A DNA stretch of 64,000 nt, from NCBI RefSeq assembly GCF_023008545.1, contig NZ_CP095398.1, positions 372,001 to 436,000 of the forward strand, read 5' to 3'. This DNA is from Natribaculum luteum. GTDB taxonomy: Archaea; Halobacteriota; Halobacteria; Halobacteriales; Natrialbaceae. The position numbers and the translations under genes are program-made. The notes under the pieces were generated by a model. The model was not told the origin of the DNA. It made no database searches and was given only the letters and a program-made list of their open reading frames with translations. Position 1 is the first letter of the stretch; each line of letters opens with the position of its first letter. Positions 1 to 64,000 of the stretch are shown here, one piece after another.

Positions 1-618
1 GTCGAGTGGCTTTTTCTGTGCCTGTCGGATTCCACGGAGACTTGCATACCGCGGCTCGTTGATCCCGGTCTGAATCGTGAGCACTGCGGGGATTTCGACG
101 GCCGCAACTTCCTCGATACCGCCTTCCAGCTCACGATGGACCGAGGCGACGCCCTCTTCGCGGTCGAACTCGAGACTGTTCACGACAGCAGCCCACTCGT
201 ATTCGATCTCGTCAGCGAGCGTAACACCGGTTGCCGCCAGTGAATCGTCGCCGGCCTGGACCCCAGAGAGGACCAGATCCGGGTTTTCCCGTTCGACGAC
301 CCCAGCCAAGATTTCCGCTTTCGTCCCTGCATCCAGTAGTCCCTCGTCTGCGAGCCGGTCGTCCCAGACCCGAACGGCGCGGTCGACTTCCTTCGCGAGC
401 GCCGTCCGAATCGTCTCCTCGGCGCGCTCAGGACCGATAGTTACGCAAACTACTTCGACATCGTCGTAGGCCTCGGAGATCTGGACTGCTGCCTCGATCG
501 CGTAATCGTCCCACTCGTTCAGTTCGTACTGAAGGTCCTGTTCTGCAATATCGAGCCCGTCGATGCTGAACTCGTCGACCGGGACAGAGACTTCACTGAC
601 CGTAACAAGAATTTTCAT
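1..618 (-). CDS. Electron transfer flavoprotein beta subunit (partial, 3' end outside window)
   Basis: Reading from ATG 618 leftwards gives 206 codons without a stop before the window edge. The protein starts MKILVTVSEVSVPVDEF and contains the FixA/ETF-beta landmarks: an N-terminal adenine-nucleotide-binding alpha/beta fold, the stretch NEWDDYAIEAAVQI, and a C-terminal part ENPDLVLSGVQAGDD followed by IPAVLTIQTG. ETF-beta normally has about 260 residues, so about 50 are missing. The protein pairs with an alpha subunit to pass electrons from acyl-CoA-type or amine dehydrogenases to the quinone pool; the alpha gene would be expected beyond the window edge. A TATA-like TTATTTAA at 645-652 places the start of transcription near the ATG. 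Confidence 0.9.
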   Translation of the reverse strand, partial: MKILVTVSEVSVPVDEFSIDGLDIAEQDLQYELNEWDDYAIEAAVQISEAYDDVEVVCVTIGPERAEETIRTALAKEVDRAVRVWDDRLADEGLLDAGTKAEILAGVVERENPDLVLSGVQAGDDSLAATGVTLADEIEYEWAAVVNSLEFDREEGVASVHRELEGGIEEVAAVEIPAVLTIQTGINEPRYASLRGIRQAQKKPLD

Positions 619-675
619 CTTCCGTTTCTCACTCGGATACCATGTTATTTAAAAATTCTGGCCTCGTGGAACTGT

Positions 676-1930
676 CTAGTTTCTTGACTTCGCACGTTAG
701 ACGAACATGCCTTCGATCTGGTGCATTAGCTCGTCGGTACTTCGATTTGGGCTGTTAAGCGCCCAGGACAAGAGGTTTTCAACGCTTTCGCGGAAGGATC
801 GTTTGATGTCGTTACGCAGCGAGGTTGCTCGTTCGAGGATCGTTCCAAGGGCGCTGTGTGCAGCACCGAGCTTGAGGAGGCTGTAGGCCAGCATCAGCAG
901 GTGCCAGTGGCGACTGGCACCTGCGGCATGCCGAAGCTCGCAGTCTCCAAAACCAAGATCCTGCTTGGTGTCCCTGAAGAACGTCTCCACGCGCCATCGC
1001 ATCGCGTACAACGCGATGAGATGGCTCGCTGGCGCATCGATTTTGTTCGAGACGATGTACTTCACGCTCAGTTCGTCATCCTCGTTGCTGGATTCTTTCT
1101 TCGTAATCAGGAGCTTCACCTCACCAAGACGGCTCACTTCGCGTTTTTGCGTCCAGATGTGGTAGGTTTCGCCGTCGATCGTACGTGGAACGGTGTCGAT
1201 GCGCTCGGCCAGCGCATCGACTCGGATTCGTTCACCACCGTACAAGACGCGTGCGTCGCTTTTGACGGCTGAAACCCACTCTTTGCCGTAGGTTTCGAGA
1301 TGAGTGACGAACTCCTGGGAACAGTAGCTCATGTCGAAGAGATAGGTGTCCGCCGGGACACCTATCTCAATGAGTTCATCGACGAGTTCGATAGCCAACT
1401 CAATCCGTCGCTGTGCGTCTTTTTCGTAGAGACGAAATCCGAGTGGATAGGTGGTTTTCTCGTCGGCGTAGAGTGCATACACCAGATTCTGGCCCCAGAT
1501 ATAGCCGCGAATCGTGTGGTCGTAGAATTTTCCGACGTTCGGGATTTTCTCGCCGGTTTTGTGCGTGAAGGTGTCGTCAATGATGACGACACCGTCACTG
1601 CTCCACTTCGTGTCGTTCGTCTGTTGGAGAAGCGCGAGACGTTCTCTGTTGAGCTGGTCTTCGTCCCAGTTGTACTCGGTGAGGAACTTGTTCAGGGCAC
1701 GCTCACTTTTGGCCGGAAGAATGTGGTTCGAGATGCCTTGGACGGTCTTGTTGCTGGCCGCAACAAGACCTGTAATGTAGGTCTTGGCGTGGTGTTTCTG
1801 CCTTGTCGAGAAACACTCTAACTGGTCGATTGGCTCAGTGCATGACAGGAACGACGTAACAGGGAGCATCAGCGTTCAATGCTGGTTCTACGCGTTCTAC
1901 CAGCATAAGGTGCGAAGTCAAGTAGTTTAG
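676..1930. mobile_element. IS701/IS4-type insertion sequence
   Basis: One transposase gene is bounded by inverted repeats. The 13-base CTTGACTTCGCAC at 683-695 is exactly repeated in inverse orientation at 1910-1922. Outer limits are approximate: CTAG (676-679) and TTAG (1927-1930) flank the two ends, reminiscent of the YTAG targets of IS701 elements, but they are not identical, so a clean target duplication is not shown. The element sits in the 3' end of an older integrase-type transposase remnant. Confidence 0.75.
697..1869 (-). CDS. IS701/IS4-type DDE transposase
   Basis: The 390-residue transposase appears complete. The signature of the IS4/IS701 DDE group, Y-(2)-R-(3)-E-(6)-K, is present exactly as YAMRWRVETFFRDTK in the last third. 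A DDTF motif around residue 98, in VVIIDDTFTHKTGE, is a good candidate for the first catalytic Asp, and YLFDMSYCSQEF for the second. Its product cuts and rejoins the ends of the surrounding element. It is the only gene in the element and fills almost all of it, as is usual. Nothing in the reading frame suggests it is inactive. Confidence 0.85.
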   Translation of the reverse strand: MLPVTSFLSCTEPIDQLECFSTRQKHHAKTYITGLVAASNKTVQGISNHILPAKSERALNKFLTEYNWDEDQLNRERLALLQQTNDTKWSSDGVVIIDDTFTHKTGEKIPNVGKFYDHTIRGYIWGQNLVYALYADEKTTYPLGFRLYEKDAQRRIELAIELVDELIEIGVPADTYLFDMSYCSQEFVTHLETYGKEWVSAVKSDARVLYGGERIRVDALAERIDTVPRTIDGETYHIWTQKREVSRLGEVKLLITKKESSNEDDELSVKYIVSNKIDAPASHLIALYAMRWRVETFFRDTKQDLGFGDCELRHAAGASRHWHLLMLAYSLLKLGAAHSALGTILERATSLRNDIKRSFRESVENLLSWALNSPNRSTDELMHQIEGMFV

Positions 1931-2047
1931 CACCTCTGCTGGTGTCTGTACGTTGAGTGACTGATGTGGTCGTTGCGTGTTGTAGTAGCGTACGAACTGT
2001 TCAAGCCATTTCTCTGACGATCGCCCGACTGCCCACCCAGGTGTTAT
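1927..2047 (-). pseudogene. Remnant of integrase-type (rve_3) transposase, C-terminus only
   Basis: About 40 residues are readable on the minus strand: WAVGRSSEKWLEQFVRYYN, then TQRPHQSLN and TPAEVLN. The YYNxxRPHQSL...TPAEVL pattern is the C-terminal end of integrase-core transposases. Everything upstream of it is missing, and the IS701-type element begins exactly where the transposase would end. This was probably an older insertion that was deleted and then hit by the second IS. Confidence 0.7.
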
Positions 2048-2049
2048 AG

Positions 2050-2178
2050 AAGCGGTCGATCGTGACCGGCGAGGAGGCTCCCTTCGACGTCGAGTCCTTC
2101 ACGTCTGACCGGTTCGACATCCGGACGCCAGACTGGGGCCAAGACGCACTCCCAACCTACTTCGAAGAAGAACTGTAG
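2050..2178 (+). pseudogene. C-terminal fragment of a FAD-dependent oxidoreductase (DAO family)
   Basis: A 42-codon open stretch ends at TAG 2176-2178 and reads VTGEEAPFDVESFTSDRF. It resembles the last segment of glycine/D-amino-acid/sarcosine oxidase-type flavoproteins (a G(D/E)xPPFDLxPFxxDRF pattern). A stop lies in frame just upstream (2047-2049), and no FAD-binding part is present. The gene was evidently cut off by the transposon remnant on its left. A complete relative lies at 5430-6629. Confidence 0.55.
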
Positions 2179-2397
2179 CACGACATACCGTAATTCAGTC
2201 GCGCTCCGGCAGTTGAGTGGTTCTGTCTGTTTTCGTCACCTGAATTTTACCCACTGGTCCACGACAGATAACACGTTCTCACGAACTAGCAGTCGGAAAA
2301 CTGGCAGCAGATGAGGCTGCTCGGTGTAGCCCCTCCGTGATCGTCACGCCAGGAGAGTGACTCGGGACACTCGCGCTCTCGTATCCAGTGGCGTGTA

Positions 2398-3405
2398 TCA
2401 GTTCTCGACGAGGTCGAAACTCGGCGTCGGGTCGACGGGATCGAGGACGAACGTGTGATCCGAAATGATGTACGCCGACCCTCTCACTAATGGGGTGGTT
2501 ATTTCAACGCCGTTTCGCGTCTCGACGTCACGGATTTCTCCTTCGAACTGTGTGCCGATGATACTGTCGTGCAGAAACCGCTCTTCGACGTCGAGTTCGC
2601 CCCTACTGTACAACAACGTCATCTTCGCGCAGGTCCCTGTTCCACAGGGAGAACGATCGATCGACCCGTCCGCAAAGACGACGACGTTCCTGTGGGCGTC
2701 GTGGTTAGCGTCGTAGAACTCCGTCAGGTCGACACTCGTCTCTTCGCCAGTGGTCGGGTCGACGATCGTACACTGCTCGTTGATCGCTGACCGGACTGCG
2801 AGCCCGTGTTCGATAAACTGCTGGGTGTGGCCCGTTTCGACCGGCAGACCGAGCTGTTCGGTATCCACGAGCGCGAACACGTTACCTGCGTACACGATGT
2901 CCGCGTCGAGCTCCCTTCTCTCGCCCTGTACGTCTACGGTGACGGTGACCGTATCGATCACGTACGACGTGACGTTCTGGACCCCCACGCTCTTTACGTC
3001 ACCCTCGTCAGTAATCTCGGGGTATGCGGTCACGATTCCAGCTGGTGTTTCGATTTTTACGACGGACTCGGGGGCGAGCTGGTTCGTCTCGATGAACGAC
3101 GTAACGACGCCCATCGTCGCGTGACCGCACATGTCGAGATACCCCCCGCAGTCCATGAAGAACAACCCGAGGTCAGCCTCGTCAGCGGCCGGCGTCGTCG
3201 GCACTGCACCGAACATGTCGCCGTGACCGCGGGGTTCTTTCATCAGGAGTTCACGGAGTTCGTCGTGTTCCTCGACGAAAGCGTCCCGTTGCTCGGCTAC
3301 CGTTCCGTCGACGAACTGACTCTCGTTGAGTCCGCCCGTGACGATTCGAGTTGGCATCCCTTCGGTATGCGTATCTAACGCTTGCAAATGGATCTCTGAT
3401 TTCAT
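2398..3405 (-). CDS. Proline racemase family protein (proline racemase or 4-hydroxyproline 2-epimerase)
   Basis: 335 residues, the usual length of the family. Both catalytic cysteines are present: Cys93 in MDCGGYLDMCGHATMG and Cys254 in DRSPCGTGTCAK. Two cysteines indicate racemase or epimerase chemistry; the related trans-3-hydroxyproline dehydratases carry Thr at the second site. The two cysteines take and return the alpha proton of (hydroxy)proline. A FAD oxidoreductase of the D-amino-acid type and IclR regulators lie just downstream, which fits conversion of trans-4-hydroxy-L-proline to cis-4-hydroxy-D-proline and its oxidation, but the substrate is inferred. A TATA-like box at 3431-3438 predicts a leaderless transcript. 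Confidence 0.87.
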   Translation of the reverse strand: MKSEIHLQALDTHTEGMPTRIVTGGLNESQFVDGTVAEQRDAFVEEHDELRELLMKEPRGHGDMFGAVPTTPAADEADLGLFFMDCGGYLDMCGHATMGVVTSFIETNQLAPESVVKIETPAGIVTAYPEITDEGDVKSVGVQNVTSYVIDTVTVTVDVQGERRELDADIVYAGNVFALVDTEQLGLPVETGHTQQFIEHGLAVRSAINEQCTIVDPTTGEETSVDLTEFYDANHDAHRNVVVFADGSIDRSPCGTGTCAKMTLLYSRGELDVEERFLHDSIIGTQFEGEIRDVETRNGVEITTPLVRGSAYIISDHTFVLDPVDPTPSFDLVEN

Positions 3406-3430
3406 CCGTTTCCCCTTTTCTCTCGCTCTG

Positions 3431-3438
3431 TTATAATT
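3431..3438 (-). promoter_or_regulatory. TATA-like box of the proline racemase-family gene
   Basis: An AT-rich octamer (TTATAATT on the + strand) is centred about 26-29 bp before ATG 3405. This is archaeal promoter spacing for a leaderless mRNA. Confidence 0.5.
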
Positions 3439-4122
3439 ATTGGTACCTGTTTATTAGACAACAAAAGATAGAACAAACTCGCCAATGAAGAAGCGAGGAG
3501 CCTCGTCCGCATACCATAGCAGCCGAAACCGTCACGACCGTCTAGTGGTATCTACTGATTCTGACGGTGGACTATCGAGAATTGTCGAGCATCCGCCGCT
3601 GCTATCCCTGGTGCGTCTGAAAACAACCGAACACCGACGCCGTCGTGCCATCCCGAATACATGGAGGCCATCGAACCAGCTAGAATGGAGACGTTCGTTC
3701 GTCGATCGGCGTTCACTCATGCCGAATACCGTGTACTGTCGAAACTCAAGAAGTCCGTGACTGGTAGTATCACACATATGCTCTGGACAACACGAGTGTA
3801 ATTTACACGTATTCAGCAGAGCTGAACGGCACTTAAAAGACAAACCGAGTCCGCGCCATATTCTGTTCTTGCTCGAACGAGAAGGGGGATGATATAACTA
3901 GTAACAGTTACGAGCGGGCACGGACACTGCTAATCGATCGGTACTGTCGGATCCAACCGAGCATCGGATCGAAATCGTCGAATTCGCTGGGGAGATGCGG
4001 CTTTGGCCGTCCCTGCAGCGGTTCTCTCCGCCCTACGTGTACTCTGGCTGGCCGTCGCTGACGGTACGTTGCACAGATAGAGAGGGGGCGAGGGGGAGAT
4101 GTGTGTTCACCATCACCGAATG
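3439..4122. other. Intergenic stretch, no gene recognised
   Basis: No convincing gene. A short + strand frame (3661-3801, ending ITHMLWTTRV) and longer minus-strand frames have no recognisable motif and look incidental. The stretch separates the divergent racemase and IclR genes and may be decayed DNA. Confidence 0.4.
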
Positions 4123-4128
4123 TTTATT
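4123..4128 (+). promoter_or_regulatory. TATA-like box of IclR gene
   Basis: TTTATT is centred 27 bp before ATG 4153. It decides in favour of that start over the in-frame upstream ATG at 4099, which lies before the box. Confidence 0.55.
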
Positions 4129-4152
4129 CCTGTCGGGTTCGTCGCCATCGAT

Positions 4153-4986
4153 ATGGATGGATCAAACGGGAACCAGGTGAAGGCAACTCAGACGTCGTTG
4201 CGGATACTCGAGGAGGTCCAGAGTCGGAACGGCGTCGGGCTAGCCGAGCTCGCAGACGACATCGACTTGGCGAAAAGCACGATTCATAATCATCTCATGA
4301 CCCTGTTGAACGCGGGGTACATCATCAAAGACGACGACGAGTATCGGGTCGGATTGAAGCTACTCCACCTCGGTGAACAGGCTCGGCATCGGAGCCCGCG
4401 GCACCTGCTGGCGAAACAGCATGTTAACACGTTAGCTAGCGAAATCAACGAGGAGGTAGATTTCACGATGGAGGAGTACGGCCGCATGATTTCGATCTAT
4501 CACGCGGCAAAGGAGGGCAGGGAAACCAATCTCCAGAGTGGCAGTTATTTTTACATGCACAACAACGCCGCCGGAAAGGCGACGCTGGCACATCTCCCTC
4601 GCAGTCGGGTCGACGACATCGTCGATCAATGGGGACTGCCGGCCAACACTGAGCACACGATCACCAGCAGGGAGCGACTGAACGAAGAGCTCTCGAAAAT
4701 ACGAGAGCAGGGGTACGCGACCAACGACCAGGAGTTAATAGAGGGGTTCTGTGCCATCAGTATGATTGCCGAGATGCCGGAGGGAGGTATTTTCGGTGCG
4801 CTGAGTGTCGGCGGACCGATGTACCGGATAAACAGCGAGCAGCAGCTGATCGTCGATCGGCTCGAGCAGCAGATCGAAGCACTGGAAGCAGACCTCGTGG
4901 CTGAAAGCTATCCGAAAGAGAACTGGTGGCAGCCGTTCCGGCAGCTATCACCCGGCGAACTCTCGAGATCACACACCCGCGAATAG
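4153..4986 (+). CDS. IclR family transcriptional regulator
   Basis: 277 residues. The N-terminal winged helix-turn-helix spans about residues 5-70 (TSLRILEEVQSRNG, LAKSTIHNHLMTL, GYIIKDDDEYRVGLKLL). The C-terminal IclR effector-binding domain spans about 80-250 (NNAAGKATLAHLP, GLPANTEHTITS, REQGYATNDQE, GALSVGGPM). The C-terminus is about 20 residues longer than in its paralogues here. It lies between the racemase and the FAD oxidoreductase, so it probably controls one or both. Start 4153 is chosen because the TATA-like box at 4123-4128 excludes the earlier in-frame ATG. Confidence 0.9.
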   Translation: MDGSNGNQVKATQTSLRILEEVQSRNGVGLAELADDIDLAKSTIHNHLMTLLNAGYIIKDDDEYRVGLKLLHLGEQARHRSPRHLLAKQHVNTLASEINEEVDFTMEEYGRMISIYHAAKEGRETNLQSGSYFYMHNNAAGKATLAHLPRSRVDDIVDQWGLPANTEHTITSRERLNEELSKIREQGYATNDQELIEGFCAISMIAEMPEGGIFGALSVGGPMYRINSEQQLIVDRLEQQIEALEADLVAESYPKENWWQPFRQLSPGELSRSHTRE

Positions 4987-5429
4987 GGTGTGCGACACAG
5001 CTTACTTGTAGGCATCTTACTGGTAATTAGAAGTCGTCCACGGCGGCCGTTGCTGTCAGCCGTCCGAAAAGCGAGCGTATCGACGAGAGACGCTTGCTAA
5101 CAGTGATTTCGGCGCCCAGCGTCCCCGACACGGGACTGTGCGTGAATGTTCGATCCGAGGGTCGACGCTGTCGACGAACCGAGAACGCTTTCCGTGATGT
5201 GCCGTCCGAGTAACTCGTGGAGCCAAGGGGCCACATCGTCGAACTCGAGAGTCACTTCAACGATCACTGCTGCTACGATCCCGCCGTGGACACGTCCTCT
5301 CGAAAGAGACCATATTGAGGACGCGATGGATCGCTGCGACGGCCTTCGTGACTAAAGAGACGACGAACATCCTGGACGAGAGCGTTGAGGCTTCCCTCTA
5401 ACTGTCGTGGTCACAGCCAAGTTCCGCTT
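4987..5429. other. Intergenic stretch between convergent genes, no gene recognised
   Basis: Only short frames without motifs. No convincing terminator hairpin or IS end was recognised. Confidence 0.4.
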
Positions 5430-6629
5430 TCACGCGCTCTCTTCGGGGTTGCCATGTCCTTTCCCATCGCCCTTGAACCGATCCAACGAAAAGTACTGAG
5501 CATCGACGAGATCAGTGTGACCGTCCCGAACGAGATCGCTTACTATTCTCCCGACTGCGGGCCCGTGTTTGAACCCGTGGCCAGAGAACCCACAGCCAAC
5601 GTAACAGCCGTCGGGGCCCACCTGGTCGATCACAAAATCGTAGTCCGGCGTGTTCGAGTAGATGCCACAGTACTGACCACGGAGTTTGGCGTCCTCGAGT
5701 TCGGGGCAGAAGTCGGCAAGTTCGTCGATAAGCCTGAGTTTCACTTCTTCGTCTGGCTTTTTGCGATAGGTATTCGGATCCGGATCGTTAGCCGAATGAT
5801 GTGTCGCGATAAGAATGCCGTCGCCGAAGTCTTCTCGAACGTACCAGTCAGCGCCGGGTGGACTGGTCGTGGGCATTCCCTCTGGATACGTATCGAGGAA
5901 CTCTTCCGGTGGTTCGAGAAGCAGGATTTGCTCGCGCGAGTGCGTGAGCGGTATGTCAACGTCGACGGTTTCCATGAGCTGGGCAGTCCACGGGCCGGCG
6001 GTCACGATCAGCGTGTCCGTCTCGACGGTTCCATGATCTGTCTGTATCTCGGTCACCTCTCCGTCGTCAACTCCGATATCGGCGACAGTAACGCCCGTTC
6101 GAACGATAGCACCTCGGTTCTGCGCCGCCCGAGAGAACCCTGCAGCAGCGTCTGCGGCATCGGAGTACGCCGCGGTCTCGTCGCTTACCCCAAAATCCGA
6201 CTCGAGCGGTGAGAGCATCGGGTACTCCTCGACGAGTGCCTCCCGTTCGAGTCGGCTAACCGGGATGTCAAGCGAGGACAGCGTCTCGTACCCGTCCATG
6301 GCGTACTCGCCGGAGCTGTCGCCCTCGATTCCGAGCCTGAGCAGCGGGCTTGGTTCGTAGGCGACTGGTTCACCGGTCCGAGCTTCGAACTCGCGATAGA
6401 ATTCGTGGCTCCACAGAGCCATCTTCGAGTAGATTTCGGTCGGCCCGTAGTGGTGACGGATGATCGCCGACGAGTCGCCTGTCGACCCGTTCGCTATCGA
6501 GTTCTTCTCGACCAACAGTACTGTGAGATCCGTTTTTTCGCTGAGGAAAAAGCAACTGCTCGTTCCCATTATTCCGCCACCGACGATAGCGACATCTACG
6601 GTATCGGGCAGTTCGTCATGTGCTAGCAT
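5430..6629 (-). CDS. FAD-dependent oxidoreductase, DAO family (D-amino acid/sarcosine type)
   Basis: 399 residues, typical for the family. The N-terminal dinucleotide-binding fold carries GGGIMG at about residues 17-22, followed by a helix and LLVEKNSIANGSTGDSSAII, where the GST(G)xSS part contacts FAD. The C-terminal FAD motif is GCGFSGHGFKHGPAVG. Such enzymes oxidise D-amino acids, sarcosine, glycine or D-hydroxyproline and give electrons to oxygen or a quinone-linked carrier. The proline racemase-like gene and IclR gene next door make a D-hydroxyproline or D-proline dehydrogenase role attractive, but this is inference. The box TAAAAA near 6653-6659 puts transcription start at the ATG. Confidence 0.85.
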   Translation of the reverse strand: MLAHDELPDTVDVAIVGGGIMGTSSCFFLSEKTDLTVLLVEKNSIANGSTGDSSAIIRHHYGPTEIYSKMALWSHEFYREFEARTGEPVAYEPSPLLRLGIEGDSSGEYAMDGYETLSSLDIPVSRLEREALVEEYPMLSPLESDFGVSDETAAYSDAADAAAGFSRAAQNRGAIVRTGVTVADIGVDDGEVTEIQTDHGTVETDTLIVTAGPWTAQLMETVDVDIPLTHSREQILLLEPPEEFLDTYPEGMPTTSPPGADWYVREDFGDGILIATHHSANDPDPNTYRKKPDEEVKLRLIDELADFCPELEDAKLRGQYCGIYSNTPDYDFVIDQVGPDGCYVGCGFSGHGFKHGPAVGRIVSDLVRDGHTDLVDAQYFSLDRFKGDGKGHGNPEESA

Positions 6630-6866
6630 GACGTAGTCTCGCTCATCATACTGTAAAAACGTTTCTCAACTTCGTTGACATTCGCGTTCGAGATCACGAC
6701 GCGTGCTCGAGGTCGGGAATACACGATCATTCCACGGTGTGGGCTCCGGCAATCGCCTTCTAGTGGCCTCCAAGATCCGTAACATCGATTGGCCTTCCGG
6801 AGATACGAGGCGTAGACAGACACAGCGTCCAATCAGGCCGAGCTGTGCGTCGTCTGGTGGGAGTAC

Positions 6867-8507
6867 TTATCCAGAGAAGAACTCTCCGGCCTGTGGCTCG
6901 GTCGGGTCTGTTCGGATCTCGAGAAGCGTTGGTTCGTCCGTTGCGAGTGCAGTATCGAGCGCCTCGCGAATCTCAGCGGGGGTGTCCGCCTGCTCGGCCG
7001 ACATTCCCATTCCCTCGGCGATCGTGGCGAAGTCGATAGCTGCGTCCGGCCAGCCGTACTCTCCGGATTCGAGGTCGTACGTTCGCCCAGCCTCTTCGCT
7101 AATGATGGCGTAGTCGTTGTTGTTCAGTACGACGACCGTCAGCGGGAGTTCCTCCGCGACAGCCGTGTGGAGCTCGTGGACGCACATCATCAGCCCGCCG
7201 TCACCAGTCAGCGAAACAACTTGTGATTCGGGGTTGGCCAGCTGCGCACCGATGGCAGAGGGCAGTCCGGACCCCATCGTCGCCCACGATCCGGGATTGA
7301 CATACTGTCGCGGCCCGTAGGCTTCGAAGACGTTGAGGCCCCAGACTCGAAACCCGCCAGCATCCACTGCCACGACGGCCTCTCGCGGGAGCGCCTCGCG
7401 GATCGCCCGCAACGCCCGGACAGACGTTATCGGTGGCTCGTCATCGAGGAGGGGGCCGATTCGGTCGCGGGTCGCCGTGCGGACCGTCACTGCCCTGTCG
7501 TCAGGGGCTGTGGCCGGCATCTCGATCGCTGTTAGCCGATCGTCGAGTGAGGCGAGCGTCGCCTTCGCGTCGGCGACGATACCCACGGTCGGGTTATAGC
7601 CGGTGCCAATGTCGTCGATACCCAGCGTTACGTGGACGGACTGTTCCGGCAGGTCGACTGTCCACCCGCGGGTGGCGTGAGCATCCAGATCGGACCCGAC
7701 CACCAGGGCCGCATCTGCCTTCTCGAGGAGATCCAGCAGTTCCGGGCTCGCACTCCCGCTCAATACGCCGGCACTCAATCTATGGTCCTCCGGGAGGACG
7801 CCTTTCCCTTTGTAGGTCGTGACCACGGGAGCAGTGAGGCGCTCCGCGACGTCACGGAGTTCCGGGGTCGCGTTGGAGCTCCGCACGCCTCCACCAGCGA
7901 CGATTACCGGGTTCGTCGCGCTCACGAGGAGGTCGGTAGCTTCTTCGATGGCCCCTGCCGGCGGTTCTTTCTCCCAGTCCGATGGGGCCTCGGCGGAAGC
8001 TGCTAACGGGACGTCCGCCGTAAGGTAGCTCTTCGGGATGCCGACTCGGACGGGCCCCTGTGGTGGGCGGCGAGCGATTCTGATCGCTCGGTCGACGGTT
8101 GCAGTGGCACCTTCAGGGTTCGCGACGAGGAAATTCTCCTTGACGACATTGTCGTAGGTATCGGGTGGCGTCTCGTGGATGGCGTCGCCGCCGCGGAACT
8201 CCGGATCAGTTTCGATGGCGAAGTGGAGCAACGGTGTACAGTCATTCAGAGCGTTTTTCAGACCGTTCATTGCGTTCATATCTCCGGGCCCCGGGACGAC
8301 GACTGTCGCGGCCATCCGTCCGCTGGTCTCGGCGTATCCCCAGGCCTGGTGCGTAACTGCAGTCTCGTGACGTGCGACGACGAACTGGATTCCGTCTCGC
8401 TGCCCAATGGCTTCGTTCAGCGGGAGCGACTGTTTACCTGGGATACCGAACACGGTGTCGATGCCACGTTCCATCAAGCGATCAATGATTGCCTTACCAA
8501 CGAGCAT
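6867..8507 (-). CDS. Thiamine pyrophosphate-dependent enzyme (acetolactate synthase/decarboxylase-like)
   Basis: 546 residues with the three-domain ThDP layout. The N-terminal Pyr domain has the catalytic Glu in ARHETAVTHQAWGYAE (about residue 48). A central DHAP-like domain follows, starting near TDLLVSATNPVIVAGGGV. The C-terminal PP domain has GDGGLMM ... VVLNNNDYAII (the GDG-x26-NN ThDP/Mg motif). The family includes acetolactate synthase, glyoxylate carboligase, benzoylformate decarboxylase and sulfoacetaldehyde acetyltransferase. No regulatory small subunit gene is adjacent, so a catabolic 2-oxoacid decarboxylase or carboligase is more likely than branched-chain synthesis. The flanking IclR gene (8655-9422) is probably its regulator. 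Confidence 0.82.
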   Translation of the reverse strand: MLVGKAIIDRLMERGIDTVFGIPGKQSLPLNEAIGQRDGIQFVVARHETAVTHQAWGYAETSGRMAATVVVPGPGDMNAMNGLKNALNDCTPLLHFAIETDPEFRGGDAIHETPPDTYDNVVKENFLVANPEGATATVDRAIRIARRPPQGPVRVGIPKSYLTADVPLAASAEAPSDWEKEPPAGAIEEATDLLVSATNPVIVAGGGVRSSNATPELRDVAERLTAPVVTTYKGKGVLPEDHRLSAGVLSGSASPELLDLLEKADAALVVGSDLDAHATRGWTVDLPEQSVHVTLGIDDIGTGYNPTVGIVADAKATLASLDDRLTAIEMPATAPDDRAVTVRTATRDRIGPLLDDEPPITSVRALRAIREALPREAVVAVDAGGFRVWGLNVFEAYGPRQYVNPGSWATMGSGLPSAIGAQLANPESQVVSLTGDGGLMMCVHELHTAVAEELPLTVVVLNNNDYAIISEEAGRTYDLESGEYGWPDAAIDFATIAEGMGMSAEQADTPAEIREALDTALATDEPTLLEIRTDPTEPQAGEFFSG

Positions 8508-8530
8508 GAGACTACTGTCGTTCGGAGAAG

Positions 8531-8538
8531 CTTAAATA
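8531..8538 (-). promoter_or_regulatory. TATA-like box of the ThDP enzyme gene
   Basis: CTTAAATA on the + strand (TATTTAAG on the minus strand) is centred about 27 bp before ATG 8507, so the transcript is predicted to be leaderless. Confidence 0.5.
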
Positions 8539-8654
8539 ACTACGGTATAGACGCTCGCTACGGTCCGTTTGAGAGGATAGAACGGTTTGGGGAGCGTGAA
8601 TGAAGCCGAGACCGAGCAGTCGGGGCTGGCACTGGTTCTCAGCGACTGAAGCAG

Positions 8655-9422
8655 TCAGGAGAGTTCCGCGTTCACCTCAATGATGTTGATCGTACGCAAC
8701 AGTTCGTCGCGAAGTTCAGCCTCGATAGCTTCGTCGTCCATTCGTCGAACCGGCCCCGAAATACTGATTGCTCCGCGAACACCACCACTATCGTCACGTA
8801 TCGGGGCCGCTAAACATCGGATCCCGCGAACACGTTCCTCGTTGTCGATAGCGTATCCTCGCTCTCGAATCGCTGCTAGTTCAGTATCGAGCTCCTCACG
8901 CGTCGTAATCGTGTTGTCGGTCTTTTTCGGAAGACCGTGCGTTTCGATGGCGGTATCGACCCGTTCCTCGGGAAAACATGCCAGCATTGCCTTCCCGGCC
9001 GCGATGCAGTGGAGATGTGCGTATTCGCCGACCTGGAGCGAAGACCGGATGGCCTTCTCCCCTGACGAACGCGCCACACAAACTGCTCGATTGTCTTCCA
9101 AGACGGTAAACTGCGCTCGTTCGCCGGTTGTCGACGAGAGATCGTCCAGCCGATCGCGAACGAGGTCGTAGATGCCGATACCGTCTTTGACCCGTTCAGC
9201 AAGGCGAAGATACCGGAGACTAAGCTTGTACTCGCCGTCGGATCGGGTTATGTACCCTCCTTCAACTAGCGTTGCGAGGTGTGTATGCACCGTCCCTTTC
9301 GAGACATCGAGGCGAGAGGCCAGTGTGGTAACCCCCATTGGCCCGTCTCGTTCGAGCAGCGTGATGATGTTACACGCCCGCTGTACCGATTGAATCGTCC
9401 TGGGTGTGTCGTCTGTTTTCAT
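8655..9422 (-). CDS. IclR family transcriptional regulator
   Basis: 255 residues, standard length. The winged HTH (about residues 8-72) contains IQSVQRACNIITLLERDG, the recognition helix VSKGTVHTHLATL and the wing GYITRSDGEYKLSLR. The effector domain (about 78-250) contains IAAGKAMLACFPEE, HGLPKKTDNTITT, IRERGYAIDNEE and GAISISGPVRRM. It is in the same orientation as, and 147 bp upstream of, the ThDP enzyme gene, making that gene or operon the likely target. Confidence 0.9.
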   Translation of the reverse strand: MKTDDTPRTIQSVQRACNIITLLERDGPMGVTTLASRLDVSKGTVHTHLATLVEGGYITRSDGEYKLSLRYLRLAERVKDGIGIYDLVRDRLDDLSSTTGERAQFTVLEDNRAVCVARSSGEKAIRSSLQVGEYAHLHCIAAGKAMLACFPEERVDTAIETHGLPKKTDNTITTREELDTELAAIRERGYAIDNEERVRGIRCLAAPIRDDSGGVRGAISISGPVRRMDDEAIEAELRDELLRTINIIEVNAELS

Positions 9423-9799
9423 ACTGCTAATAGCTGTGAGTGGATATTTAATCGTTCGGATCTATCAAACACTTCCTCGCCAGTACCGATCGCTCCCGAG
9501 GTTGATGCGACGAGAAGATTGCGAGAGCGGATCGATACTCCCGGAGGTATCAGAATACAAGGTGAAACCGAACAGCCGACAGCGTTCGTGTGACTCAAAC
9601 GAGACACGCTCACTGTTCTATCGGTGGAGAACATCTGATCTCGGGATTCCGTACAGCCGACGGGGTACACGACGATACTCAAACAATGGTAGTGGCATCG
9701 GGACCGACTGCCGCGGAGAACTTCCAAATGGTCGGATGGCCTGGCCACGACAACCGCTCGAGAGACGTTGCATCACCGACGTCACGCAGTGTTCTGTTT
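9423..9799. other. Intergenic stretch left of the ISH4-type element
   Basis: No gene recognised. The stretch carries the IclR gene's upstream region, and its right end is the IS target site. Confidence 0.4.
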
Positions 9800-9807
9800 T
9801 ATGAAAA
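9800..9807. repeat. Left copy of 8-bp target duplication of the ISH4-type IS
   Basis: TATGAAAA at 9800-9807 is repeated directly at 10809-10816, immediately outside the two inverted repeats. Eight bases is the duplication length known for IS1595-family elements. Confidence 0.85.
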
Positions 9808-10808
9808 CGCTCTTGTGTAGCACTTTGTTGATCTCACAGCGTAGCTTTGATAGCGTGTTTGAGGGCTTCTCTTCCTGGTTTCCGCAGTAGTTTTCGTCGA
9901 AGTTGGAAGGCTCGGAGATACTGTGTGAGTTTATCTTTTGAGATGCCTCGGTGAGGCGAGAGCCACGGTCGCAGCAGCGATCCGTGGCTCTCGCAGGTGT
10001 TGACGTGGACGTCTTCGTCAGCGTATTCGCCGTCGCCGTGGACGACGTATTCGCGGTCGAATGCGTCGTCCTCATTGAGTGGATCATAGGCACGAAATCC
10101 GTCGGTGTAGACGGTTAGTGGCTCCTCATCGCGGTTTGCGAGAAGGAGCCGAATCGTCGATTCATCAGCGGATTTCGCGGGAATCACGTACCGGTTGCCG
10201 GTGCCACGATCAACGATCGTGAACACCGGCGGTTTGTCCTGTTCGTACGATCCTCGTCCACGCGTGGACAGGCCACGCGAGCGCGACGGTCGGTCGCGCT
10301 CGCGGCCTTTCAGCCCTGCAGAGACGTAGACCTCGTCGATTTCGACCGGCCCGACGAGGTTAACTGAAGGCGCGTTGAGCGCCTTCGTGAAGCGCTCGAC
10401 GCGCTGATGGATCGTTTTGTACTGAACGTCGATTTCTAGCTGCAGCTGGCGAAGACTCGTGTTAAACCGGAGAAACGCGTAAATCGAGAACAGCCACTTT
10501 CTAAGTGCGACCTTCGAATGGGCGAAGATCGTGCCGGTCTTGTCGTTGAACGTGCGGTCGCAATTCTTACAGAGATAGCGCTGAAAGTGCCCATAGCTGC
10601 CGTTCTTGACCGTTCGGTCAGAACGGCAGCGAGGGCAAGTAACACCGTTACGCCAGCGAACCTGCTGCAACAGGTCCGCTGCGACTGATTCCGACCCAAA
10701 CACATCCAGCGGAATCATGCCTAACGGACACCGCTGACGCGGTGTCCTTGCTCTCTTCGATTCCACAGCGACAGCTAAACGGCATCAACAATCTCCTACA
10801 GAAGAGCG
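9808..10808. mobile_element. Complete ISH4-type (IS1595 family) insertion sequence, 1001 bp
   Basis: The left end starts CGCTCTTGTGTAGC and the right end, reversed, CGCTCTTCTGTAGG. Over the outer 25 bases (9808-9832 and 10784-10808), 21 positions match. Both ends are flanked by the same 8-mer, TATGAAAA. One transposase gene fills the element. The preserved duplication means it inserted by transposition fairly recently and has not recombined since. Confidence 0.88.
9834..10718 (-). CDS. ISH4-type (IS1595 family, ISXO2-like) transposase
   Basis: 294 residues from ATG 10718 (MIPLDVFGSESVAADLLQQ), the start that matches known ISH4 proteins; the same frame is open to an upstream ATG at 10766. An N-terminal zinc ribbon has two CxxC pairs (CPRC and CKNC). 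The ISXO2-like DDE domain follows: EIDEVYVSAGLKGRERD, VYTDGFRAY, and HVNTCESHGSLLRPW with the catalytic Asn/His-type end. The C-terminus is a basic helix. It is intact and presumably active. Confidence 0.88.
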   Translation of the reverse strand: MIPLDVFGSESVAADLLQQVRWRNGVTCPRCRSDRTVKNGSYGHFQRYLCKNCDRTFNDKTGTIFAHSKVALRKWLFSIYAFLRFNTSLRQLQLEIDVQYKTIHQRVERFTKALNAPSVNLVGPVEIDEVYVSAGLKGRERDRPSRSRGLSTRGRGSYEQDKPPVFTIVDRGTGNRYVIPAKSADESTIRLLLANRDEEPLTVYTDGFRAYDPLNEDDAFDREYVVHGDGEYADEDVHVNTCESHGSLLRPWLSPHRGISKDKLTQYLRAFQLRRKLLRKPGREALKHAIKATL

Positions 10809-10816
10809 TATGAAAA
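10809..10816. repeat. Right copy of 8-bp target duplication of the ISH4-type IS
   Basis: TATGAAAA, identical to 9800-9807. Confidence 0.85.
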
Positions 10817-11239
10817 TATGACGGCATTTTGCACCTGGTAAATGAACTGGAAGCGCCGACAGCGGCATCGTTGACCGGTAGTCGATCGCGTCGCGACGTT
10901 AAACAACCTGCTCGACACGATTCTTCCGGTTGCCGAGTGGTTTGCGAGACGAAAACGTTACTTGTGGACAATCACCACGGTGAATGTGGGGTTACAACAC
11001 GGTCAACGTCGACGATCTCGCCTGGAGCGCTGCGCTTCTCGCCCACTAGAACCCGTTCACTTCTCAAGTCCTACAGAGCCAAACTGCGAAATTACGATCG
11101 AATAGTCACATACGGTAATTTATTATATTACGATTATATGATCGTAAGACATAGTGGTGCAGATGGTGAATCTCTGTCGAACACGAATTTACATGCCTAT
11201 GGCTGTAATATCGGCCGGTGATGAACTGGACCGCTACTC
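10817..11239. other. Stretch between IS and truncated aldehyde dehydrogenase; no gene recognised
   Basis: Short frames only. The middle (about 11080-11160) is unusually AT-rich for this genome. It presumably replaced the 5' part of the aldehyde dehydrogenase that starts abruptly at about 11240. Confidence 0.35.
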
Positions 11240-11746
11240 CGGATAGATGGCGTCCGGAAGATCACCTTCACTGGTTCGACGGAGGTCGGCCACCACATCA
11301 TGCGCAACGCTGCCGACCGAGCGGCACCTGTCACGCTCGAACTCGGAGGGAAGTCACCGTTTATCGTGTTCCCGAACGCCGACATCGAAACGGCCGTCGA
11401 GTCAGTCGCCGGCGTCATGTACTACAACACTGGCCAATCCTGTGATGCCCCCTCGCGGGTGTTCGTCCACGAAGACGTCGAAGACGAGTTCATGGACGCG
11501 TTCCTGGAACGGACTACCGAGGAGGTGGTTGGCGATCCACTCCGCGAAGGGACGACGATGGGCCCGCTCGCGTCGAAAGCGCAGTTCGAGAAGGTAACTA
11601 ACTACCTAGATGTCGGTCGTAAGGAGGGAGCGAGCATCGCCGCAGGTGGCGAGATCCCTGACGGTGAGGAGTTTGAAGACGGCTGGTTCGTCGACCCAAC
11701 CGTGTTCACCGACGCCAGCCGTCATTTCAGCGCTCCACGTCGATGA
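11240..11746 (+). pseudogene. Aldehyde dehydrogenase, internal fragment
   Basis: The open frame begins inside the NAD-binding domain (KITFTGSTEVGHHIM from 11258). It contains the general-base Glu in LELGGKSPF and the catalytic Cys in YYNTGQSCDAPSRVF, and it stops after FEDGWFVDPTVFTDAS with an unrelated tail. About 160 of roughly 480 residues remain. Both the N-terminal Rossmann part and the C-terminal catalytic/oligomerisation part are gone. Similar enzymes oxidise 2-oxoglutarate semialdehyde or other semialdehydes in hydroxyproline and amino-acid breakdown, so its loss may have cut a pathway that the neighbouring racemase and flavoenzyme belonged to. Confidence 0.8.
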
Positions 11747-12441
11747 TTCGTCGACACCAAACCTGATCGACGAGACCGTGGCTGTACCAGGATCATACGC
11801 CTTCCAAATCCCTTTCTATTATCGAACCCCGCTCTCGACTCACCTGGTGTGGATTATAAAAACACCAGATATATTACATATACAGAAGTTTGTTCTGATA
11901 GGTTTGGACGAGAGGAACGGCTAGTTAAGCACCACCCTGTCTGAGTAAGTTGCGTTCTATCCGATCGTTGCAGTCGTTGGAGTGTTGTGCATATTCCACA
12001 ATTTAGTCTCTGATATTCACCCAACTATCTATCCACGAGTTGTAGAAGAAATCGACAAGTTTTCGAAAGAAACACCGACTTTCGGTCAGATTCCAGCCGA
12101 CATAGTCGGATCGACGCTCCTTCCTACCCGAAAGAGGATATTCAGATGACCGTAGCCATCAACGAGAAACGCGACTTCGGAGTAATCGTGTTTCATGATC
12201 AGCCTCTGAAGAGATGCAGCGGCTGGATCGATGTCTCTCATCCAGAGACTACCCGTCGAGAATTAGTTTTGAGCCGATATCGATTACAATACTCCACAAT
12301 ACTATCCGTCAATAATTTACAGTAGTGTTATCAATGACGACCCGAGGCAGTTTAACCGTCGATGGATCTGAAATACTATCAGATGATCTATACAATCATT
12401 ACTAGACTGCTTATACGAACGGCCAACGTCGATTAATTAGA
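11747..12441. other. AT-richer stretch, no gene recognised
   Basis: About 700 bases with many stops in all frames and noticeably lower GC than the neighbourhood. No IS terminus was recognised. The breakpoints of the ALDH fragment (left) and the headless IclR gene (right) bound it. Confidence 0.4.
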
Positions 12442-13065
12442 GCGAACCTCCTCGTCGCCAAGGAAGACGACGAGCACCGTCTCGGCCTCCAATTTATGAC
12501 GTTCGGCGAGTATGTCAAAAATAAAAATCCGCTTTACGAGGCTGGCAAAGACGAGACCGAAGACCTCGCAGCGAACACCGGCGAGTACGCACATCTCATG
12601 GCCGAAGAGTTCGGGCGGGGAATCCATCTTTACAAAGCGCAAGGAGAAAACGCGGTCGGAGAACCGTATCACAACCGAAACTTGCAAAAACGGGATTACC
12701 TCCATTACTCGTCGACGGGGAAGTCGATTCTGTCGTGTTTACCCGATGAGCAGGTCCTGTCGATCGTCGATGAGTACGGATTGCCTGAGCGGACAGAACA
12801 GACGATCACGTCGGAAGAAGAACTTTTTGAGGAACTCGAGACGGTACGCAATCGCGGATACGCATTCAACGACGAAGAAGAAATCGAGGGGCTTCGTGCG
12901 GTGGGTGCACCGATTCGTGCAAACCAAAACGACATCATTGGAGCCATTAGCGTCTCGGGACCGGTTAGCCGGATGAAAGACGAGCGGTTCCGCAACGAAC
13001 TTCCCGAAACGGTAGTCCAGGCCGCTAACGTGATAGAACTGAATATCGATACCGCTCGTGAGTAG
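12442..13065 (+). pseudogene. IclR family regulator lacking its DNA-binding domain
   Basis: The readable frame starts at the very end of the winged helix (NLLVAKEDDEHRLGLQFM from 12445) and continues through a complete IclR effector domain: HYSSTGKSILSCLPDEQ, YGLPERTEQTITSEE, VRNRGYAFNDEEE, GAISVSGPVSRM. The stop is at 13063-13065. The helix-turn-helix region of about 55 residues is missing, with no start codon at a sensible place except ATG 12496 after the truncation. If expressed from 12496 it would be a ligand-binding domain without DNA contact. Most likely it is a dead gene cut by the same rearrangement as the ALDH fragment. Confidence 0.78.
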
Positions 13066-13130
13066 TATCCGTTCTCCATATTATTCCCAAACACATAACT
13101 GTTCTGTTATAATATGTATATCATATCTTA

Positions 13131-13735
13131 ATTCATACTATAATGTGAGATCGACATGTATTTGCACATTTAGGAGTGACATGCTCTTCGAACCGAGCAC
13201 TGGGTTCAGTGACCACGTCCAAGCACGTTGTCCAGAGAATTCGACGGTCGTCCACATGTCGCGCGGGAATCGCGTCGGCACACGGTTCGATCGTACGGAT
13301 TTCTTCATTTGCTCGAGACACACTACTGTAGTGTCCATTTCCCGCCGCTTTTTTGCGGTTGTCCCGGCACTCCGCCCGCTCGTCAACAGTTGCTTTGGCG
13401 GCTGTGTGGCGAGGGTTTTGATACCGCAATCCCGCTTCTTTGCGTAACCGCCGACAGCTTGGAACTGAATAGTCGACAACGTACGTGTGTTCACGAGACT
13501 GCTGGACGAGTGCTGGTGTCGATGCCGACGCGTCGATTCTAACTCGCTCGGTGACTCGTGGACGATCTGCTCGAACCCATATTACTGTTATTCTGAGGGT
13601 TTTCATCATTTATCATATTGGGTAACATCAATGACGACCTGCTCGAGCGACTCGTCGAGTTGCTTTCCGTCCACGCTTTCGAGGGGATTATACAGCTCTT
13701 TGACAGAAACCTCGTCGAGATGGTCAACTAGCCCA
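13131..13735 (-). pseudogene. Degenerate IS630-family transposase remnant
   Basis: Minus-strand reading gives VDHLDEVSVKEL at the start (13735 leftwards), then an internal deletion of most of the HTH region, then LDESLEQVV. After frame changes it gives STPALVQQSREHTY, SVPSCRRLRKEAGLRYQNPRH, and a piece of the DDE domain (QMKKSVRSNRVPTRFPRDM, SGQRAWTW). The same protein is better preserved at 28600-29190. At least two frameshifts, an internal deletion and a missing C-terminus make it non-functional. Confidence 0.75.
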
Positions 13736-13904
13736 GTGATGAAGACGAGCAAAAATATCTAACAGTGATCTCAATTCGGTGCAGAGAACTGAATTCAGTA
13801 ACGTCTCTCGAGTTCTTACAGTGGCGGCGTACTTCAGGCGCCCGAGTGCTGAGATCGCTAGCGAGTCGATTATTTTACCACCATGCAGTCAGCAACAGTG
13901 AGCG

Positions 13905-15092
13905 ATGGCAATCGAGTCACAGTCGGTGCGTGCGTCGAGGAGCTGGCGGTCGGTTGCGGTGGTCACAGGCTGGCAGACGACGGCCAGTCTCTGCTACTAT
14001 ACCATCTTCGCTGCGACCGGGTTCCTTCGAGATACGTTCTCCCTGTCCGAAGCGCTCGTCGGCGTTTTCCTTACTGCTACGCTGCTTGGAAACACACTGC
14101 TGCTCTTCCCAAGTGGCGCAGCCGTCGACGGTCTCGGCGAGAAACGAATGATGGCCGCCGGGCTGGTCGTCCTCGCCATCGCAGCCGTCGGCGTGTCGCT
14201 CGCACCGACGTTTGGCTTCCTCCTTGGTGCGGGGATACTCCTGGGTGGCGCATACTCGACGTCGATGCCGGCGTCGAATCGAGCGATCGTCGCCAGTTCC
14301 CCCACGGGACAGCAGGGCCTTGCGATGGGATTGAAGCAGGTCGGGGTCACCGCGGGTAGCGGTGCGGCGTCGCTTCTCATCACGGGCATCGCTACCATCG
14401 CCACCTGGGAGGTTGGCTTCTGGATCGTCGCGATCCTGGCCGGCGGTTACACGCTGGGGTTTATGATCCTCTACGACGGCTCACACGGTAGCGGCGAATT
14501 CTCACTGCCAGACTTCTCGAGGCTTCGGGCCAATCGGGCCTACGTACTGCTCGTCGCTTCTGGCCTGTTCGTCGGCGCATCGATCTTTTCGATGCTTGGC
14601 TACACCGTCCTCTACGTGCAAGACGTCACGAATGCGAGCGTCGCCGCCGGCGGCATCGTGCTGGCGGTGACGCAGGTGACTGGGAGTGTCAGCCGTATCG
14701 GCGCCGGGAATCTCGCGGACCGACTGGGCGGTGCGAGCGGCGCAGCCACCGTTGCGGTTGGCCAGATGGCCCTTGGGGCCGCCCTCTTTGCCGTAATCGC
14801 CGGTGGTGACTGGCCGCTTCCAGTTGTCGTCGTGCTCTTTGCCGGTCTGGGTCTCTCGATCCACGGCTCGACTGGCGTCTACTACTCGTGTCTCTCGGAA
14901 CTCGTCGATACCGACGACATCGGCGGTGCGACGGCCGGTGGCCAGACCGCAATCAACATCGGTGGAATCGTTGCGCCGCCACTGTTTGGACTGTTAATCG
15001 AGACGTCTGGCTACGGGATCGGCTGGGCGCTGCTTGCCGGGACGACGCTGGCGGCGACGGTACTGCTCGTGGCGGTTCGACTGCGGACGTGA
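13905..15092 (+). CDS. MFS transporter
   Basis: 395 residues made almost entirely of hydrophobic segments (about 12 predicted). It has the MFS loop 2-3 type motif (AAVDGLGEKRMMAAGLVVL, and NLADRLGGASGAATV in the second half), which indicates the duplicated six-helix architecture. The N-terminal half has GWQTTASLCYYTIFAATGF. The family moves small organic molecules with a proton or as uniporters. In this zone it probably imports or exports an organic acid, but no residue identifies the substrate. It is preceded by IS630 debris, so its own promoter must lie within about 150 bp. Confidence 0.85.
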   Translation: MAIESQSVRASRSWRSVAVVTGWQTTASLCYYTIFAATGFLRDTFSLSEALVGVFLTATLLGNTLLLFPSGAAVDGLGEKRMMAAGLVVLAIAAVGVSLAPTFGFLLGAGILLGGAYSTSMPASNRAIVASSPTGQQGLAMGLKQVGVTAGSGAASLLITGIATIATWEVGFWIVAILAGGYTLGFMILYDGSHGSGEFSLPDFSRLRANRAYVLLVASGLFVGASIFSMLGYTVLYVQDVTNASVAAGGIVLAVTQVTGSVSRIGAGNLADRLGGASGAATVAVGQMALGAALFAVIAGGDWPLPVVVVLFAGLGLSIHGSTGVYYSCLSELVDTDDIGGATAGGQTAINIGGIVAPPLFGLLIETSGYGIGWALLAGTTLAATVLLVAVRLRT

Positions 15093-15431
15093 CGTCTTTT
15101 CACCCGTTGCCATCGACGGTCCCTCCATTTACAGGCCCCTCTCGATTTCGGTAGGATGCGACAGGCCGCGAGCATCGCAGAGACGGGGATGTCACGTGGT
15201 CGCTCTGTTCTCGTAGTGATAAGCACGGCCGCTTTCGGACGTCTCGAGCCGAACACAGCGCCGACTCCCCCGAAGTGCGGTTTTGTAAGCGCACCCGTTT
15301 TTCAGGAGGTTTTTTATCCGCATGCCTGTAAGTGACAGTCGAAGGCGTCGACGACGAATGGCTCGCCGCCGGAGATAGAGGGAACCGCTCCCAACGGATA
15401 GCCACGTGACCGTCGCGCTCAGAGGTAACTG
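15093..15431. other. Intergenic stretch between MFS and CoA-transferase genes
   Basis: No gene recognised. A TTTTTTATC run near 15309-15317 is the best TATA-like candidate for the downstream genes. Confidence 0.35.
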
Positions 15432-15545
15432 ATGATCCGAACTACCGATGGTGGGAAGTCGATCCCCGCCCTGGCCGGTCGAACAGCATTCGAGGAACAC
15501 CGCGTGTCCTGTACTCCCATCCCGGAGGTAAGACGGTGGTCATGA
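15432..15545 (+). CDS. Possible 37-codon leader ORF overlapping the CoA-transferase start
   Basis: ATG 15432 opens a frame of 37 codons ending in TGA 15543-15545, which shares ATGA with an ATG (15542) of the CoA-transferase gene. The Shine-Dalgarno-like GGAGGT at 15524-15529 lies inside it. There is no recognisable motif. It could be a coupled leader peptide or chance. Confidence 0.22.
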   Translation: MIRTTDGGKSIPALAGRTAFEEHRVSCTPIPEVRRWS

Positions 15546-17020
15546 CCGGGCACGGCAGACCCGAACTGAAAGACGTCGATCGACGGCTGTACGGTGATCT
15601 TCCGTGTATCGACGCTACCACTGCCGCAGCGCGAATCGACACCGATGCGACCGTGCTCACGAGCGGGTTCGGCAGCGTCGGGTATCCCAAACGCGTTCCG
15701 CTGGCGCTCGCCGATTCGGATCGTGCGCTGTCGCTGACGGTCGTCAGCAGCGGCAACGTCGGCGACGAGATCGACGTCGAACTCGTCGAGTCGGGTGCGA
15801 TCGAGCGGCGCTTCACGTATCAATCATCTGCCGTCGCTCGAGCGGCGACGAACGGACGTGAAATCGCGTTCAGCGACCGAAACGCGTCGTCGCTCGGCGA
15901 CGAGGTTCAGTACGGCGGGATGGTCGACCCCGACGTTGCTATCGTCGAAGCGATCGCCGTCGGCGAGGACTGGTTCATCCCGTCGACGTCGATCGGACAG
16001 GTTCCGGCGTTCGTCGAGGCTGCTGACGAGTTGCTCGTCGAAGTGAACGACAGACAGCCCCTCGAGCTCCAGGCGCTTCACGACGTCTACCGTCCCGAGG
16101 CACCACCGAACCGGAGCCCTATCCCGCTGACGGATCCGGGCGATCGAATCGGGACGCCGTACGTGACCTTCGACCCCGAGAAACTCGTCGGCGTCGTAGA
16201 GACTGACCGTGCCGACTCGACGTACTCGTTCCGGGAGCCGACGGACGACGACCTCGCGATTGCCGCCAACCTCGGGGACTTTCTCACCGAGGAAGTCCGA
16301 CGTTGTTCGGCGTTCGACGACGCGGTCCACCTCCAGTTCGGCGTCGGTTCGCTCGGAAACGCGTTGATGGGAGAACTGTCATCCCTCGAGTTCGGCGACC
16401 GTGACGTCGTGTACTTCGGCGAACTCATCCAGGACGGATTGCTCGATATGCTCGATGCCGGACGACTCGAGTCTGCGAGTGCGACGTCGCTGGCGCTCAC
16501 TGACGACGGACAGGAGCGGCTCTTCGCGGACGTCGAACGGTACGCACAGGACGTCGTGCTTCGCCCGGCAGACGTCTCGAACCATCCCGGATTGATCGAT
16601 CGGTTCGGCGTGATCGGGGTCAACAGTGCGATCGAGTTCGACATCTACGGAAACGTCAACTCGACGCACGTCGGCGGGAAACGGATGATAAACGGCGTCG
16701 GCGGCTCCGCTGACTTCAACCGCAACGCCCTGATTACGGTCTGTGCGCTTCCCTCGACCCACGACGGTGGCGAAATATCGCGCGTCGTTCCGATGGCGTT
16801 CCACGTCGATCACACCGAACACGACGTCGACGTCTTCGTCACCGAACAGGGAGTCGCGGACGTCCGTGGCTGTTCGCCGGTCGAACGTGCCGAGCTGATA
16901 ATCGAAGAGTGTGCACACCCCTCGTTCGAGCCGCGCCTCCGCGAGTACCTCGACAGCGTTCGTGGGCAGGACAACCACATCCCTCACGACGTCGAACGAG
17001 CCGTGAAGTGGTCGAGGTAG
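15536..17020 (+). CDS. Acetyl-CoA hydrolase/CoA-transferase family protein
   Basis: 494 residues, the length of succinyl-CoA:acetate or 4-hydroxybutyrate CoA-transferases. It has two alpha/beta halves. The second half has the CoA-site motif FGVGSLGNALMGEL and, after it, YFGELIQDGLLDML, the region holding the catalytic Glu that forms the enzyme-CoA thioester. It also has GKRMINGVGGSADFNRNA, typical of the C-terminal half. It would transfer CoA between acids such as acetate, succinate or a catabolic intermediate. The GTG start at 15536 is chosen because GGAGGT at 15524-15529 is 6 bases before it; ATG 15542 is the alternative. Confidence 0.85.
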   Translation: MVMTGHGRPELKDVDRRLYGDLPCIDATTAAARIDTDATVLTSGFGSVGYPKRVPLALADSDRALSLTVVSSGNVGDEIDVELVESGAIERRFTYQSSAVARAATNGREIAFSDRNASSLGDEVQYGGMVDPDVAIVEAIAVGEDWFIPSTSIGQVPAFVEAADELLVEVNDRQPLELQALHDVYRPEAPPNRSPIPLTDPGDRIGTPYVTFDPEKLVGVVETDRADSTYSFREPTDDDLAIAANLGDFLTEEVRRCSAFDDAVHLQFGVGSLGNALMGELSSLEFGDRDVVYFGELIQDGLLDMLDAGRLESASATSLALTDDGQERLFADVERYAQDVVLRPADVSNHPGLIDRFGVIGVNSAIEFDIYGNVNSTHVGGKRMINGVGGSADFNRNALITVCALPSTHDGGEISRVVPMAFHVDHTEHDVDVFVTEQGVADVRGCSPVERAELIIEECAHPSFEPRLREYLDSVRGQDNHIPHDVERAVKWSR

Positions 17021-17116
17021 TCCCAACAAAGCAGCAACCAGAACGCGATTTCTCCCCCTCCGTACGCACCTGAGTGACGATAGAGAGAATCTTCGAATCG
17101 CCGGCGACGCTGACGC

Positions 17117-17350
17117 CTATCCCCCGAGGAAGAGGGAGAGCCAGTAGAGGTAGCCGCCAGTGAGCACCAGAGCGACGATCGCTTCCATGAACTTGACGTA
17201 CGTCTGTCCGTGGGTACTCCGGAAGTCCTGTATCACCTGGATTCGGCTCCAGATCGGCATGAGCTGTGGTGGAAGGACCTCCTCGAGTCCGCCGACGTTC
17301 TCGGTGTCGACCTGTTCTTCCGGATCTTCGTCGTCTGATCTCACGCTCAT
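17117..17350 (-). CDS. Small membrane protein coupled to TRAP permease
   Basis: 77 residues: an acidic N-terminus (about 1-25), an amphipathic middle and one hydrophobic segment near the C-terminus (FMEAIVALVLTGGYLYWLSLF). Its start overlaps the stop of the TRAP permease by 4 bp (17347-17350), so the two are translationally coupled. The protein is not recognised by motif; its position suggests a small accessory subunit of the TAXI-TRAP transporter, which lacks a separate small DctQ-type gene here. Confidence 0.6.
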   Translation of the reverse strand: MSVRSDDEDPEEQVDTENVGGLEEVLPPQLMPIWSRIQVIQDFRSTHGQTYVKFMEAIVALVLTGGYLYWLSLFLGG

Positions 17351-19329
17351 TGGCCCACCCCCATCGACGACGGGCTTTTGTCACGTGACATCATTTTCTC
17401 CATGATGAAGACACCTGCGAACACGATGACACCGGCGAGTTTGACGAACTGGTGGGGGTAGATCATCACGACCGTTCCGATCGCAGTGAGACCGGTTCGG
17501 AGCGCGATACGACGACCTACCCGCATATTGAACGGGTAGTTCAGCCCGTAAATCATCGCAATCGCACCCAGGAGGACCAGCGTGCCGGCGATCACGGTCG
17601 GTAGGCCAAGCGACATGGACACGAGTGCCGGGTTGTAGACGAACGCGACTGGCAGGATGAAAAGCGGGGCAGCGATCTTGATCGCAGCGCCACAGACCCG
17701 CCAGAAGTTCGCCTGGGCGATCCCGGCTGTCACGACCGCAGCCGTTGCAACCGGCGGTGTAATACCGGCCAGGATCGCGGCGTAGAATACGGTGTAGTGA
17801 GCCGTTATCTCGGGAATGGCGAAGTCCGAGATGAGCGTCGGTGCGATGAGGATCGCGACGATGACGTACGCTGCAACGGTCGGCATCCCGACACCCATCA
17901 AGATACTTACGAGCATCGCGAGGAGCACGGCCATCAGCAAGACGCCACCCGAGAGGTCAATCAGCAGCAGGGCGATCTTGTTCGGCACGCCGGTCACGCT
18001 GAAGATGTCGATGACGCCGTTGACCGCCGCCAGGATGATCGCGATCGGTGCGAGGATTATCGCACCGCGACGGAACCCGAGGATCGTGTTCCAGAACTGT
18101 GTGATGAATTCCGACGCGGGACTAATCTCCGAGTCGTCCAGCGCGCGCTGGATCGGGGGAATGAGGACGCCGGTGAGTATCATCGACACGATCGTCCACA
18201 GCGCAGACGTCATCACCGTGTACTGGGCGACGCCAAGCAGATAGACCAGGACGAGAAACGGCACCCCGAAACGGATTCCTTCGACGATCTTCTGTCTCGA
18301 AGTCAGTTCCTCGTCGAAGAACTCGTCGAACTCCATCTCCTGGCTGCTCGCGTCGCTGATCGCGACGTAGTGGACGGCGATACCGATCGAGGCGACGAGG
18401 ATCGCCGCCGGAACGATGCCTGCGATGACGATGTTGAGATAGGAAACGCCCAGGTACGACGCCATGACGAACGCCGACGCGCCCATGACTGGCGGCAGCA
18501 CCTGTCCGGACGTCGACGCGACTGCTTCGATGGCGGCCGCTCGATGGGGGGCCATTCCGCTGTCTTTCATCGTCGGGATCGTAAACGACCCCGTCATTGC
18601 GGCGTTCGCGGTGTAGGAGCCGTTGATCGACCCGATGACGGTCGACGAGAGCACCGCCGTCTGGGCCACGCCGGACCTGATGTAGTTCGCCGACTCGATC
18701 GCGACGCGCAGGATCAGATCGAACGCGCCGTAGGCAAACAGCAGGCCGGCGTACAGGAGAAACGGCGCGATCCACGCGGCAGTAAGCTGCGTGAGACTCC
18801 CGTAGAAGCCGTACAGGTCGGTGACCAGCGTCTGCAAGAGCGTCAGCTCCGTCATCCCGCCGTGGTTCAGGATCCCCGGGGCCATGTTGCCGTACATCCC
18901 GTAGAGGATGACACCGCCGACGAGACCGAGAAACAGGTTCCCGAACTCGCGCCACGTGAGATACAGTATCGAGAGGATGATGAGCCGCGCCAGCATGTAC
19001 TCGTGTTCGAACGCGTATCCCTGCTGGTGGACGTAGACGCTCTCGAAGTTCAAGGCGAAGTAGATCGACGCCGTTATCAGCACGATCGAGGCCGGTAACA
19101 GGACGGCAACGTCGAGTCGATCGCCTTCTTCGAGGGCCTGTCGCGACTGGTCGATGGCGTACACGGTGAGAATCGCACCGATGAAGATCACGCCGTACTT
19201 GACCCGAGACATCCCCTGGGTACGCGCCCAGTAGAGGACGATCGCCCAGAACACGAGCGAACTGAGTACGACGCTAATGTCGAGCACTCGGGGGACCAAC
19301 TTGTCCTTGGATTTTGTTTCTGAATTCAT
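17347..19329 (-). CDS. TRAP transporter fused permease (TAXI type)
   Basis: 660 residues, nearly all membrane segments, the length of the fused 4TM/12TM permeases (DctQ-like plus DctM-like) that work with TAXI binding proteins. The DctM-like part contains SSTVIGSINGSYTANAAMTG, MGVGMPTVAAYVIVAIL and YAAILAGITPPVATAAVV, the typical conserved loops and helices. It imports organic acids using an ion gradient, receiving substrate from the lipoprotein encoded just upstream (19389-20465). The 59-bp gap and the coupled downstream small gene define a three-gene operon. Confidence 0.9.
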   Translation of the reverse strand: MNSETKSKDKLVPRVLDISVVLSSLVFWAIVLYWARTQGMSRVKYGVIFIGAILTVYAIDQSRQALEEGDRLDVAVLLPASIVLITASIYFALNFESVYVHQQGYAFEHEYMLARLIILSILYLTWREFGNLFLGLVGGVILYGMYGNMAPGILNHGGMTELTLLQTLVTDLYGFYGSLTQLTAAWIAPFLLYAGLLFAYGAFDLILRVAIESANYIRSGVAQTAVLSSTVIGSINGSYTANAAMTGSFTIPTMKDSGMAPHRAAAIEAVASTSGQVLPPVMGASAFVMASYLGVSYLNIVIAGIVPAAILVASIGIAVHYVAISDASSQEMEFDEFFDEELTSRQKIVEGIRFGVPFLVLVYLLGVAQYTVMTSALWTIVSMILTGVLIPPIQRALDDSEISPASEFITQFWNTILGFRRGAIILAPIAIILAAVNGVIDIFSVTGVPNKIALLLIDLSGGVLLMAVLLAMLVSILMGVGMPTVAAYVIVAILIAPTLISDFAIPEITAHYTVFYAAILAGITPPVATAAVVTAGIAQANFWRVCGAAIKIAAPLFILPVAFVYNPALVSMSLGLPTVIAGTLVLLGAIAMIYGLNYPFNMRVGRRIALRTGLTAIGTVVMIYPHQFVKLAGVIVFAGVFIMEKMMSRDKSPSSMGVGQ

Positions 19330-19388
19330 TGTATGCTATCGTGTATAATATTTGAATTTCTCACCGCTCTTCGACTCGAGCGGGTGAG

Positions 19389-20465
<1,077 letters not shown>

Positions 20466-20491
20466 GTCCACTCATGGTATATCATGTCGTG

Positions 20492-20499
20492 TTTAATAA
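20492..20499 (-). promoter_or_regulatory. TATA-like box of the TAXI-TRAP operon
   Basis: TTATTAAA on the minus strand, centred about 26-31 bp before the start codons at 20471/20465. Confidence 0.5.
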
Positions 20500-20613
20500 T
20501 GTTTTTATTCGTTTCCAACATTAGGAGGAGACATATTTCATTCAGGTATTATACCGGTGTGAGAGATGGAGTAAAATCGATCGACTAAATATTAGCGGTT
20601 TGATGAGAGTTCT

Positions 20614-20675
20614 AAGCCCCCACCCTCAAGGAGCGAACGGAGTCAGCCGTGAGCGAGTAGGGCGGGGTAGTTCAC
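20614..20675 (+). mobile_element. Terminal remnant of an IS200/IS605 (TnpB-type) element
   Basis: CCCCACCCT (20618-20626) pairs with AGGGCGGGG (20659-20667), 8 of 9 positions, around a GAGCGAACGG loop, and the segment ends in AGTTCAC. It resembles the right-end hairpin of haloarchaeal TnpB-only elements. No tnpB is left beside it. The rest of 20500-20954 holds no gene that I recognise. Confidence 0.45.
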
Positions 20676-20954
20676 AACAGTGACTTTCTATCGACACCGT
20701 CCAGAAGTTCGTCGACCACGTCAACTCTAACGGTCGTTCGATTTCGACGACCGAATGTACAATTCAAATGTGTATCTATCGGCACGACTGCATCGCCGTC
20801 GAAAGGCGGCAGTCGTGTTCAGTGCAGCCCGGACAGCTATCGATACGATCCTCACGGCTCGACTACCACTACAGGCGATCAGTTCGCGGACTCGGTCGTT
20901 CGACGTCTACAGACGAAACAGGCCGAGCAGCTCGGGGTCAAGGTCCGAAGCGGT

Positions 20955-22175
20955 TCACTCGAAGCCGTTCGTTCCCTCGAGTCGGTGTTCCTCGGCGACC
21001 GTCTCGTCCAGTTCGACCCCGAGACCGGGCGCTTCCGGCACCTCGATGTAGCCGTCTTCGATGAGCGGTTCGTCGCGGACGAGCAGTTCGTCCCACCAGT
21101 CGACCTCGAGGGCGTGATACTCGAGGACGTCGAAGTTCGGGATCGCGGCGCCGAGATGCACGCAGGCCATCGTCCCGATCGGACTGCAGACGTTGTGGGG
21201 CGAGATCGGCATGTAGTTCTCTTCGGCACGATCCGCGATCCGCATCGTCTCACCCAGGCCGCCGACGGTGGTTGGGTCCGGCGTCACGATGTCGACACCG
21301 TGCTCGTAGATCAGGTCGGACAGTTCGTGGACCCGGAAGCGGTTTTCACCGGTCGCGACCGGGGTCTTCGTCGCCTTCGTGACTTCGATTTGCGCGTCCA
21401 TGTTCTCCGGCGGAACGAGATCCTCGAGCCACATGAGGTCGTACTCCTCGAGTTTGTAAGCGAGGCGTTTGGCGCTCTCGACCGAGTAATCCCAGTGACA
21501 GTCGAACGCGAGGTCGACGTCGTACCCGATCTCCTCGCGGACCGCCTCGACGATTTCGCGCTTGTACTCGATGGCCCCGTTACTCAGTCGGCCGTTGAAC
21601 GGGTCCGGGTCGTTGTCCATCTCGAGGTCGAGATCGAACTTGAGCGCGGTAAACCCCATGTCGACGACGCGCCGCGCTTCGTTCGCGTAGGCGTCCGGAG
21701 AGTACGCGTCGGCGTCGGCGTACTCGGTGTAGCCGTCTTCGACGGCGTAGGCTTCGCCTGCATGACAGTCACAGTAGATCCGAACCTCGTCGCGGAACTT
21801 CCCGCCGAGGAGCTGGTAGACTGGGACGTCGAGGATCTTTCCGGCGACGTCCCACAGCGCGATCTCAATGCCCGAGGCGGCGGTGATGACCTTCCCGGTC
21901 GTTCCGCCGTGACCGGACATCTCCTGGATGATCCGCCTGTAGAGGCGCTGGACGTCGAGCGGGTTCTCGCCGATCAGGAACCGTTTCGTGTACTCGACGA
22001 GTTCGGGAACGCCGCCGCCGCGGTAGGATTCGCCGATCCCCGTGACGCCGGCGTCGGTCTCGATCTTGATCAAGTTCCACTCGAAGTTCCCCTCGACGAC
22101 GCACGTCTGGATGTCGGTTATCTCGACGTCGCGATCCGCGTTCCGGTTCGATATCTGGTTTGAGAAGTCTTTCAT
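20955..22175 (-). CDS. Enolase superfamily dehydratase (mandelate racemase/muconate lactonizing type)
   Basis: 406 residues from ATG 22175, 14 bp after the stop of the upstream dehydratase; longer readings of the frame run into that gene and are unlikely. It has an N-terminal capping domain (to about 130) and a TIM barrel with LKFDLDLE (a KxD variant of the usual KxK), metal ligands in DLAFDCHWD, WLEDLVPPE and ATGENRF, and a C-terminal ISPHN His. The pattern resembles the acid-sugar dehydratases (galactonate, mannonate, xylonate types). It would remove water from a sugar acid to give a 2-keto-3-deoxy acid. Confidence 0.85.
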   Translation of the reverse strand: MKDFSNQISNRNADRDVEITDIQTCVVEGNFEWNLIKIETDAGVTGIGESYRGGGVPELVEYTKRFLIGENPLDVQRLYRRIIQEMSGHGGTTGKVITAASGIEIALWDVAGKILDVPVYQLLGGKFRDEVRIYCDCHAGEAYAVEDGYTEYADADAYSPDAYANEARRVVDMGFTALKFDLDLEMDNDPDPFNGRLSNGAIEYKREIVEAVREEIGYDVDLAFDCHWDYSVESAKRLAYKLEEYDLMWLEDLVPPENMDAQIEVTKATKTPVATGENRFRVHELSDLIYEHGVDIVTPDPTTVGGLGETMRIADRAEENYMPISPHNVCSPIGTMACVHLGAAIPNFDVLEYHALEVDWWDELLVRDEPLIEDGYIEVPEAPGLGVELDETVAEEHRLEGTNGFE

Positions 22176-22189
22176 GATGAGTTCAGTTT

Positions 22190-23323
22190 TTAGCTCGTCT
22201 GGTACGATTGGTACGTCCGCTCGAAGCGCTCGAGCGCGTCGGCGTCCAGCCGGACGCCGTGGCCCGGTTCGTCCGGGAGCGAAATCGCCCCGGTATCGTC
22301 GGGCCGGAGTGGCGTTTCGACGACGTCGTCGAACACCTTCACGTCCATGTCGCGGTAGAAGTACTCCACCCAGAGCCCGTTCTCGATCGCGCCGAGAAGC
22401 GACGCGTGAAGGTTCCAGTTGTAGTGTGGCGCGATCTGTACGTCGTTTGCCGCCGCGTAGTGGGCGATCTTGAGCCACTCGGTGATTCCGCCGCAGACAG
22501 TCGCATCGGGTTGTAAGACGCCTGCTGCGCCATCGTCGTACAGCCGCTCGAAGGCGTAGCGCGGGCCCTCGAGTTCGCCGGTCGCGACGGGATACGGAAT
22601 GGCGTCGTTGACAGCCGTCATCGCGCCGACGCTGTCGATCATGACGGGTTCTTCGATGAAGTACGGGTCGTACGGTTCGAACGCGCGACAGGCACGGATC
22701 GCTTCCGTCCCGCCCGACCAGGCCCCGTTCGCGTCGAGCAGCAACGTTCGATCTGGGCCGATTTCGTCGCGGACGGCGGCGACGCGGTCGGCTTCCTCGG
22801 AGATCGACCGACGACCGACCTTCATCTTGACGACGTCGTGGCCCTCGTCGAGGTACCGACGCATCTCGTCACGGAGTCCCGCGTGGCCCTTCTCGTCCCG
22901 GTAGTAGCCCCCACTCGCGTACGCGGGGACCGCGTCGGCGTGCCCGCCGAGAAGTTTGTACAGCGGCTGGTCGGCGGCTTTCGCCTTGACGTCCCAGAGG
23001 GCGATGTCGACCGTCGAGATCGCCCGGAGGACCACGCCGGCCCGGCCGATCTGGACTGTCCCGTCGAACATCTCGCGCCACAGTCGCTCCGTGTCCCGTG
23101 GGTCTTCGCCGACGACGATCGGTTCGAGCAGCGACTCTACCGCGTCGGCGATGAGGCCTGCCCCCTCGTATCCGAGCGAGTACCCCACCCCCTCGTGTCC
23201 GCTCGTGGTCCGGACGTACGTGATCGCGTGATCCCTGTACGTGAGCGTCCGATTCGAGAAGGATACCGGGTCCTCCAGCGGTATTGCCACTGGGAATGAC
23301 TCGACGTGGTCGATCTCCATCAC
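22190..23323 (-). CDS. Enolase superfamily dehydratase/racemase (mandelate racemase type)
   Basis: 377 residues. It has a capping domain, then a barrel with VKMKVGRRS (KxK acid/base motif, about residue 162), LLLDANGAW (metal ligand Asp), FIEEPV, ATGELEG (Glu ligands) and IAPHYNWNLHASLLGA (His general base). Unlike its neighbour at 20955-22175, it has the canonical KxK. It is probably a sugar-acid dehydratase or epimerase acting in the same pathway. It is the first gene of the pair and is divergent from the LarA-like gene, sharing an 89-bp control region with it. Confidence 0.87.
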   Translation of the reverse strand: MMEIDHVESFPVAIPLEDPVSFSNRTLTYRDHAITYVRTTSGHEGVGYSLGYEGAGLIADAVESLLEPIVVGEDPRDTERLWREMFDGTVQIGRAGVVLRAISTVDIALWDVKAKAADQPLYKLLGGHADAVPAYASGGYYRDEKGHAGLRDEMRRYLDEGHDVVKMKVGRRSISEEADRVAAVRDEIGPDRTLLLDANGAWSGGTEAIRACRAFEPYDPYFIEEPVMIDSVGAMTAVNDAIPYPVATGELEGPRYAFERLYDDGAAGVLQPDATVCGGITEWLKIAHYAAANDVQIAPHYNWNLHASLLGAIENGLWVEYFYRDMDVKVFDDVVETPLRPDDTGAISLPDEPGHGVRLDADALERFERTYQSYQTS

Positions 23324-23382
23324 TCAGAGAACGACAAAGGAGGGTGAAAGTAACTCACATACCGGCAATTCTCACCAGGGAG

Positions 23383-23390
23383 AAATATAA
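23383..23390 (+). promoter_or_regulatory. TATA-like box of the LarA-like gene
   Basis: AAATATAA is centred 26 bp before ATG 23413, so the transcript is predicted to be leaderless. Confidence 0.6.
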
Positions 23391-23412
23391 GTCGGGCAGC
23401 TAGATACCAAAC

Positions 23413-24711
23413 ATGGAGTTTCCCGACCCGGACGAGATAGCGCATCTCATCGATCCGCAGCCGTATCCCTCGTTTGCACGCGTCAGCTACGATCCGCCCA
23501 CCGAGACGCTCCCCGATCTGCTGGCGACGGTCCGATCGGAGCTCGATCGGCTTCCGCTCGACGACCTCGAGCCCGGCGCCACGGTCGCGGTCGGCGTCGG
23601 CAGCAGAGGGATTCACCGCCTCGACGACGTCGTCACCGAAACGATCACGTCCCTCGAGGAACGCGGGTTCGACCCCGTCGTCGTTCCGGCGATGGGCAGC
23701 CACGGCGGTGCAACCCCCGAGGGTCAACGCGAGATTCTCGCCGCCCTGGATATCACCGAGGACCGAATCGGCGCGCCGATAGACGCTCGCATGGACGTCG
23801 AAAAGCTCGCCGAAGTCGACGTCGGTGGAACGACGACCCCGGTCTACCTCTCTGCCGCCGCGCTCGAGGCCGACGCGGTCCTCGTGATCAATCGCGTCAA
23901 GCCGCACACGAACTTCACCGGCCGAATCGAGAGCGGGCTCTGCAAGATGCTCACCGTGGGCCTCGGCAAGCAACGCGGTGCCCAGGCGTTCCACTCGACG
24001 GCGATCGAGCAGGGATACGTCCCGACGATCGAATCGCTCGTCGCGGCCATCAGGGACGCCGCCCCGGTGCTCGGTGGACTGGCGATCGTGGAGAACTTCC
24101 ACGAAGAGACCGGGCACCTCGAGGCGATCCCGGCCTCGTCGCTCGAGGATCGCGAGCCCGACCTGCTGGAACGGGCACGGAACGAGATGGCGACGCTCCC
24201 GGAGGACGACATCGATCTGCTCGTCGTCGACGAACTCGGAAAGGAGATCTCTGGTGCGGGGATGGACACGAACGTGATCGGCAGGTATCGCGTTCTCAAC
24301 GCGCCCGATCCGGAGGATCCCTCGATCAAACTCATCTACGCTCGTGGACTCACGGCAAAGACCAGCGGCAACGGGAACGGGATCGGCCTGGCCGATATCA
24401 CTCGTCGGGCTGCCGTCGAGCAACTCGACTTGCGGAAGACCTACGCGAACGCCCTGACGAGCGGCTCGCTCGCCAAAGCGAAGCTTCCACCCGTGGCGCC
24501 GAACGACGAACTGGCGCTTCGAATCGCCCTGAACGCCCTTGGCGGCTACGATCCGGAGACGGCCAGAGTCGCCTGGATCGAGAACACGACCGATCTCGCC
24601 GAGTTCTACGTCTCGGACGCACTCCTCGAGGAGATCGTGGACGACGTCACGGTACGAAGCCGAGCACGACTTACGTTCGACGACGGCACAGCCGAGTTCG
24701 AGCGAGTGTAG
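23413..24711 (+). CDS. LarA-like (lactate racemase N-terminal domain) protein
   Basis: 432 residues. It has family landmarks of nickel-pincer racemase relatives: VAVGVGSRGIHRLDD, VPAMGSHGGATPEGQ (the MGSHGG loop with a conserved His), and RVKPHTNFTGRIESGLCKML. Relatives interconvert stereoisomers of lactate or other 2-hydroxyacids; many need Lar cofactor-making proteins, none of which are in this window. Placed between two sugar-acid dehydratases and an IclR gene, it may racemise a hydroxyacid product or substrate of the same pathway. It ends 1 bp before the convergent IclR gene stops. Confidence 0.8.
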   Translation: MEFPDPDEIAHLIDPQPYPSFARVSYDPPTETLPDLLATVRSELDRLPLDDLEPGATVAVGVGSRGIHRLDDVVTETITSLEERGFDPVVVPAMGSHGGATPEGQREILAALDITEDRIGAPIDARMDVEKLAEVDVGGTTTPVYLSAAALEADAVLVINRVKPHTNFTGRIESGLCKMLTVGLGKQRGAQAFHSTAIEQGYVPTIESLVAAIRDAAPVLGGLAIVENFHEETGHLEAIPASSLEDREPDLLERARNEMATLPEDDIDLLVVDELGKEISGAGMDTNVIGRYRVLNAPDPEDPSIKLIYARGLTAKTSGNGNGIGLADITRRAAVEQLDLRKTYANALTSGSLAKAKLPPVAPNDELALRIALNALGGYDPETARVAWIENTTDLAEFYVSDALLEEIVDDVTVRSRARLTFDDGTAEFERV

Positions 24712-24712
24712 C

Positions 24713-25516
24713 TCACTCGACGACGTGGGCGTTCGAACTGTCTGGTGAGGAGTAGGTGATGTTCAGCTCGAGTTCGTTCGCGGCCGCGAGCAGGCGGGCC
24801 GGGAGTTCGTCTTCGAGCCGGTCGCCGGTCAGCCGGTTGGATGGTCCCGCGACGGCGAGTGCTCCGAGGACCGAATCGTCGCGTTTGACAGGAACCGCAA
24901 CCCCGTTGATGCCGTCGACGTGTTCCTCCCGGTTGAAGGCGACGCCGCGCTCGCGGACTCGCTCGAGTTCCGCGTACAGTTTTTCGCGGTCGGTGATCGT
25001 GTTCTCGGTGAGCGCCGGCAACTCCCACCGGTCGAAGATCTCGTCGACGCGCTCTCGCGGATAGTGCGCGAGGATCGACTTGCCCGCCGACGACGAGTGG
25101 AGGTGGATCTGGCGACCGACGCCGAACCCGGCGCGCACGGCCTTGCTGCCAGTCGCCATGTGGAGGTAGATGCCGAGCCCGTGGTCTTCGACGACGAACT
25201 GACACCGTTCCTGAGTCTCCTCGGAGAGGCTCTGGACGTACTGCTCGGCCATTTCGTAGGCCGGTTCTCTCGTTCGTGCCGCTCGACCCAGCCGAACGAA
25301 TCGGAGCCCGAGCTGGTACTGCGTTCCCACTCGCGACACGTACCGGAGATCACAGAGCGTGTTGAGATGGCGGTGTGCGGTGCTCTCGGCGAGATCGAGC
25401 TCGTCTGCGATCTCGGAGAGTCGTGCGGGACCGTTCTCCTGGAGCTGGTGGATGATCTCGAAGGTCGTCTTCGTGCTCCCGATCCGATTTCCGCCCCCAG
25501 TGTCGCGTTCTACCAT
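24713..25516 (-). CDS. IclR family transcriptional regulator
   Basis: 267 residues. HTH and wing occupy about residues 12-75 (TTFEIIHQLQENG, LAESTAHRHLNTL, YVSRVGTQYQLGLRFVRLG). The effector domain spans about 85-255 (SSSAGKSILAHYPRE, WELPALTENTITD, VRERGVAFNREEHVDG, GALAVAGPSNRL). It is convergent with the LarA-like gene and divergent from the SDR-cupin-FAH operon, so it is the likely regulator of the sugar-acid genes. Confidence 0.9.
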   Translation of the reverse strand: MVERDTGGGNRIGSTKTTFEIIHQLQENGPARLSEIADELDLAESTAHRHLNTLCDLRYVSRVGTQYQLGLRFVRLGRAARTREPAYEMAEQYVQSLSEETQERCQFVVEDHGLGIYLHMATGSKAVRAGFGVGRQIHLHSSSAGKSILAHYPRERVDEIFDRWELPALTENTITDREKLYAELERVRERGVAFNREEHVDGINGVAVPVKRDDSVLGALAVAGPSNRLTGDRLEDELPARLLAAANELELNITYSSPDSSNAHVVE

Positions 25517-25953
25517 ATCGGGATGAAAACGTTCCCGGGTTAAAAATTACGCTATATGGAATTCGACTGTTCGAGGTGTCGAGCTCACGTTGACTCGGCT
25601 GAAACAGTTACACTGGTGGGCATACGAGCGCCTATCGAACGAACGAGATTCCGGGCCGCGGAAGGCTAGTCGCGACCAACAAGTTCGAAAATCGAATGGA
25701 TTACGAGACTACAACTGTAATGAGACATATCGTTTCGTGGTAACTACTACCGCGTTTGTGGAAAGATAACGCCCGAGTTGTGCGGTCACGGCCACCGATA
25801 GGTTGAACCGGTGCTCGTCCAAACCAGAGACCAGTCGATTCCTCGATACGGAACCATGACCGATGATCGTGAACGTTTCAGAGTAACAAAGGGACGGGTT
25901 GCCTTACCGCAACGCGAAGTTTTTTCCCTTTCTCGTCGAGGATTACGGACGAC
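25517..25953. other. Divergent control region between IclR and SDR operon
   Basis: No gene. The TTTTTT run near 25920-25925 is placed about right for the SDR transcript. No clear operator palindrome was picked out by eye. Confidence 0.35.
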
Positions 25954-26739
25954 ATGGACCTACAGATTACCGGTAACGCAGCGCTGGTCACGGCATCCTC
26001 CAGCGGTCTCGGAAAGGCGTCGGCGAAGGCGCTCGCCCGCGAAGGTGCGAACGTCGTCATCAACGGCCGCGACGAGGACCGACTCGAGGCAGCGAAAGCG
26101 GAGATCGAAGACGTCGCCGAAGGCACCGTCGTCGCTCAACCGGGCGATCTCACCGACGAGGACGACATCGAGAGCCTGGTCGAGACGACCGTCGACGAGT
26201 TCGGTGGGATCGACCACCTCGTGACGAGCGCGGGCGGACCGCCGTCGGGACCGTTCCTCGAGACGGACGACGAGGACTGGTACCAGGCGTACGACCTGCT
26301 CGTGATGAGCGTCGTGCGACTCGCACGCGAAGCCGAGCCGTACCTCCGCGAGGGCGAGGGGACGATCGTGAACATCACGTCGCGAAGCGTCAAGGAAGCC
26401 ATCGACAGCCTCGTGCTGTCGAACTCGGTTCGCATGAGCGTCATCGGACTCGAGAAGACGCTCTCGAAGGAGTTCGCCCCCGAGGTGCGTGCCAACGCCG
26501 TCCTCCCTGGCCCTCACGAGACAGAACGCATCGAAAATCTCGTCGAGCAGGCTATCGACCGCGGCGACTACGACTCGTACGAAGAGGGTCTCGACGACTG
26601 GGCGAACAATCCCCTCGATCGGATCGGCGACCCGATGGAACTCGGGAACACCGTCGCCTTCCTCTCGTCGCCGGTCTCGGGGTACATCAACGGCGAGAGT
26701 ATCCTGATCGACGGCGGCTCCACGGGAGCGAACCTATGA
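25954..26739 (+). CDS. Short-chain dehydrogenase/reductase
   Basis: 261 residues, classical SDR length. It has the TASSSGLGKASAKALA nucleotide-binding loop (variant of TGxxxGxG), VTSAGGPP in place of NNAG, and Ser in NITSRSV. The catalytic YxxxK is not clear: the expected position reads SLVLSNSVRMSVIG, so the Tyr and Lys are replaced. This is a feature shared with some atypical SDRs. The end INGESILIDGGS is typical. It probably oxidises a keto-deoxy acid in the pathway. Its stop overlaps the cupin start (ATGA, 26736-26739). Confidence 0.82.
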   Translation: MDLQITGNAALVTASSSGLGKASAKALAREGANVVINGRDEDRLEAAKAEIEDVAEGTVVAQPGDLTDEDDIESLVETTVDEFGGIDHLVTSAGGPPSGPFLETDDEDWYQAYDLLVMSVVRLAREAEPYLREGEGTIVNITSRSVKEAIDSLVLSNSVRMSVIGLEKTLSKEFAPEVRANAVLPGPHETERIENLVEQAIDRGDYDSYEEGLDDWANNPLDRIGDPMELGNTVAFLSSPVSGYINGESILIDGGSTGANL

Positions 26740-27083
26740 AGCCGGTCGACTTCGACGGTGCGGAGACGTACGAGCCAGACGAGGGCTGGCGGCGCGTCTC
26801 GCTTGCTGGCAGCGACCAGTTTTCCTTCGAGTGGTTCGAGAAACCACCGGGGCACAGTTCCCCGATGCACGACCACGAGAACGAGCAGGTCTGTCTCTGT
26901 CTCAGAGGCGAACTCACGGTCGCGACCGAGAACGACGAGGTGGTGCTGGGCCAGTACGACTCCGTCTTGCTCGAGTCCGAAGAGCCCCACCGCGTCGAGA
27001 ACACGGGCGACGAACTGGCGGTCGGCCTGGACGTCTTCGCACCCGGTCGGTCGTTCGACTTCTGGACCGAGAGAGACGAATGA
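26736..27083 (+). CDS. Single-domain cupin protein
   Basis: 115 residues, one beta-barrel. Cupin motif 1 appears as SSPMHDHENEQVCLCLRGEL (metal-binding H-x-H-x4-E, then G), and motif 2 as PHRVENTGDELAVGLDVF. It is coupled by ATGA overlaps to both the SDR (upstream) and the FAH hydrolase (downstream), so the three act in one process. The role may be sugar-acid isomerase, mutarotase-like or sensor; not determinable from sequence. Confidence 0.8.
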   Translation: MKPVDFDGAETYEPDEGWRRVSLAGSDQFSFEWFEKPPGHSSPMHDHENEQVCLCLRGELTVATENDEVVLGQYDSVLLESEEPHRVENTGDELAVGLDVFAPGRSFDFWTERDE

Positions 27084-27901
27084 AGTACCTCGCACGAACG
27101 ACCGACGGCCGGCCGCTGCTCGGCGACGACGACGGATTCGTCCCGCTCTCGTCGGCTGTCCCGGCTGCCTCGAGCGTTCGGGACGCGCTCTCGCACGCCG
27201 CAAGCGGGACGCTCCCCGACGTCGACGACGTTCCGGCCGACCGGATCGATCGCCAGCACGTTCGGTTCGGACCCCCGCTCGAGCGCTTCGGCAAACTGTG
27301 GGGGATCGGGCTGAACTACGCCGAACACGCCGGCGATCTGGACGAGCAGCGCCCGGACGAGCCAGCCAGCTTCCTGAAACCGTCGAGCGCCCTCACCGGT
27401 CCGGGTGGGCCGATCACGCTCCCGCCGACCGATCAGACCGACGGCGTCACGGCCGAGGCCGAACTCGCCGTGCTGATCGGACGGGAATGTCGCGACGTCG
27501 GCGAGGACGCAGTCGACGACGTGATCGCAGGCTATCTCCCCGTCATCGACATGACCGCGGAGGACATCCTCCAGCGCAATCCACGGTTCCTGACACGGGC
27601 CAAGAGCTTCGACTCGTTCCTCGTCGTCGGACCGACGATCGCCGTCCCCGACGAACCGCCGGCCCTCGAGGACGTCACGGTCCGGACGATCGTCAACGAG
27701 ACGGTCGCGGCCGAAAACGAGGTCCGCAACATGCTGTTTCCCCCTCGAGAGATCGTCTCGTTTCACTCCCGTGTAATGACGTTACAGCCCGGCGACCTCT
27801 TCAGTACGGGGACGCCCGGTGCGGAACCGATCGAGCCCGGTGACCACGTTCGTGCGACCGTCGAGACGATCGGTGCTGTCGACGCGCCAGTCGTTCGCTG
27901 A
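27080..27901 (+). CDS. Fumarylacetoacetate hydrolase family protein
   Basis: 273 residues from ATG 27080, which overlaps the cupin stop; the frame is open further left but that part lies inside the cupin gene. FAH motifs: LWGIGLNYAEHA, then EAELAVLIG (metal-binding Glu pair), GYLPVIDMTAEDIL, RAKSFDSF, and the C-terminal GDLFSTGTPGAEPIEPGD. The family hydrolyses or decarboxylates 2,4-diketo acids. In the diketo branch of fuconate/rhamnonate breakdown, a dehydratase, an SDR and an FAH hydrolase act in sequence, giving pyruvate and lactate or glycolate; the neighbours here match that order. Confidence 0.88.
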   Translation: MKYLARTTDGRPLLGDDDGFVPLSSAVPAASSVRDALSHAASGTLPDVDDVPADRIDRQHVRFGPPLERFGKLWGIGLNYAEHAGDLDEQRPDEPASFLKPSSALTGPGGPITLPPTDQTDGVTAEAELAVLIGRECRDVGEDAVDDVIAGYLPVIDMTAEDILQRNPRFLTRAKSFDSFLVVGPTIAVPDEPPALEDVTVRTIVNETVAAENEVRNMLFPPREIVSFHSRVMTLQPGDLFSTGTPGAEPIEPGDHVRATVETIGAVDAPVVR

Positions 27902-28117
27902 CTGATGTGATCGACGGCCTGCGGTCGCCGTTCGACCGTCACTCGAGGCCGATAGGCAAGCGGTTTCTCGTCTCGTCGAGACCGTCACGAGTGCTGTGAG
28001 CTGTTCTAGTTCGAGATGGATCCCGCTCGATTCACGGTAGCGTTACGCTGCAGGTGTTCGCGACGCACACAGGAGCCGCGGCAGAGAGAGTGCATCGCGG
28101 AGGGCGACGTCGACTGA
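27902..28117. other. Intergenic stretch before MITE-like element
   Basis: No gene recognised. The region begins immediately after the FAH stop codon. Confidence 0.3.
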
Positions 28118-28225
28118 TACTACTGGACAAAACGATTCACACGTCGATCGCACTCGAACGGCCGTCGCCAGCGGCGACGGGACGTGAGACGCGATCGAGT
28201 ATTCAGTGACTTTTGTCCGGCAGTA
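28118..28225. mobile_element. Palindromic MITE-like element, about 108 bp
   Basis: The left end TACTACTGGACAAAA (28118-28132) matches the reverse of the right end TACTGCCGGACAAAA (28211-28225) at 13 of 15 positions. Both ends are flanked by TGA (28115-28117 and 28226-28228), a TNA target of the kind some IS5-type elements duplicate. Inside, TCGATCGC and GCGATCGA are inverted, and CCGTCGCC-AGC-GGCGACGG forms a central perfect hairpin, so almost the whole element is one large imperfect palindrome. There is no coding capacity. Confidence 0.55.
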
Positions 28226-28376
28226 TGATCACTCCACCTGTGGAACGACGGCCGACGGCACGTTCCCGAAATCGAAAGATGGGGTGTAGGGTTTCCTGAA
28301 TTCCAACATCGAAAAACACGATATCGCTGATTAGAAGTGGTGACTCGCTTTTGGCCTGGACAGGTGATCTACTGCG
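28226..28376. other. Intergenic stretch between MITE-like element and IS630 remnant
   Basis: No gene recognised in these 150 bases; 28228-28376 leads into IS630 debris. Confidence 0.3.
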
Positions 28377-29190
28377 TCACCGATTGCTGGTGGACTCGTC
28401 GAGAGCGTCGACGAATCGATCGCTCAGCGGTGCTCGAAACAGTTTCCAGCACGTTTCGACCAGAGTTTGATCTGGAACGGACGGCGAAAACGCGACGCGC
28501 TCGAGGTCGGTGCGGGTCGCCAGATCCGTGACGGCCGATGCCTCGAAGTGCAGTCTACCATCGAACACGAGGCCAAATTGTGTTTGAATTCATACTATAA
28601 TAGCCAGTTGAGGTGTTCGGCACGCGACTCTCCCTGCACGGAGTTCGTCGGCTGCTCGAGACGCGCTACTCTGGAACCCATCTCCCGTCGCTTCTGTCGC
28701 GGTCGTCACGGGACTCCGCTTGCTCGTCGCTAGCTGCTTCGGTGGCTGTGTGGCGAGGTTTTTGATAGCGCAACCCCGCTTCTTTGAGTAACCGCCGACA
28801 GCTCGGGATCGAATAGTGGACGCCGTACGTGTCCTCGAGATACTGCTGGACGAGCGCTGGCGTCCACGCCGGCGCGTCGATTCCCGCATCTCGCGGTGGT
28901 TCGTGGACAGTTCGCTCGAACTCCTGTTGTTGTTTTTCTGAAAGTTTTCGCTTTCTCCCAGATCGATGAGCATCAGTGACCGCCTGCTCGAGCGGCTCGT
29001 CAGTGTCGAGTCGCTTGAGCCAGCTGTAGATGGTTCGTCGCTGGACGTCGTGCCACTCGGCGAGTTCGGTCTGCGTCACACCGTTTTTGTATGCAATCGC
29101 TGCTAGGAGCCGTTGTGCCGGCTTCTTCCCCTCCACGTTGTCGAGGGCCTCTTGCAGTTCCTCGAGAGAGATCTCGTCGAGATGGTCCAC
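28377..29190 (-). pseudogene. IS630-family transposase, internally deleted
   Basis: The first 150 residues are intact from ATG 29190: HTH (GVTQTELAEWHDVQRRTIYS), then TPALVQQYLEDTYGVHYSIP and SCRRLLKEAGLRYQKPRHTA. The frame then decays, and after a short YEFKHNLA-like piece the C-terminal end of the DDE_3 domain appears in 28377-28568 (VETCWKLFRAPLSDRF, with the catalytic Glu of the family's NxxEexW-type motif). The middle, with two of the three acidic residues, is lost. It is homologous to the remnant at 13131-13735. Confidence 0.75.
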
Positions 29191-29422
29191 TAACCACGGC
29201 TACAGACTACGAGCAGATAATTCTAACGGCTACTATCGACAATGGCTCTATCTTTCTTCAAGGGGAGAATCTCATCGATCACGGAGGGCGTGAATCCGAC
29301 ACTGCCGTTCCGATCCACGTTCGGCAGCAAGTCCGGATATTCATATAGAAAACGGTCGTTATTCACGGAAGCGCTTCACGCTCCGACAGCACGTCGTCTT
29401 GCTCTGTCTGAAAATCGCCCCG

Positions 29423-31000
29423 TCAGCCGTCGCCGCGCGCGGCCTCGAACGCCGCGATTGCGCGCTCGCGGTGCTCGCCGAGGTCGACGATGGGATCGGG
29501 GTAGTCGGGCGCAATGGCAGCGCGTGTCTCGTCATCCAGCGTGGGCCACTCGTGGATGGCGTCGGTCGGCGCATCCCGGAGTTCGGGGACGTATTCTCTG
29601 ACGTACTCTCCGTCCGGGTCGTACTCTTCGGACTGGCTCGTGGGGTCGAGGACCCGGAAATACGGCTGAGCGTTCGTTCCCGTCGAGGCAGCCCACTGCC
29701 AGCCGCCGGCGGCGTGGGCAGTGTCGTGGTCCGCAAGCTTTTGACGGTACCAGTCGTACCCCTCGCGCCAGTCTATCAGCAGGTCCTTCGTGAGGAACGA
29801 GGCGGCCACCATCCGGACGCGATTGTGAACCCACGCCTCGGCGCACAACTGCCGCATCCCGGCGTCGACGATCGGATATCCCGTCTCGCCGTCCTTCCAC
29901 GCCTGGAGCCCCTCAGGGTCGTCGCGCCACTGGATTTCGTTCGGGTACTCACGGTAGTTCTCGGTAACTACGTCGGGACGCGCGTCAAGCACGTGCGCGT
30001 AGAACTCCCGCCAGGCAAGGCGTCGCCGGAACGCCTCGACCGACTCCCGGGCGTCCTCGTCGCTAGCGGCGGCCGCCGCGTCTTCAGTGGCGTTCCAGAC
30101 CGTCCGGACGCCGACTGTCCCGAACTTCAGGTGCGGCGAGAGGCGCGAGGTCGACTCCCGGGAAGGGTACTCTCGGTCGTCCCCGTAGCGGTAGATAGTG
30201 TCCTCGCGGAAGTCGGCGAGTAGGTCGTGGGCGGCGTCGGTGCCCGCTGGCTGCACGTCGGCTTCGGGATCGTCGAAGCCCAGGTCGGCGAGTGACGGTA
30301 GCGAGCCGGCGGCACTGGAATCCTCGGCGAGCCACTCCTCGTCGAGGCTGTCGCGGGGGTCGACAACGTCACCGCGACCCGGCGCGGCGACGGGGGTGGC
30401 CTTCTCCCGGTTGCGCCACTCCTGCCAGAAGTCCGAGAAGACAGAGTAGTGACTCCCGTCGTCCGTCGTGATGTGCTCTGGTTCGTGGAGAAGAGTGCCG
30501 CCGAACTGCTCGACGTCGACGCTGACGCCGGCGTCGGCGAGTGCCGCCGCGACCGCACGGTCGCGTTCGCTCGCCAGTCCGGAGTAGTCGCGGTTCCAGG
30601 AGACCGCATCGGCGTCGCAGGCCGCGGCGAGTGCGGGAAGCACCGCGCTTGGGTCACCACGGACGAGGAGCAGTTCGCCGCCGCGCTCGCGATACTGCTC
30701 GCGCAATGAGTCGAGCGCATCGAGCAAGAACGACACCACGGGCGGCGCGCCGTAGGCGAGTATCGCGGGATCGTGGACGAACACCGGGAGAAGGCGGTCG
30801 TCGCCCGCCAGTGCCGGGTTGTCGGTCACACGAAGGTCACGGCGGTGCCAGTGGAGTCGCAGACCGGAGTCTTGGCGGGCGCTGGCGCCGCCCATCGCGA
30901 GCATTCCGGCGAGGCCCGCCCCGCGAAGTGCGGTTCGACGTGTTGCTCGCATCGGTTCAGATTCTGGTTCCGCTGTCGTGTGGTGTGTCTCGTTACTCAT
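29423..31000 (-). CDS. Cryptochrome/photolyase family protein with Tat-like N-terminus
   Basis: 525 residues. After a 42-residue leader, the photolyase part begins LRLHWHRRDLRVTDNPALA (antenna domain). The FAD domain follows: SRLSPHLKFGTVGVR, AWREFYAHVL, GYPIVDAGMRQL, WVHNRVRMVAASFLTKDLL, and AGGWQWAASTGTNAQPYFR. This pattern fits a class I CPD photolyase, which repairs UV dimers with FADH- and light. Odd: the leader contains TRRTALRGAGLAGMLAMGGASA, a twin-arginine-like signal. ATG at residue 36 (MGGASARQDSGL) would give an ordinary cytosolic enzyme. A TATA-like box lies at about 31070-31078. Confidence 0.88.
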   Translation of the reverse strand: MSNETHHTTAEPESEPMRATRRTALRGAGLAGMLAMGGASARQDSGLRLHWHRRDLRVTDNPALAGDDRLLPVFVHDPAILAYGAPPVVSFLLDALDSLREQYRERGGELLLVRGDPSAVLPALAAACDADAVSWNRDYSGLASERDRAVAAALADAGVSVDVEQFGGTLLHEPEHITTDDGSHYSVFSDFWQEWRNREKATPVAAPGRGDVVDPRDSLDEEWLAEDSSAAGSLPSLADLGFDDPEADVQPAGTDAAHDLLADFREDTIYRYGDDREYPSRESTSRLSPHLKFGTVGVRTVWNATEDAAAAASDEDARESVEAFRRRLAWREFYAHVLDARPDVVTENYREYPNEIQWRDDPEGLQAWKDGETGYPIVDAGMRQLCAEAWVHNRVRMVAASFLTKDLLIDWREGYDWYRQKLADHDTAHAAGGWQWAASTGTNAQPYFRVLDPTSQSEEYDPDGEYVREYVPELRDAPTDAIHEWPTLDDETRAAIAPDYPDPIVDLGEHRERAIAAFEAARGDG

Positions 31001-31380
31001 GGTTCATGCCACTCTGAGTGGCCCACAGCAGCGGTTGGGACCGACTCGGACAATCGCACACCAGCATCTCATATAAAACAGCGACGGTACTTGAGAAGGA
31101 TTTCATGACAGGATGATAGTGTTAGATGATTAATGCCGTAGAGGAGGTCACAAGTCAGTCAACGTGTGTTTTGTGGCGCGAGAGGCAACACCACGGCTGT
31201 TGCTAAAGCTCGGCCTTCAGTTTCCTTCCTGCCACCGGCGGTGTCCGGAACGGAAGTCCACGCTGAATCACAGGTTTCGGCTGTGCAACTCAAAGAGCGG
31301 ATCAATTCACTCAAAGATATAAGTAGAAGGGAGATAATGCGCGTATCGATGTTGCCCTCTCAGATGGATCGTGATGAGCC
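31001..31380. other. Divergent promoter region, photolyase / secreted lipoprotein
   Basis: It holds two TATA-like boxes: TTTTATATG (minus strand, about 31070-31078) for the photolyase and GATATAAG (31315-31322, + strand) for the lipoprotein. Between them is no recognisable gene. Confidence 0.45.
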
Positions 31381-33453
31381 GTGACCGGCGACACGGTCGA
31401 CGTGGATCGACGAACCGTTCTCGGCACGCTCGCCAGTATCGGTGGAGCCGCTGTAGCTGGCTGTTCGGCTGTCAAACGGGGGAACGACGGCCAGACGAGC
31501 CGGATGGACGACGAACGAGCTCGAGAGTTGGCGATGCGATTCGCTCCGACGCTGTACTTCGACGTTCGCGAACCGTGGTTTCCGACTGATCCACGGCCCT
31601 ACACCAGTGAACGCGACGGCGAGACCGTCGTCAGCGGATTCGACGCCTTCGACGGGTATCACGAGCGGGACAGCGAGGGGAGCCCACCGAACCCGACGGT
31701 GTTCTACCACGCCGTCGAGTACGAGAAATCGCCACTCGCCGTGGTCCAGTTCTGGTTCTACTCGGTCTTCGACCAGTTCACGACGAACTTCCACTGGCAC
31801 GACTGGGAGGTGTTACACGTCTTCGTCGATACGGAGACCGGTGATCCGCAACTGTACGTCGCCAGCTCCCACTCCCGGAAGGTACCCAACAACGAGTTTC
31901 TCGAGCCGGACCCGGAGATGGTTCCACGGATCCTCTCGGAACTCGGCTCCCACTCGAGTGCGCTCTCGGTCAACGACGTTCCCGATCGCTTCCAGCGGAT
32001 CGCCATCGAGGAGTTGCTGGCGGACATCACGAACACGGCCATCGAGGGCATCGCGGACTTCGCCGACGCTGAGCTACCACTCGCGTACGGACTACCGCGA
32101 GACGAGGGATCGCGGCTGCCCTACCTCGTCCCGGAATACGAGGGCGTCCCGATATACGACCACGAGCGCCTGCCGTCGGTCACCCGCGAGTCGCTGATCG
32201 ACGCCGAGTTGACCGTCCGATCGTACGACGCGTTGGCGTCGCCGCCGACGGACCTGCCGACCCGAGAGACGGGACTCGTGTTCCGACACCGCGAGCGGGA
32301 TGGCGACGCCGACCTCGAGTACGACCTCGTCTCGACCGACGAGATCGAGCACATCGCGGCGTTTACTGGGCCACAGTTGAGCTTCGAGTTCGCCGTCCCG
32401 GACGTGGTCGAGGACACCATCGCCGGCCACATCACGACGACGGGAACGCCGTGGGACCAGCCTCGCTACGAAAACCCGGCGGCGGACATCTCCGTGTCTA
32501 ACCACCGGGCTGCGCTGGCCGATCGCTACGACGCCATCGGCGAGGCAGCACCGGTAACGACCGTGGTCGCCCGCGTTACAGAGGCCATCACAGCCGACGA
32601 CGCACCGGAGAACGAAGGGCTGACCACGACGGCGACGGCTGTCGAGCCGGTCGTCCTGCTAGAGAGCGACCCCGAGGCGGTCCCGACGTTCAGTGGCATC
32701 GCGGTCGTACAGGACGTTCCGGCCGGCGACCACCGACTGACGGTCAACGGCGCTGGACGCACACCACACAGCGAACGCGTCACCGTCTCGGACGAGGGGA
32801 CGCCGACGGCAGCCGGCGTCGACGGCGAAATTCCGCTGGTCGCCCGCGACCGTGCGACGAAACTGGAGGTCCTCGGCGAGAACGCGTCGACCGATCTCTC
32901 GGCGGTAGCCGTCGAAGACGACTTCGCCGGACGGCTGTACGAATCGGCGGTCGACGGGAGCGACGCCGTCTACGTCCACGTCGGCGGAGCCTACACGACC
33001 GAGGTTCGGGACGTCGACGACGGTGTCGGCGCCTACCGGGTCAATCCCTCGCCCGAGGCCGAGTCGCCGGTCCGTATCGAGCGCCCCGAGACTGGGAAGG
33101 CGTCCCTCTCGGAGTTCGTGGCGGACATCGCCGAAGAGACGCGGGTAGAAATCGCTGCGATTAGCGACGATGACGACAGAGACGGCGGTTCGTCGAACGC
33201 CGTCGAGGGCCTCGAGCGTGCCCTCGCCGCCGTCGTCGAGGCCGCACGGAAGGCCGCCGAGCGAGCACGCGCCAGCGAGCGAGACAATGCCGACCGGCAG
33301 CTAGAGACCGTCGTCGATCGCCTCGAGCGAGTCGAGGAGCGGCTCGCAGAGGCGCGCGGCGACGTGCCGAAACCGCTCTCGAACGCGGCGCAAAACAGAC
33401 TGGAGCAGGCCGATCGGCGTGCAGTGCAAGCTCGAAACGCCGAGAAACTCTGA
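31381..33453 (+). CDS. Secreted Tat lipoprotein of unknown function (Vps62-like segment, coiled coil)
   Basis: 690 residues from GTG 31381. The N-terminus VDRRTVLGTLASIGGAAVAGCSA is a Tat signal with lipobox AVAGC. Residues about 40-330 carry aromatic- and His-rich motifs (YFDVREPWFPTDPRPYTSE, WFYSVFDQFTTNFHWHDWE, SSHSRKVPN) reminiscent of Vps62/DUF946-type domains, but this match is by eye. A carboxypeptidase-regulatory-like beta region follows. The last ~90 residues are a charged alpha-helical coiled coil (ERALAAVVEAARKAAERARA and onwards). It would be anchored outside the cell. The function is not recognised. Confidence 0.7.
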   Translation: MTGDTVDVDRRTVLGTLASIGGAAVAGCSAVKRGNDGQTSRMDDERARELAMRFAPTLYFDVREPWFPTDPRPYTSERDGETVVSGFDAFDGYHERDSEGSPPNPTVFYHAVEYEKSPLAVVQFWFYSVFDQFTTNFHWHDWEVLHVFVDTETGDPQLYVASSHSRKVPNNEFLEPDPEMVPRILSELGSHSSALSVNDVPDRFQRIAIEELLADITNTAIEGIADFADAELPLAYGLPRDEGSRLPYLVPEYEGVPIYDHERLPSVTRESLIDAELTVRSYDALASPPTDLPTRETGLVFRHRERDGDADLEYDLVSTDEIEHIAAFTGPQLSFEFAVPDVVEDTIAGHITTTGTPWDQPRYENPAADISVSNHRAALADRYDAIGEAAPVTTVVARVTEAITADDAPENEGLTTTATAVEPVVLLESDPEAVPTFSGIAVVQDVPAGDHRLTVNGAGRTPHSERVTVSDEGTPTAAGVDGEIPLVARDRATKLEVLGENASTDLSAVAVEDDFAGRLYESAVDGSDAVYVHVGGAYTTEVRDVDDGVGAYRVNPSPEAESPVRIERPETGKASLSEFVADIAEETRVEIAAISDDDDRDGGSSNAVEGLERALAAVVEAARKAAERARASERDNADRQLETVVDRLERVEERLAEARGDVPKPLSNAAQNRLEQADRRAVQARNAEKL

Positions 33454-33458
33454 ACGGC

Positions 33459-34814
33459 TCACTCGAGGCCGTCGAACTGCTCGTCGAGGTACTTCGTCGT
33501 GTGTTCGTTCTCCCGGAACTGTTCGTCCGCGAGCACCGCGAGGTGGAACGGAATCGTCGTCGAGACGCCGTCGATCTCCGCCTCCTCGAGGACGCGACGG
33601 CTCCGTGCGAGCACTTCCTCGCGGTCCTGGCCGGAGACGACGTATTTGCCGATCAGCGAGTCGTAGTACGGGCTGATCCGGTCGCCCTGGTCGACGCCGT
33701 CGTCGACGCGGACGCCCATCCCGGTCGGCGGCCGGTACGTCTCGAGCGTCCCCGGCGTCGGCGCAAAGTCATTTCGCGGATCCTCGGCGTTGATCCGAAA
33801 CTCCATCGCCGCACCGCGCGGTTCGACGTCCGCCTGGGTAAATGTGAGTTCCTCGCCCGCCGCAATGTGGAGCTGTTGCTTGACGACGTCGATGCCCGTC
33901 ACGGCCTCCGTGATGGTGTGTTCGACCTGGATTCGGGCGTTGACCTCGAGGAAGTAGAAGTCGTTGTCGGCCGCCTCGTAGAGGAACTCGACGGTTCCCG
34001 CATTGACGTAGCCAGCCTCGGAGACGCCCTGCCGGGCGGCCGCACAGAGCTCCTCGCGCGTCTGTTCGTCCAGCGACGGCGACGGCGTCTCCTCGATGAG
34101 TTTCTGCTGGCGACGCTGGACCGAGCAGTCCCGCTCGTAGAGGTGTCTGGCGTTCCCGTGAGCGTCGACGAGGACCTGCACCTCGACGTGGCGCGGGTTC
34201 TCGAGGAACTTCTCCACGTAGACTGCCGGGTTGCCGAAGTAGGCCTCACCTTCCCGGCGTGCCTCCTCGAGTGCCGCCTCGATCTCGCTCTCGTCTTCGA
34301 CGACCTTCAGCCCGCGTCCGCCGCCGCCGCCGTCGGCTTTGATCGCGACGGGATAGCCGTGTTCGTCGGCGAACGCCCGAACCTCCGCGGGCGAGTCGAC
34401 GGTGCCAGACGTCCCGGGGACGACCGGGACGCCCGCGTCCTGCATGATGGCTCGAGACTCCGTCTTCTCGCCGAATTCGGCCATCACGTCCGCCGGCGGG
34501 CCGATCCAGGTAATTCCTTCTGCCTCCTCGACGCAGCGGGCGAACGACTCGCTCTCGGCGAGAAAGCCGTATCCGGGGTGGATCGCGTCCGCACCCGTCT
34601 CGCGGGCTGCCTCGAGGATGGCCTCCTGCTCGAGGTAACTCTTTCTGGCGACCGACGGGCCGACGTGGGCGGCGACGTCGGCGTGGCGGACGTGTTTCGC
34701 CGTCTCGTCGGCGTCGCTGTAGATCGCGACCGTCTCGATACCCAGCTCCTGGGCAGCCTGTATCACCCGAACCGCAATCTCCCCGCGGTTGGCGACGAGG
34801 ACCGTATCGAACAT
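33459..34814 (-). CDS. Biotin carboxylase (acetyl-/propionyl-CoA carboxylase subunit)
   Basis: 451 residues: N-terminal biotin carboxylase domain ([20 protein letters not shown]), ATP-grasp with the glycine-rich loop [14 protein letters not shown], and the active-site strand [20 protein letters not shown] with catalytic Arg. The C-terminal BC domain ends at LDEQFDGLE. It carboxylates biotin carried on another protein. Haloarchaeal relatives often continue into a biotinyl (BCCP) domain; here there is none, and no BCCP or carboxyltransferase gene is within the window, so partners must be encoded elsewhere. It is divergent from the giant toxin-like gene. Confidence 0.88.
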
Positions 34815-34913
34815 CGTACAGACAATGGGCGTGCAGGACTTATATGGATTAGCTCAGGAATGGGATTGTTTGGTAGAAAGTATTATTATCTATCCATTAT
34901 ATTATCTATACTA

Positions 34914-37900
34914 ATGCAATATCTGTCAAAAAGTGATTCAATACGTCGTACTGGGTTGATAGCAATTGTTCTCTCTATTTTAATGGTAACAGGGACTATC
35001 GCGCCCGTCCTCGCGATGGACGCTGCCCCGGAGAGGGTAGAGTCGGACGTGAATGCTGATCGGCCACCGGAAGCTATTCTCGAGCGTGACGAGGTCGACA
35101 ACCTGACCGAGGGGGGGCCGACGCTCCAGAAGACGTGGGCACGATTCCTGCTCACGCACGGCTCGCAGTCGAATACTGATGCGGACGCAGACGCACTCGC
35201 CCACCTCAACGAGTCGATCGAATACGCGACTGGGCCGAGTCGGGTATCGGGCGCGGCGGCGTTCGACCACTCTGCGAGCGCCGTCGAATCGCTGTCGCTG
35301 ACCGGTGAGCAGGAGACCGACGAACTGCGGATTCTGGCCGGTCACCTCGTCGTCTCTGCAGACAACGAGACTGCAGCAAAACGGATTGCAGACGCCCGGT
35401 GGGCACTCGAGCACACCCGCGGAGACCTTCACACGGGCGTCGAACGGAGTGCGACGGCACACATCCGGAACGCCGAACGCGCGTACGATCGCGCCCAGAC
35501 GCGGATCGAAGACGCCGACGCGGACGATTTCGAGACGCAGGCGAGCGCGATCAACCAGTATCGGATCGCCTGGCTGCAGGCGACGAAGGCGCTCGACGCG
35601 ATCGACGCCGCGACGCCCCCCGAAGTGACGATCACGACCCGTGGGGACCCACCGCGTAACGGCAGTGAGTCGATCACGGGCGAGATTCGAGGGACCGTCT
35701 TCGACGTTCGTCCCGAGACGTTGACCAACGCGACGGTAACGGTCGGCGGAAACGAGACGAAGACCGTTCCGCTCGAGACCAGTGGTAGCCGCGCCAACGC
35801 CACGTTCGCGACGAACGTGACGCTCCACGAGCGGATCACGTCGGTCGAAGTCGAAGTCGTCGACCGCGTCTCGGAGAGCAGCGGGGACGACGAGCAATCC
35901 AAGCGCGGTGGAAACGCCGGGAACGGGAACGGGAACGGGAACGGGAACGGGAACGGGAAATCCAGTACAAACGACCGTGGTGCCGGCGGAGCACCGGCCG
36001 GCAAATCCGACGGTCCCCAGGTCGACACCGACGTCGTTCTCTTCGACGGCGACGGACTGCCAGATACGTACGAAACCGAGGTCGTCGGGACCGATCCGCA
36101 CGATCCAGACAGCGACTCGCCGAACGTCGACGAGGACGTCGGCGACAACGGGGTCATCGACGGCCTCGAGGACTTCGACGACGACAACGTCACCAACTAT
36201 CACGAGGGCCGGTTCGACACCGACCCGTTCGCGGCCGACACCGACGGTGACGGGCTTCCCGACCGTTTCGAAGTCCAGTACCCGACGCTCGACCAGACGA
36301 GTGCAGACACCGACGACGACGGGGTCACCGATGCCGAGTGGGACGTCGACGACGACGGGGTCACCGATGCCGAGTGGGACGTCGACGACGACGGGTTGAC
36401 GAACTACGAGGAGTACGAAGCCGGGACCAATCCACTTCTGGCCGACGAGGACGGAGACGGATTGAACGATAGTCGTGAACTCGAGGTCGGAACCGATCCA
36501 CGAGATCCCGACACCGACGGTGACGGCCTGCTCGACGGCGAGGAGATCGAACTCGGGACCGATCCGCTGGTCGCCGACACCGACGGCGACGGCGTCGACG
36601 ACGGCAACGCCACCCACACGACGAGCGCGAGCAACGACTCGCTCGGCGTCGACGTCGCCGTAACCGGCCCGGGGAACCTCGCGGAGGGCGTGACGATCGA
36701 CCCGAACGACGACCAGCGGTTCGAGACCCACGGCGTCGAGAACGCCAGCGTCTCGCCGGTGATCGAACTCGAGTCCGAGCGGGAGTTCGACCGCGCGAAC
36801 GTCACCGTCGCGTACGACGAGACGGCCGTCGACGACGGCGAGGCGGACGAACTGGCGGTGTTCCGATTCAACGAGACCACACAGACGTTCGAACCGCTTC
36901 CCTCGACGGTCGATCCCGAGAACGGAACGATCACGGGAGAGACCACACAGTTCTCGACGTTCGTCGTCTTCCACGTGCCGAACTGGGTCGCCCAGTTCGA
37001 GGCGACAGAGCCGGTCGACGGGGGTACTGGTGGGAACGTCTCCGAGACCCAGCCCGTCGACACGATGTTCGTCGTCGACACCTCGGGTTCGATGGGCTGG
37101 AACGATCCGAACGGGTACCGGAAGACCGCAGCGAAGCGGTTCGTCGGCGCGCTGATCGACGGCGATCGGGCCGGGGTCGTCGACTTCGACAGTTACGCGA
37201 CGGTCACGCAGGATCTTTCGGGCGATTTCGACGCCGTCAACGACAGTATCGACCGACTCGGTGCCTCCGGTGGGACGAACATCGGTGCTGGACTCCGCGA
37301 AGCGAACCGCCACTTCGACGCCAAGAGCAACGATTCACGCTCGAAAGTGACGATTTTGCTCACCGATGGTGACGGAAGCGGCGGCAGAGCCGAGGCGGAA
37401 GCCGCCGCCGAGCGGAATATCACGATCTACACGATCGGGTTTGGATCGCCCAACGAAGCGAAACTGAAGGCGATCGCGAGCGAGACCAACGGGACGTACT
37501 ACGAAGTCGATAGTGCCGAAGACCTCCCCGACGTGTTCTCGCGAGTTGCCGAGAACACGACTGGCGGGACCGATACCGACGGCGATGGACTGCCGGACGA
37601 GGTCGAGGCGACGGGTCTTCGAACCGGCTGGGCGGAGTACGTCTACACCGACCCGTACGACGCCGACACCGACGGCGACGGCCTCGACGACGGAGAAGAG
37701 ATCGAACGCAGGGTCACTGTCGACGTCAACCGGTCCGGGTACCAGTACAACTACACCTACTACGAACTCCGGAGCGATCCGTCGAAGCTCGACTCTGACG
37801 GAGACGGTCTCGACGACTACACGGAGACGCGTGAGCCGACGACCGTCGTCCACACGACCGATCCCGACGCGACGAGGGCGGTCACCGAAGCCGGCGGCGA

Positions 37901-40271
37901 GAACGCCGACGCGATCGACGGCGAGTACGAAACGTACGAGGTGTACACCGATCCGCTAGAAGCGGACACCGACGGCGACGGCCTCGACGACGCTCGCGAA
38001 CGCGCACTCGCGACGGACCCGATGGATCGGGATACCGACGGCGACGGCATCGCCGACGCGGACGAACTCGAGGGCGTCGGTGATCCGACGCTGTACGATG
38101 CCCTGCCGCCGGAGATCGACGTCCGGAGCTCGGGGTATCACATCCCCGAGATGAGCCTCGACACCACCTACTGGGTCTACGTCCACATCCGCGACCCGGC
38201 AGGCGTCGAACGCGCCGCACTGGTGAAAGACGGCAACGAGGAGAAAACCGAAACCTACGACGGCGACACAGAGGTCTACGACACCCTCGAGTTCACCGAG
38301 GAACTCGCCGAGTCGGAGACCGACGTCGACACGAGTAGCGTCACGTCGACGTTCATCTCGTTCGGTTCGAAGGCCACGGAAACGGTCGGAAGCGTCGCCG
38401 AATCCGTCGGTGACACGACGGCCGGGACGACGGTCTACGTCGAGAGCAGCGACACAAACGGCAACGGCCACCAGGTCGTCGGCGTCCAGCGGGCGAACTT
38501 CTACAGTGAGGCAGCCGGGAGCCTCTACACCGGGACGCTCATCGACCAGGCCGTCGCCAGCGAGTTCGGTACGATTTCGGGCTTTTCCTCGAGTCTCGGC
38601 GTCGTCTTCCAGGACGTCTCCCAGCTCATCGACGACCCCGCCTCCGTCGTCGAGGGGGTCCAGGCGCTCCTGTCGCTGGTCGAAGAGGAGCAACTCGGGG
38701 CCGCCGAGACGCTGGTCGAGGCGATGGTCCAGGGCGTCGAGCAAAAGCAGGCGCTGAACAATCCCTACGGCTCACTCGAGGAGAAAGAGCATCCCGCACT
38801 GTACGACACGTTCCGGGTGAACTGGTACGAGGGCTACGCCGGCGGCTTCCTCGTCAAGACCGCACTCGGTGGCGCGACCTCGAGTAGCGCCAAAGCGACG
38901 ATCAAGAGTACGGATGCCGTCCAGGACGTCAGCTCGAGGCTGGCCGATACCCGGGCACTTCGGGCACTCTCGCGCGTCGAGGATGCGAAAGACGCCGCGA
39001 AGGCCCGTGCGACCGCCCGCATTCTGCTCGCTGTCGACGGTGACGCTGCCGAGCCGCTGTTGAGTCAGGCCGATACTGCTGGCAGTGCATACCGGCTCTG
39101 GCGTCACCAGCGGGCGATGGACGCGGACGTGGACAAACTATCTGAGATCGGACAAGAGAGGTTGGCGCAGACGCTCTCGAACGCGGATGCTGATGCCCAG
39201 TCTGCGATTCGCCGAATGGATCAAGACGCGCTAGACGATTTGACGGGTCTGGATGTCGATCCGACCGTCCGCGCGGGGTTAGCGCCCAAATTTGCGGAGT
39301 TGGACGCAGCAAAGCGCCAGCAGCTGACGCAAGCACTCTCCGATAATTCAGAGGCCGCAGAGAACGTCGCACGACTTGATACTGATGGGACCCGTGATGC
39401 ACTCGAGTTCTACTGTGGTAGTGGGGCCACTCCAAAAATCAGTGGCGCAGGTGTATCAGCAATCGGAGACGGTCGCTTCTACAGTATCCAACCTGCGCTC
39501 AAGGAAGGTTGTACGATCCAGACCGATTTCGACTCGCCGATGTGGAAGGTTGATTCTGACGTCCGAGATTCTCTCAATAAGCGCCTAGAAACCGAAGAGT
39601 TCACTCGTCTCGTCAGAAGCGATGTCGATTCAAACGCGCTGGAGGCCACCGACGACCTGGATACGGTTTCAGCTGTGAAACGAACTGACGGTGAGCTTGT
39701 GATCGAAGGAGAAAAGCATGGTATCGACGTGAAAATGACTTATCCGGACAATCAGGAAAGCTTCTATACAACAAATAGTGATACTGTGGATTCGATCGAG
39801 GACCTTCGTGACATGAGCAGTCAGAAAATTGGTGCAGACGTGGTCGAAGAGGAGATCGTACCGAAACTCATCGAACAGCGAGATGGCTACGAACTCCTTT
39901 ATGCGGAGCAGAAAGGTGGGACAGACGCTGGGATCGATCTCATATCAAAGGACAGTGATGGAAATTACATAATTACGGAAGTCAAATTCACACGTTCAAG
40001 AGAGACACCAGGAAAGGGAATGATGGACTCGTATCGGGGTGACTATCGTCAGATGACCGACGAATGGATCGAGGATAGCTTCGAAAAAGAAATTGATGAG
40101 AGCGAGTTGAGTGAGTACGAGAGTGTGCGAAACGTAATCGAGATCAATTCATATAAGAAAGAAACAATTGTCGTTCAGGATAGTTCCACATCACGGTCGA
40201 TCACCGAAGGGCTCACAGATTTCGAACTCGATGATGTGACTGTCGTCCGAACCGGTGGTGTGACACGATGA
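34914..40271 (+). CDS. Giant secreted TSP3-VWA protein with C-terminal PD-(D/E)xK-like nuclease tip (candidate polymorphic toxin)
   Basis: 1785 residues from ATG 34914. ATG 34860 is also in frame, but 34914 gives a clean signal peptide (RRTGLIAIVLSILMVTG then APVLA, residues about 11-35). Order: helical domain (~40-236); beta region; GNGNGN linker (~336-348) coded by six GGGAAC units; thrombospondin type-3 calcium repeats (DTDGDGLxD, ~376-566); VWA domain (~716-882) with MIDAS FVVDTSGSMG, GGTNIGAGL and LLTDGDG; a second TSP3 array (~885-1060); a helical alanine-rich region (~1300-1500); tip (~1560-1785) with GTDAGIDLISKDSDGNYIIT then EVKF (Asp ~1675, Glu 1689, Lys 1691), the PD-(D/E)xK pattern. 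The tip DNA is visibly less GC-rich. The stop overlaps the next gene's start, so the pair is coupled. Confidence 0.8.
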   Translation: MQYLSKSDSIRRTGLIAIVLSILMVTGTIAPVLAMDAAPERVESDVNADRPPEAILERDEVDNLTEGGPTLQKTWARFLLTHGSQSNTDADADALAHLNESIEYATGPSRVSGAAAFDHSASAVESLSLTGEQETDELRILAGHLVVSADNETAAKRIADARWALEHTRGDLHTGVERSATAHIRNAERAYDRAQTRIEDADADDFETQASAINQYRIAWLQATKALDAIDAATPPEVTITTRGDPPRNGSESITGEIRGTVFDVRPETLTNATVTVGGNETKTVPLETSGSRANATFATNVTLHERITSVEVEVVDRVSESSGDDEQSKRGGNAGNGNGNGNGNGNGKSSTNDRGAGGAPAGKSDGPQVDTDVVLFDGDGLPDTYETEVVGTDPHDPDSDSPNVDEDVGDNGVIDGLEDFDDDNVTNYHEGRFDTDPFAADTDGDGLPDRFEVQYPTLDQTSADTDDDGVTDAEWDVDDDGVTDAEWDVDDDGLTNYEEYEAGTNPLLADEDGDGLNDSRELEVGTDPRDPDTDGDGLLDGEEIELGTDPLVADTDGDGVDDGNATHTTSASNDSLGVDVAVTGPGNLAEGVTIDPNDDQRFETHGVENASVSPVIELESEREFDRANVTVAYDETAVDDGEADELAVFRFNETTQTFEPLPSTVDPENGTITGETTQFSTFVVFHVPNWVAQFEATEPVDGGTGGNVSETQPVDTMFVVDTSGSMGWNDPNGYRKTAAKRFVGALIDGDRAGVVDFDSYATVTQDLSGDFDAVNDSIDRLGASGGTNIGAGLREANRHFDAKSNDSRSKVTILLTDGDGSGGRAEAEAAAERNITIYTIGFGSPNEAKLKAIASETNGTYYEVDSAEDLPDVFSRVAENTTGGTDTDGDGLPDEVEATGLRTGWAEYVYTDPYDADTDGDGLDDGEEIERRVTVDVNRSGYQYNYTYYELRSDPSKLDSDGDGLDDYTETREPTTVVHTTDPDATRAVTEAGGENADAIDGEYETYEVYTDPLEADTDGDGLDDARERALATDPMDRDTDGDGIADADELEGVGDPTLYDALPPEIDVRSSGYHIPEMSLDTTYWVYVHIRDPAGVERAALVKDGNEEKTETYDGDTEVYDTLEFTEELAESETDVDTSSVTSTFISFGSKATETVGSVAESVGDTTAGTTVYVESSDTNGNGHQVVGVQRANFYSEAAGSLYTGTLIDQAVASEFGTISGFSSSLGVVFQDVSQLIDDPASVVEGVQALLSLVEEEQLGAAETLVEAMVQGVEQKQALNNPYGSLEEKEHPALYDTFRVNWYEGYAGGFLVKTALGGATSSSAKATIKSTDAVQDVSSRLADTRALRALSRVEDAKDAAKARATARILLAVDGDAAEPLLSQADTAGSAYRLWRHQRAMDADVDKLSEIGQERLAQTLSNADADAQSAIRRMDQDALDDLTGLDVDPTVRAGLAPKFAELDAAKRQQLTQALSDNSEAAENVARLDTDGTRDALEFYCGSGATPKISGAGVSAIGDGRFYSIQPALKEGCTIQTDFDSPMWKVDSDVRDSLNKRLETEEFTRLVRSDVDSNALEATDDLDTVSAVKRTDGELVIEGEKHGIDVKMTYPDNQESFYTTNSDTVDSIEDLRDMSSQKIGADVVEEEIVPKLIEQRDGYELLYAEQKGGTDAGIDLISKDSDGNYIITEVKFTRSRETPGKGMMDSYRGDYRQMTDEWIEDSFEKEIDESELSEYESVRNVIEINSYKKETIVVQDSSTSRSITEGLTDFELDDVTVVRTGGVTR
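35919..35954 (+). repeat. Six tandem GGGAAC units
   Basis: Perfect hexamer array coding the Gly-Asn linker of the giant protein. Its copy number can change without changing the frame. Confidence 0.9.
36312..36383 (+). repeat. Tandem duplication of a 36-bp unit inside the TSP3 array
   Basis: Two identical 36-base units, each coding DDDGVTDAEWDV, followed by the start of a third (GACGACGACGGGTTGAC). This adds one calcium loop and shows recent in-frame expansion. Confidence 0.9.
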
Positions 40272-41455
40272 AATATTCCGAAGAAACGCTTCACGAGTGT
40301 CTAAAAGACGGTCTAGAGGGGCTTCAACGGAAAGAACGACTGTGGCAAGACGGTGGCGTTCCCATTGACGGGATAACTAATATCACCCGGGCTACGGCGA
40401 AAGAGTACGAACGGGTAGCAACATGTGCTGCGTTACTTAATGCAACACAGCAGTCTTGGCTGTGGTTTGGGAAAGCAGCTCAGTTCTATTTCGAGCAGAT
40501 TTGTGCAGGTCGTCTTCGGCGTGACATTCGTGGGCGGTTCGTCTGGGAGGGAGAGCCCCGAAAATTCTACCATGCATTGAACACCGCCGTACTGAGCCGG
40601 CAGGAGGAACTCATTACGGAGATTGCAACTGCAGCCATCGAGGTAGACGAATCCTATCTGGAGGAGTTCGCTGCAGACTATCCAGATAGTCCGCCTCAAT
40701 ATTACGACATGAAAGTACACGCTGCGCTGATACTTGACGATGACCAGGTGACGGTGTATCTCGATGAGCTGCGTGCCGCGATCGACGAGCATGCAGACGC
40801 GAGCCAGTACTGGAAGACGATTCCTCAGTATTATCAGGCGATCGTCGACGAATCAGCGTCAGCTGCTGAAGCGGCTATCGCGGACCTCTATAGTTTCTTT
40901 GCAGATCACGAACCAGATCCTGAAGATCCACGAGAGTATGTCCTCCACGACGTCTGTGCGTACATTGTACTTGCACGTCATCGGGACATAGGTGTGGACG
41001 TTCCCCTCGAGTCAGACCGCCTTCCAGCGGCACTTCTCAGGGACGACGCTCCAGAGGACGACGTCGAATTGGACGTTGAACCAGGTGATATACGGGTCAA
41101 TAGCACGGTCGGCCTGTTTGAGCTCGAATATGATGACGATGGAACACCGGTGATCGCCGGCCGAATATACCACCCAGGTGGCGAGCCAGTGAGCGCCGAC
41201 GACGTTCCCGAGCGAGAGGCAGGTCAGGTGCTCTCCGACGACTGGATCAAGGCTGCCCTCGAGGAGGCTAACTGGCGCGACCACTATGACAATGAGTTGG
41301 TTGCCGACGCGACGGCAGCCTTCGAAAATGGGGAGCTGATCCGGAAATTGGTCGTCGTCCAAGATCGAGTTGATCAGTACACGTTCGACGAATCGATGAG
41401 TGAACTGCCGGTCGACGATATCGAACTCCTGAAAGGGGCTGGTCGGCGGAGCTGA
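40268..41455 (+). CDS. Candidate immunity protein for the upstream nuclease toxin
   Basis: 395 residues with no signal peptide or membrane segment, mainly helical (YERVATCAALLNATQQSWLWF, FYFEQICAGRL, SRQEELITEIATAAIEV), then an acidic, mixed C-terminal third. Its ATG (40268-40270) overlaps the TGA of the giant protein, tight coupling expected for toxin-immunity pairs. The helical repeat-like first half brings to mind the Imm49-type immunity proteins, but I cannot confirm that. It would have to act inside the cell to protect against the nuclease tip. Base composition is closer to the toxin tip than to the GC-rich host genes, consistent with joint transfer. Confidence 0.55.
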   Translation: MKYSEETLHECLKDGLEGLQRKERLWQDGGVPIDGITNITRATAKEYERVATCAALLNATQQSWLWFGKAAQFYFEQICAGRLRRDIRGRFVWEGEPRKFYHALNTAVLSRQEELITEIATAAIEVDESYLEEFAADYPDSPPQYYDMKVHAALILDDDQVTVYLDELRAAIDEHADASQYWKTIPQYYQAIVDESASAAEAAIADLYSFFADHEPDPEDPREYVLHDVCAYIVLARHRDIGVDVPLESDRLPAALLRDDAPEDDVELDVEPGDIRVNSTVGLFELEYDDDGTPVIAGRIYHPGGEPVSADDVPEREAGQVLSDDWIKAALEEANWRDHYDNELVADATAAFENGELIRKLVVVQDRVDQYTFDESMSELPVDDIELLKGAGRRS

Positions 41456-41462
41456 ATCGGTA

Positions 41463-41639
41463 TCCTCCTCGTGTGACCACCTTCTCGCAAACGGCGGGGA
41501 AGATGTCACCGACGATCTCCCGGTGGATATATCGGGCTTCGATAACCCGGATATGACCGTAAGAATCGTCGATACCGACGGCAACGTCATTGACGGCGGT
41601 GAATTCGATCTCAGCGAACACTACGAAGAGGTCAACTGC
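41463..41639 (+). pseudogene. Orphan gene fragment (cassette debris)
   Basis: A 59-codon open frame without a start codon (reading GEDVTDDLPVDISGF, then PDMTVRIVDTDGNVI and FDLSEHYEEVN) follows 8 bp after the immunity candidate and is cut by the inverted repeat beginning at 41640. The protein family is not recognised. It looks like the remains of a displaced immunity or toxin-tip module. Confidence 0.4.
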
Positions 41640-41678
41640 CTCGGGGTCAAGTGGTTCGAGACGCCTCCGGCGTCTCGT
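41640..41678 (-). repeat. 39-bp inverted repeat, left copy, with hairpin
   Basis: It matches the reverse complement of 44172-44210 at 36 of 39 positions. It contains GAGACGCC-tcc-GGCGTCTC, a perfect 8-bp stem, and CTCGGGGTCAAGTG. It resembles the subterminal hairpin of IS200/IS605 elements and may be the right end of the TnpB element on its right. Confidence 0.7.
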
Positions 41679-41737
41679 CATCACGGAAGATCGAAGATCT
41701 TCCGAACGACCCCGAGGCTTGCCAGTGGACTCCCGTT

Positions 41738-43017
41738 CTACCCGAGTAACTCGGCAGGTGTGTAATCACCGTTCACGTTCAGCGTCCCTGACTTGAGGGT
41801 CAGTTGACTGGTGGCCCATCCACCGCGAGACTTCTGCCCGCGATGGATATACCCGCAATACCGCACAGCGATGTTCTTCGCCGCGTTGTAATCCGCGTTC
41901 ACCTCATACCCACAATCCACGCACTCGAACTGTTTGTCGTCGCGGTTATTCTCGTGGGTAAACCCACAGCAAGAGCAACGCTGCGACGTGTACGCAGGAT
42001 TCACAGTATCCACGAACAACGCCGTGGATTCAACTTTGTACTCCACGAGTTCCACGAATTTCGCGTAGGCCCACTGCTGGAACTTACTGCCGTTGGCGAT
42101 GTTCTCGCGGATGTGGTCGAGGTTCTCGAAAATGATTCCGTCCACATCCGCTCTCTGGGCTTCCGCGATGAGGTCGTTCGCCCGATTGTGGAGCCAGTCC
42201 AACGACCAATCACTGAACTTGCTGCCGATGGATTGAATCGTGAGGTGCGCGGAGCGAGTACCCGTTTGTTGCAGTTTGGCGCGGCGTTGTTCGTACTGGT
42301 CGCGTTTGTGGGTGAGGTAGTCCGCACTGCCGATGAATTTGCCCGTGCTGGTGACGGCGAACGCGCCAGTCACGTTCAGGTCAACACCGAGAACCACTCC
42401 GTTCTCGGCACCATCATCATCGTGACTGGCTTCTTGGCGTTCCGTTCCGTTCCGTCACCCTCGTAGTCGGGGTTCTTCAGCGTAACGTGCAGGTAACATT
42501 CCTCGCTGTGTTCATCATATTGAAGTGTAGCACTTGAGGCATCCCACTCGTCGCTCTCATAGTAGCGACCGAACGGTGTCTCATCCCGCTCGTCTTCAGG
42601 TGGCAACACGTAGTCAGCTTTGACTCTGCCGTTGACCGTGGAGAGTGTCGCGTGGTCAGCATTGAACGTCGCGGAGCGTTTGTCGTACACTATGCTCCAC
42701 GACTCGAAAACGGGTTGACTCGTCTTCTCACCTTTCTTCAACTTCTCGACGCCTGCATCAACGGCTTCGATGGCACGGCGAATGCCTTTCTGGACGAGGT
42801 TGGCTGTTAGGTCGTGTTCTGCTTTCAGGTCGTCGTAGAGTGCTTTCTCGGCTTTGGCTTTCGACGTGATACAGTAATCGTCGTAACGCCACGCCCAGTC
42901 ACTTGTCTGATTCGCACAGTCGAGGAACTGGTTTTTCGTCTGGTGGAGGTCGTCCTCACGGTCGCTAGGCACGTCGAGTTTGACGATGACCGTGCGGCGC
43001 GGAGCGTCGTCCACCAT
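41738..43017 (-). pseudogene. tnpB: TnpB (RNA-guided nuclease family), split by one extra GTTCC unit
   Basis: Two frames together make one TnpB. The N-terminal part is 42376-43017 (MVDDAPRRTVIVKLDVPSD). The C-terminal part is 41738-42397, with RuvC motifs LGVDLN (Asp), IIFENLDHIRE (Glu), zinc ribbon CSCCG/CVDCG and the last Asp in NADYNAAKNI. The break lies in (GTTCC)x3 on the + strand around 42438-42455: removing one 5-base unit restores a continuous frame reading through EGDGTERQEASHDDDGAEN. All three catalytic acids and the zinc ribbon are kept, so the lesion may be recent or reversible. Intact TnpB cuts DNA guided by an RNA from the element's right end. Confidence 0.8.
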
Positions 43018-43117
43018 CTACTTCACATGTAGGAAAATTGTCTCATAAAGATTCGTATTGCGTTGGGAGTCGGGGTTGTCTTTGCTGCGTGGGTTGATTC
43101 CCAAGTGTCGGCTTCCT

Positions 43118-43161
43118 CCCCGAGGTCAAGCCTCGGGGCATCCGCCTCGACCGCCTGTGAA
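43118..43161 (+). repeat. Hairpin plus conserved GGCATCCGCCTCG-ACCGCCTGTGAA motif
   Basis: Perfect 8-bp stem (43118-43125/43131-43138), followed by a 25-base motif that recurs with one inserted base at 51588-51613, also after a hairpin (51572-51586). Probably an IS200/IS605-type end. Confidence 0.6.
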
Positions 43162-43163
43162 CA

Positions 43164-44150
43164 ATGCCAACTAAAGACTACGACTACATCACGTACGATG
43201 AACGTCTCTTCCGGCTGCGGTTCGAGACACCGCTCGAGGACCTGAACTCCGAACAGCAGTTTGAACGTGGCCTACAGACGGTCACTGAGACGATCGACGC
43301 TTTCGAGCCCCTGCTCTACCCAACAGCCGTCGAGTACGTCGTTTCCAGTGCTGATGAAGACGAGTCTCACGGGAAGAAACTCCATGATAACACGGGTATT
43401 TCGTCCGTCGAGATCATTGACTCGATTCGACAGATTGCAGAGTCTACTTCTGCCCCACGTCTTGCCCGGCTCGAATTCACGGGTAGCGTGCGAATCACGC
43501 TCTCAGATGGGATCCATTATTTTGGCGGAGAAGGTGATCTCTCCGACGCTGAAAAACGGGTAACACCATCGAGTGACGTTTCTACCCCCCTCGAGATCAC
43601 TATTCAGCAACACGACGTTATGAGACCGTCACAGACCGAGATAATTCGTATCGAAGGGCATTCGGACCACTGGCTCGATGGCGACGAGGAGAAGTTCTAT
43701 CTCCCCGAAGCCACACCACTGGCAAAGATCGACCAGTCGCGACTCGCGGCGGCGCTTTCGACCCTCTACGATGCCGTCGACCCCGTCGAGATCGTCTTCG
43801 ATACGTTCGAGAACACGGAGGGGTGGCACACGCCGGAACAGACCGTCCCCGCATACCAGTCACTGCAGACCCGACACGCCGTCGAATGGGTATTCGACAA
43901 CTTCGAACGACGGCCACCTGACGAGACCTCACTCGAGTTCGACTACACCGGTGACGAAGTTCATCCGCTGGTAACACACACACAGGGGAGTTCCCCCGAT
44001 GAGAAGGTACACCTCTTCCTTCGGAAAGCGATCCCCGAGGACCGACTCGAGGACGGTGCGACCGCCACAGTTCGCTATCCCAGCAGTACTGCTACCTTCA
44101 GTAGAGATCCCAGCGGAAAGTGGATTCTCGACGACGAATCGAACCTGTAG
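43164..44150 (+). CDS. Protein of unknown function in the toxin-locus cassette
   Basis: 328 residues; ATG follows 3 bp after the repeated CCTGTGAA motif. It has no signal peptide, membrane segment or familiar motif. The N-terminal half is mixed alpha/beta (DYDYITYDERLFRLRFETPL, SSVEIIDSIRQIAEST, LEFTGSVRITLSDGI). The C-terminal half has a charged region (VPAYQSLQTRHAVEWVFDNF) and ends WILDDESNL. It lies between the TnpB element and the right inverted repeat, the place where polymorphic-toxin loci keep orphan immunity genes. An immunity role is a guess from position only. Confidence 0.5.
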   Translation: MPTKDYDYITYDERLFRLRFETPLEDLNSEQQFERGLQTVTETIDAFEPLLYPTAVEYVVSSADEDESHGKKLHDNTGISSVEIIDSIRQIAESTSAPRLARLEFTGSVRITLSDGIHYFGGEGDLSDAEKRVTPSSDVSTPLEITIQQHDVMRPSQTEIIRIEGHSDHWLDGDEEKFYLPEATPLAKIDQSRLAAALSTLYDAVDPVEIVFDTFENTEGWHTPEQTVPAYQSLQTRHAVEWVFDNFERRPPDETSLEFDYTGDEVHPLVTHTQGSSPDEKVHLFLRKAIPEDRLEDGATATVRYPSSTATFSRDPSGKWILDDESNL

Positions 44151-44171
44151 CAGCACCGCTCGATAGCCGTT

Positions 44172-44210
44172 ACGAGACGCCTGCGGCGTCTCGAATCACT
44201 TGACCCCGAG
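44172..44210 (+). repeat. 39-bp inverted repeat, right copy, with hairpin
   Basis: Reverse complement of 41640-41678 with 3 mismatches, two of them in the hairpin loop and its edge (GAGACGCC-tgc-GGCGTCTC). It ends the interval holding TnpB and the 328-residue gene. Confidence 0.7.
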
Positions 44211-44212
44211 TG

Positions 44213-44479
44213 GTCCGATGTCAGCTCCGCGCCGGCGCACTCTGGGAACTCGACGACGGTGCGTTCCTCCATCGGACGATCGACGCTCGAGGCAACCCTA
44301 TCGGCGATCTCCCGGATGGGGTCAGCCCTGCAGACGAACCGTACCCGCCGCTAATTCGGCTCGACGTGCCGCCGGCGTTCGTCCGCCTCGAATCGCCGAC
44401 AGACGAGAACATCGTGACGAAAGTCATGACGATGGACGTCGACGGCATCGAACGGCTCATCGAGCAGCGGATACTGTGA
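44213..44479 (+). pseudogene. C-terminal fragment of an unknown protein (cassette debris)
   Basis: A frame open from the inverted repeat (first usable start GTG 44210) to TGA 44477-44479 codes GALWELDDGAFLHRTIDARG ... VTKVMTMDVDGIERLIEQRIL. It lacks a convincing start and begins directly at the repeat, so it is probably the tail of a gene interrupted there. With the headless fragment at 41463-41639 it might be the other half of one interrupted gene; this is not proven. Confidence 0.4.
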
Positions 44480-44591
44480 GCCCACACGACGACGCAGCAG
44501 TGGAGTATGGCGTGGACTCCCGTTCTGGCCGACTCGGTGGAAAAGACTGACTCCGGTCGCGCTCGCCATCCCGCTGTCCCCTGCCCATGCG

Positions 44592-44600
44592 CTATAATAG
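44592..44600 (+). promoter_or_regulatory. TATA-like box of nitroreductase gene
   Basis: CTATAATAG is centred 27 bp before ATG 44623 and decides for that start over ATG 44611. Confidence 0.6.
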
Positions 44601-44622
44601 CACAGACCGAATGGGTTTGGAC

Positions 44623-45126
44623 ATGGACGTCTTCGAGGCGATCGAGACGCGACTCGAGATCAAGGAGTTCGACGATCGACGGGTCGACGAGACGGTGAAG
44701 CAAAAAGTACTGGACGCCGGACGACTCGCGCCCAGCGGGCGAAACCTTCAACACTGGCAGTTCGTTCTCGTGGACGACCCGGAGGACGTCGGTCGGTTGG
44801 GGGAGCTGAGCCCGACGGGCGGATGGGTCGCAGACGCGGACTTCGCGGTCGTCGTCTGTACCGATCCCCAGTACGACTTCAACGAACTCGACGCCGGCCG
44901 GGCGGTCACGCACATGCAACTCGCGGCCTGGGAAGACGGCGTCGGTTCGCGCATCTACACGGTCGACCGACCCGCCGTGAAGGAGTTCCTCGAGATCCCC
45001 GACGACGTTGACCTCACGCTCGTCGCTGGCTTTGGCTATCCGACACACGACGTCGAGGGGGTCAAAGACCGCAGACCGCTCGAGGAAGTCGCCTCGCGTG
45101 GCCGATACGGACGCCCGCTCGAGTAG
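44623..45126 (+). CDS. Nitroreductase family protein
   Basis: 167 residues from ATG 44623 (MDVFEAIETRLEIKEFDDR). FMN-binding signatures: the N-terminal R-x-x-(R/K)xF type segment, LAPSGRNLQHWQFVLV, and the C-terminal FGYPTHDVEGVKDRRPLEEV (the gly-rich GYP loop and RRPLEE end). Such flavoproteins reduce nitro groups, quinones or other small molecules with NAD(P)H, working as dimers in the cytoplasm. It has its own promoter and no obvious partner; it borders the toxin-cassette region on the host-like side. Confidence 0.88.
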   Translation: MDVFEAIETRLEIKEFDDRRVDETVKQKVLDAGRLAPSGRNLQHWQFVLVDDPEDVGRLGELSPTGGWVADADFAVVVCTDPQYDFNELDAGRAVTHMQLAAWEDGVGSRIYTVDRPAVKEFLEIPDDVDLTLVAGFGYPTHDVEGVKDRRPLEEVASRGRYGRPLE

Positions 45127-45292
45127 GGTGGAATCCCCCCTCGATAGCTAACACTCCCCTCGGAGACCGATCCGAGTGCATGCGAGAACAGAGACGTCCT
45201 GACAGTCTTCCCGCGCTGAAAGTCGAGGATTGCCGAACGAGGGATAATAAGTCCCGGCGTGGACGGTGATGGTGAATGGTCATTCAGTCATT

Positions 45293-46411
45293 ATGAAGCC
45301 GTGGAGACAGCAGGCCGTGGAGACAGACGTCGGAGACGACCTGCTCGAGTGGAGTCGGACGTCCGGCCCGTTATTGATCGGAATCGTCGTTTCGCTGCTG
45401 TTGTTTCTGTTTGCAGTCCAGTTGCTAGGGACGTCGACGGAGTCTGCAGCGGGCTCGCTCGAGCGACTCTTCAGGCGATACGTCGCCGGGGGTGGATCCG
45501 CCCTGGGGGTGAGCTGGATCGCGACGTACGTGCTCACCAACGGGTCTGTGGTGGCCGCACTCTCCGTGTCGCTATTCAAGGCGGGAATCGTCACGGCCCA
45601 GCAGCTGTTTCTGATGATCGCGGGGTCGCGTCTCGGGGCGGCCGCGATCGTCCTCCTGATCGGGGGCCTCGATTACTTCCAGAAACGGCGCTACTCGATC
45701 GGCGAGGCCACCGAGCTGGGCGTACTGACGTTCCTGTTGACCCACACGGTCTACCTGCCGGCAACCATTTTGGGGTATCTCCTGTTACCGTCACTCCAGA
45801 CGCTACTCGAGGGTGTGACCGGCCGGTTCGAGCTCGCCACGCATCCGTTGGCGGTCTTCGAACCGATTACGCAGGCCATCGTCGACGCCACAGGCGTGGG
45901 TCTGGGGCTGGCCGTCGCCATTCTCGTGTTGTTCACCAGTCTCACCCTCTTCGACTGGGTCCTCGAGCGGGTCGACACCGAGTGGCTTCGCAAGCACTTC
46001 TTCAGTCGGTTCCAGCACAAGTGGACCTCCCTCGGACTGGGGATCCTCATCACCGGTCTCACGACCAGCGTCGCGTTCTCACTGGGCGTGATCGTACCGC
46101 TCTATAACCGCGAGTACGTCAAACGGCGGGAGATCGTTCCCTACGTTCTCGGGGCGAACATCGGGACGCTCTTCGATACGGTCGTCATCGCCGTGCTCCT
46201 GGACACTCCCGAGGGAGCGACGATCACGCTGTCACTGCTTGCAATTGGGACAGTCATAACGGTCGGCATACTGTGGGCGTTTTCGCCGTACTTTCGGTCG
46301 ATCGAAACGATCCACCGCCAACTCACTAACGATCACCGGTATCTCGCCGCCTTTTTCCTCTCACTGGTCGTCGTTCCGACGGTAATCGTCTTCCTGCCAG
46401 TCGTCCTGTGA
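45293..46411 (+). CDS. Na/Pi cotransporter II-related membrane protein
   Basis: 372 residues from ATG 45293; ATAATAAG at 45244-45251 predicts transcription start near 45273, so the earlier ATG 45269 is less likely. It is a multi-spanning protein with two inverted repeats typical of the family: LGVSWIATYVLTNGSVVAALSVSLFKAGI and LGILITGLTTSVAFSLGVI / YVLGANIGTLFDTVV, each with a small-residue/Thr-Ser reentrant motif. It probably transports phosphate or a related anion with sodium. It is 45 bp upstream of UspA, which has its own TATA-like box. Confidence 0.8.
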   Translation: MKPWRQQAVETDVGDDLLEWSRTSGPLLIGIVVSLLLFLFAVQLLGTSTESAAGSLERLFRRYVAGGGSALGVSWIATYVLTNGSVVAALSVSLFKAGIVTAQQLFLMIAGSRLGAAAIVLLIGGLDYFQKRRYSIGEATELGVLTFLLTHTVYLPATILGYLLLPSLQTLLEGVTGRFELATHPLAVFEPITQAIVDATGVGLGLAVAILVLFTSLTLFDWVLERVDTEWLRKHFFSRFQHKWTSLGLGILITGLTTSVAFSLGVIVPLYNREYVKRREIVPYVLGANIGTLFDTVVIAVLLDTPEGATITLSLLAIGTVITVGILWAFSPYFRSIETIHRQLTNDHRYLAAFFLSLVVVPTVIVFLPVVL

Positions 46412-46425
46412 CCGGCACCGCGGTC

Positions 46426-46434
46426 CTATTTAAT
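46426..46434 (+). promoter_or_regulatory. TATA-like box of uspA-type gene
   Basis: CTATTTAAT is centred 26 bp before ATG 46456, so the transcript is predicted to be leaderless. Confidence 0.6.
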
Positions 46435-46455
46435 CCGGTGTGCCGAAGTGACGGT

Positions 46456-46884
46456 ATGGCTTCGATCGACAGGGTTCTCGTGGCGTTCGATGGCACACCT
46501 CTCTCGACGAAGGCACTCGAACACGCGCTCGACGTCTACCCGGACGCGTCGATTACGGTCCTCCACGTCATCGACTACGTCGAAGAGAGCTACGGCGCGA
46601 AAGCGCTGGTCGGTGACGAGACGCTTCAGGAGCGGGCCCACGACCGGTCGGCAGAACTGCTCGCCGAGGCCGAGGAGATCGCCGCCGAACACGACCTCGA
46701 GGTGTCGACGGCGACGGAGGTCGGCAAGTCCGCAGACAAAATCGTCGAGTACGCCGATACACACGACAGCGAGATCATCGTGATCGGGAGTCACGGACGG
46801 TCGGGCATCTCTCGAATACTCCTGGGTTCGGTCGCCGAAACCGTAATCCGCCGTGCGTCAGTGCCCGTCACCGCCGTCAGGTAG
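46456..46884 (+). CDS. Universal stress protein (UspA family)
   Basis: 142 residues, one Usp domain. It starts MASIDRVLVAFDGTPLSTKALEHA. The ATP-binding signature G-2x-G-9x-G-S appears as GSHGRSGISRILLGSVAE near the C-terminus, so this is probably an ATP-binding member. Start 46456 is preferred over upstream in-frame starts because of the TATA-like box at 46426-46434. Confidence 0.9.
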   Translation: MASIDRVLVAFDGTPLSTKALEHALDVYPDASITVLHVIDYVEESYGAKALVGDETLQERAHDRSAELLAEAEEIAAEHDLEVSTATEVGKSADKIVEYADTHDSEIIVIGSHGRSGISRILLGSVAETVIRRASVPVTAVR

Positions 46885-46995
46885 ACTCGACTCGAGACCG
46901 GCGCGTCGGATCTCGGACTGCTCGAACGACTCGATTCGACCGCGATCTCTCAGTACTCTGGGGAACGTGCTTCTGGAAGCCGGTCTGGCTATCGT

Positions 46996-47745
46996 TCACC
47001 CGTTCTCGCGATCTTGCAACCGTTCACGGCGCCGCTGGAACTCGTCCTCGTCGATCTCGCCGCGTGCGTACTGGCGTCGAAGAGTCGTCATCGCCGAATC
47101 GGTGTTCTCTGACCGAGTGTCTTTGCGGTGGCGCGCCCAGTAGAGCACTCCACCGATCACGCCGAGAACTCCGAGTGCACTGCCGACGAATGGGAGACCA
47201 CTACCCCAGCCTCCGTTCCGTCCGTTCATCATTCCTGGTCCTCTCCCAGACCCCATCATTCCACCACCGGTATCCCCGTCGCCGGTGGAGCCTTCACTGA
47301 CGCCGGCGGTCCCCTGGTCGACGATCGTCTCGCTTTCGGGTACGTCCCCGTACGGGATCGGGCTCTCTTCGGCTGGACCACCGGGGCTATCGACGACGAT
47401 TCGACCGACCATCCCGACCGACTCGTGTGGGATACAGTAGTAGTCGTACGTGCCCGGCGTCTCGAACGTCTGCTCGAAGCTTCCTTCCGAGATCGTGCCG
47501 CTATCGAAGGCAGTAGCGTCCGATGGGATGCGGTCTGGATAAGCCGTCGCCGAGTGCGACCCAGCTTCGATCTCGAAGCGAACGGTGGCTCCAGGCTCGA
47601 CGTACAGGCCGATCGGATCGAAGTAGTTGTTGCCCATCTCGACGACGGGCGTCTCCTGTGCGGTCGCTGACTGTGTGAGTCCCGTGCTCGCGACTGCACT
47701 CGCTCCGAGCGCTCGCAGGAACTGTCGTCTACTGTGATCTGTCAT
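46996..47745 (-). CDS. Halocyanin-like blue copper protein with SHOCT tail
   Basis: 249 residues. Tat signal: HSRRQFLRALGASAVASTG. Plastocyanin-type domain (~35-120) with type 1 copper ligands His (GSHSATAYP), Cys and His (YYCIPHESVGM) and Met (GMVG). A Gly/Met-rich linker (GGGMMGSGRGPGMMNGRNGG), one membrane helix (LPFVGSALGVLGVIGGVLYWA), then a C-terminal SHOCT domain (TLRRQYARGEIDEDEFQRRR). It would carry electrons or bind copper outside the membrane, with the SHOCT part in the cytoplasm. Fusion of cupredoxin, TM helix and SHOCT is unusual. The neighbours handle metals and thiols. Confidence 0.85.
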   Translation of the reverse strand: MTDHSRRQFLRALGASAVASTGLTQSATAQETPVVEMGNNYFDPIGLYVEPGATVRFEIEAGSHSATAYPDRIPSDATAFDSGTISEGSFEQTFETPGTYDYYCIPHESVGMVGRIVVDSPGGPAEESPIPYGDVPESETIVDQGTAGVSEGSTGDGDTGGGMMGSGRGPGMMNGRNGGWGSGLPFVGSALGVLGVIGGVLYWARHRKDTRSENTDSAMTTLRRQYARGEIDEDEFQRRRERLQDRENG

Positions 47746-47769
47746 GGATCTGGTGTCGGTCTCCGTTCG

Positions 47770-47964
47770 TTATTCGCGGACGATGTCGACGAGCGTCGTG
47801 GGCGTCTTCCGGACGCCGTACTCCGCGGCCGTTTCCAGATCGGTCTGAATGTCGACCTCCCGGAACTCGACGTCCGGATACTCGTCCTCGAGGCCGTCGT
47901 TTTTCTCCCGCTGTGTTGCGCACGCCCCGCACGTCTCCTGCGTGAAGAGGATGACGTCGATCAC
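47770..47964 (-). CDS. Small thioredoxin/glutaredoxin-fold protein (CGAC)
   Basis: 64 residues: VILFTQETCGACATQREKND carries the redox-active C-x-x-C, and RKTPTTLVDIV the cis-Pro of the fold. It is shorter than glutaredoxins (~80), lacking the last helix. It lies 24 bp upstream of the halocyanin-SHOCT gene, in the same direction. It could reduce cysteines of metal-binding partners. TTAAAAAG (minus strand) about 25 bp before ATG suggests a leaderless start. Confidence 0.75.
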   Translation of the reverse strand: MIDVILFTQETCGACATQREKNDGLEDEYPDVEFREVDIQTDLETAAEYGVRKTPTTLVDIVRE

Positions 47965-48325
47965 ATTCTACGCTACGGTCTTGCTTTTTAACGCCATTTC
48001 CCTTCACAATCCTGCGCTAAGACTGACCCAAATTTTCGATTCCAAGGGAGGCGTCGAGAGAGGGGTGCTCGAGCCGTGGCGGAACTCATCCGGTTCGCTC
48101 GAGCTGGTCTCGTCGGCCACAAGCGTCGGTGTAGACGGGCTGACAGTCAGGCAGCCCCAGAATCGGGGGCGAGGATGTGTCCCTGCCCCGACACGCATCC
48201 GTCCGAGCCCACCGATAAGGAAATCCGCCGTGTGGCGGTGCCCCAGGCGGGACCAGCCCGCAATCGGAGTAGTCGAGAGCGGGAATGGAGTGATTCTCGC
48301 CTCGATGAGGCGAGGTTCGTGCCTC
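47965..48325. other. Intergenic stretch, no gene recognised
   Basis: Contains the promoter of the CGAC protein. Long frames here are shadows and lack motifs. Confidence 0.4.
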
Positions 48326-49729
48326 TCAGTGGTGCTCGTGGTTCTGGGAGGAGTTGACTCCCGAAACCTGCGGGTGTGCGTGCGAGAACGCGGTCGGGTT
48401 CTTCTCGAACGAGCGCTTGCACTGGTTCGAGCAGAAGTAGTACGTCTCGCCGTCGTGGGTGGCACTCGGACCGCTCTCGTCGGCCCGCATCCCGCAGACT
48501 GGGTCGCGATACTGTCCGGGCGCACCGAGTCCCCGTCGGTAGACGTAGAGGAGGAATCCCGAGAGGGCGAACGCGATCAGGTTGAGGTAGAACCGGTAGT
48601 CTCGTTCGAAATACGTTTGTTCGGTCGCGGTCTGCCCGCCAGCGAGGTTCGGGACGATGTCGAGGACGGAGAACAACTGCTCCATGAGAAAGCCAGTGAA
48701 GGCCATCGTCACGAAGAAGACGCCGAGGATGTACAGCATCACGGTCCAGCCGTAGTACTTCCGGTAGACGTTCAGGACCGGGATCGTGATGAGATCGGCG
48801 TAGACGAACGCGATGACGCCCGCAAAGCTCACCCCGCCGCCCCACAACGCGACGGCGAACGGGACGTTGCCGATACTCCCCACGAAGCTGATGACCGCGA
48901 TCGCCACGCCCATGACCGCGTTCTCCGCGCTCACGAGCAGTCCGTCACCCTGGAGGAAGAGCGTGTTCCACACGCGCTGCGGGACGAACACGATGACGAA
49001 ACCCGAGATGAGAAAGCCAGCGACGACGTCCTTCCAGATCATCGACCACTCCTTGCGATACTGGTTCCCGAGCTTGTACCAGCCCCCCCACGACAGGAGT
49101 TCGTCCCGCCAGCTGCCGCTTCCCGAGACCGCTTGCTCGTAGGTCTCGAGACAGCCCGCAGAACAGAACTTCAGCGTTTCACCGCCGTCGGTCACGAGCG
49201 AGTACTCGTCTTTCCCCTCCATTCCACAGGTTGGATCTTCGGTGATGCCCTGGTCGTGATCGCGCTGGCTCAGTTCCTCCCGGACCTCGTCGAAGAGAGT
49301 CTCCGGGAGCGTCAGGTGGACGATGAGCGCCATCACGGCGATGAGGATGATCCCACCGAACAGTTCGGCGACCAGAAACTCCCAGCCGAGCAGGATCAGG
49401 ATCATCAGCCCCAGTTCGACGATCAGGTTCGTCGAGGCGAACATGAACGCGAGGACGTTCACGACGTGTGCGCCCTTCTTGAACAGCCCCTTCCCGATCG
49501 CGACAGCGCCAAAGCTACACCCGCTACTGGCGGCGCCGAACAGCGTCGCTTTCGCGACCCCACTGACGTCTCCCTCACCGAGGACCCGTGCCATCCGCTC
49601 TTTGGAGACGTAGACCTGGACGAGACTCGTGATGACGAGTCCCATGATAATCGCCCAGGCAGCGGTCCAGAGAAAGCCGACTCCAATCCGCATCGACTCG
49701 AGAATTCCGTCGACGAGCGCGGCTTCCAT
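48326..49729 (-). CDS. Permease (DUF318/UPF0718 type) with two YHS metal-binding domains and His tail
   Basis: 467 residues. Two permease halves of about four helices each (MRIGVGFLWTAAWAIIMGLV, GCSFGAVAIGKGLFKKGAH; and VVAGFLISGFVIVFV, GSIGNVPFAVALWGGGVSFAG) are separated by a YHS domain (DPTCGMEGK ... FCSAGCLETYEQA, ~166-200). A second YHS domain is C-terminal (DPVCGMRADES ... FCSNQCKRSFEKN, ~410-446). The tail is His-rich (HAHPQ ... NHEHH). YHS and His tail suggest binding of copper or another soft metal, so the protein is probably a metal efflux or uptake permease. Confidence 0.82.
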   Translation of the reverse strand: MEAALVDGILESMRIGVGFLWTAAWAIIMGLVITSLVQVYVSKERMARVLGEGDVSGVAKATLFGAASSGCSFGAVAIGKGLFKKGAHVVNVLAFMFASTNLIVELGLMILILLGWEFLVAELFGGIILIAVMALIVHLTLPETLFDEVREELSQRDHDQGITEDPTCGMEGKDEYSLVTDGGETLKFCSAGCLETYEQAVSGSGSWRDELLSWGGWYKLGNQYRKEWSMIWKDVVAGFLISGFVIVFVPQRVWNTLFLQGDGLLVSAENAVMGVAIAVISFVGSIGNVPFAVALWGGGVSFAGVIAFVYADLITIPVLNVYRKYYGWTVMLYILGVFFVTMAFTGFLMEQLFSVLDIVPNLAGGQTATEQTYFERDYRFYLNLIAFALSGFLLYVYRRGLGAPGQYRDPVCGMRADESGPSATHDGETYYFCSNQCKRSFEKNPTAFSHAHPQVSGVNSSQNHEHH

Positions 49730-50177
49730 AGGTAGACTATCGCAGCCTCATTTTTGCCCGTTTCTCTTAAGAAATCGAAGAATAGCCGACCGGATTCTGA
49801 ACTATCGAAGATATTTCTGACCGCTCATTCCAAGTATGTTCGCTTTAACCAACATCACGAGAACGGCGGTCACGTCTCCTCAGTTCATCTGGACACTCAC
49901 ACTGTGGCTGTCCGTTCGAAAACAGGCAGAAAACTAGCTCGTGGAACACGTCTCGGTGCACCTCGAGGTCGAGAAACCTTGCGACGACGCAACGCACGGG
50001 CAGTGGACGACTCGGGCGGAGTGACCTATCGGTACCGCGCTGTGGCCGGTGGTGCGGTGAGCCGTGCAGGCATCGATTCTGCCCATCGCCGCCACGTGAT
50101 CTGGTTTTGTAGATGCAACGGTGGTGCAACGGAGTTAATCTGGTCGTAGGAATATCCCTGGAAGTCGATCGTGTGCG
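49730..50177. other. Intergenic stretch, no gene recognised
   Basis: Divergent control region between the permease and the propeller pseudogene. No convincing gene or IS end was seen. GGAGTTAATC at 50130-50139 is a possible weak promoter element for the pseudogene. Confidence 0.35.
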
Positions 50178-51480
50178 TATGGAAAGGTGGTACAGGCGAT
50201 CGATCGTCTCGAGTGGCATAGGGCTCGCCGCGGGGAGGGCTCGTCGCAGCTGTGGGAGCAGGCGAAGAGCGAGGGGCTGAGAATACGAAACCGGTCGACG
50301 AGCCAGCGGGCTGGTCGTCGTCTCGCGGGAACGCCGCGTACGTCGCGACCGACCGGTTTCCCGAGCCGGAGGCCGTCGCCTGGACGTACGGGGAAACCGG
50401 TGATCTCGCTGCCGTCGACGGCTGCGTCTATCTGCGAACCGACGACGGCGACGTCGAGTGGAAGCGAGCGACTGTCGACGTGGAGGTGGAAGACCGCGGA
50501 TGGTGGCCGTGGAACGACGACACAGAGGAGTGTTCGTTTAAACAGATCGACGTCGCGGTCGCGGACGAACGCCTCTACGCGATAACGACCGGGGAGCGAT
50601 TCGAGGCCGTCACGGTACTCGATGCTCGCTCTGGCGACACGCACTGGACGGCTGTGGATCGAGGGACCACCTACTGGGGGCCGACCGTCGTGACCGACGA
50701 GAAGATCTACGCCCGCTACGATACCCCGGACCTGACGCTCAGTCCGGACGAAAGCACCAGGACGTTCCGGGGATCTACGAAGGCGGCAATCCCGCCAGTA
50801 CGGGTGACGTCACGATCACCGCCGGGCGGTATGGCTTTGGAGGGAACGGCTGGTCGAAACGCCCTGGCGGGGTCGACGCCTTCTCCGATCCGCAGATCGC
50901 CGGCGAGTCGGTTATCGTCTTCGTGCAGGCCAATCGGCCCTACGGCCGCGATCTCGGTCAAATTATCGAGTTTGACCTTCACGACGGCATCCCGAAGTGG
51001 TCGATCTCCGACGACATCGTCGATGCCGGCCGTCTGTCGTCCTCCTTCACCGTCGGTGAAACCGCCCTCTATGTCCAGCACAGAACGAGGGGCCTCGTCG
51101 CCATTCGACCCGCGCGACAAGACACGATCGACGACGATAACGAGACCGACGACGATTCCGATGGCGACGCCGACGACACCAGCGGGAACGATACCGACAC
51201 CAGTGAGCAGGACGATCGAGAATCCGCTAGCAACTCGAGTCCGAAGCAAAACGAAACCGATGCCGATCCCGGGAACGACTCGAACGACACCGACGACGCT
51301 GGTGACGAACAGGGGGCCAGGGTAGGGCCATTGAGTCCAACGACACCAGCGGGAGTGCTAACTCCAGCGAGGGCGATGCCGACGACGTCCCCAGCTTTAC
51401 TGGGGGCGCGAGCCTCGTTGGCGGTGCGCTCGGGCTCGAGTGGCTTCGTCGCCGAGCATCCAGTGACGAGAGACGAATGA
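50178..51480 (+). pseudogene. Secreted PQQ-type beta-propeller protein, three frameshifts
   Basis: Parts in three frames line up as one haloarchaeal secreted propeller protein. The signal start is MERWYRRSIVSSGIGLAAG, followed by a frameshift near 50235. Propeller blades follow (WTYGETGDLAAVDGCVYLRT, VTVLDARSGDTHW, VVTDEKIYARYD), with a second shift near 50770. More blades follow (NRPYGRDLGQIIEFDLHDG, ALYVQHRTRGLVAI) and an Asp/Asn-rich stalk (DDDSDGDADDTSGNDTD). A third shift lies near 51330, before the C-terminal anchor-like VPSFTGGASLVGGALGLEW. It cannot be translated as one product. If all three shifts are real, it has been non-functional for some time. Confidence 0.8.
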
Positions 51481-51500
51481 CGATCCACGTTCTAGGGACG

Positions 51501-51613
51501 GCGAAAGCCACGGCTTTCGCCTCGACGATCCGTGACCTCCCTAACGGGCGGTGAACGGCGGTCAACCGCCTCGGGGTCAGGCCCCGTGGCATCCGCCTCG
51601 TACCGCCTGTGAA
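51501..51613 (+). mobile_element. IS200/IS605-type end remnant with two hairpins
   Basis: GCGAAAGC-cacg-GCTTTCGC (51501-51520) and CGGGG-tcagg-CCCCG (51572-51586) are followed by a motif nearly identical to that at 43137-43161. No tnpB is beside it. Confidence 0.45.
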
Positions 51614-51636
51614 GGCGTCACCGCACTGAACGGCGA

Positions 51637-53118
51637 CTACTCCGCGTCAGGCCACCGTTCGATGTACACCGTCTCGTCGGTGTAAAAGCGGATCACGTCC
51701 TCGGCCTGGGCGTGGAGGTCGCCGAAGAAGGAGTCCTTCTGGCCGCCAAAGTGGAAGAATGCCATCGGCGCAGCCGTGCCGACGTTGACGCCGACGTTGC
51801 CGGCCTCGACGTGGAGCCGGAACTCGCGTGCCTCTCGGCCGCGCTCGGTGAACAGGCTCGCGGCGTTGCCGTACCGGCTCGCGTTGACCGTCTCGAGGGC
51901 GTCCTCGAAGCTCTCGGCGCGGACGAGTCCGAGGACGGGGCCGAAGATCTCTTCGCGGGCGATCGACATCTCCCGTGTGACGTCGCCGAAGATCGTCGGA
52001 CCGAGGTAGAACCCGTCGTTCGGCACGTCGGCCTCGCGCCCATCGAGCAGGAGTGATGCACCCTCGTCGACGCCCGCTTCGACGTACTCTCGGACGGTCT
52101 CGACCCGCTCTTCAGAGACGAGCGGCCCCATCTCGGTGGTCGGATTGCCGCCGGGACCGACCTCGAGTGCGGCCGCCCGGTCGACGATCCGCTCGGCGAA
52201 CTCGTCGTAGACGTCCTCGTGGACGATGGCGATCGGATTGGCGAGACAGCGCTGACCCGAGTTAGCGAACGCGGAACTGATCGTCTTCTCGGCGGCGTAC
52301 TCGAGGTTCGCCGAGTCCGAGACGACGACGTGGTTCTTCGCCCCGCCCTGCGCCTGGACGCGCTTGCCGTTCTCTGCTGCGGTCTCGTAGATGGTCTTTG
52401 CGACCGGCGTGCTGCCGACGAACGAGGCGCCGACGACGTCCTCGTGCTCGAGTAACTGAGTTACCGTCCTGGGGCCGCCGTTGACCAGCGAGACGACGCC
52501 TTCCGGAAGGGAGGTCTCGGCGAGGGTCTCGATCAACGCCCGGGCCGTCAGCGGCGTCTTCTCGCTGGGCTTGAGGACGAACGCGTTCCCGGTCGCGACC
52601 GCGTAGGGGAGAAACCACAGGGGGATCATGCCCGGGAAGTTGAAGGGCGTGATCGCGGTGAACACGCCCAGCGGGTGACGGATCGCACGCTCGTCGATGC
52701 CCGGCGCGGCGTGCTGGATCGACCCTGCCTGCATCAGCGTCGGCGCGCCGCAGGCGACTTCGACGTTCTCGATGCCCCGACGCAACTCGCCGCGGGCCTC
52801 GTCGATCGTCTTGCCGTGCTCGGCGACGATCACCGACGCCAGCTCGTCGATCCGTTCCTCGAGCAGGTCCTTGAACTCGAACAGCGGCTGGACGCGCTCT
52901 TCGATCGGGCGGTGTCGCCACTCCTCGAACGCCGCCTGTGTCGTCTCGACGGCCCGGTCGACGTCGGCGTCGGAACTGAACGGCGTCTCGGCGATGCGTT
53001 CGCCGGTCGTCGAATCGACGACGGTCTGACGGTCGTCGCCGGACGGCTCCACCCACTCGCCGCCGACGTAGTTTCGGACGGGCCGCTCGAGGGTCGACGT
53101 CGCTTGCTCGTCGCTCAT
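51637..53118 (-). CDS. Methylmalonate/malonate-semialdehyde dehydrogenase, CoA-acylating (MmsA-like)
   Basis: 493 residues. MmsA-type landmarks: VSLVNGGPRTV, FVGSTPVAKTIYETAAENGKR, RVQAQGGAKNHVVV (the NH loop diagnostic of CoA-acylating MMSDH rather than ordinary ALDH), catalytic Cys in NSGQRCLANP, and the C-terminal GNVGVNVGTAAPMAFF. It oxidises malonate or methylmalonate semialdehyde with NAD and CoA to acetyl- or propionyl-CoA. It overlaps the saccharopine-dehydrogenase-like gene by 4 bp (53115-53118). Malonate semialdehyde would be produced by transamination of beta-alanine; a class III aminotransferase gene starts at 63655. Confidence 0.88.
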   Translation of the reverse strand: MSDEQATSTLERPVRNYVGGEWVEPSGDDRQTVVDSTTGERIAETPFSSDADVDRAVETTQAAFEEWRHRPIEERVQPLFEFKDLLEERIDELASVIVAEHGKTIDEARGELRRGIENVEVACGAPTLMQAGSIQHAAPGIDERAIRHPLGVFTAITPFNFPGMIPLWFLPYAVATGNAFVLKPSEKTPLTARALIETLAETSLPEGVVSLVNGGPRTVTQLLEHEDVVGASFVGSTPVAKTIYETAAENGKRVQAQGGAKNHVVVSDSANLEYAAEKTISSAFANSGQRCLANPIAIVHEDVYDEFAERIVDRAAALEVGPGGNPTTEMGPLVSEERVETVREYVEAGVDEGASLLLDGREADVPNDGFYLGPTIFGDVTREMSIAREEIFGPVLGLVRAESFEDALETVNASRYGNAASLFTERGREAREFRLHVEAGNVGVNVGTAAPMAFFHFGGQKDSFFGDLHAQAEDVIRFYTDETVYIERWPDAE

Positions 53119-54269
53119 GGCTCAATGTGCTCCTCTTCGATCGCGATATCTCGCTTGCGGAGTTCGGCGACGAACGCCTCGGGGTCGAGCACTTCCTCGG
53201 GCGGCTTCGCACCCGTCTCGAGCGCCTCGCCGTCGCCGACCATCGCGGCCGCGACGCCCATCGGGACGCCGGTCCAGACGGCCGTGGCCTTCAGCCCCCA
53301 GTCGTCGAGTCGGGACTCGACGACGACGGTGTAGCGGTAGTGTGCTGGCTCGCCGTCCTCGGTGCCGTGGACGTCGACGCGGAAGGATTTCCACTCCTCG
53401 ACGGCACCCGGCTTCGGCTGGCGATCGAGGTGCCAGTCGAGGAACTCCCGCGGCGTCGTCTCGACGCTCTTGAACTCGACATCCTCCTCGCTGGTGAGGT
53501 TCAGTCCGATGAGGACGTCACAGATGTTCACCAGATCGGGCGAGAACGCCACCCGGAAGTCGACGGTGTCGACGCCCTCGAACGTCTCCGGCATCGTCGC
53601 GAGTTCGGAGTGGATGCTGTGAAAGCCCTCGACCTCGCCGACGGGATCGGGCATCTCGTACGTTTCGCGGCCCGAGAGCGGTTCTAGCGTCTCGAACTCG
53701 CCGTCCTCGTAGACGACCGGCTCCATCGTCAACTCGTCGAGGATCGTCTTCGCGGAGTAGGCGAACCCCTCGCCGCCGCCCTTTGCGCCGGTGCGGATGT
53801 GAATCTCCGCGACCGAGTCGAGCCGCTGGCCGCCCCACGCGGCCGCGACGTTCGTCAACCCCGGACTCGCGCCGATGCCGAGGACGGCCGTCAGTCCTGC
53901 CTCGTCGAACGCCTCGTCCAACTCGAGTTGGTCCTGGGTCTTGTGGTAGAGGCCGCCGAGGTCGAGGTAGTGACAGGCAGCCTCGAGACAGGCTTCCATC
54001 ACGTCGACGTTGAACGCGTACGGGAGGGCGTTGGCGACGACCTCGCCGTCTTCGATCGCAGCGACGAGCGCCTCGTGATCGGTCACGTCGACTTTCGCCG
54101 TCGTGATCGTGCCCGTGTACTCGCCGTCGCGCAGGTCCTCGGCGAACGCCTCTGCAGCCTCGAGGTCCGCGTCCGCGATCAGCAGTTCTTCGACCGTCTC
54201 GTTCTCCGCCAGTTCCCGTGAGGTGGCCCGGCCCATCGCGCCGCAGCCACCGAGTGCAGTTACCTTCAT
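53115..54269 (-). CDS. Saccharopine dehydrogenase-like NAD(P)-dependent protein
   Basis: 384 residues. The N-terminal Rossmann domain has VTALGGCGAMGRATSREL (GxGxxG variant), an Asp at the end of strand 2 (LLIADADLEAAEAF), and NALPYAFNVDVMEACLEA. The catalytic region has GIGASPGLTNVAAAW and a C-terminal alpha/beta part. The family reduces or oxidises imino/amino-acid adducts such as saccharopine or carboxynorspermidine. It lies between two aldehyde dehydrogenase genes with 4-bp and 1-bp spacing, so it is in one operon with them. Possible substrates are lysine- or polyamine-derived; not decided here. Confidence 0.8.
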   Translation of the reverse strand: MKVTALGGCGAMGRATSRELAENETVEELLIADADLEAAEAFAEDLRDGEYTGTITTAKVDVTDHEALVAAIEDGEVVANALPYAFNVDVMEACLEAACHYLDLGGLYHKTQDQLELDEAFDEAGLTAVLGIGASPGLTNVAAAWGGQRLDSVAEIHIRTGAKGGGEGFAYSAKTILDELTMEPVVYEDGEFETLEPLSGRETYEMPDPVGEVEGFHSIHSELATMPETFEGVDTVDFRVAFSPDLVNICDVLIGLNLTSEEDVEFKSVETTPREFLDWHLDRQPKPGAVEEWKSFRVDVHGTEDGEPAHYRYTVVVESRLDDWGLKATAVWTGVPMGVAAAMVGDGEALETGAKPPEEVLDPEAFVAELRKRDIAIEEEHIEP

Positions 54270-54270
54270 G

Positions 54271-55695
54271 TTAGTAATCTTTATAGTTCATCATGACCGC
54301 TTTCACCTGCGTCATCGCCTCGAGGTGCCACTTGCTGCCGTAGCGCCCGCCCGATCCCGAGTCGCCGTAGCCGCCAAACGGGAGCAGTCGCTCCCAGTAG
54401 TTGTTCGTCTCGTTGACGAAGACCCCGCCTGCCTTCAGGCGGTTCGTAGCGTCGTGTGCGCGCTCTAGCGAGTCGGTGAAGACCGCAGCCTGGAGGCCGT
54501 ACCGCGAGCGGTTGGCGATCTCGATCGCCTCGTCGTAGCTCTCGGCGCGGATGATCGGCGTCACGGGACCGAACGTCTCCTCGCGGGCGATCGCCATCTC
54601 CTCGGAGACGTCGTCGACGACCGCGGGTTCGTAGAACAGGCCGTCGGTGTCGCCGCCGGTCTCGAGCGTCGCACCCCGATCGACCGCGTCGTCGACGTGT
54701 TCGACTGCCTTCGCCTGGATGCGTTCCGAGACCATCGGCCCGACGTCCGTTCCCTCCTCGAAGGGATCGCCGAGGGCGAGTTGTTCGGTCTTCTCGACGA
54801 CCGCGTCGACCAGTTCGTCGTGGACGTCCTCGGTCGCGATGACGCGTTCGGTCCCACAGCAGACCTGGCCGGCGTTCCAGTTCGACCCCCCGACGATGCT
54901 CTCTGCGGCGTGGTCGACGTCCGCGTCGTCGAGGACGAGAATCGGGTCCTTGCCACCCATCTCGAGCAGACACTGTGCGTTCCGGTCGGCCGCGGTCTTC
55001 GCGATCCCCTGTCCGACCTCGGTACTCCCGGTGAACGCGATCAGTCGAACGTCCTGGTGTTCGACGAGCGCCTGTCCCGTCTCGCCCGCGCCGGTGATCA
55101 GGTTGAACGCACCGTCGGGGAGACTCGACTGGTCGAACGCCTTCGCGATGTGGTAGGCCGTAAGCGGCGTCTCCTCGGCCGGCTTGAACACGACCGGGTT
55201 GGCCGTCGCGATGGCCGAGTAGATGCTCCCGCCGGGTACCTCGAGAGGGAAGTTCCACGGACTGATCACCGCACACGGGCCGTAGGGCTCGCGCTGGGTG
55301 TAGGCAAACCGACCCCGGTGCTCGGAGGGGACGACGTCGCCGAACAGGCGAATCGCGTCGTGGCCGTAGTCGTCGCTCGAGGAGATGACGTACTCGGTCT
55401 CCTCGTAGGACTCGTGTAGCGGCTTGCCTTCCTCGTACGTGATGCCCTCTGCGATCTCGTCTTCGTGTTCCTCGAAGTACTCGGTGACCTCGTCGAGCAC
55501 CGCCGCGCGCTCGAAGGCCGTCATCTCCTCGAGTTCCCGCTGGGCGCGCCGCGCGGCCGCGACCGCCTCGCGGACGTCCTGCTCGGACGCTGCCGGGACG
55601 GTATCGATCACCGACCCGTCGACCGGGGACTCGACGTCGATCCCCTTCGAGGAATCCGCGTCGACCCACTCACCGTCAATGTATAACTGTCGCAT
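54271..55695 (-). CDS. Aldehyde dehydrogenase (NAD(P) type)
   Basis: 474 residues. NAD-binding GSTEVGQGIAKTAA, general base in LEMGGKDPILVLDDADVDHA, catalytic Cys in NAGQVCCGTERVI, and the C-terminal GGYGDSGSGGRYG. A non-acylating ALDH of the semialdehyde-oxidising kind. It is the first gene of an operon with the saccharopine-dehydrogenase-like and MmsA-like genes (1-bp and overlapping junctions). Candidates are aminoadipate, succinate or aminobutyraldehyde-type substrates. Confidence 0.88.
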   Translation of the reverse strand: MRQLYIDGEWVDADSSKGIDVESPVDGSVIDTVPAASEQDVREAVAAARRAQRELEEMTAFERAAVLDEVTEYFEEHEDEIAEGITYEEGKPLHESYEETEYVISSSDDYGHDAIRLFGDVVPSEHRGRFAYTQREPYGPCAVISPWNFPLEVPGGSIYSAIATANPVVFKPAEETPLTAYHIAKAFDQSSLPDGAFNLITGAGETGQALVEHQDVRLIAFTGSTEVGQGIAKTAADRNAQCLLEMGGKDPILVLDDADVDHAAESIVGGSNWNAGQVCCGTERVIATEDVHDELVDAVVEKTEQLALGDPFEEGTDVGPMVSERIQAKAVEHVDDAVDRGATLETGGDTDGLFYEPAVVDDVSEEMAIAREETFGPVTPIIRAESYDEAIEIANRSRYGLQAAVFTDSLERAHDATNRLKAGGVFVNETNNYWERLLPFGGYGDSGSGGRYGSKWHLEAMTQVKAVMMNYKDY

Positions 55696-55808
55696 GCGTG
55701 TGTCGATCTACCAAATGGAGCGAGGGTGGAAAAGTTTTTCTGAATTTTCCCAATCAAATCGTAAAATGTCCGAGATACAATCCGATATAGCCAATATACT
55801 TCGTGGAG

Positions 55809-57643
55809 TCAGGCTGAACCGAATTCGGCGAGGTCGAGTCGCTCGAGCGTCTCCGGCGTCGGTTCGCCGTCGTTCGTCCACCCGCGCAGCTCGTAGTACT
55901 CCGTCAGCATCGTCTCGAACGCCTCCTCGGTAATCTGATTGCCGTCGGCCGGACCGCCCCGTTCTAGCGGCCGTTTCATCCGCTCGGGGAGTTCGTCGTC
56001 CGATCGATCGAATCCCTCGCGCACGTTGAATAGCCGGGCGAGGTTCCAGGCGCGCTCGCCGACGGTCTCGAGTTCCGCCGCGTCGACGTCGTAACCGAGC
56101 GCGTTCAGCCACTCGGCGACCCGATCGTAGTTGTAGGCGGTGAAGTCGCAGGTCACCATGCTGTAGGTGAGCGCGCGCTCGTCTTGCTCGTCGACCACGA
56201 CCGCGGCGTGGCCTGCGGTGTCGTACGGATCGCGCTCGCCGCCCATCGCGTCGGAGCCGATCGGCCAGGCGCGCTGGTGACACGCGCCCCGGTCGGAGGT
56301 CGCGTACGCGAGCGCCATCCCGAACGACGCGCGCGGCTCGTACGCCGGGAGTTCCATCCCCTTGACCTCGACGGCTGCCTCTCGAGCGCGCTGATCGCCG
56401 TCACAGAGCCGTTCGGCGGCGACGGCAGTTCCTTCGGCGAGCGCGTCGCCGATCCCCTCCCGGTGGGCGATCTCCTCGATCAGGCGGGCGGCCGCCTCTG
56501 CGTCGCCCCAGTCGATGTCGTACTCGAGGAGTCCCGCTTCGACGCACTCCATCACCCACGAGAGGGCGTTGCCGAGCGAGATCGTGTCCATTCCGAGCGT
56601 GTCCGCGCGGGTCGCGAGTTCCGTCACGGCGGTGACGTCGGTGATGTCGGTGTTCGCGCCCATCAGACCGATCGTCTCGTACTCCGGCCCCCAGTCGACG
56701 CTCGCGTCCTCGAAGGCGCCGTCGACGTCCGACTCGGAGAAGTCGGTGACGTGACCACAGGCGACCGGACAGCTGTAACAGGAGTCGGTGTCGACGTGGC
56801 CCGACGAGAACGCCTCGATGTTGAGGTCGTCGGCGTCCTCGATCCGGCCGCGCGTCCAGTTGTGCGTCGGCAGCGCGCCGATCTCCTGGGTCCAGTCGAC
56901 GACGAGCTGCGTGCCGCCGTTTCGCGCCCAGCTCACCTCCTCGCTCGTCCCGAGTCGCTGCGTGTGCTCGACTCGCAGGTCGCGGACGTCGGGGGCCTCC
57001 GGCGGTCCACCCGCGGTGGCGACGACCGCCTTCAGGTTCTTGCTCCCCATGACGGCACCGACGCCGCCCCGTCCGGCGTGGTGAGTCCCTTCGTCGCTCG
57101 AGATCGTCGCGTATCGTACCAGGTTCTCGCCTGCGGGCCCGATCGCAGCCGTCTTCGTTTTGTTGCCCTCGAATCGCTCGGCCGTCTCCTTCGTGTCGAG
57201 GCCCCACAGGTCGGTGGCGTCTTCGATCGTCACCCCGTCGTCGGTCACGTGGAGGGAGACTGGCTCGTCGGCTTTCCCTTCGAAGACGATACCGAGGTGG
57301 TCCGGCAGCGCCCACCGCAACATCGTCGGGAAGTGCCCGCCGGAGTAGGAGTCGACGAACGCGCCCGTCAGCGGCGACTTCGTCACCACGGCGTACCTCG
57401 AAGTTCCTGGCGCGAAGCCGGTCAGCGGGCCGAGCATGAAACACAGCCGGTTCTCGGGACCCAACGGGTCCGTCCCGGGCTCGAGTTCGTCGAGGAGCAA
57501 CGCCGCCCCAGCCCTTTGCCGGAGATGAACCGGTCGCGATACGACTCCGGGACGGTCTCAGTTTCGACGGTTCGATCGGTGAGGTTCACCCGGAGGAGGT
57601 ATCGAAGTTCCTGTTCCTCGCTCGCCTGATCGGGCTCCGTGAC
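55809..57643 (-). pseudogene. Aldehyde:ferredoxin oxidoreductase family protein, N-terminal frameshift
   Basis: The main frame (55809-57500, 563 residues) has tungsten-pterin AOR features: HHAGRGGVGAVMGSKNLKAVV, CYSCPVACGHVT (cluster cysteines), and TAYNYDRVAEWLNALGYDVD. The AOR N-terminus is found in another frame just upstream (57506-57643: ELRYLLRVNLTDRTVETETV, FISGKGLG). One missing G in the run opposite CCCC 57506-57509 separates them; adding it gives GLGAALLLDELEPGTDP. A proper start codon is also unclear in that frame. The gene is therefore probably inactive unless the shift is a sequencing error. AORs oxidise aldehydes to acids with ferredoxin. Confidence 0.8.
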
Positions 57644-57766
57644 ATGTCGTCTCGAGCGTTGGCCTCCACGAACATATACCTATCCGAAAATAAGTCGATA
57701 TCTGGACATGTACAATGAAATATCTTCGCCAGCCACTCGCTTCAGTCCAGAATCCTCGAGCGCGCC

Positions 57767-58924
57767 CTACCGGGTGAGGACGACTGCGTTCTCGCGAGAC
57801 CAGCCGACGCGGATCGTCTCCCCCGTCGATCGGTACACGCCCTGGTCGCGGATCTGCATGTCGACCGTTAGCTGGTGGCCGTTCTCGAGGCGGACGACGA
57901 ACTTTCCGAGGTTCCCCTTGTAGATCTCGTCGACGACCTCACCCTGGAATTCGTTGTCCTGCCCTTGGGCGTCGGCACCGAGACGAATCTTCTCCGGCCG
58001 GATCGCGAACGATGCGTCGTCCGCGTCGGTGGCTTCGGTGTCGCGGGAGACGGCGAACTCGAGACCGTCGGTCGCGATCACCGCACTGTCGTCGGTTTCG
58101 CGGTAGCTACCGCGGACGAGGTTCGTCTCGCCGATGAAGTCCGCGACGAACTCCGTCTCGGGCTGTTCGTAGATTTCGGTCGCGGTGCCGAGTTGCTCGA
58201 TCTGACCGTCGTTCATCACCGCAATCTGGTCGCTCATCGTCAGCGCCTCCTCCTGGTCGTGCGTGACGTACACGAACGTGACGCCGAGGTCTTCCTGGAG
58301 GTTCTTCAACTCGACTTGCATGCTCTTTCGCAGTTTGAGGTCGAGGGCACCGAGCGGTTCGTCGAGCAACAACACGGCCGGCTCGGTCACGATCGCTCTC
58401 GCGAGCGCGACCCGCTGTTGCTGGCCGCCCGAGAGCTCGCTGATCGCCCTGTCTTCGTAGCCGGGCATCTCGACGAGCTCGAGCACGTTCGCGACACGTG
58501 CGTCGATCTCCTCGCGGCCGTGACGATCGATCAGCCCGCCGAGGGCCTCGCGCAGCCCGCCCGATCGAGTGACCGTCCCGCCGTCGGTCGCGTGGGAGTC
58601 CGGTAGCCCCTGGCGCTCGAGCCCGAAGGCGACGTTTTCGCCGACGGTCATGTGCGGAAAGAGCGCGTACGACTGGAAGACCATGCTCGTGTCGCGTTCG
58701 AACGGCGGCACGGTGTTGACGCGCTGGTCTCGTATGTGGACGTCGCCTTCCGTCGGCGTCTCGAATCCCGCGATACAGCGCAACGTCGTCGTCTTGCCAC
58801 AGCCGCTGGGCCCGAGCAGCGTGAGAAACTCGCCCTGCTCGATCTCTAACGAGAGGTCGTCGACGGCGACGACGTCGCCGAATCGCTTCGTGATGTTCGA
58901 CAGTTGAACGTCGTACTGGCTCAT
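57767..58924 (-). CDS. ABC transporter ATP-binding protein, PotA type
   Basis: 385 residues. Walker A LLGPSGCGKTTTL, Q-loop MVFQSYALFPH, signature ELSGGQQQRVALARA, Walker B AVLLLDEPLGALD, and switch His YVTHDQEEA. The C-terminal third is a TOBE/OB regulatory domain (SFAIRPEKIRLG ... VDEIYKGNLGKFVV). This is the organisation of spermidine/putrescine-type (PotA) and related importers. It is the last gene of a four-gene operon with the binding protein and two permeases. Confidence 0.92.
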   Translation of the reverse strand: MSQYDVQLSNITKRFGDVVAVDDLSLEIEQGEFLTLLGPSGCGKTTTLRCIAGFETPTEGDVHIRDQRVNTVPPFERDTSMVFQSYALFPHMTVGENVAFGLERQGLPDSHATDGGTVTRSGGLREALGGLIDRHGREEIDARVANVLELVEMPGYEDRAISELSGGQQQRVALARAIVTEPAVLLLDEPLGALDLKLRKSMQVELKNLQEDLGVTFVYVTHDQEEALTMSDQIAVMNDGQIEQLGTATEIYEQPETEFVADFIGETNLVRGSYRETDDSAVIATDGLEFAVSRDTEATDADDASFAIRPEKIRLGADAQGQDNEFQGEVVDEIYKGNLGKFVVRLENGHQLTVDMQIRDQGVYRSTGETIRVGWSRENAVVLTR

Positions 58925-58928
58925 TCGT

Positions 58929-60074
58929 TCACGCGTTCTGGATCTCGGTCCAGGCCTGGTCGTACGTTTGCGTCGCCTGTCCGATGTTCTCGATGAACTC
59001 GAGTTTCTCCATCGTTTCGTCGTCCGGGTAGATCGACTCGTCCTCGAGGATCTCGTCGTAGATGTACTCTCCTGCAGCTTCGTTCGGACTGCCGTAGTAC
59101 GTGTAGTTCGTGACCTCGGCGCCGTTTTCGGCGTCGAGGAAGTAGTTGATGAACGCGTGTGCGGCGTTCGGGTGACGCGCCTCTGCGGTCACGGCAGCCG
59201 TATCGATCCAGACGACGCCACCTTCGGAGGGGATGACGTAGTTGACTGGGGAGTAGTCCTCGTCCTCGTCGTACGTCTCCCAGTAGGCGATGAAGATCTC
59301 ACCGGACCAGCCGTGAAGGGGACTGTTCTGCTCGTTGATGAGGTTCGTATCGAAGTTCGTCGAGTCGTACGCGCGAAGGAGGTCTTTCTGCTGGATGAGT
59401 ATTTCTTTGGCCTCCTGGATCTCGTCCTCGTCGGTGGTGTTCAACGAGTATCCGAGCCGTTTGAGCGCGACGCCCATTGTCTCGCGCATGTCGTTGAGCA
59501 TCGTCATCTGGCCCGCCCAATCGTCGTTCCAGAGTGCGTCCCAGGAGTCGATTTCGACCTCGCCGATCATGTTCTCGTTCCATCCGATTCCGGTGGTTCC
59601 CCACTGATAGGGGGCGGAGTATCGCTCCGAGCCAGGATCGTACGGGGCATCCTGGAACCTCTCCGAAAGATTATCGAAGTTCGACAGCGCGTCGAGATCG
59701 AGGGGCTGGATCATGTCCTGCTCGTGGAGGATGTTGACCATGTAGTCACTCGGGAAGATGAGGTCGTACTGGTCGGTCCCACCCGCCTGCAGGCTGTTGA
59801 ACATCTCCTCGTTCGACGCGAAGTTCGAGACGTTGACGTCGACGTCGTACTCCTCCTCGAACGTCTGCACGAAGCCGTCCGGCCAGTAATCTCCCCACTG
59901 GAAGATGTTGAGGCTGTCTTCGGGATTGTCGATGTCGATGTCTGCACTGCTAGTATTGTTCCCGTCACTGTCGCCGCCGAGACAGCCGGCGAGGCCAGTG
60001 AGTCCGACTGCTGCGAGCTCGCCGGCCGACTTGAGAACGGTTCGTCTGTCCTGATGCATGTCGTGCGTGTTCAT
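58929..60074 (-). CDS. ABC transporter substrate-binding lipoprotein, PotD type
   Basis: 381 residues from ATG 60074. Tat lipoprotein signal DRRTVLKSAGELAAVG with lipobox LAGC. The mature part matches spermidine/putrescine-binding PotD proteins: LNIFQWGDYWPDGFVQTFEE, DLIFPSDYMVNILHEQDMI, VIPSEGGVVWIDTAAVTAEA, HAFINYFLDAE. The polyamine-contacting acidic and aromatic residues (W, Y, D) are in the expected places, so a polyamine or other cationic substrate is likely, but not proven. It lies 4 bp upstream of the ATPase gene. Confidence 0.9.
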   Translation of the reverse strand: MNTHDMHQDRRTVLKSAGELAAVGLTGLAGCLGGDSDGNNTSSADIDIDNPEDSLNIFQWGDYWPDGFVQTFEEEYDVDVNVSNFASNEEMFNSLQAGGTDQYDLIFPSDYMVNILHEQDMIQPLDLDALSNFDNLSERFQDAPYDPGSERYSAPYQWGTTGIGWNENMIGEVEIDSWDALWNDDWAGQMTMLNDMRETMGVALKRLGYSLNTTDEDEIQEAKEILIQQKDLLRAYDSTNFDTNLINEQNSPLHGWSGEIFIAYWETYDEDEDYSPVNYVIPSEGGVVWIDTAAVTAEARHPNAAHAFINYFLDAENGAEVTNYTYYGSPNEAAGEYIYDEILEDESIYPDDETMEKLEFIENIGQATQTYDQAWTEIQNA

Positions 60075-60159
60075 ACCAATCAACCTTATTCTTTTCGTCA
60101 AAAGCAGGTCTACGTAATAAGGATTATGGATAACTGGAGATATACCGAAATTATTTATG

Positions 60160-61014
60160 TTACCAGACTGGCCCTTCGATCCACTGTGCGAGTGCAACGA
60201 CGAGTAGCGTCACGATGAGAATGAGCGACGCGATAACGTTCACGCCCGGCGAGATTCCCTGCCTGACCATCGAGAAGAAGAAGATCGGAAGCGTGTTATC
60301 CCGACCGATGACGAAGAACGTGACGACGAAGTCGTCGAAGCTCATCGCGAACGCGAGCAACGAGCCGGCGATCACGCCCGGTTTGATCACCGGGAACGTC
60401 ACGTATCGGAACGTTTCCAGTTCGTTCGCGCCGAGGTCCATCGCGGCCTCCTCGAGCGTCTGGTCGAACGACTGGAGTCTGGCGGCGACGACGACGGCGA
60501 CGAAGCTGATCCCGAACGCGATGTGGGCGATCATCGCCGTCTGGATCCCCAGGGTCATGCCGACGATGTTGAAGAACAGCAGTAACGAGATCCCCATCAC
60601 GATGCTCGGGATGATGATCGGCATGTAGACGAGTCCGACGAACAGCCCCTTGCCGGGGAAGTCGTACCGATCTAGCGCGAACGCGAGCATCGTTCCGAAG
60701 ACGGCGCTGACCAGAACCGTCACGGCGGCGATCTCGATCGAGTACACGAGCGACTGGAACGCGGCGTCGGGATTGACTCGCGCGATGGTTTCGCCGGCGA
60801 GCAGGGCCTCGTACCACTCGGTCGTGAGCCCTTGCCAGACGACGGCGTGTCGGGAGTCGTTGAACGAGAGCGCGATGACGACGGCGATCGGAACGTACAG
60901 GAACAGGTAGACGAGCAACGCCTGGAAAGCGAGCGCGACAGTGCCGTACTCAAAGACGCGAGAGCGCGCCCGACGCACGCGCTGTAGGAACGATGGGCCG
61001 TCAGCGAGACTCAC
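60160..61014 (-). CDS. ABC transporter permease, PotC type
   Basis: 284 residues, about six membrane helices. It has the permease EAA loop for contacting the ATPase: EEAAMDLGANELETFRYVTFPVIKPGVIAG. Hydrophobic start LVYLFLYVPIAVVIALSFND. It starts 4 bp inside the stop of the PotB-type gene. It forms the membrane channel together with that subunit. Confidence 0.92.
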   Translation of the reverse strand: MSLADGPSFLQRVRRARSRVFEYGTVALAFQALLVYLFLYVPIAVVIALSFNDSRHAVVWQGLTTEWYEALLAGETIARVNPDAAFQSLVYSIEIAAVTVLVSAVFGTMLAFALDRYDFPGKGLFVGLVYMPIIIPSIVMGISLLLFFNIVGMTLGIQTAMIAHIAFGISFVAVVVAARLQSFDQTLEEAAMDLGANELETFRYVTFPVIKPGVIAGSLLAFAMSFDDFVVTFFVIGRDNTLPIFFFSMVRQGISPGVNVIASLILIVTLLVVALAQWIEGPVW

Positions 61015-62027
61015 GCCAGATCACCCTCCCCGTACCGCTGGTAGATCGCAATCGCGGCGAGCATGATCCCCATGAGTATGAACGATCCAGCGGATCCGAG
61101 CGGCCAGTTTCCGGCGGAACCGAACTGGTTGGCGATGAAGTTCCCGATCATCTGACTTTGTGTGCCACCGAGCAGTTCGGGGATGACGTACGCGCCGGTC
61201 GTCGGGATGAACACGAGGATGCTCCCCGCGACGACGCCGGGCATCGACAGTGGGAAGATCACGCGCCGAAACGCCTCGAAACGGTCGGCACCGAGGTCCA
61301 TAGCCGCTTCCTTGAGGGTGAAATCGATCTGCTCGATGCTGGCGTAGACCGGCAGGATCATGAACGGAATCCATATGTAGGTCAACCCGAGCAGCACCGC
61401 AAACCGCGTGTTCATCAGCGACTGTCCCGCCTCGAAAAACGGCAGGACCCCGAGTGCGTTCATCAGGATACTGTTTCGTGCCAGAAGGATCTGGATCGCG
61501 TACACGCGAACCAGGTACGACGCCCAGAACGGCAGGATGACGAGCACGAGCAGCAGGCTCTGGTAACGAGCAGGTGCGACGTGTGCGATGTAGTATGCCG
61601 TTGGATAGCCGATGGCGAGCGACACGAGCGTCGTCACGAGCCCGTACGCGATGCTCTTGATCGTGAGTTGGACGTACGGCGTCGGTTCCCCAGCAGCGAG
61701 ACCGAGTTCGAAGGGAACCACGCTGTCGACCATCCAGGAGATCGTCCACCAGATCGCCTGCAGAATCGACGCGTCCTGTGGCACGAAGAAGAGCTTGTAC
61801 TGCTGGAGACCGACGTTGCCCGGGCCCAACAGCACCTCCCCGAACGCGCCGCGCTGGCCGAAGCTGTAGTAGAACATCACGCCCAGCGGGATCAGGAAAA
61901 ACACTGTTAACCAGAACGCACTCGGTGTGATGTTCACCACCAGTCCGGTCCACTGATTCCGGCGGACGGTCCGTATTGCCCGACGGACAGGCGATTCGCC
62001 ACCATCAACACTGTGCTCATTTCCCAT
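61011..62027 (-). CDS. ABC transporter permease, PotB type
   Basis: 338 residues with six or more helices and EAA loop KEAAMDLGADRFEAFRRVIFPLSMPGVVAGS. It has a longer periplasm-side segment between the first and second helices than PotC, as is usual. First gene of the operon PotB-PotC-PotD-PotA, whose promoter would lie in 62028-62170, shared with the divergent AsnC gene. Confidence 0.9.
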   Translation of the reverse strand: MGNEHSVDGGESPVRRAIRTVRRNQWTGLVVNITPSAFWLTVFFLIPLGVMFYYSFGQRGAFGEVLLGPGNVGLQQYKLFFVPQDASILQAIWWTISWMVDSVVPFELGLAAGEPTPYVQLTIKSIAYGLVTTLVSLAIGYPTAYYIAHVAPARYQSLLLVLVILPFWASYLVRVYAIQILLARNSILMNALGVLPFFEAGQSLMNTRFAVLLGLTYIWIPFMILPVYASIEQIDFTLKEAAMDLGADRFEAFRRVIFPLSMPGVVAGSILVFIPTTGAYVIPELLGGTQSQMIGNFIANQFGSAGNWPLGSAGSFILMGIMLAAIAIYQRYGEGDLA

Positions 62028-62219
62028 GTGTGTCCTTCTCGATCATTGTCCTCCCGAACACCAAATAAGTTTTGACGAAGACGTCGATTTGCCGACGATA
62101 TTCTACTTCCAATGCCACATTCGGCAAACGTTATACTGAGCGGACGAGAACGAAGGGTAACGACGACCGAAAAATAAACGATGAAAACACATAGAACACG
62201 AGAGCCGAAAGGAAGCGGT

Positions 62220-62678
62220 ATGGAACTCGACGAAGTGGACTGGAAGATCCTGAAGATCCTCCAGGCCGACGGACGAACGGCCCTGTCCGAGATCGCGCGC
62301 CGACTCGACATGGGGTCGGCGACGATCCACGAACGAGCGAATCGACTGGAGTCTGAGGGGTACATCCGGGAGTACCGGGCCGTACTCGATCCGCAACTGC
62401 TCGAGATCGACCAGGTGGCGTTCGTCCGCATCAGCACCGAACCGGGACGGTTCTCGGAGGTCGCCGAACGACTCGTCGAGGAACCGGACGTCCAGGAGAT
62501 CCACGAAATCACCGGCGACGCCGACCTGCAGCTAAAGGTGCGAGTCAGCGAGCGCAGCGAGCTCACCGACCTGCTGCGGCGAATCGGCGCTTACGAGAGC
62601 GTCCGCGAGACGTCGACCGACGTTGCGCTCCGGAATGTCAAGGAGGAACAGGCGCTCAACCTCAGTACCGACCGATGA
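62220..62678 (+). CDS. Lrp/AsnC family transcriptional regulator
   Basis: 152 residues from ATG 62220. HTH (LDEVDWKILKILQADG, then RLDMGSATIHERANRLES) and the C-terminal RAM domain with AFVRISTEPGRFSEVAERL and ITGDADLQLKVRVSE. Start 62220 is preferred because the TATA-like AAAAATAAA (62170-62178) places transcription start near 62200, after the in-frame ATG 62181, and GGAAG lies 5 bp before it. Divergent from the Pot operon and overlapping by 4 bp the amidinotransferase-like gene, so it probably senses an amino acid or polyamine and controls both. Confidence 0.9.
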   Translation: MELDEVDWKILKILQADGRTALSEIARRLDMGSATIHERANRLESEGYIREYRAVLDPQLLEIDQVAFVRISTEPGRFSEVAERLVEEPDVQEIHEITGDADLQLKVRVSERSELTDLLRRIGAYESVRETSTDVALRNVKEEQALNLSTDR

Positions 62679-63562
62679 GCACGATATGGGACCTCTCACC
62701 CTCGGTTCGCTCGGAAGTCGGTTGTCTGGAACGGGTACTCGTCCACGAGCCGGGCGCCGAGTTCAACACGGTCGTCGACCCCGATGCGTGGAACTGGGAC
62801 GGCCTCCCGCGCCAGAAGAAAGTCGTCGAGGAACACGAAGCACTCGTCGACGAACTCGAGAGTCGCGGCGTTACGGTCCACTACCTCGGTGACGTCCCGG
62901 AGCAGTTCGCGGAGTCACTTTTCGTGCGCGACGTCGCTTTCGCCGTCGAAGAGGGGATGTGCATCGGCAAGATGGTCGAGGAGACGCGACGCGGCGAGGA
63001 GCGTCACGTCACCGAACGCTGCGTCGAACTCGGCGCGCCGATCTACCACTCGGTGCATGGCCCCGGAAGCTTCGAGGTCGGGAACGTCGTCTGGGTGGCC
63101 GAAGGGACTATCGCGATCGGCCGCTCCCAGACGACCAACGCCGAGGGGATCCGACAGGTCCGGACGCTGCTCGAGACCTACGACATCGACGTCGTCGAGG
63201 TGCCGATTTTCGGCAGTACCAACAGCACGGGCCAGACGCACCTGGCGCTCGTCTTTTCGATGGTCACGCCGGAGCTCGCTCTCGTATACCCGGAAGCAGT
63301 CCCGGACGAGTTCCTCGAGCTACTCGCCGACCGTGGCATCGACGTTATTCCGGTACCGATGCGCGAACAGCGAAATCGGGCGACGAGCACGATCGTCGTC
63401 GAACCGGGCTCGGTTCTGCTCCCGGCGGGTAACCAGACCGTCCGATCGGCGCTCCGTGATCGCGGAATCGACGTGACGGAGCTATCGATCAGGGAGACGA
63501 AGAAGGCTGGCGGTGGGTTGAAGGGCCTCGTGTTACCGCTCGAGCGCGCCTCGCTCGAATGA
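62675..63562 (+). CDS. Amidinotransferase/dimethylargininase-like protein lacking the catalytic Cys
   Basis: 295 residues, the length of DDAH/arginine-deiminase relatives. Family parts seen: VLVHEPGAEFNTVV, SLFVRDVAFAVEEGMCIGKM (Asp region), HGPGSFEVGNVVWV (substrate-binding, E/D), and TNSTGQTHLALVFS (catalytic His). At the C-terminus, where active members have a glycine-rich loop followed by the catalytic Cys (GGxxxC), this protein reads KKAGGGLKGLVLPLE: the Cys is replaced by Gly. Either it is inactive, or it does another reaction. The gene overlaps the AsnC regulator by 4 bp and is followed by a class III aminotransferase. Confidence 0.78.
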   Translation: MSTIWDLSPSVRSEVGCLERVLVHEPGAEFNTVVDPDAWNWDGLPRQKKVVEEHEALVDELESRGVTVHYLGDVPEQFAESLFVRDVAFAVEEGMCIGKMVEETRRGEERHVTERCVELGAPIYHSVHGPGSFEVGNVVWVAEGTIAIGRSQTTNAEGIRQVRTLLETYDIDVVEVPIFGSTNSTGQTHLALVFSMVTPELALVYPEAVPDEFLELLADRGIDVIPVPMREQRNRATSTIVVEPGSVLLPAGNQTVRSALRDRGIDVTELSIRETKKAGGGLKGLVLPLERASLE

Positions 63563-63623
63563 TATTTGTCAATATCCAAATTGAAGCAGACTAATTTCGG
63601 ATGGTTCTCTCCCACACCAAAGA

Positions 63624-63629
63624 TTTATT
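63624..63629 (+). promoter_or_regulatory. TATA-like box of the aminotransferase gene
   Basis: TTTATT is centred 28 bp before ATG 63655. Confidence 0.5.
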
Positions 63630-63654
63630 GGCACCCCCTGCGTCGTTGTCGCCG

Positions 63655-64000
63655 ATGAGTCTTGGTGACGAGGAGCAAGAGTACGATCACGCCGAACTGC
63701 TGCGTCAGCGAACACCCGAGAGCGAACAACTACACGAGCGTGCGGCAGACGTGACGCCGCTGGGAGTCGAATCGAACGTCCGTGCGTTCGATCCGTACCC
63801 CTTCTACATCGACGAAGCGGAGGGGTCGCACGTATACGACGTCGACGACAACGAGTACCTCGACTTCCTGCTGGCACTCGGGCCGATCATCCTCGGACAC
63901 GGCCACCCCGACGTTCGCGAGGCGGCGAAAGCGCAAGTCGACACGTGCGACCTCACGGCGACGCCCCAGCCGGTCGCCATCGAGTTCATGGAGAAGATCG
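63655..64000 (+). CDS. Class III aminotransferase (partial, 3' end outside window)
   Basis: First 115 codons, running off the window. MSLGDEEQEYDHAELLRQRT is followed by ESNVRAFDPYPFYIDEAEGS and VDDNEYLDFLLALGPIILGH, the typical N-terminal strand-loop of PLP enzymes of fold type I, class III (glutamate-1-semialdehyde aminomutase, beta-alanine/GABA/putrescine aminotransferases). The PLP lysine lies beyond the window. With the Pot importer and MmsA-like dehydrogenase nearby, a role in polyamine or beta-alanine transamination is plausible. Confidence 0.85.
   Translation, partial: MSLGDEEQEYDHAELLRQRTPESEQLHERAADVTPLGVESNVRAFDPYPFYIDEAEGSHVYDVDDNEYLDFLLALGPIILGHGHPDVREAAKAQVDTCDLTATPQPVAIEFMEKI

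Follow-up and report, generated by a model that had tools for sequence, protein, structure and literature searches.

Gene content of the locus

The window, a 64,000-nt stretch of the genome of Natribaculum luteum located on contig C2 of three, contains a compact group of minus-strand genes encoding a permease, a small thioredoxin-like protein, and a halocyanin-SHOCT protein (Table 1). The original prediction had placed three such open reading frames between positions 46,996 and 49,729, and all three were found there. Because the permease is 79–97% identical to proteins of other haloarchaea, the reading frames of the trio are not chance.

Table 1 Features of the three-gene group and its surroundings in the window.
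Feature	Position	Strand	Remarks
Na/Pi-cotransporter family protein	45266..46411	+	Outside the island; present in the three Natribaculum copies seen
Universal stress protein	46408..46884	+	Outside the island; present in the three Natribaculum copies seen
Halocyanin-SHOCT, 249 aa	46996..47745	-	Tat signal, type-1 cupredoxin, Met-rich linker, TM helix, SHOCT
Truncated thioredoxin, 64 aa	47770..47964	-	GTG start; Pfam, comparison with orthologues
Upstream element CCTTGGAAT	48039..48047	-	83 nt before the thioredoxin start; common to relatives' permease promoters
SHOCT gene 3'-end remnant	48086..48115	-	30-nt match ending at the SHOCT1 stop, loci L022/L082
ArsP_1 (PF03773) permease with two YHS domains, 467 aa	48326..49729	-	Pfam, orthologues
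C-terminal YHS domain of the permease	48380..48505	-	Residues 409–450; Cys 412, 433, 437; best Pfam YHS stretch
Central YHS domain of the permease	49130..49237	-	Residues ~165–200, loop between the two halves; Cys 168, 189, 193

The halocyanin-SHOCT protein matches the Pfam models Copper-bind (PF00127; 40.2 bits, cut-off 21.2) and SHOCT (PF09851; 34.0 bits, cut-off 27) and, with 45.9 bits against a cut-off of 93.8, does not reach the NCBIfam Halocyanin domain model TIGR03102. Its type-1 copper ligands, located by motif, are intact (H64 and C104-H107-M112), and its linker carries M163, M164, M172, and M173. The Pfam matches and these residues confirm the fusion of a cupredoxin through a Met-rich linker and a TM helix to SHOCT that had been proposed. 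The permease matches ArsP_1 (192.1 bits, cut-off 32.3) and, in two stretches, YHS (PF04945; 47.4 bits, cut-off 30.3); the two YHS domains and the His-rich end described for it were both seen. Its current annotation is mostly "permease" only. A terminator-like hairpin at 48225–48238, after the permease, is the only such site that fits a gene end.

Architecture and distribution of the permease

Using conservation counts that lean toward close relatives, as the permease loci were found through six peptide patterns, some of them taken from YHS, we observed that in alignment A2 all 41 rows (4 of which are a second permease type) have the three cysteines of the central YHS domain, that those of the C-terminal domain are conserved at 90% or more (the four second-type rows are without this domain), and that C71, S285, G287, N288, V289, and P290 are invariant in all 28 rows of alignment A1, which holds 21 window-type permeases, 4 of the second type with one YHS domain, and 3 bacterial permeases without YHS. 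In a structural model of poor quality (mean pLDDT 56), the permease consists of two similar halves, each with a broken hairpin bearing the SSGCS or the GNVP segment. No PDB match at E ≤ 0.001 was returned when this model was searched by Foldseek, and neither the permease sequence nor A1 matched any PDB sequence in the membrane part; the transporter YdaH, on the fifth Foldseek row with an E value of 0.22, was discarded. Because the model is this poor, we infer the topology of the YHS domains from the helix count, by which both would lie on one side of the membrane; arginines after the last helix suggest that this side is the cytosol. Of the 391 haloarchaeal genomes sampled, 148, from 45 of 86 genera, contain the permease (E ≤ 1e-150).

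A deletion allele of a thioredoxin

The 64-residue CxxC protein of the original prediction is real, with a CGAC active site and a match to Thioredoxin (PF00085; 27.9 bits, cut-off 23.5), but it represents a thioredoxin allele shortened from 102 aa. The orthologues in N. breve and N. longum have 102 residues, with the same start and 38 more codons before the C-terminal DIVRE. These 38 codons (114 bp) are missing in the window between short CTCGT repeats, with a junction near 47788 that joins TPTTLV straight to DIVRE; the active site is retained, the last hairpin and helix are missing, and the window copy does not have the complete thioredoxin fold. Without its C-terminal third, the protein is probably non-functional, and the junction, seen in one genome, may stem from an error in sequencing or assembly. 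A new small CxxC family was also considered for the 64-aa protein and ruled out, given that it is a deletion allele. The gene seems easily damaged, since the copies at three other loci (L006, L009, and L085) likewise read broken or shifted.

A larger plasmid-borne island and its reduction in the window

On plasmid pNG600 of Haloarcula marismortui, the genes are arranged in the order permease, MarR, 106-aa protein, SHOCT, DUF302, SHOCT, thioredoxin, and halocyanin-SHOCT, and the whole or part of this order recurs on plasmids of Halorarius, Salinigranum, Halorientalis, Halorussus, and Halorubrum. Nearly all proteins of the pNG600-type island are 98–100% identical in Haloarcula, Halorhabdus, Halorussus, and Halosegnis (loci L022–L035), and this identity across four genera reflects recent transfer of the island.

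In the window, 361 bp separate the permease from the thioredoxin, and the regulator, the two SHOCT genes, and DUF302 are gone. What is left of a SHOCT gene extends from the 30-nt match to 45 nt (to 48130) and ends RRDQLERTG plus stop, as compared with RREQLERTG in SHOCT1; the second SHOCT gene ends similarly, so recombination between the two SHOCT ends is possible. The 121 nt after the remnant correspond, by alignment, to the 123-nt leader that precedes the thioredoxin on pNG600. The three genes are a deletion-reduced copy of the larger plasmid-borne island. The same reduced layout was found in three Natribaculum copies (the window, N. breve, and N. longum), among which the permease is 97% and the halocyanin ~93% identical, and because N. 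breve and N. longum share it, the large deletion is older than that in the thioredoxin.

Co-conservation and a shared upstream element

The original prediction treated the three genes as one group that should be co-conserved in relatives, which holds only in part. Halocyanin-SHOCT (E ≤ 1e-40) occurs in 65 of the 391 genomes, and 57 of these also have the permease, as compared with 24.6 expected (Fisher p ~1e-19, ignoring kinship and island transfer). In at least 47 of the 65 genomes, no more than 25 kb separates the halocyanin gene from a listed permease, and eight genomes have halocyanin and no permease. On the other hand, just 17 of the best 80 of 149 permease loci have the full trio inside 10 kb; the complete trio is a minority state. 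Among these best 80 loci, the thioredoxin is missing at most, the halocyanin occurs without it at 14, and in all 17 loci that have it the thioredoxin is directly followed by halocyanin. Since the thioredoxin is always followed by halocyanin and the permease is often without them, we regard thioredoxin-halocyanin as one unit and the permease as another.

The two units have an upstream element in common. Among 58 distinct permease upstreams, 24 have the pattern C[CT]TT[TGC]GAAT at -72 to -97; so do 7 of the 10 upstreams of the thioredoxin, as compared with 0.15% of random windows. The element was first spotted in these upstreams, so that their counts are partly circular and other genes serve as the control. 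It is absent upstream of MarR (0/23), DUF302 (0/21), hyp106 (0/21), CopA_e (0/18), and SHOCT1 (0/17), and single cases were seen for CopA_b and CopA_d (same locus, 1/7 each) and HMA2 (1/17). For small membrane proteins beside the permease, the pattern was found at other positions (8/14 and 9/12). The shared element suggests joint regulation of the permease and thioredoxin-halocyanin units. An intact copy was not found before the window permease.

This last observation, together with the shortened thioredoxin and the loss of the regulator and the SHOCT and DUF302 genes down to a SHOCT remnant, is what one would expect of a decaying group with no current function in this genome. We consider such decay unlikely, however, as the permease and halocyanin are intact with their ligands conserved, and the three Natribaculum copies hold the same reduced layout at the identities given above.

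Copper context in relatives

Marker genes were counted within 10 kb in the best 80 of 149 permease loci, of which 66 have a left flank of more than 9 kb, the remaining flanks being shorter. Because identical islands are counted repeatedly when counting per locus, counts are also given by 36 permease clusters (93%). A Cu P1B-ATPase is present in 52 of these best 80 loci (20 of 36 clusters), an HMA chaperone in 45 (14 clusters), and a multicopper oxidase in 10 (9 clusters). The same 80 loci contain small SHOCT proteins (64), TM-MarR (42), DUF302 (36), halocyanin-SHOCT (31), TRASH-AsnC (24), thioredoxin (17), DUF411 (14), and a four-helix Cu-binding protein (9). Five of these genes (Cu-ATPase, HMA chaperone, multicopper oxidase, four-helix protein, and DUF411) were taken as copper markers; 62 of the best 80 loci have one or more of them within 10 kb, and the other 18 have none. 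The chance level for HMA is ~3% of 21-kb windows, as estimated from the six HMA places of the N. luteum genome itself and not from random loci. The complete islands of relatives carry Cu P1B-ATPases, HMA chaperones, TRASH-Lrp regulators, and multicopper oxidases. No island Cu-ATPase or HMA match lies in the window, and the HMA matches of its own genome are all on contig C1, away from the window. The proposal of a module for a soft metal (copper, silver, or mercury) is right, and the gene surroundings in relatives favour copper, but the trio alone is not the system; it is the remainder of the larger island.

Distant relatives on bacterial plasmids are 31–38% identical to the permease. Of ten bacterial loci fetched, four (L101, L103, L105, and L114) have a clear copper or heavy-metal context, with genes for CueR, Cu-ATPase, SCO, DUF411, PCu(A)C, or a heavy-metal two-component system, and three have a partial one: a metal-sensitive regulator with DUF305 (L102), DUF305 with Nramp (L116), and the SCO/CcdA part of an L101-type island (L112). 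No metal context was seen at the other three (L100, L113, and L115). The five bacterial permeases that were read (L100–L103 and L105) are without YHS. Of three further haloarchaeal permeases of the 35% type, that at L117 adjoins DUF302 and a multicopper oxidase, which were not seen alongside those at L118 and L104. Alphaproteobacterial plasmid copper islands resemble the haloarchaeal island in having a homologous permease, here beside CueR, Cu-ATPase, DUF305, SCO, CcdA, DUF411, and MCO, but this permease is 36% identical, contains no YHS domain, and is accompanied by other accessory genes.

SCO, CcdA, and TlpA act in copper-centre or cytochrome assembly, and genes for all three adjoin bacterial relatives of the permease; the haloarchaeal islands, in turn, hold multicopper oxidases and several cupredoxins. 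Together with a Mycobacterium phlei cyclase whose YHS domain is a probable copper sensor according to the available part of its description (PMC4626032), these observations would fit a permease that imports or delivers copper, for example for the maturation of multicopper oxidase or halocyanin, and that is gated by its YHS domains acting as sensors. The same islands, however, hold Cu-translocating ATPases and resistance-type regulators, and the only experimentally studied copper-linked relative found, the distant superfamily member SO_0444, is required under Cu or Zn stress and protects against both metals in the part of the report available (PMC3219624), so we regard import or delivery as quite improbable.

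The family name ArsP_1 raises a different metal. The genome has two other ArsP_1 permeases, one of which lies in an arsenic region with ArsA-, ArsD-, and Acr3-like genes (named by sequence reading), and the window permease might likewise be an ArsP-like permease for arsenic, organoarsenicals, or mercury that travels with copper genes on metal-resistance plasmids. When seven proteins encoded in this arsenic region were compared with the best 80 of 149 loci, ArsD, ArsA, Acr3, the canonical ArsP_1, and its small CxxC partner were found in 0 of 80, and an ArsC-like query matched two. The window permease has ASSGCSF (SSGCS) as compared with SPFCSCS in both canonical paralogues, and thus does not have their CSC motif. 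Each of the two canonical pairs resembles the window group in placing a PF03773 permease beside a thioredoxin-like CxxC protein, but the partner has 80 residues and is of another type, and the permease is without YHS; the canonical pair at L111 has an arsenic context, unlike the relatives of the window permease. In addition, those bacterial contexts that have metal genes name copper or heavy metal, and no mercury reductase is annotated in eight haloarchaeal plasmid stretches, for which the PLSDB gene tables are incomplete. Judged by these loci and plasmid annotations, an arsenic or mercury substrate appears very unlikely.

Proposed function and comparison with known systems

We consider it likely that the trio is what remains of a mobile haloarchaeal island for copper resistance whose permease exports Cu(I). 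Judged by gene neighbourhood, conserved ligands, and distant experimental relatives, export of Cu (or Ag) is the best-supported reading of what the permease would do. By the route that we infer, the permease would be a secondary transporter that exports Cu(I), and probably also Ag(I), from the cytosol. Its two YHS domains, on the same and most likely cytosolic side of the membrane, would capture copper via three cysteines each and hand it to the membrane core at the invariant C71 in the SSxCS segment. The thioredoxin would keep the YHS thiols and copper reduced. Outside the membrane, the blue-copper protein, tethered and equipped with a Met-rich linker, would serve as acceptor or scavenger of the exported copper. 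More tentatively, and with some doubt on our part, the two-YHS permease may found an ATP-independent class of Cu(I)/Ag exporters in which the cytosolic YHS domains serve as built-in metallochaperones or gates, accompanied by a redox partner under shared regulation and by an exported blue-copper protein as tethered acceptor, and forming the core of a mobile island passed between haloarchaeal genera.

The permease shares with SO_0444 the ArsP_1 Pfam family and a link of a membrane protein to copper, and would work like that Cu/Zn exporter, yet it has two YHS domains and fails the model of that family (NF033936; 74.5 bits, cut-off 300). Nor does it reach the SaoE efflux transporter model (NF040736; 64.6 bits, cut-off 325). 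For the Shewanella protein that founded the SO_0444 family, a mutant was impaired under Cu or Zn (PMC3219624). A review lists UxC forms of SO_0444, in the part of it available (PMC13188914). The archaeal cop cluster of CopA, metallochaperone, and TRASH-Lrp regulator, described for Sulfolobus and Halobacterium (PMC3600143), is similar in that such genes occur in the complete islands of relatives, but no cop gene lies close to the group in the window. A 2012 review (PMC4187130) gives five CopA homologues for pNG600; the permease, the DUF302 and SHOCT genes, the thioredoxin, and halocyanin-SHOCT are not mentioned in the available parts of these two accounts. While the CopA genes on pNG600 are thus already known, we found no description of this widespread, mobile copper-resistance module in the open-licence PMC literature: no paper found there concerns DUF318 with a YHS domain, and the permease and the complete island are unnamed in the titles and abstract starts found.

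If the permease exports copper, it would be a second archaeal exporter beside the P1B-ATPases, with its metal-binding domains built in, and haloarchaeal Cu/Ag tolerance would gain a testable genetic basis that moves on plasmids. A permease of Haloferax alexandrinus is assigned to COG0701, which we take to be the permease superfamily, and is likened to the window permease at that level and not as an orthologue. Under silver, this COG0701 permease goes up, as do plastocyanins, copA/copZ, and a membrane protein with SHOCT, according to the available part of the report (PMC10694973). Anecdotally, and again from the part of the source available, Natrinema salsiterrestre S1CR25-10 shows slight growth at 10 mM copper, and Halovarius luteus has the highest quoted haloarchaeal copper tolerance, 32 mM (PMC12029414). 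Four copies of the permease are present in the S1CR25-10 genome. The genus name Halovarius resolves to Natribaculum in the NCBI taxonomy.

Transfer and decay of the copper island

Almost all proteins of the copper-resistance island are 98-100% identical between several haloarchaeal genera (loci L022, L023, L027, L029, L030, L032, and L035), which points to very recent, plasmid-borne transfer. Aligned orthologues of halocyanin-SHOCT contain in-frame stop codons in genomes G003, G036, G065, G294, G368, and G372, indicating that this gene is also decaying in some genomes. In the island MarR regulator, a membrane helix at the N-terminus and a Met-rich segment both precede the winged helix; this protein may be a membrane-bound one-component copper sensor.

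Other permeases and neighboring genes

Some copper islands also contain a second type of permease, whose only YHS domain is the central one. One of the two canonical permeases of the window's own genome lies, together with its CxxC protein, within an arsenic region adjoined by transposase-like genes (L111).

The large surface protein of the window, whose start probably lies at ~34.9 kb, has a C-terminus that appears nuclease-like by eye, and the acidic protein that follows it has no Pfam match. The pair has the gene layout of a putative haloarchaeal polymorphic toxin and its cognate immunity gene.

Features of the window and of fetched loci (L)
Feature	Coordinates	Strand	Remarks
Canonical ArsP_1 permease, window's genome	L109:7254-8431		Preceded by 80-aa CxxC protein
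Canonical ArsP_1 permease, window's genome	L111:7972-9150		Preceded by 80-aa CxxC protein
Second permease type	L002:12377-13705		One central YHS domain; similar ones in L006, L009, L012, L025, L031
Island MarR regulator	L082:10425-11024		
Large surface protein	window 33501-40271	+	VWA domain, five TSP3 repeats
Acidic protein, 395 aa	window 40268-41455	+	Directly after large surface protein
TnpB-type protein	window 41738-43017	-	Cas12f1-like TNB domain; divided between two reading frames
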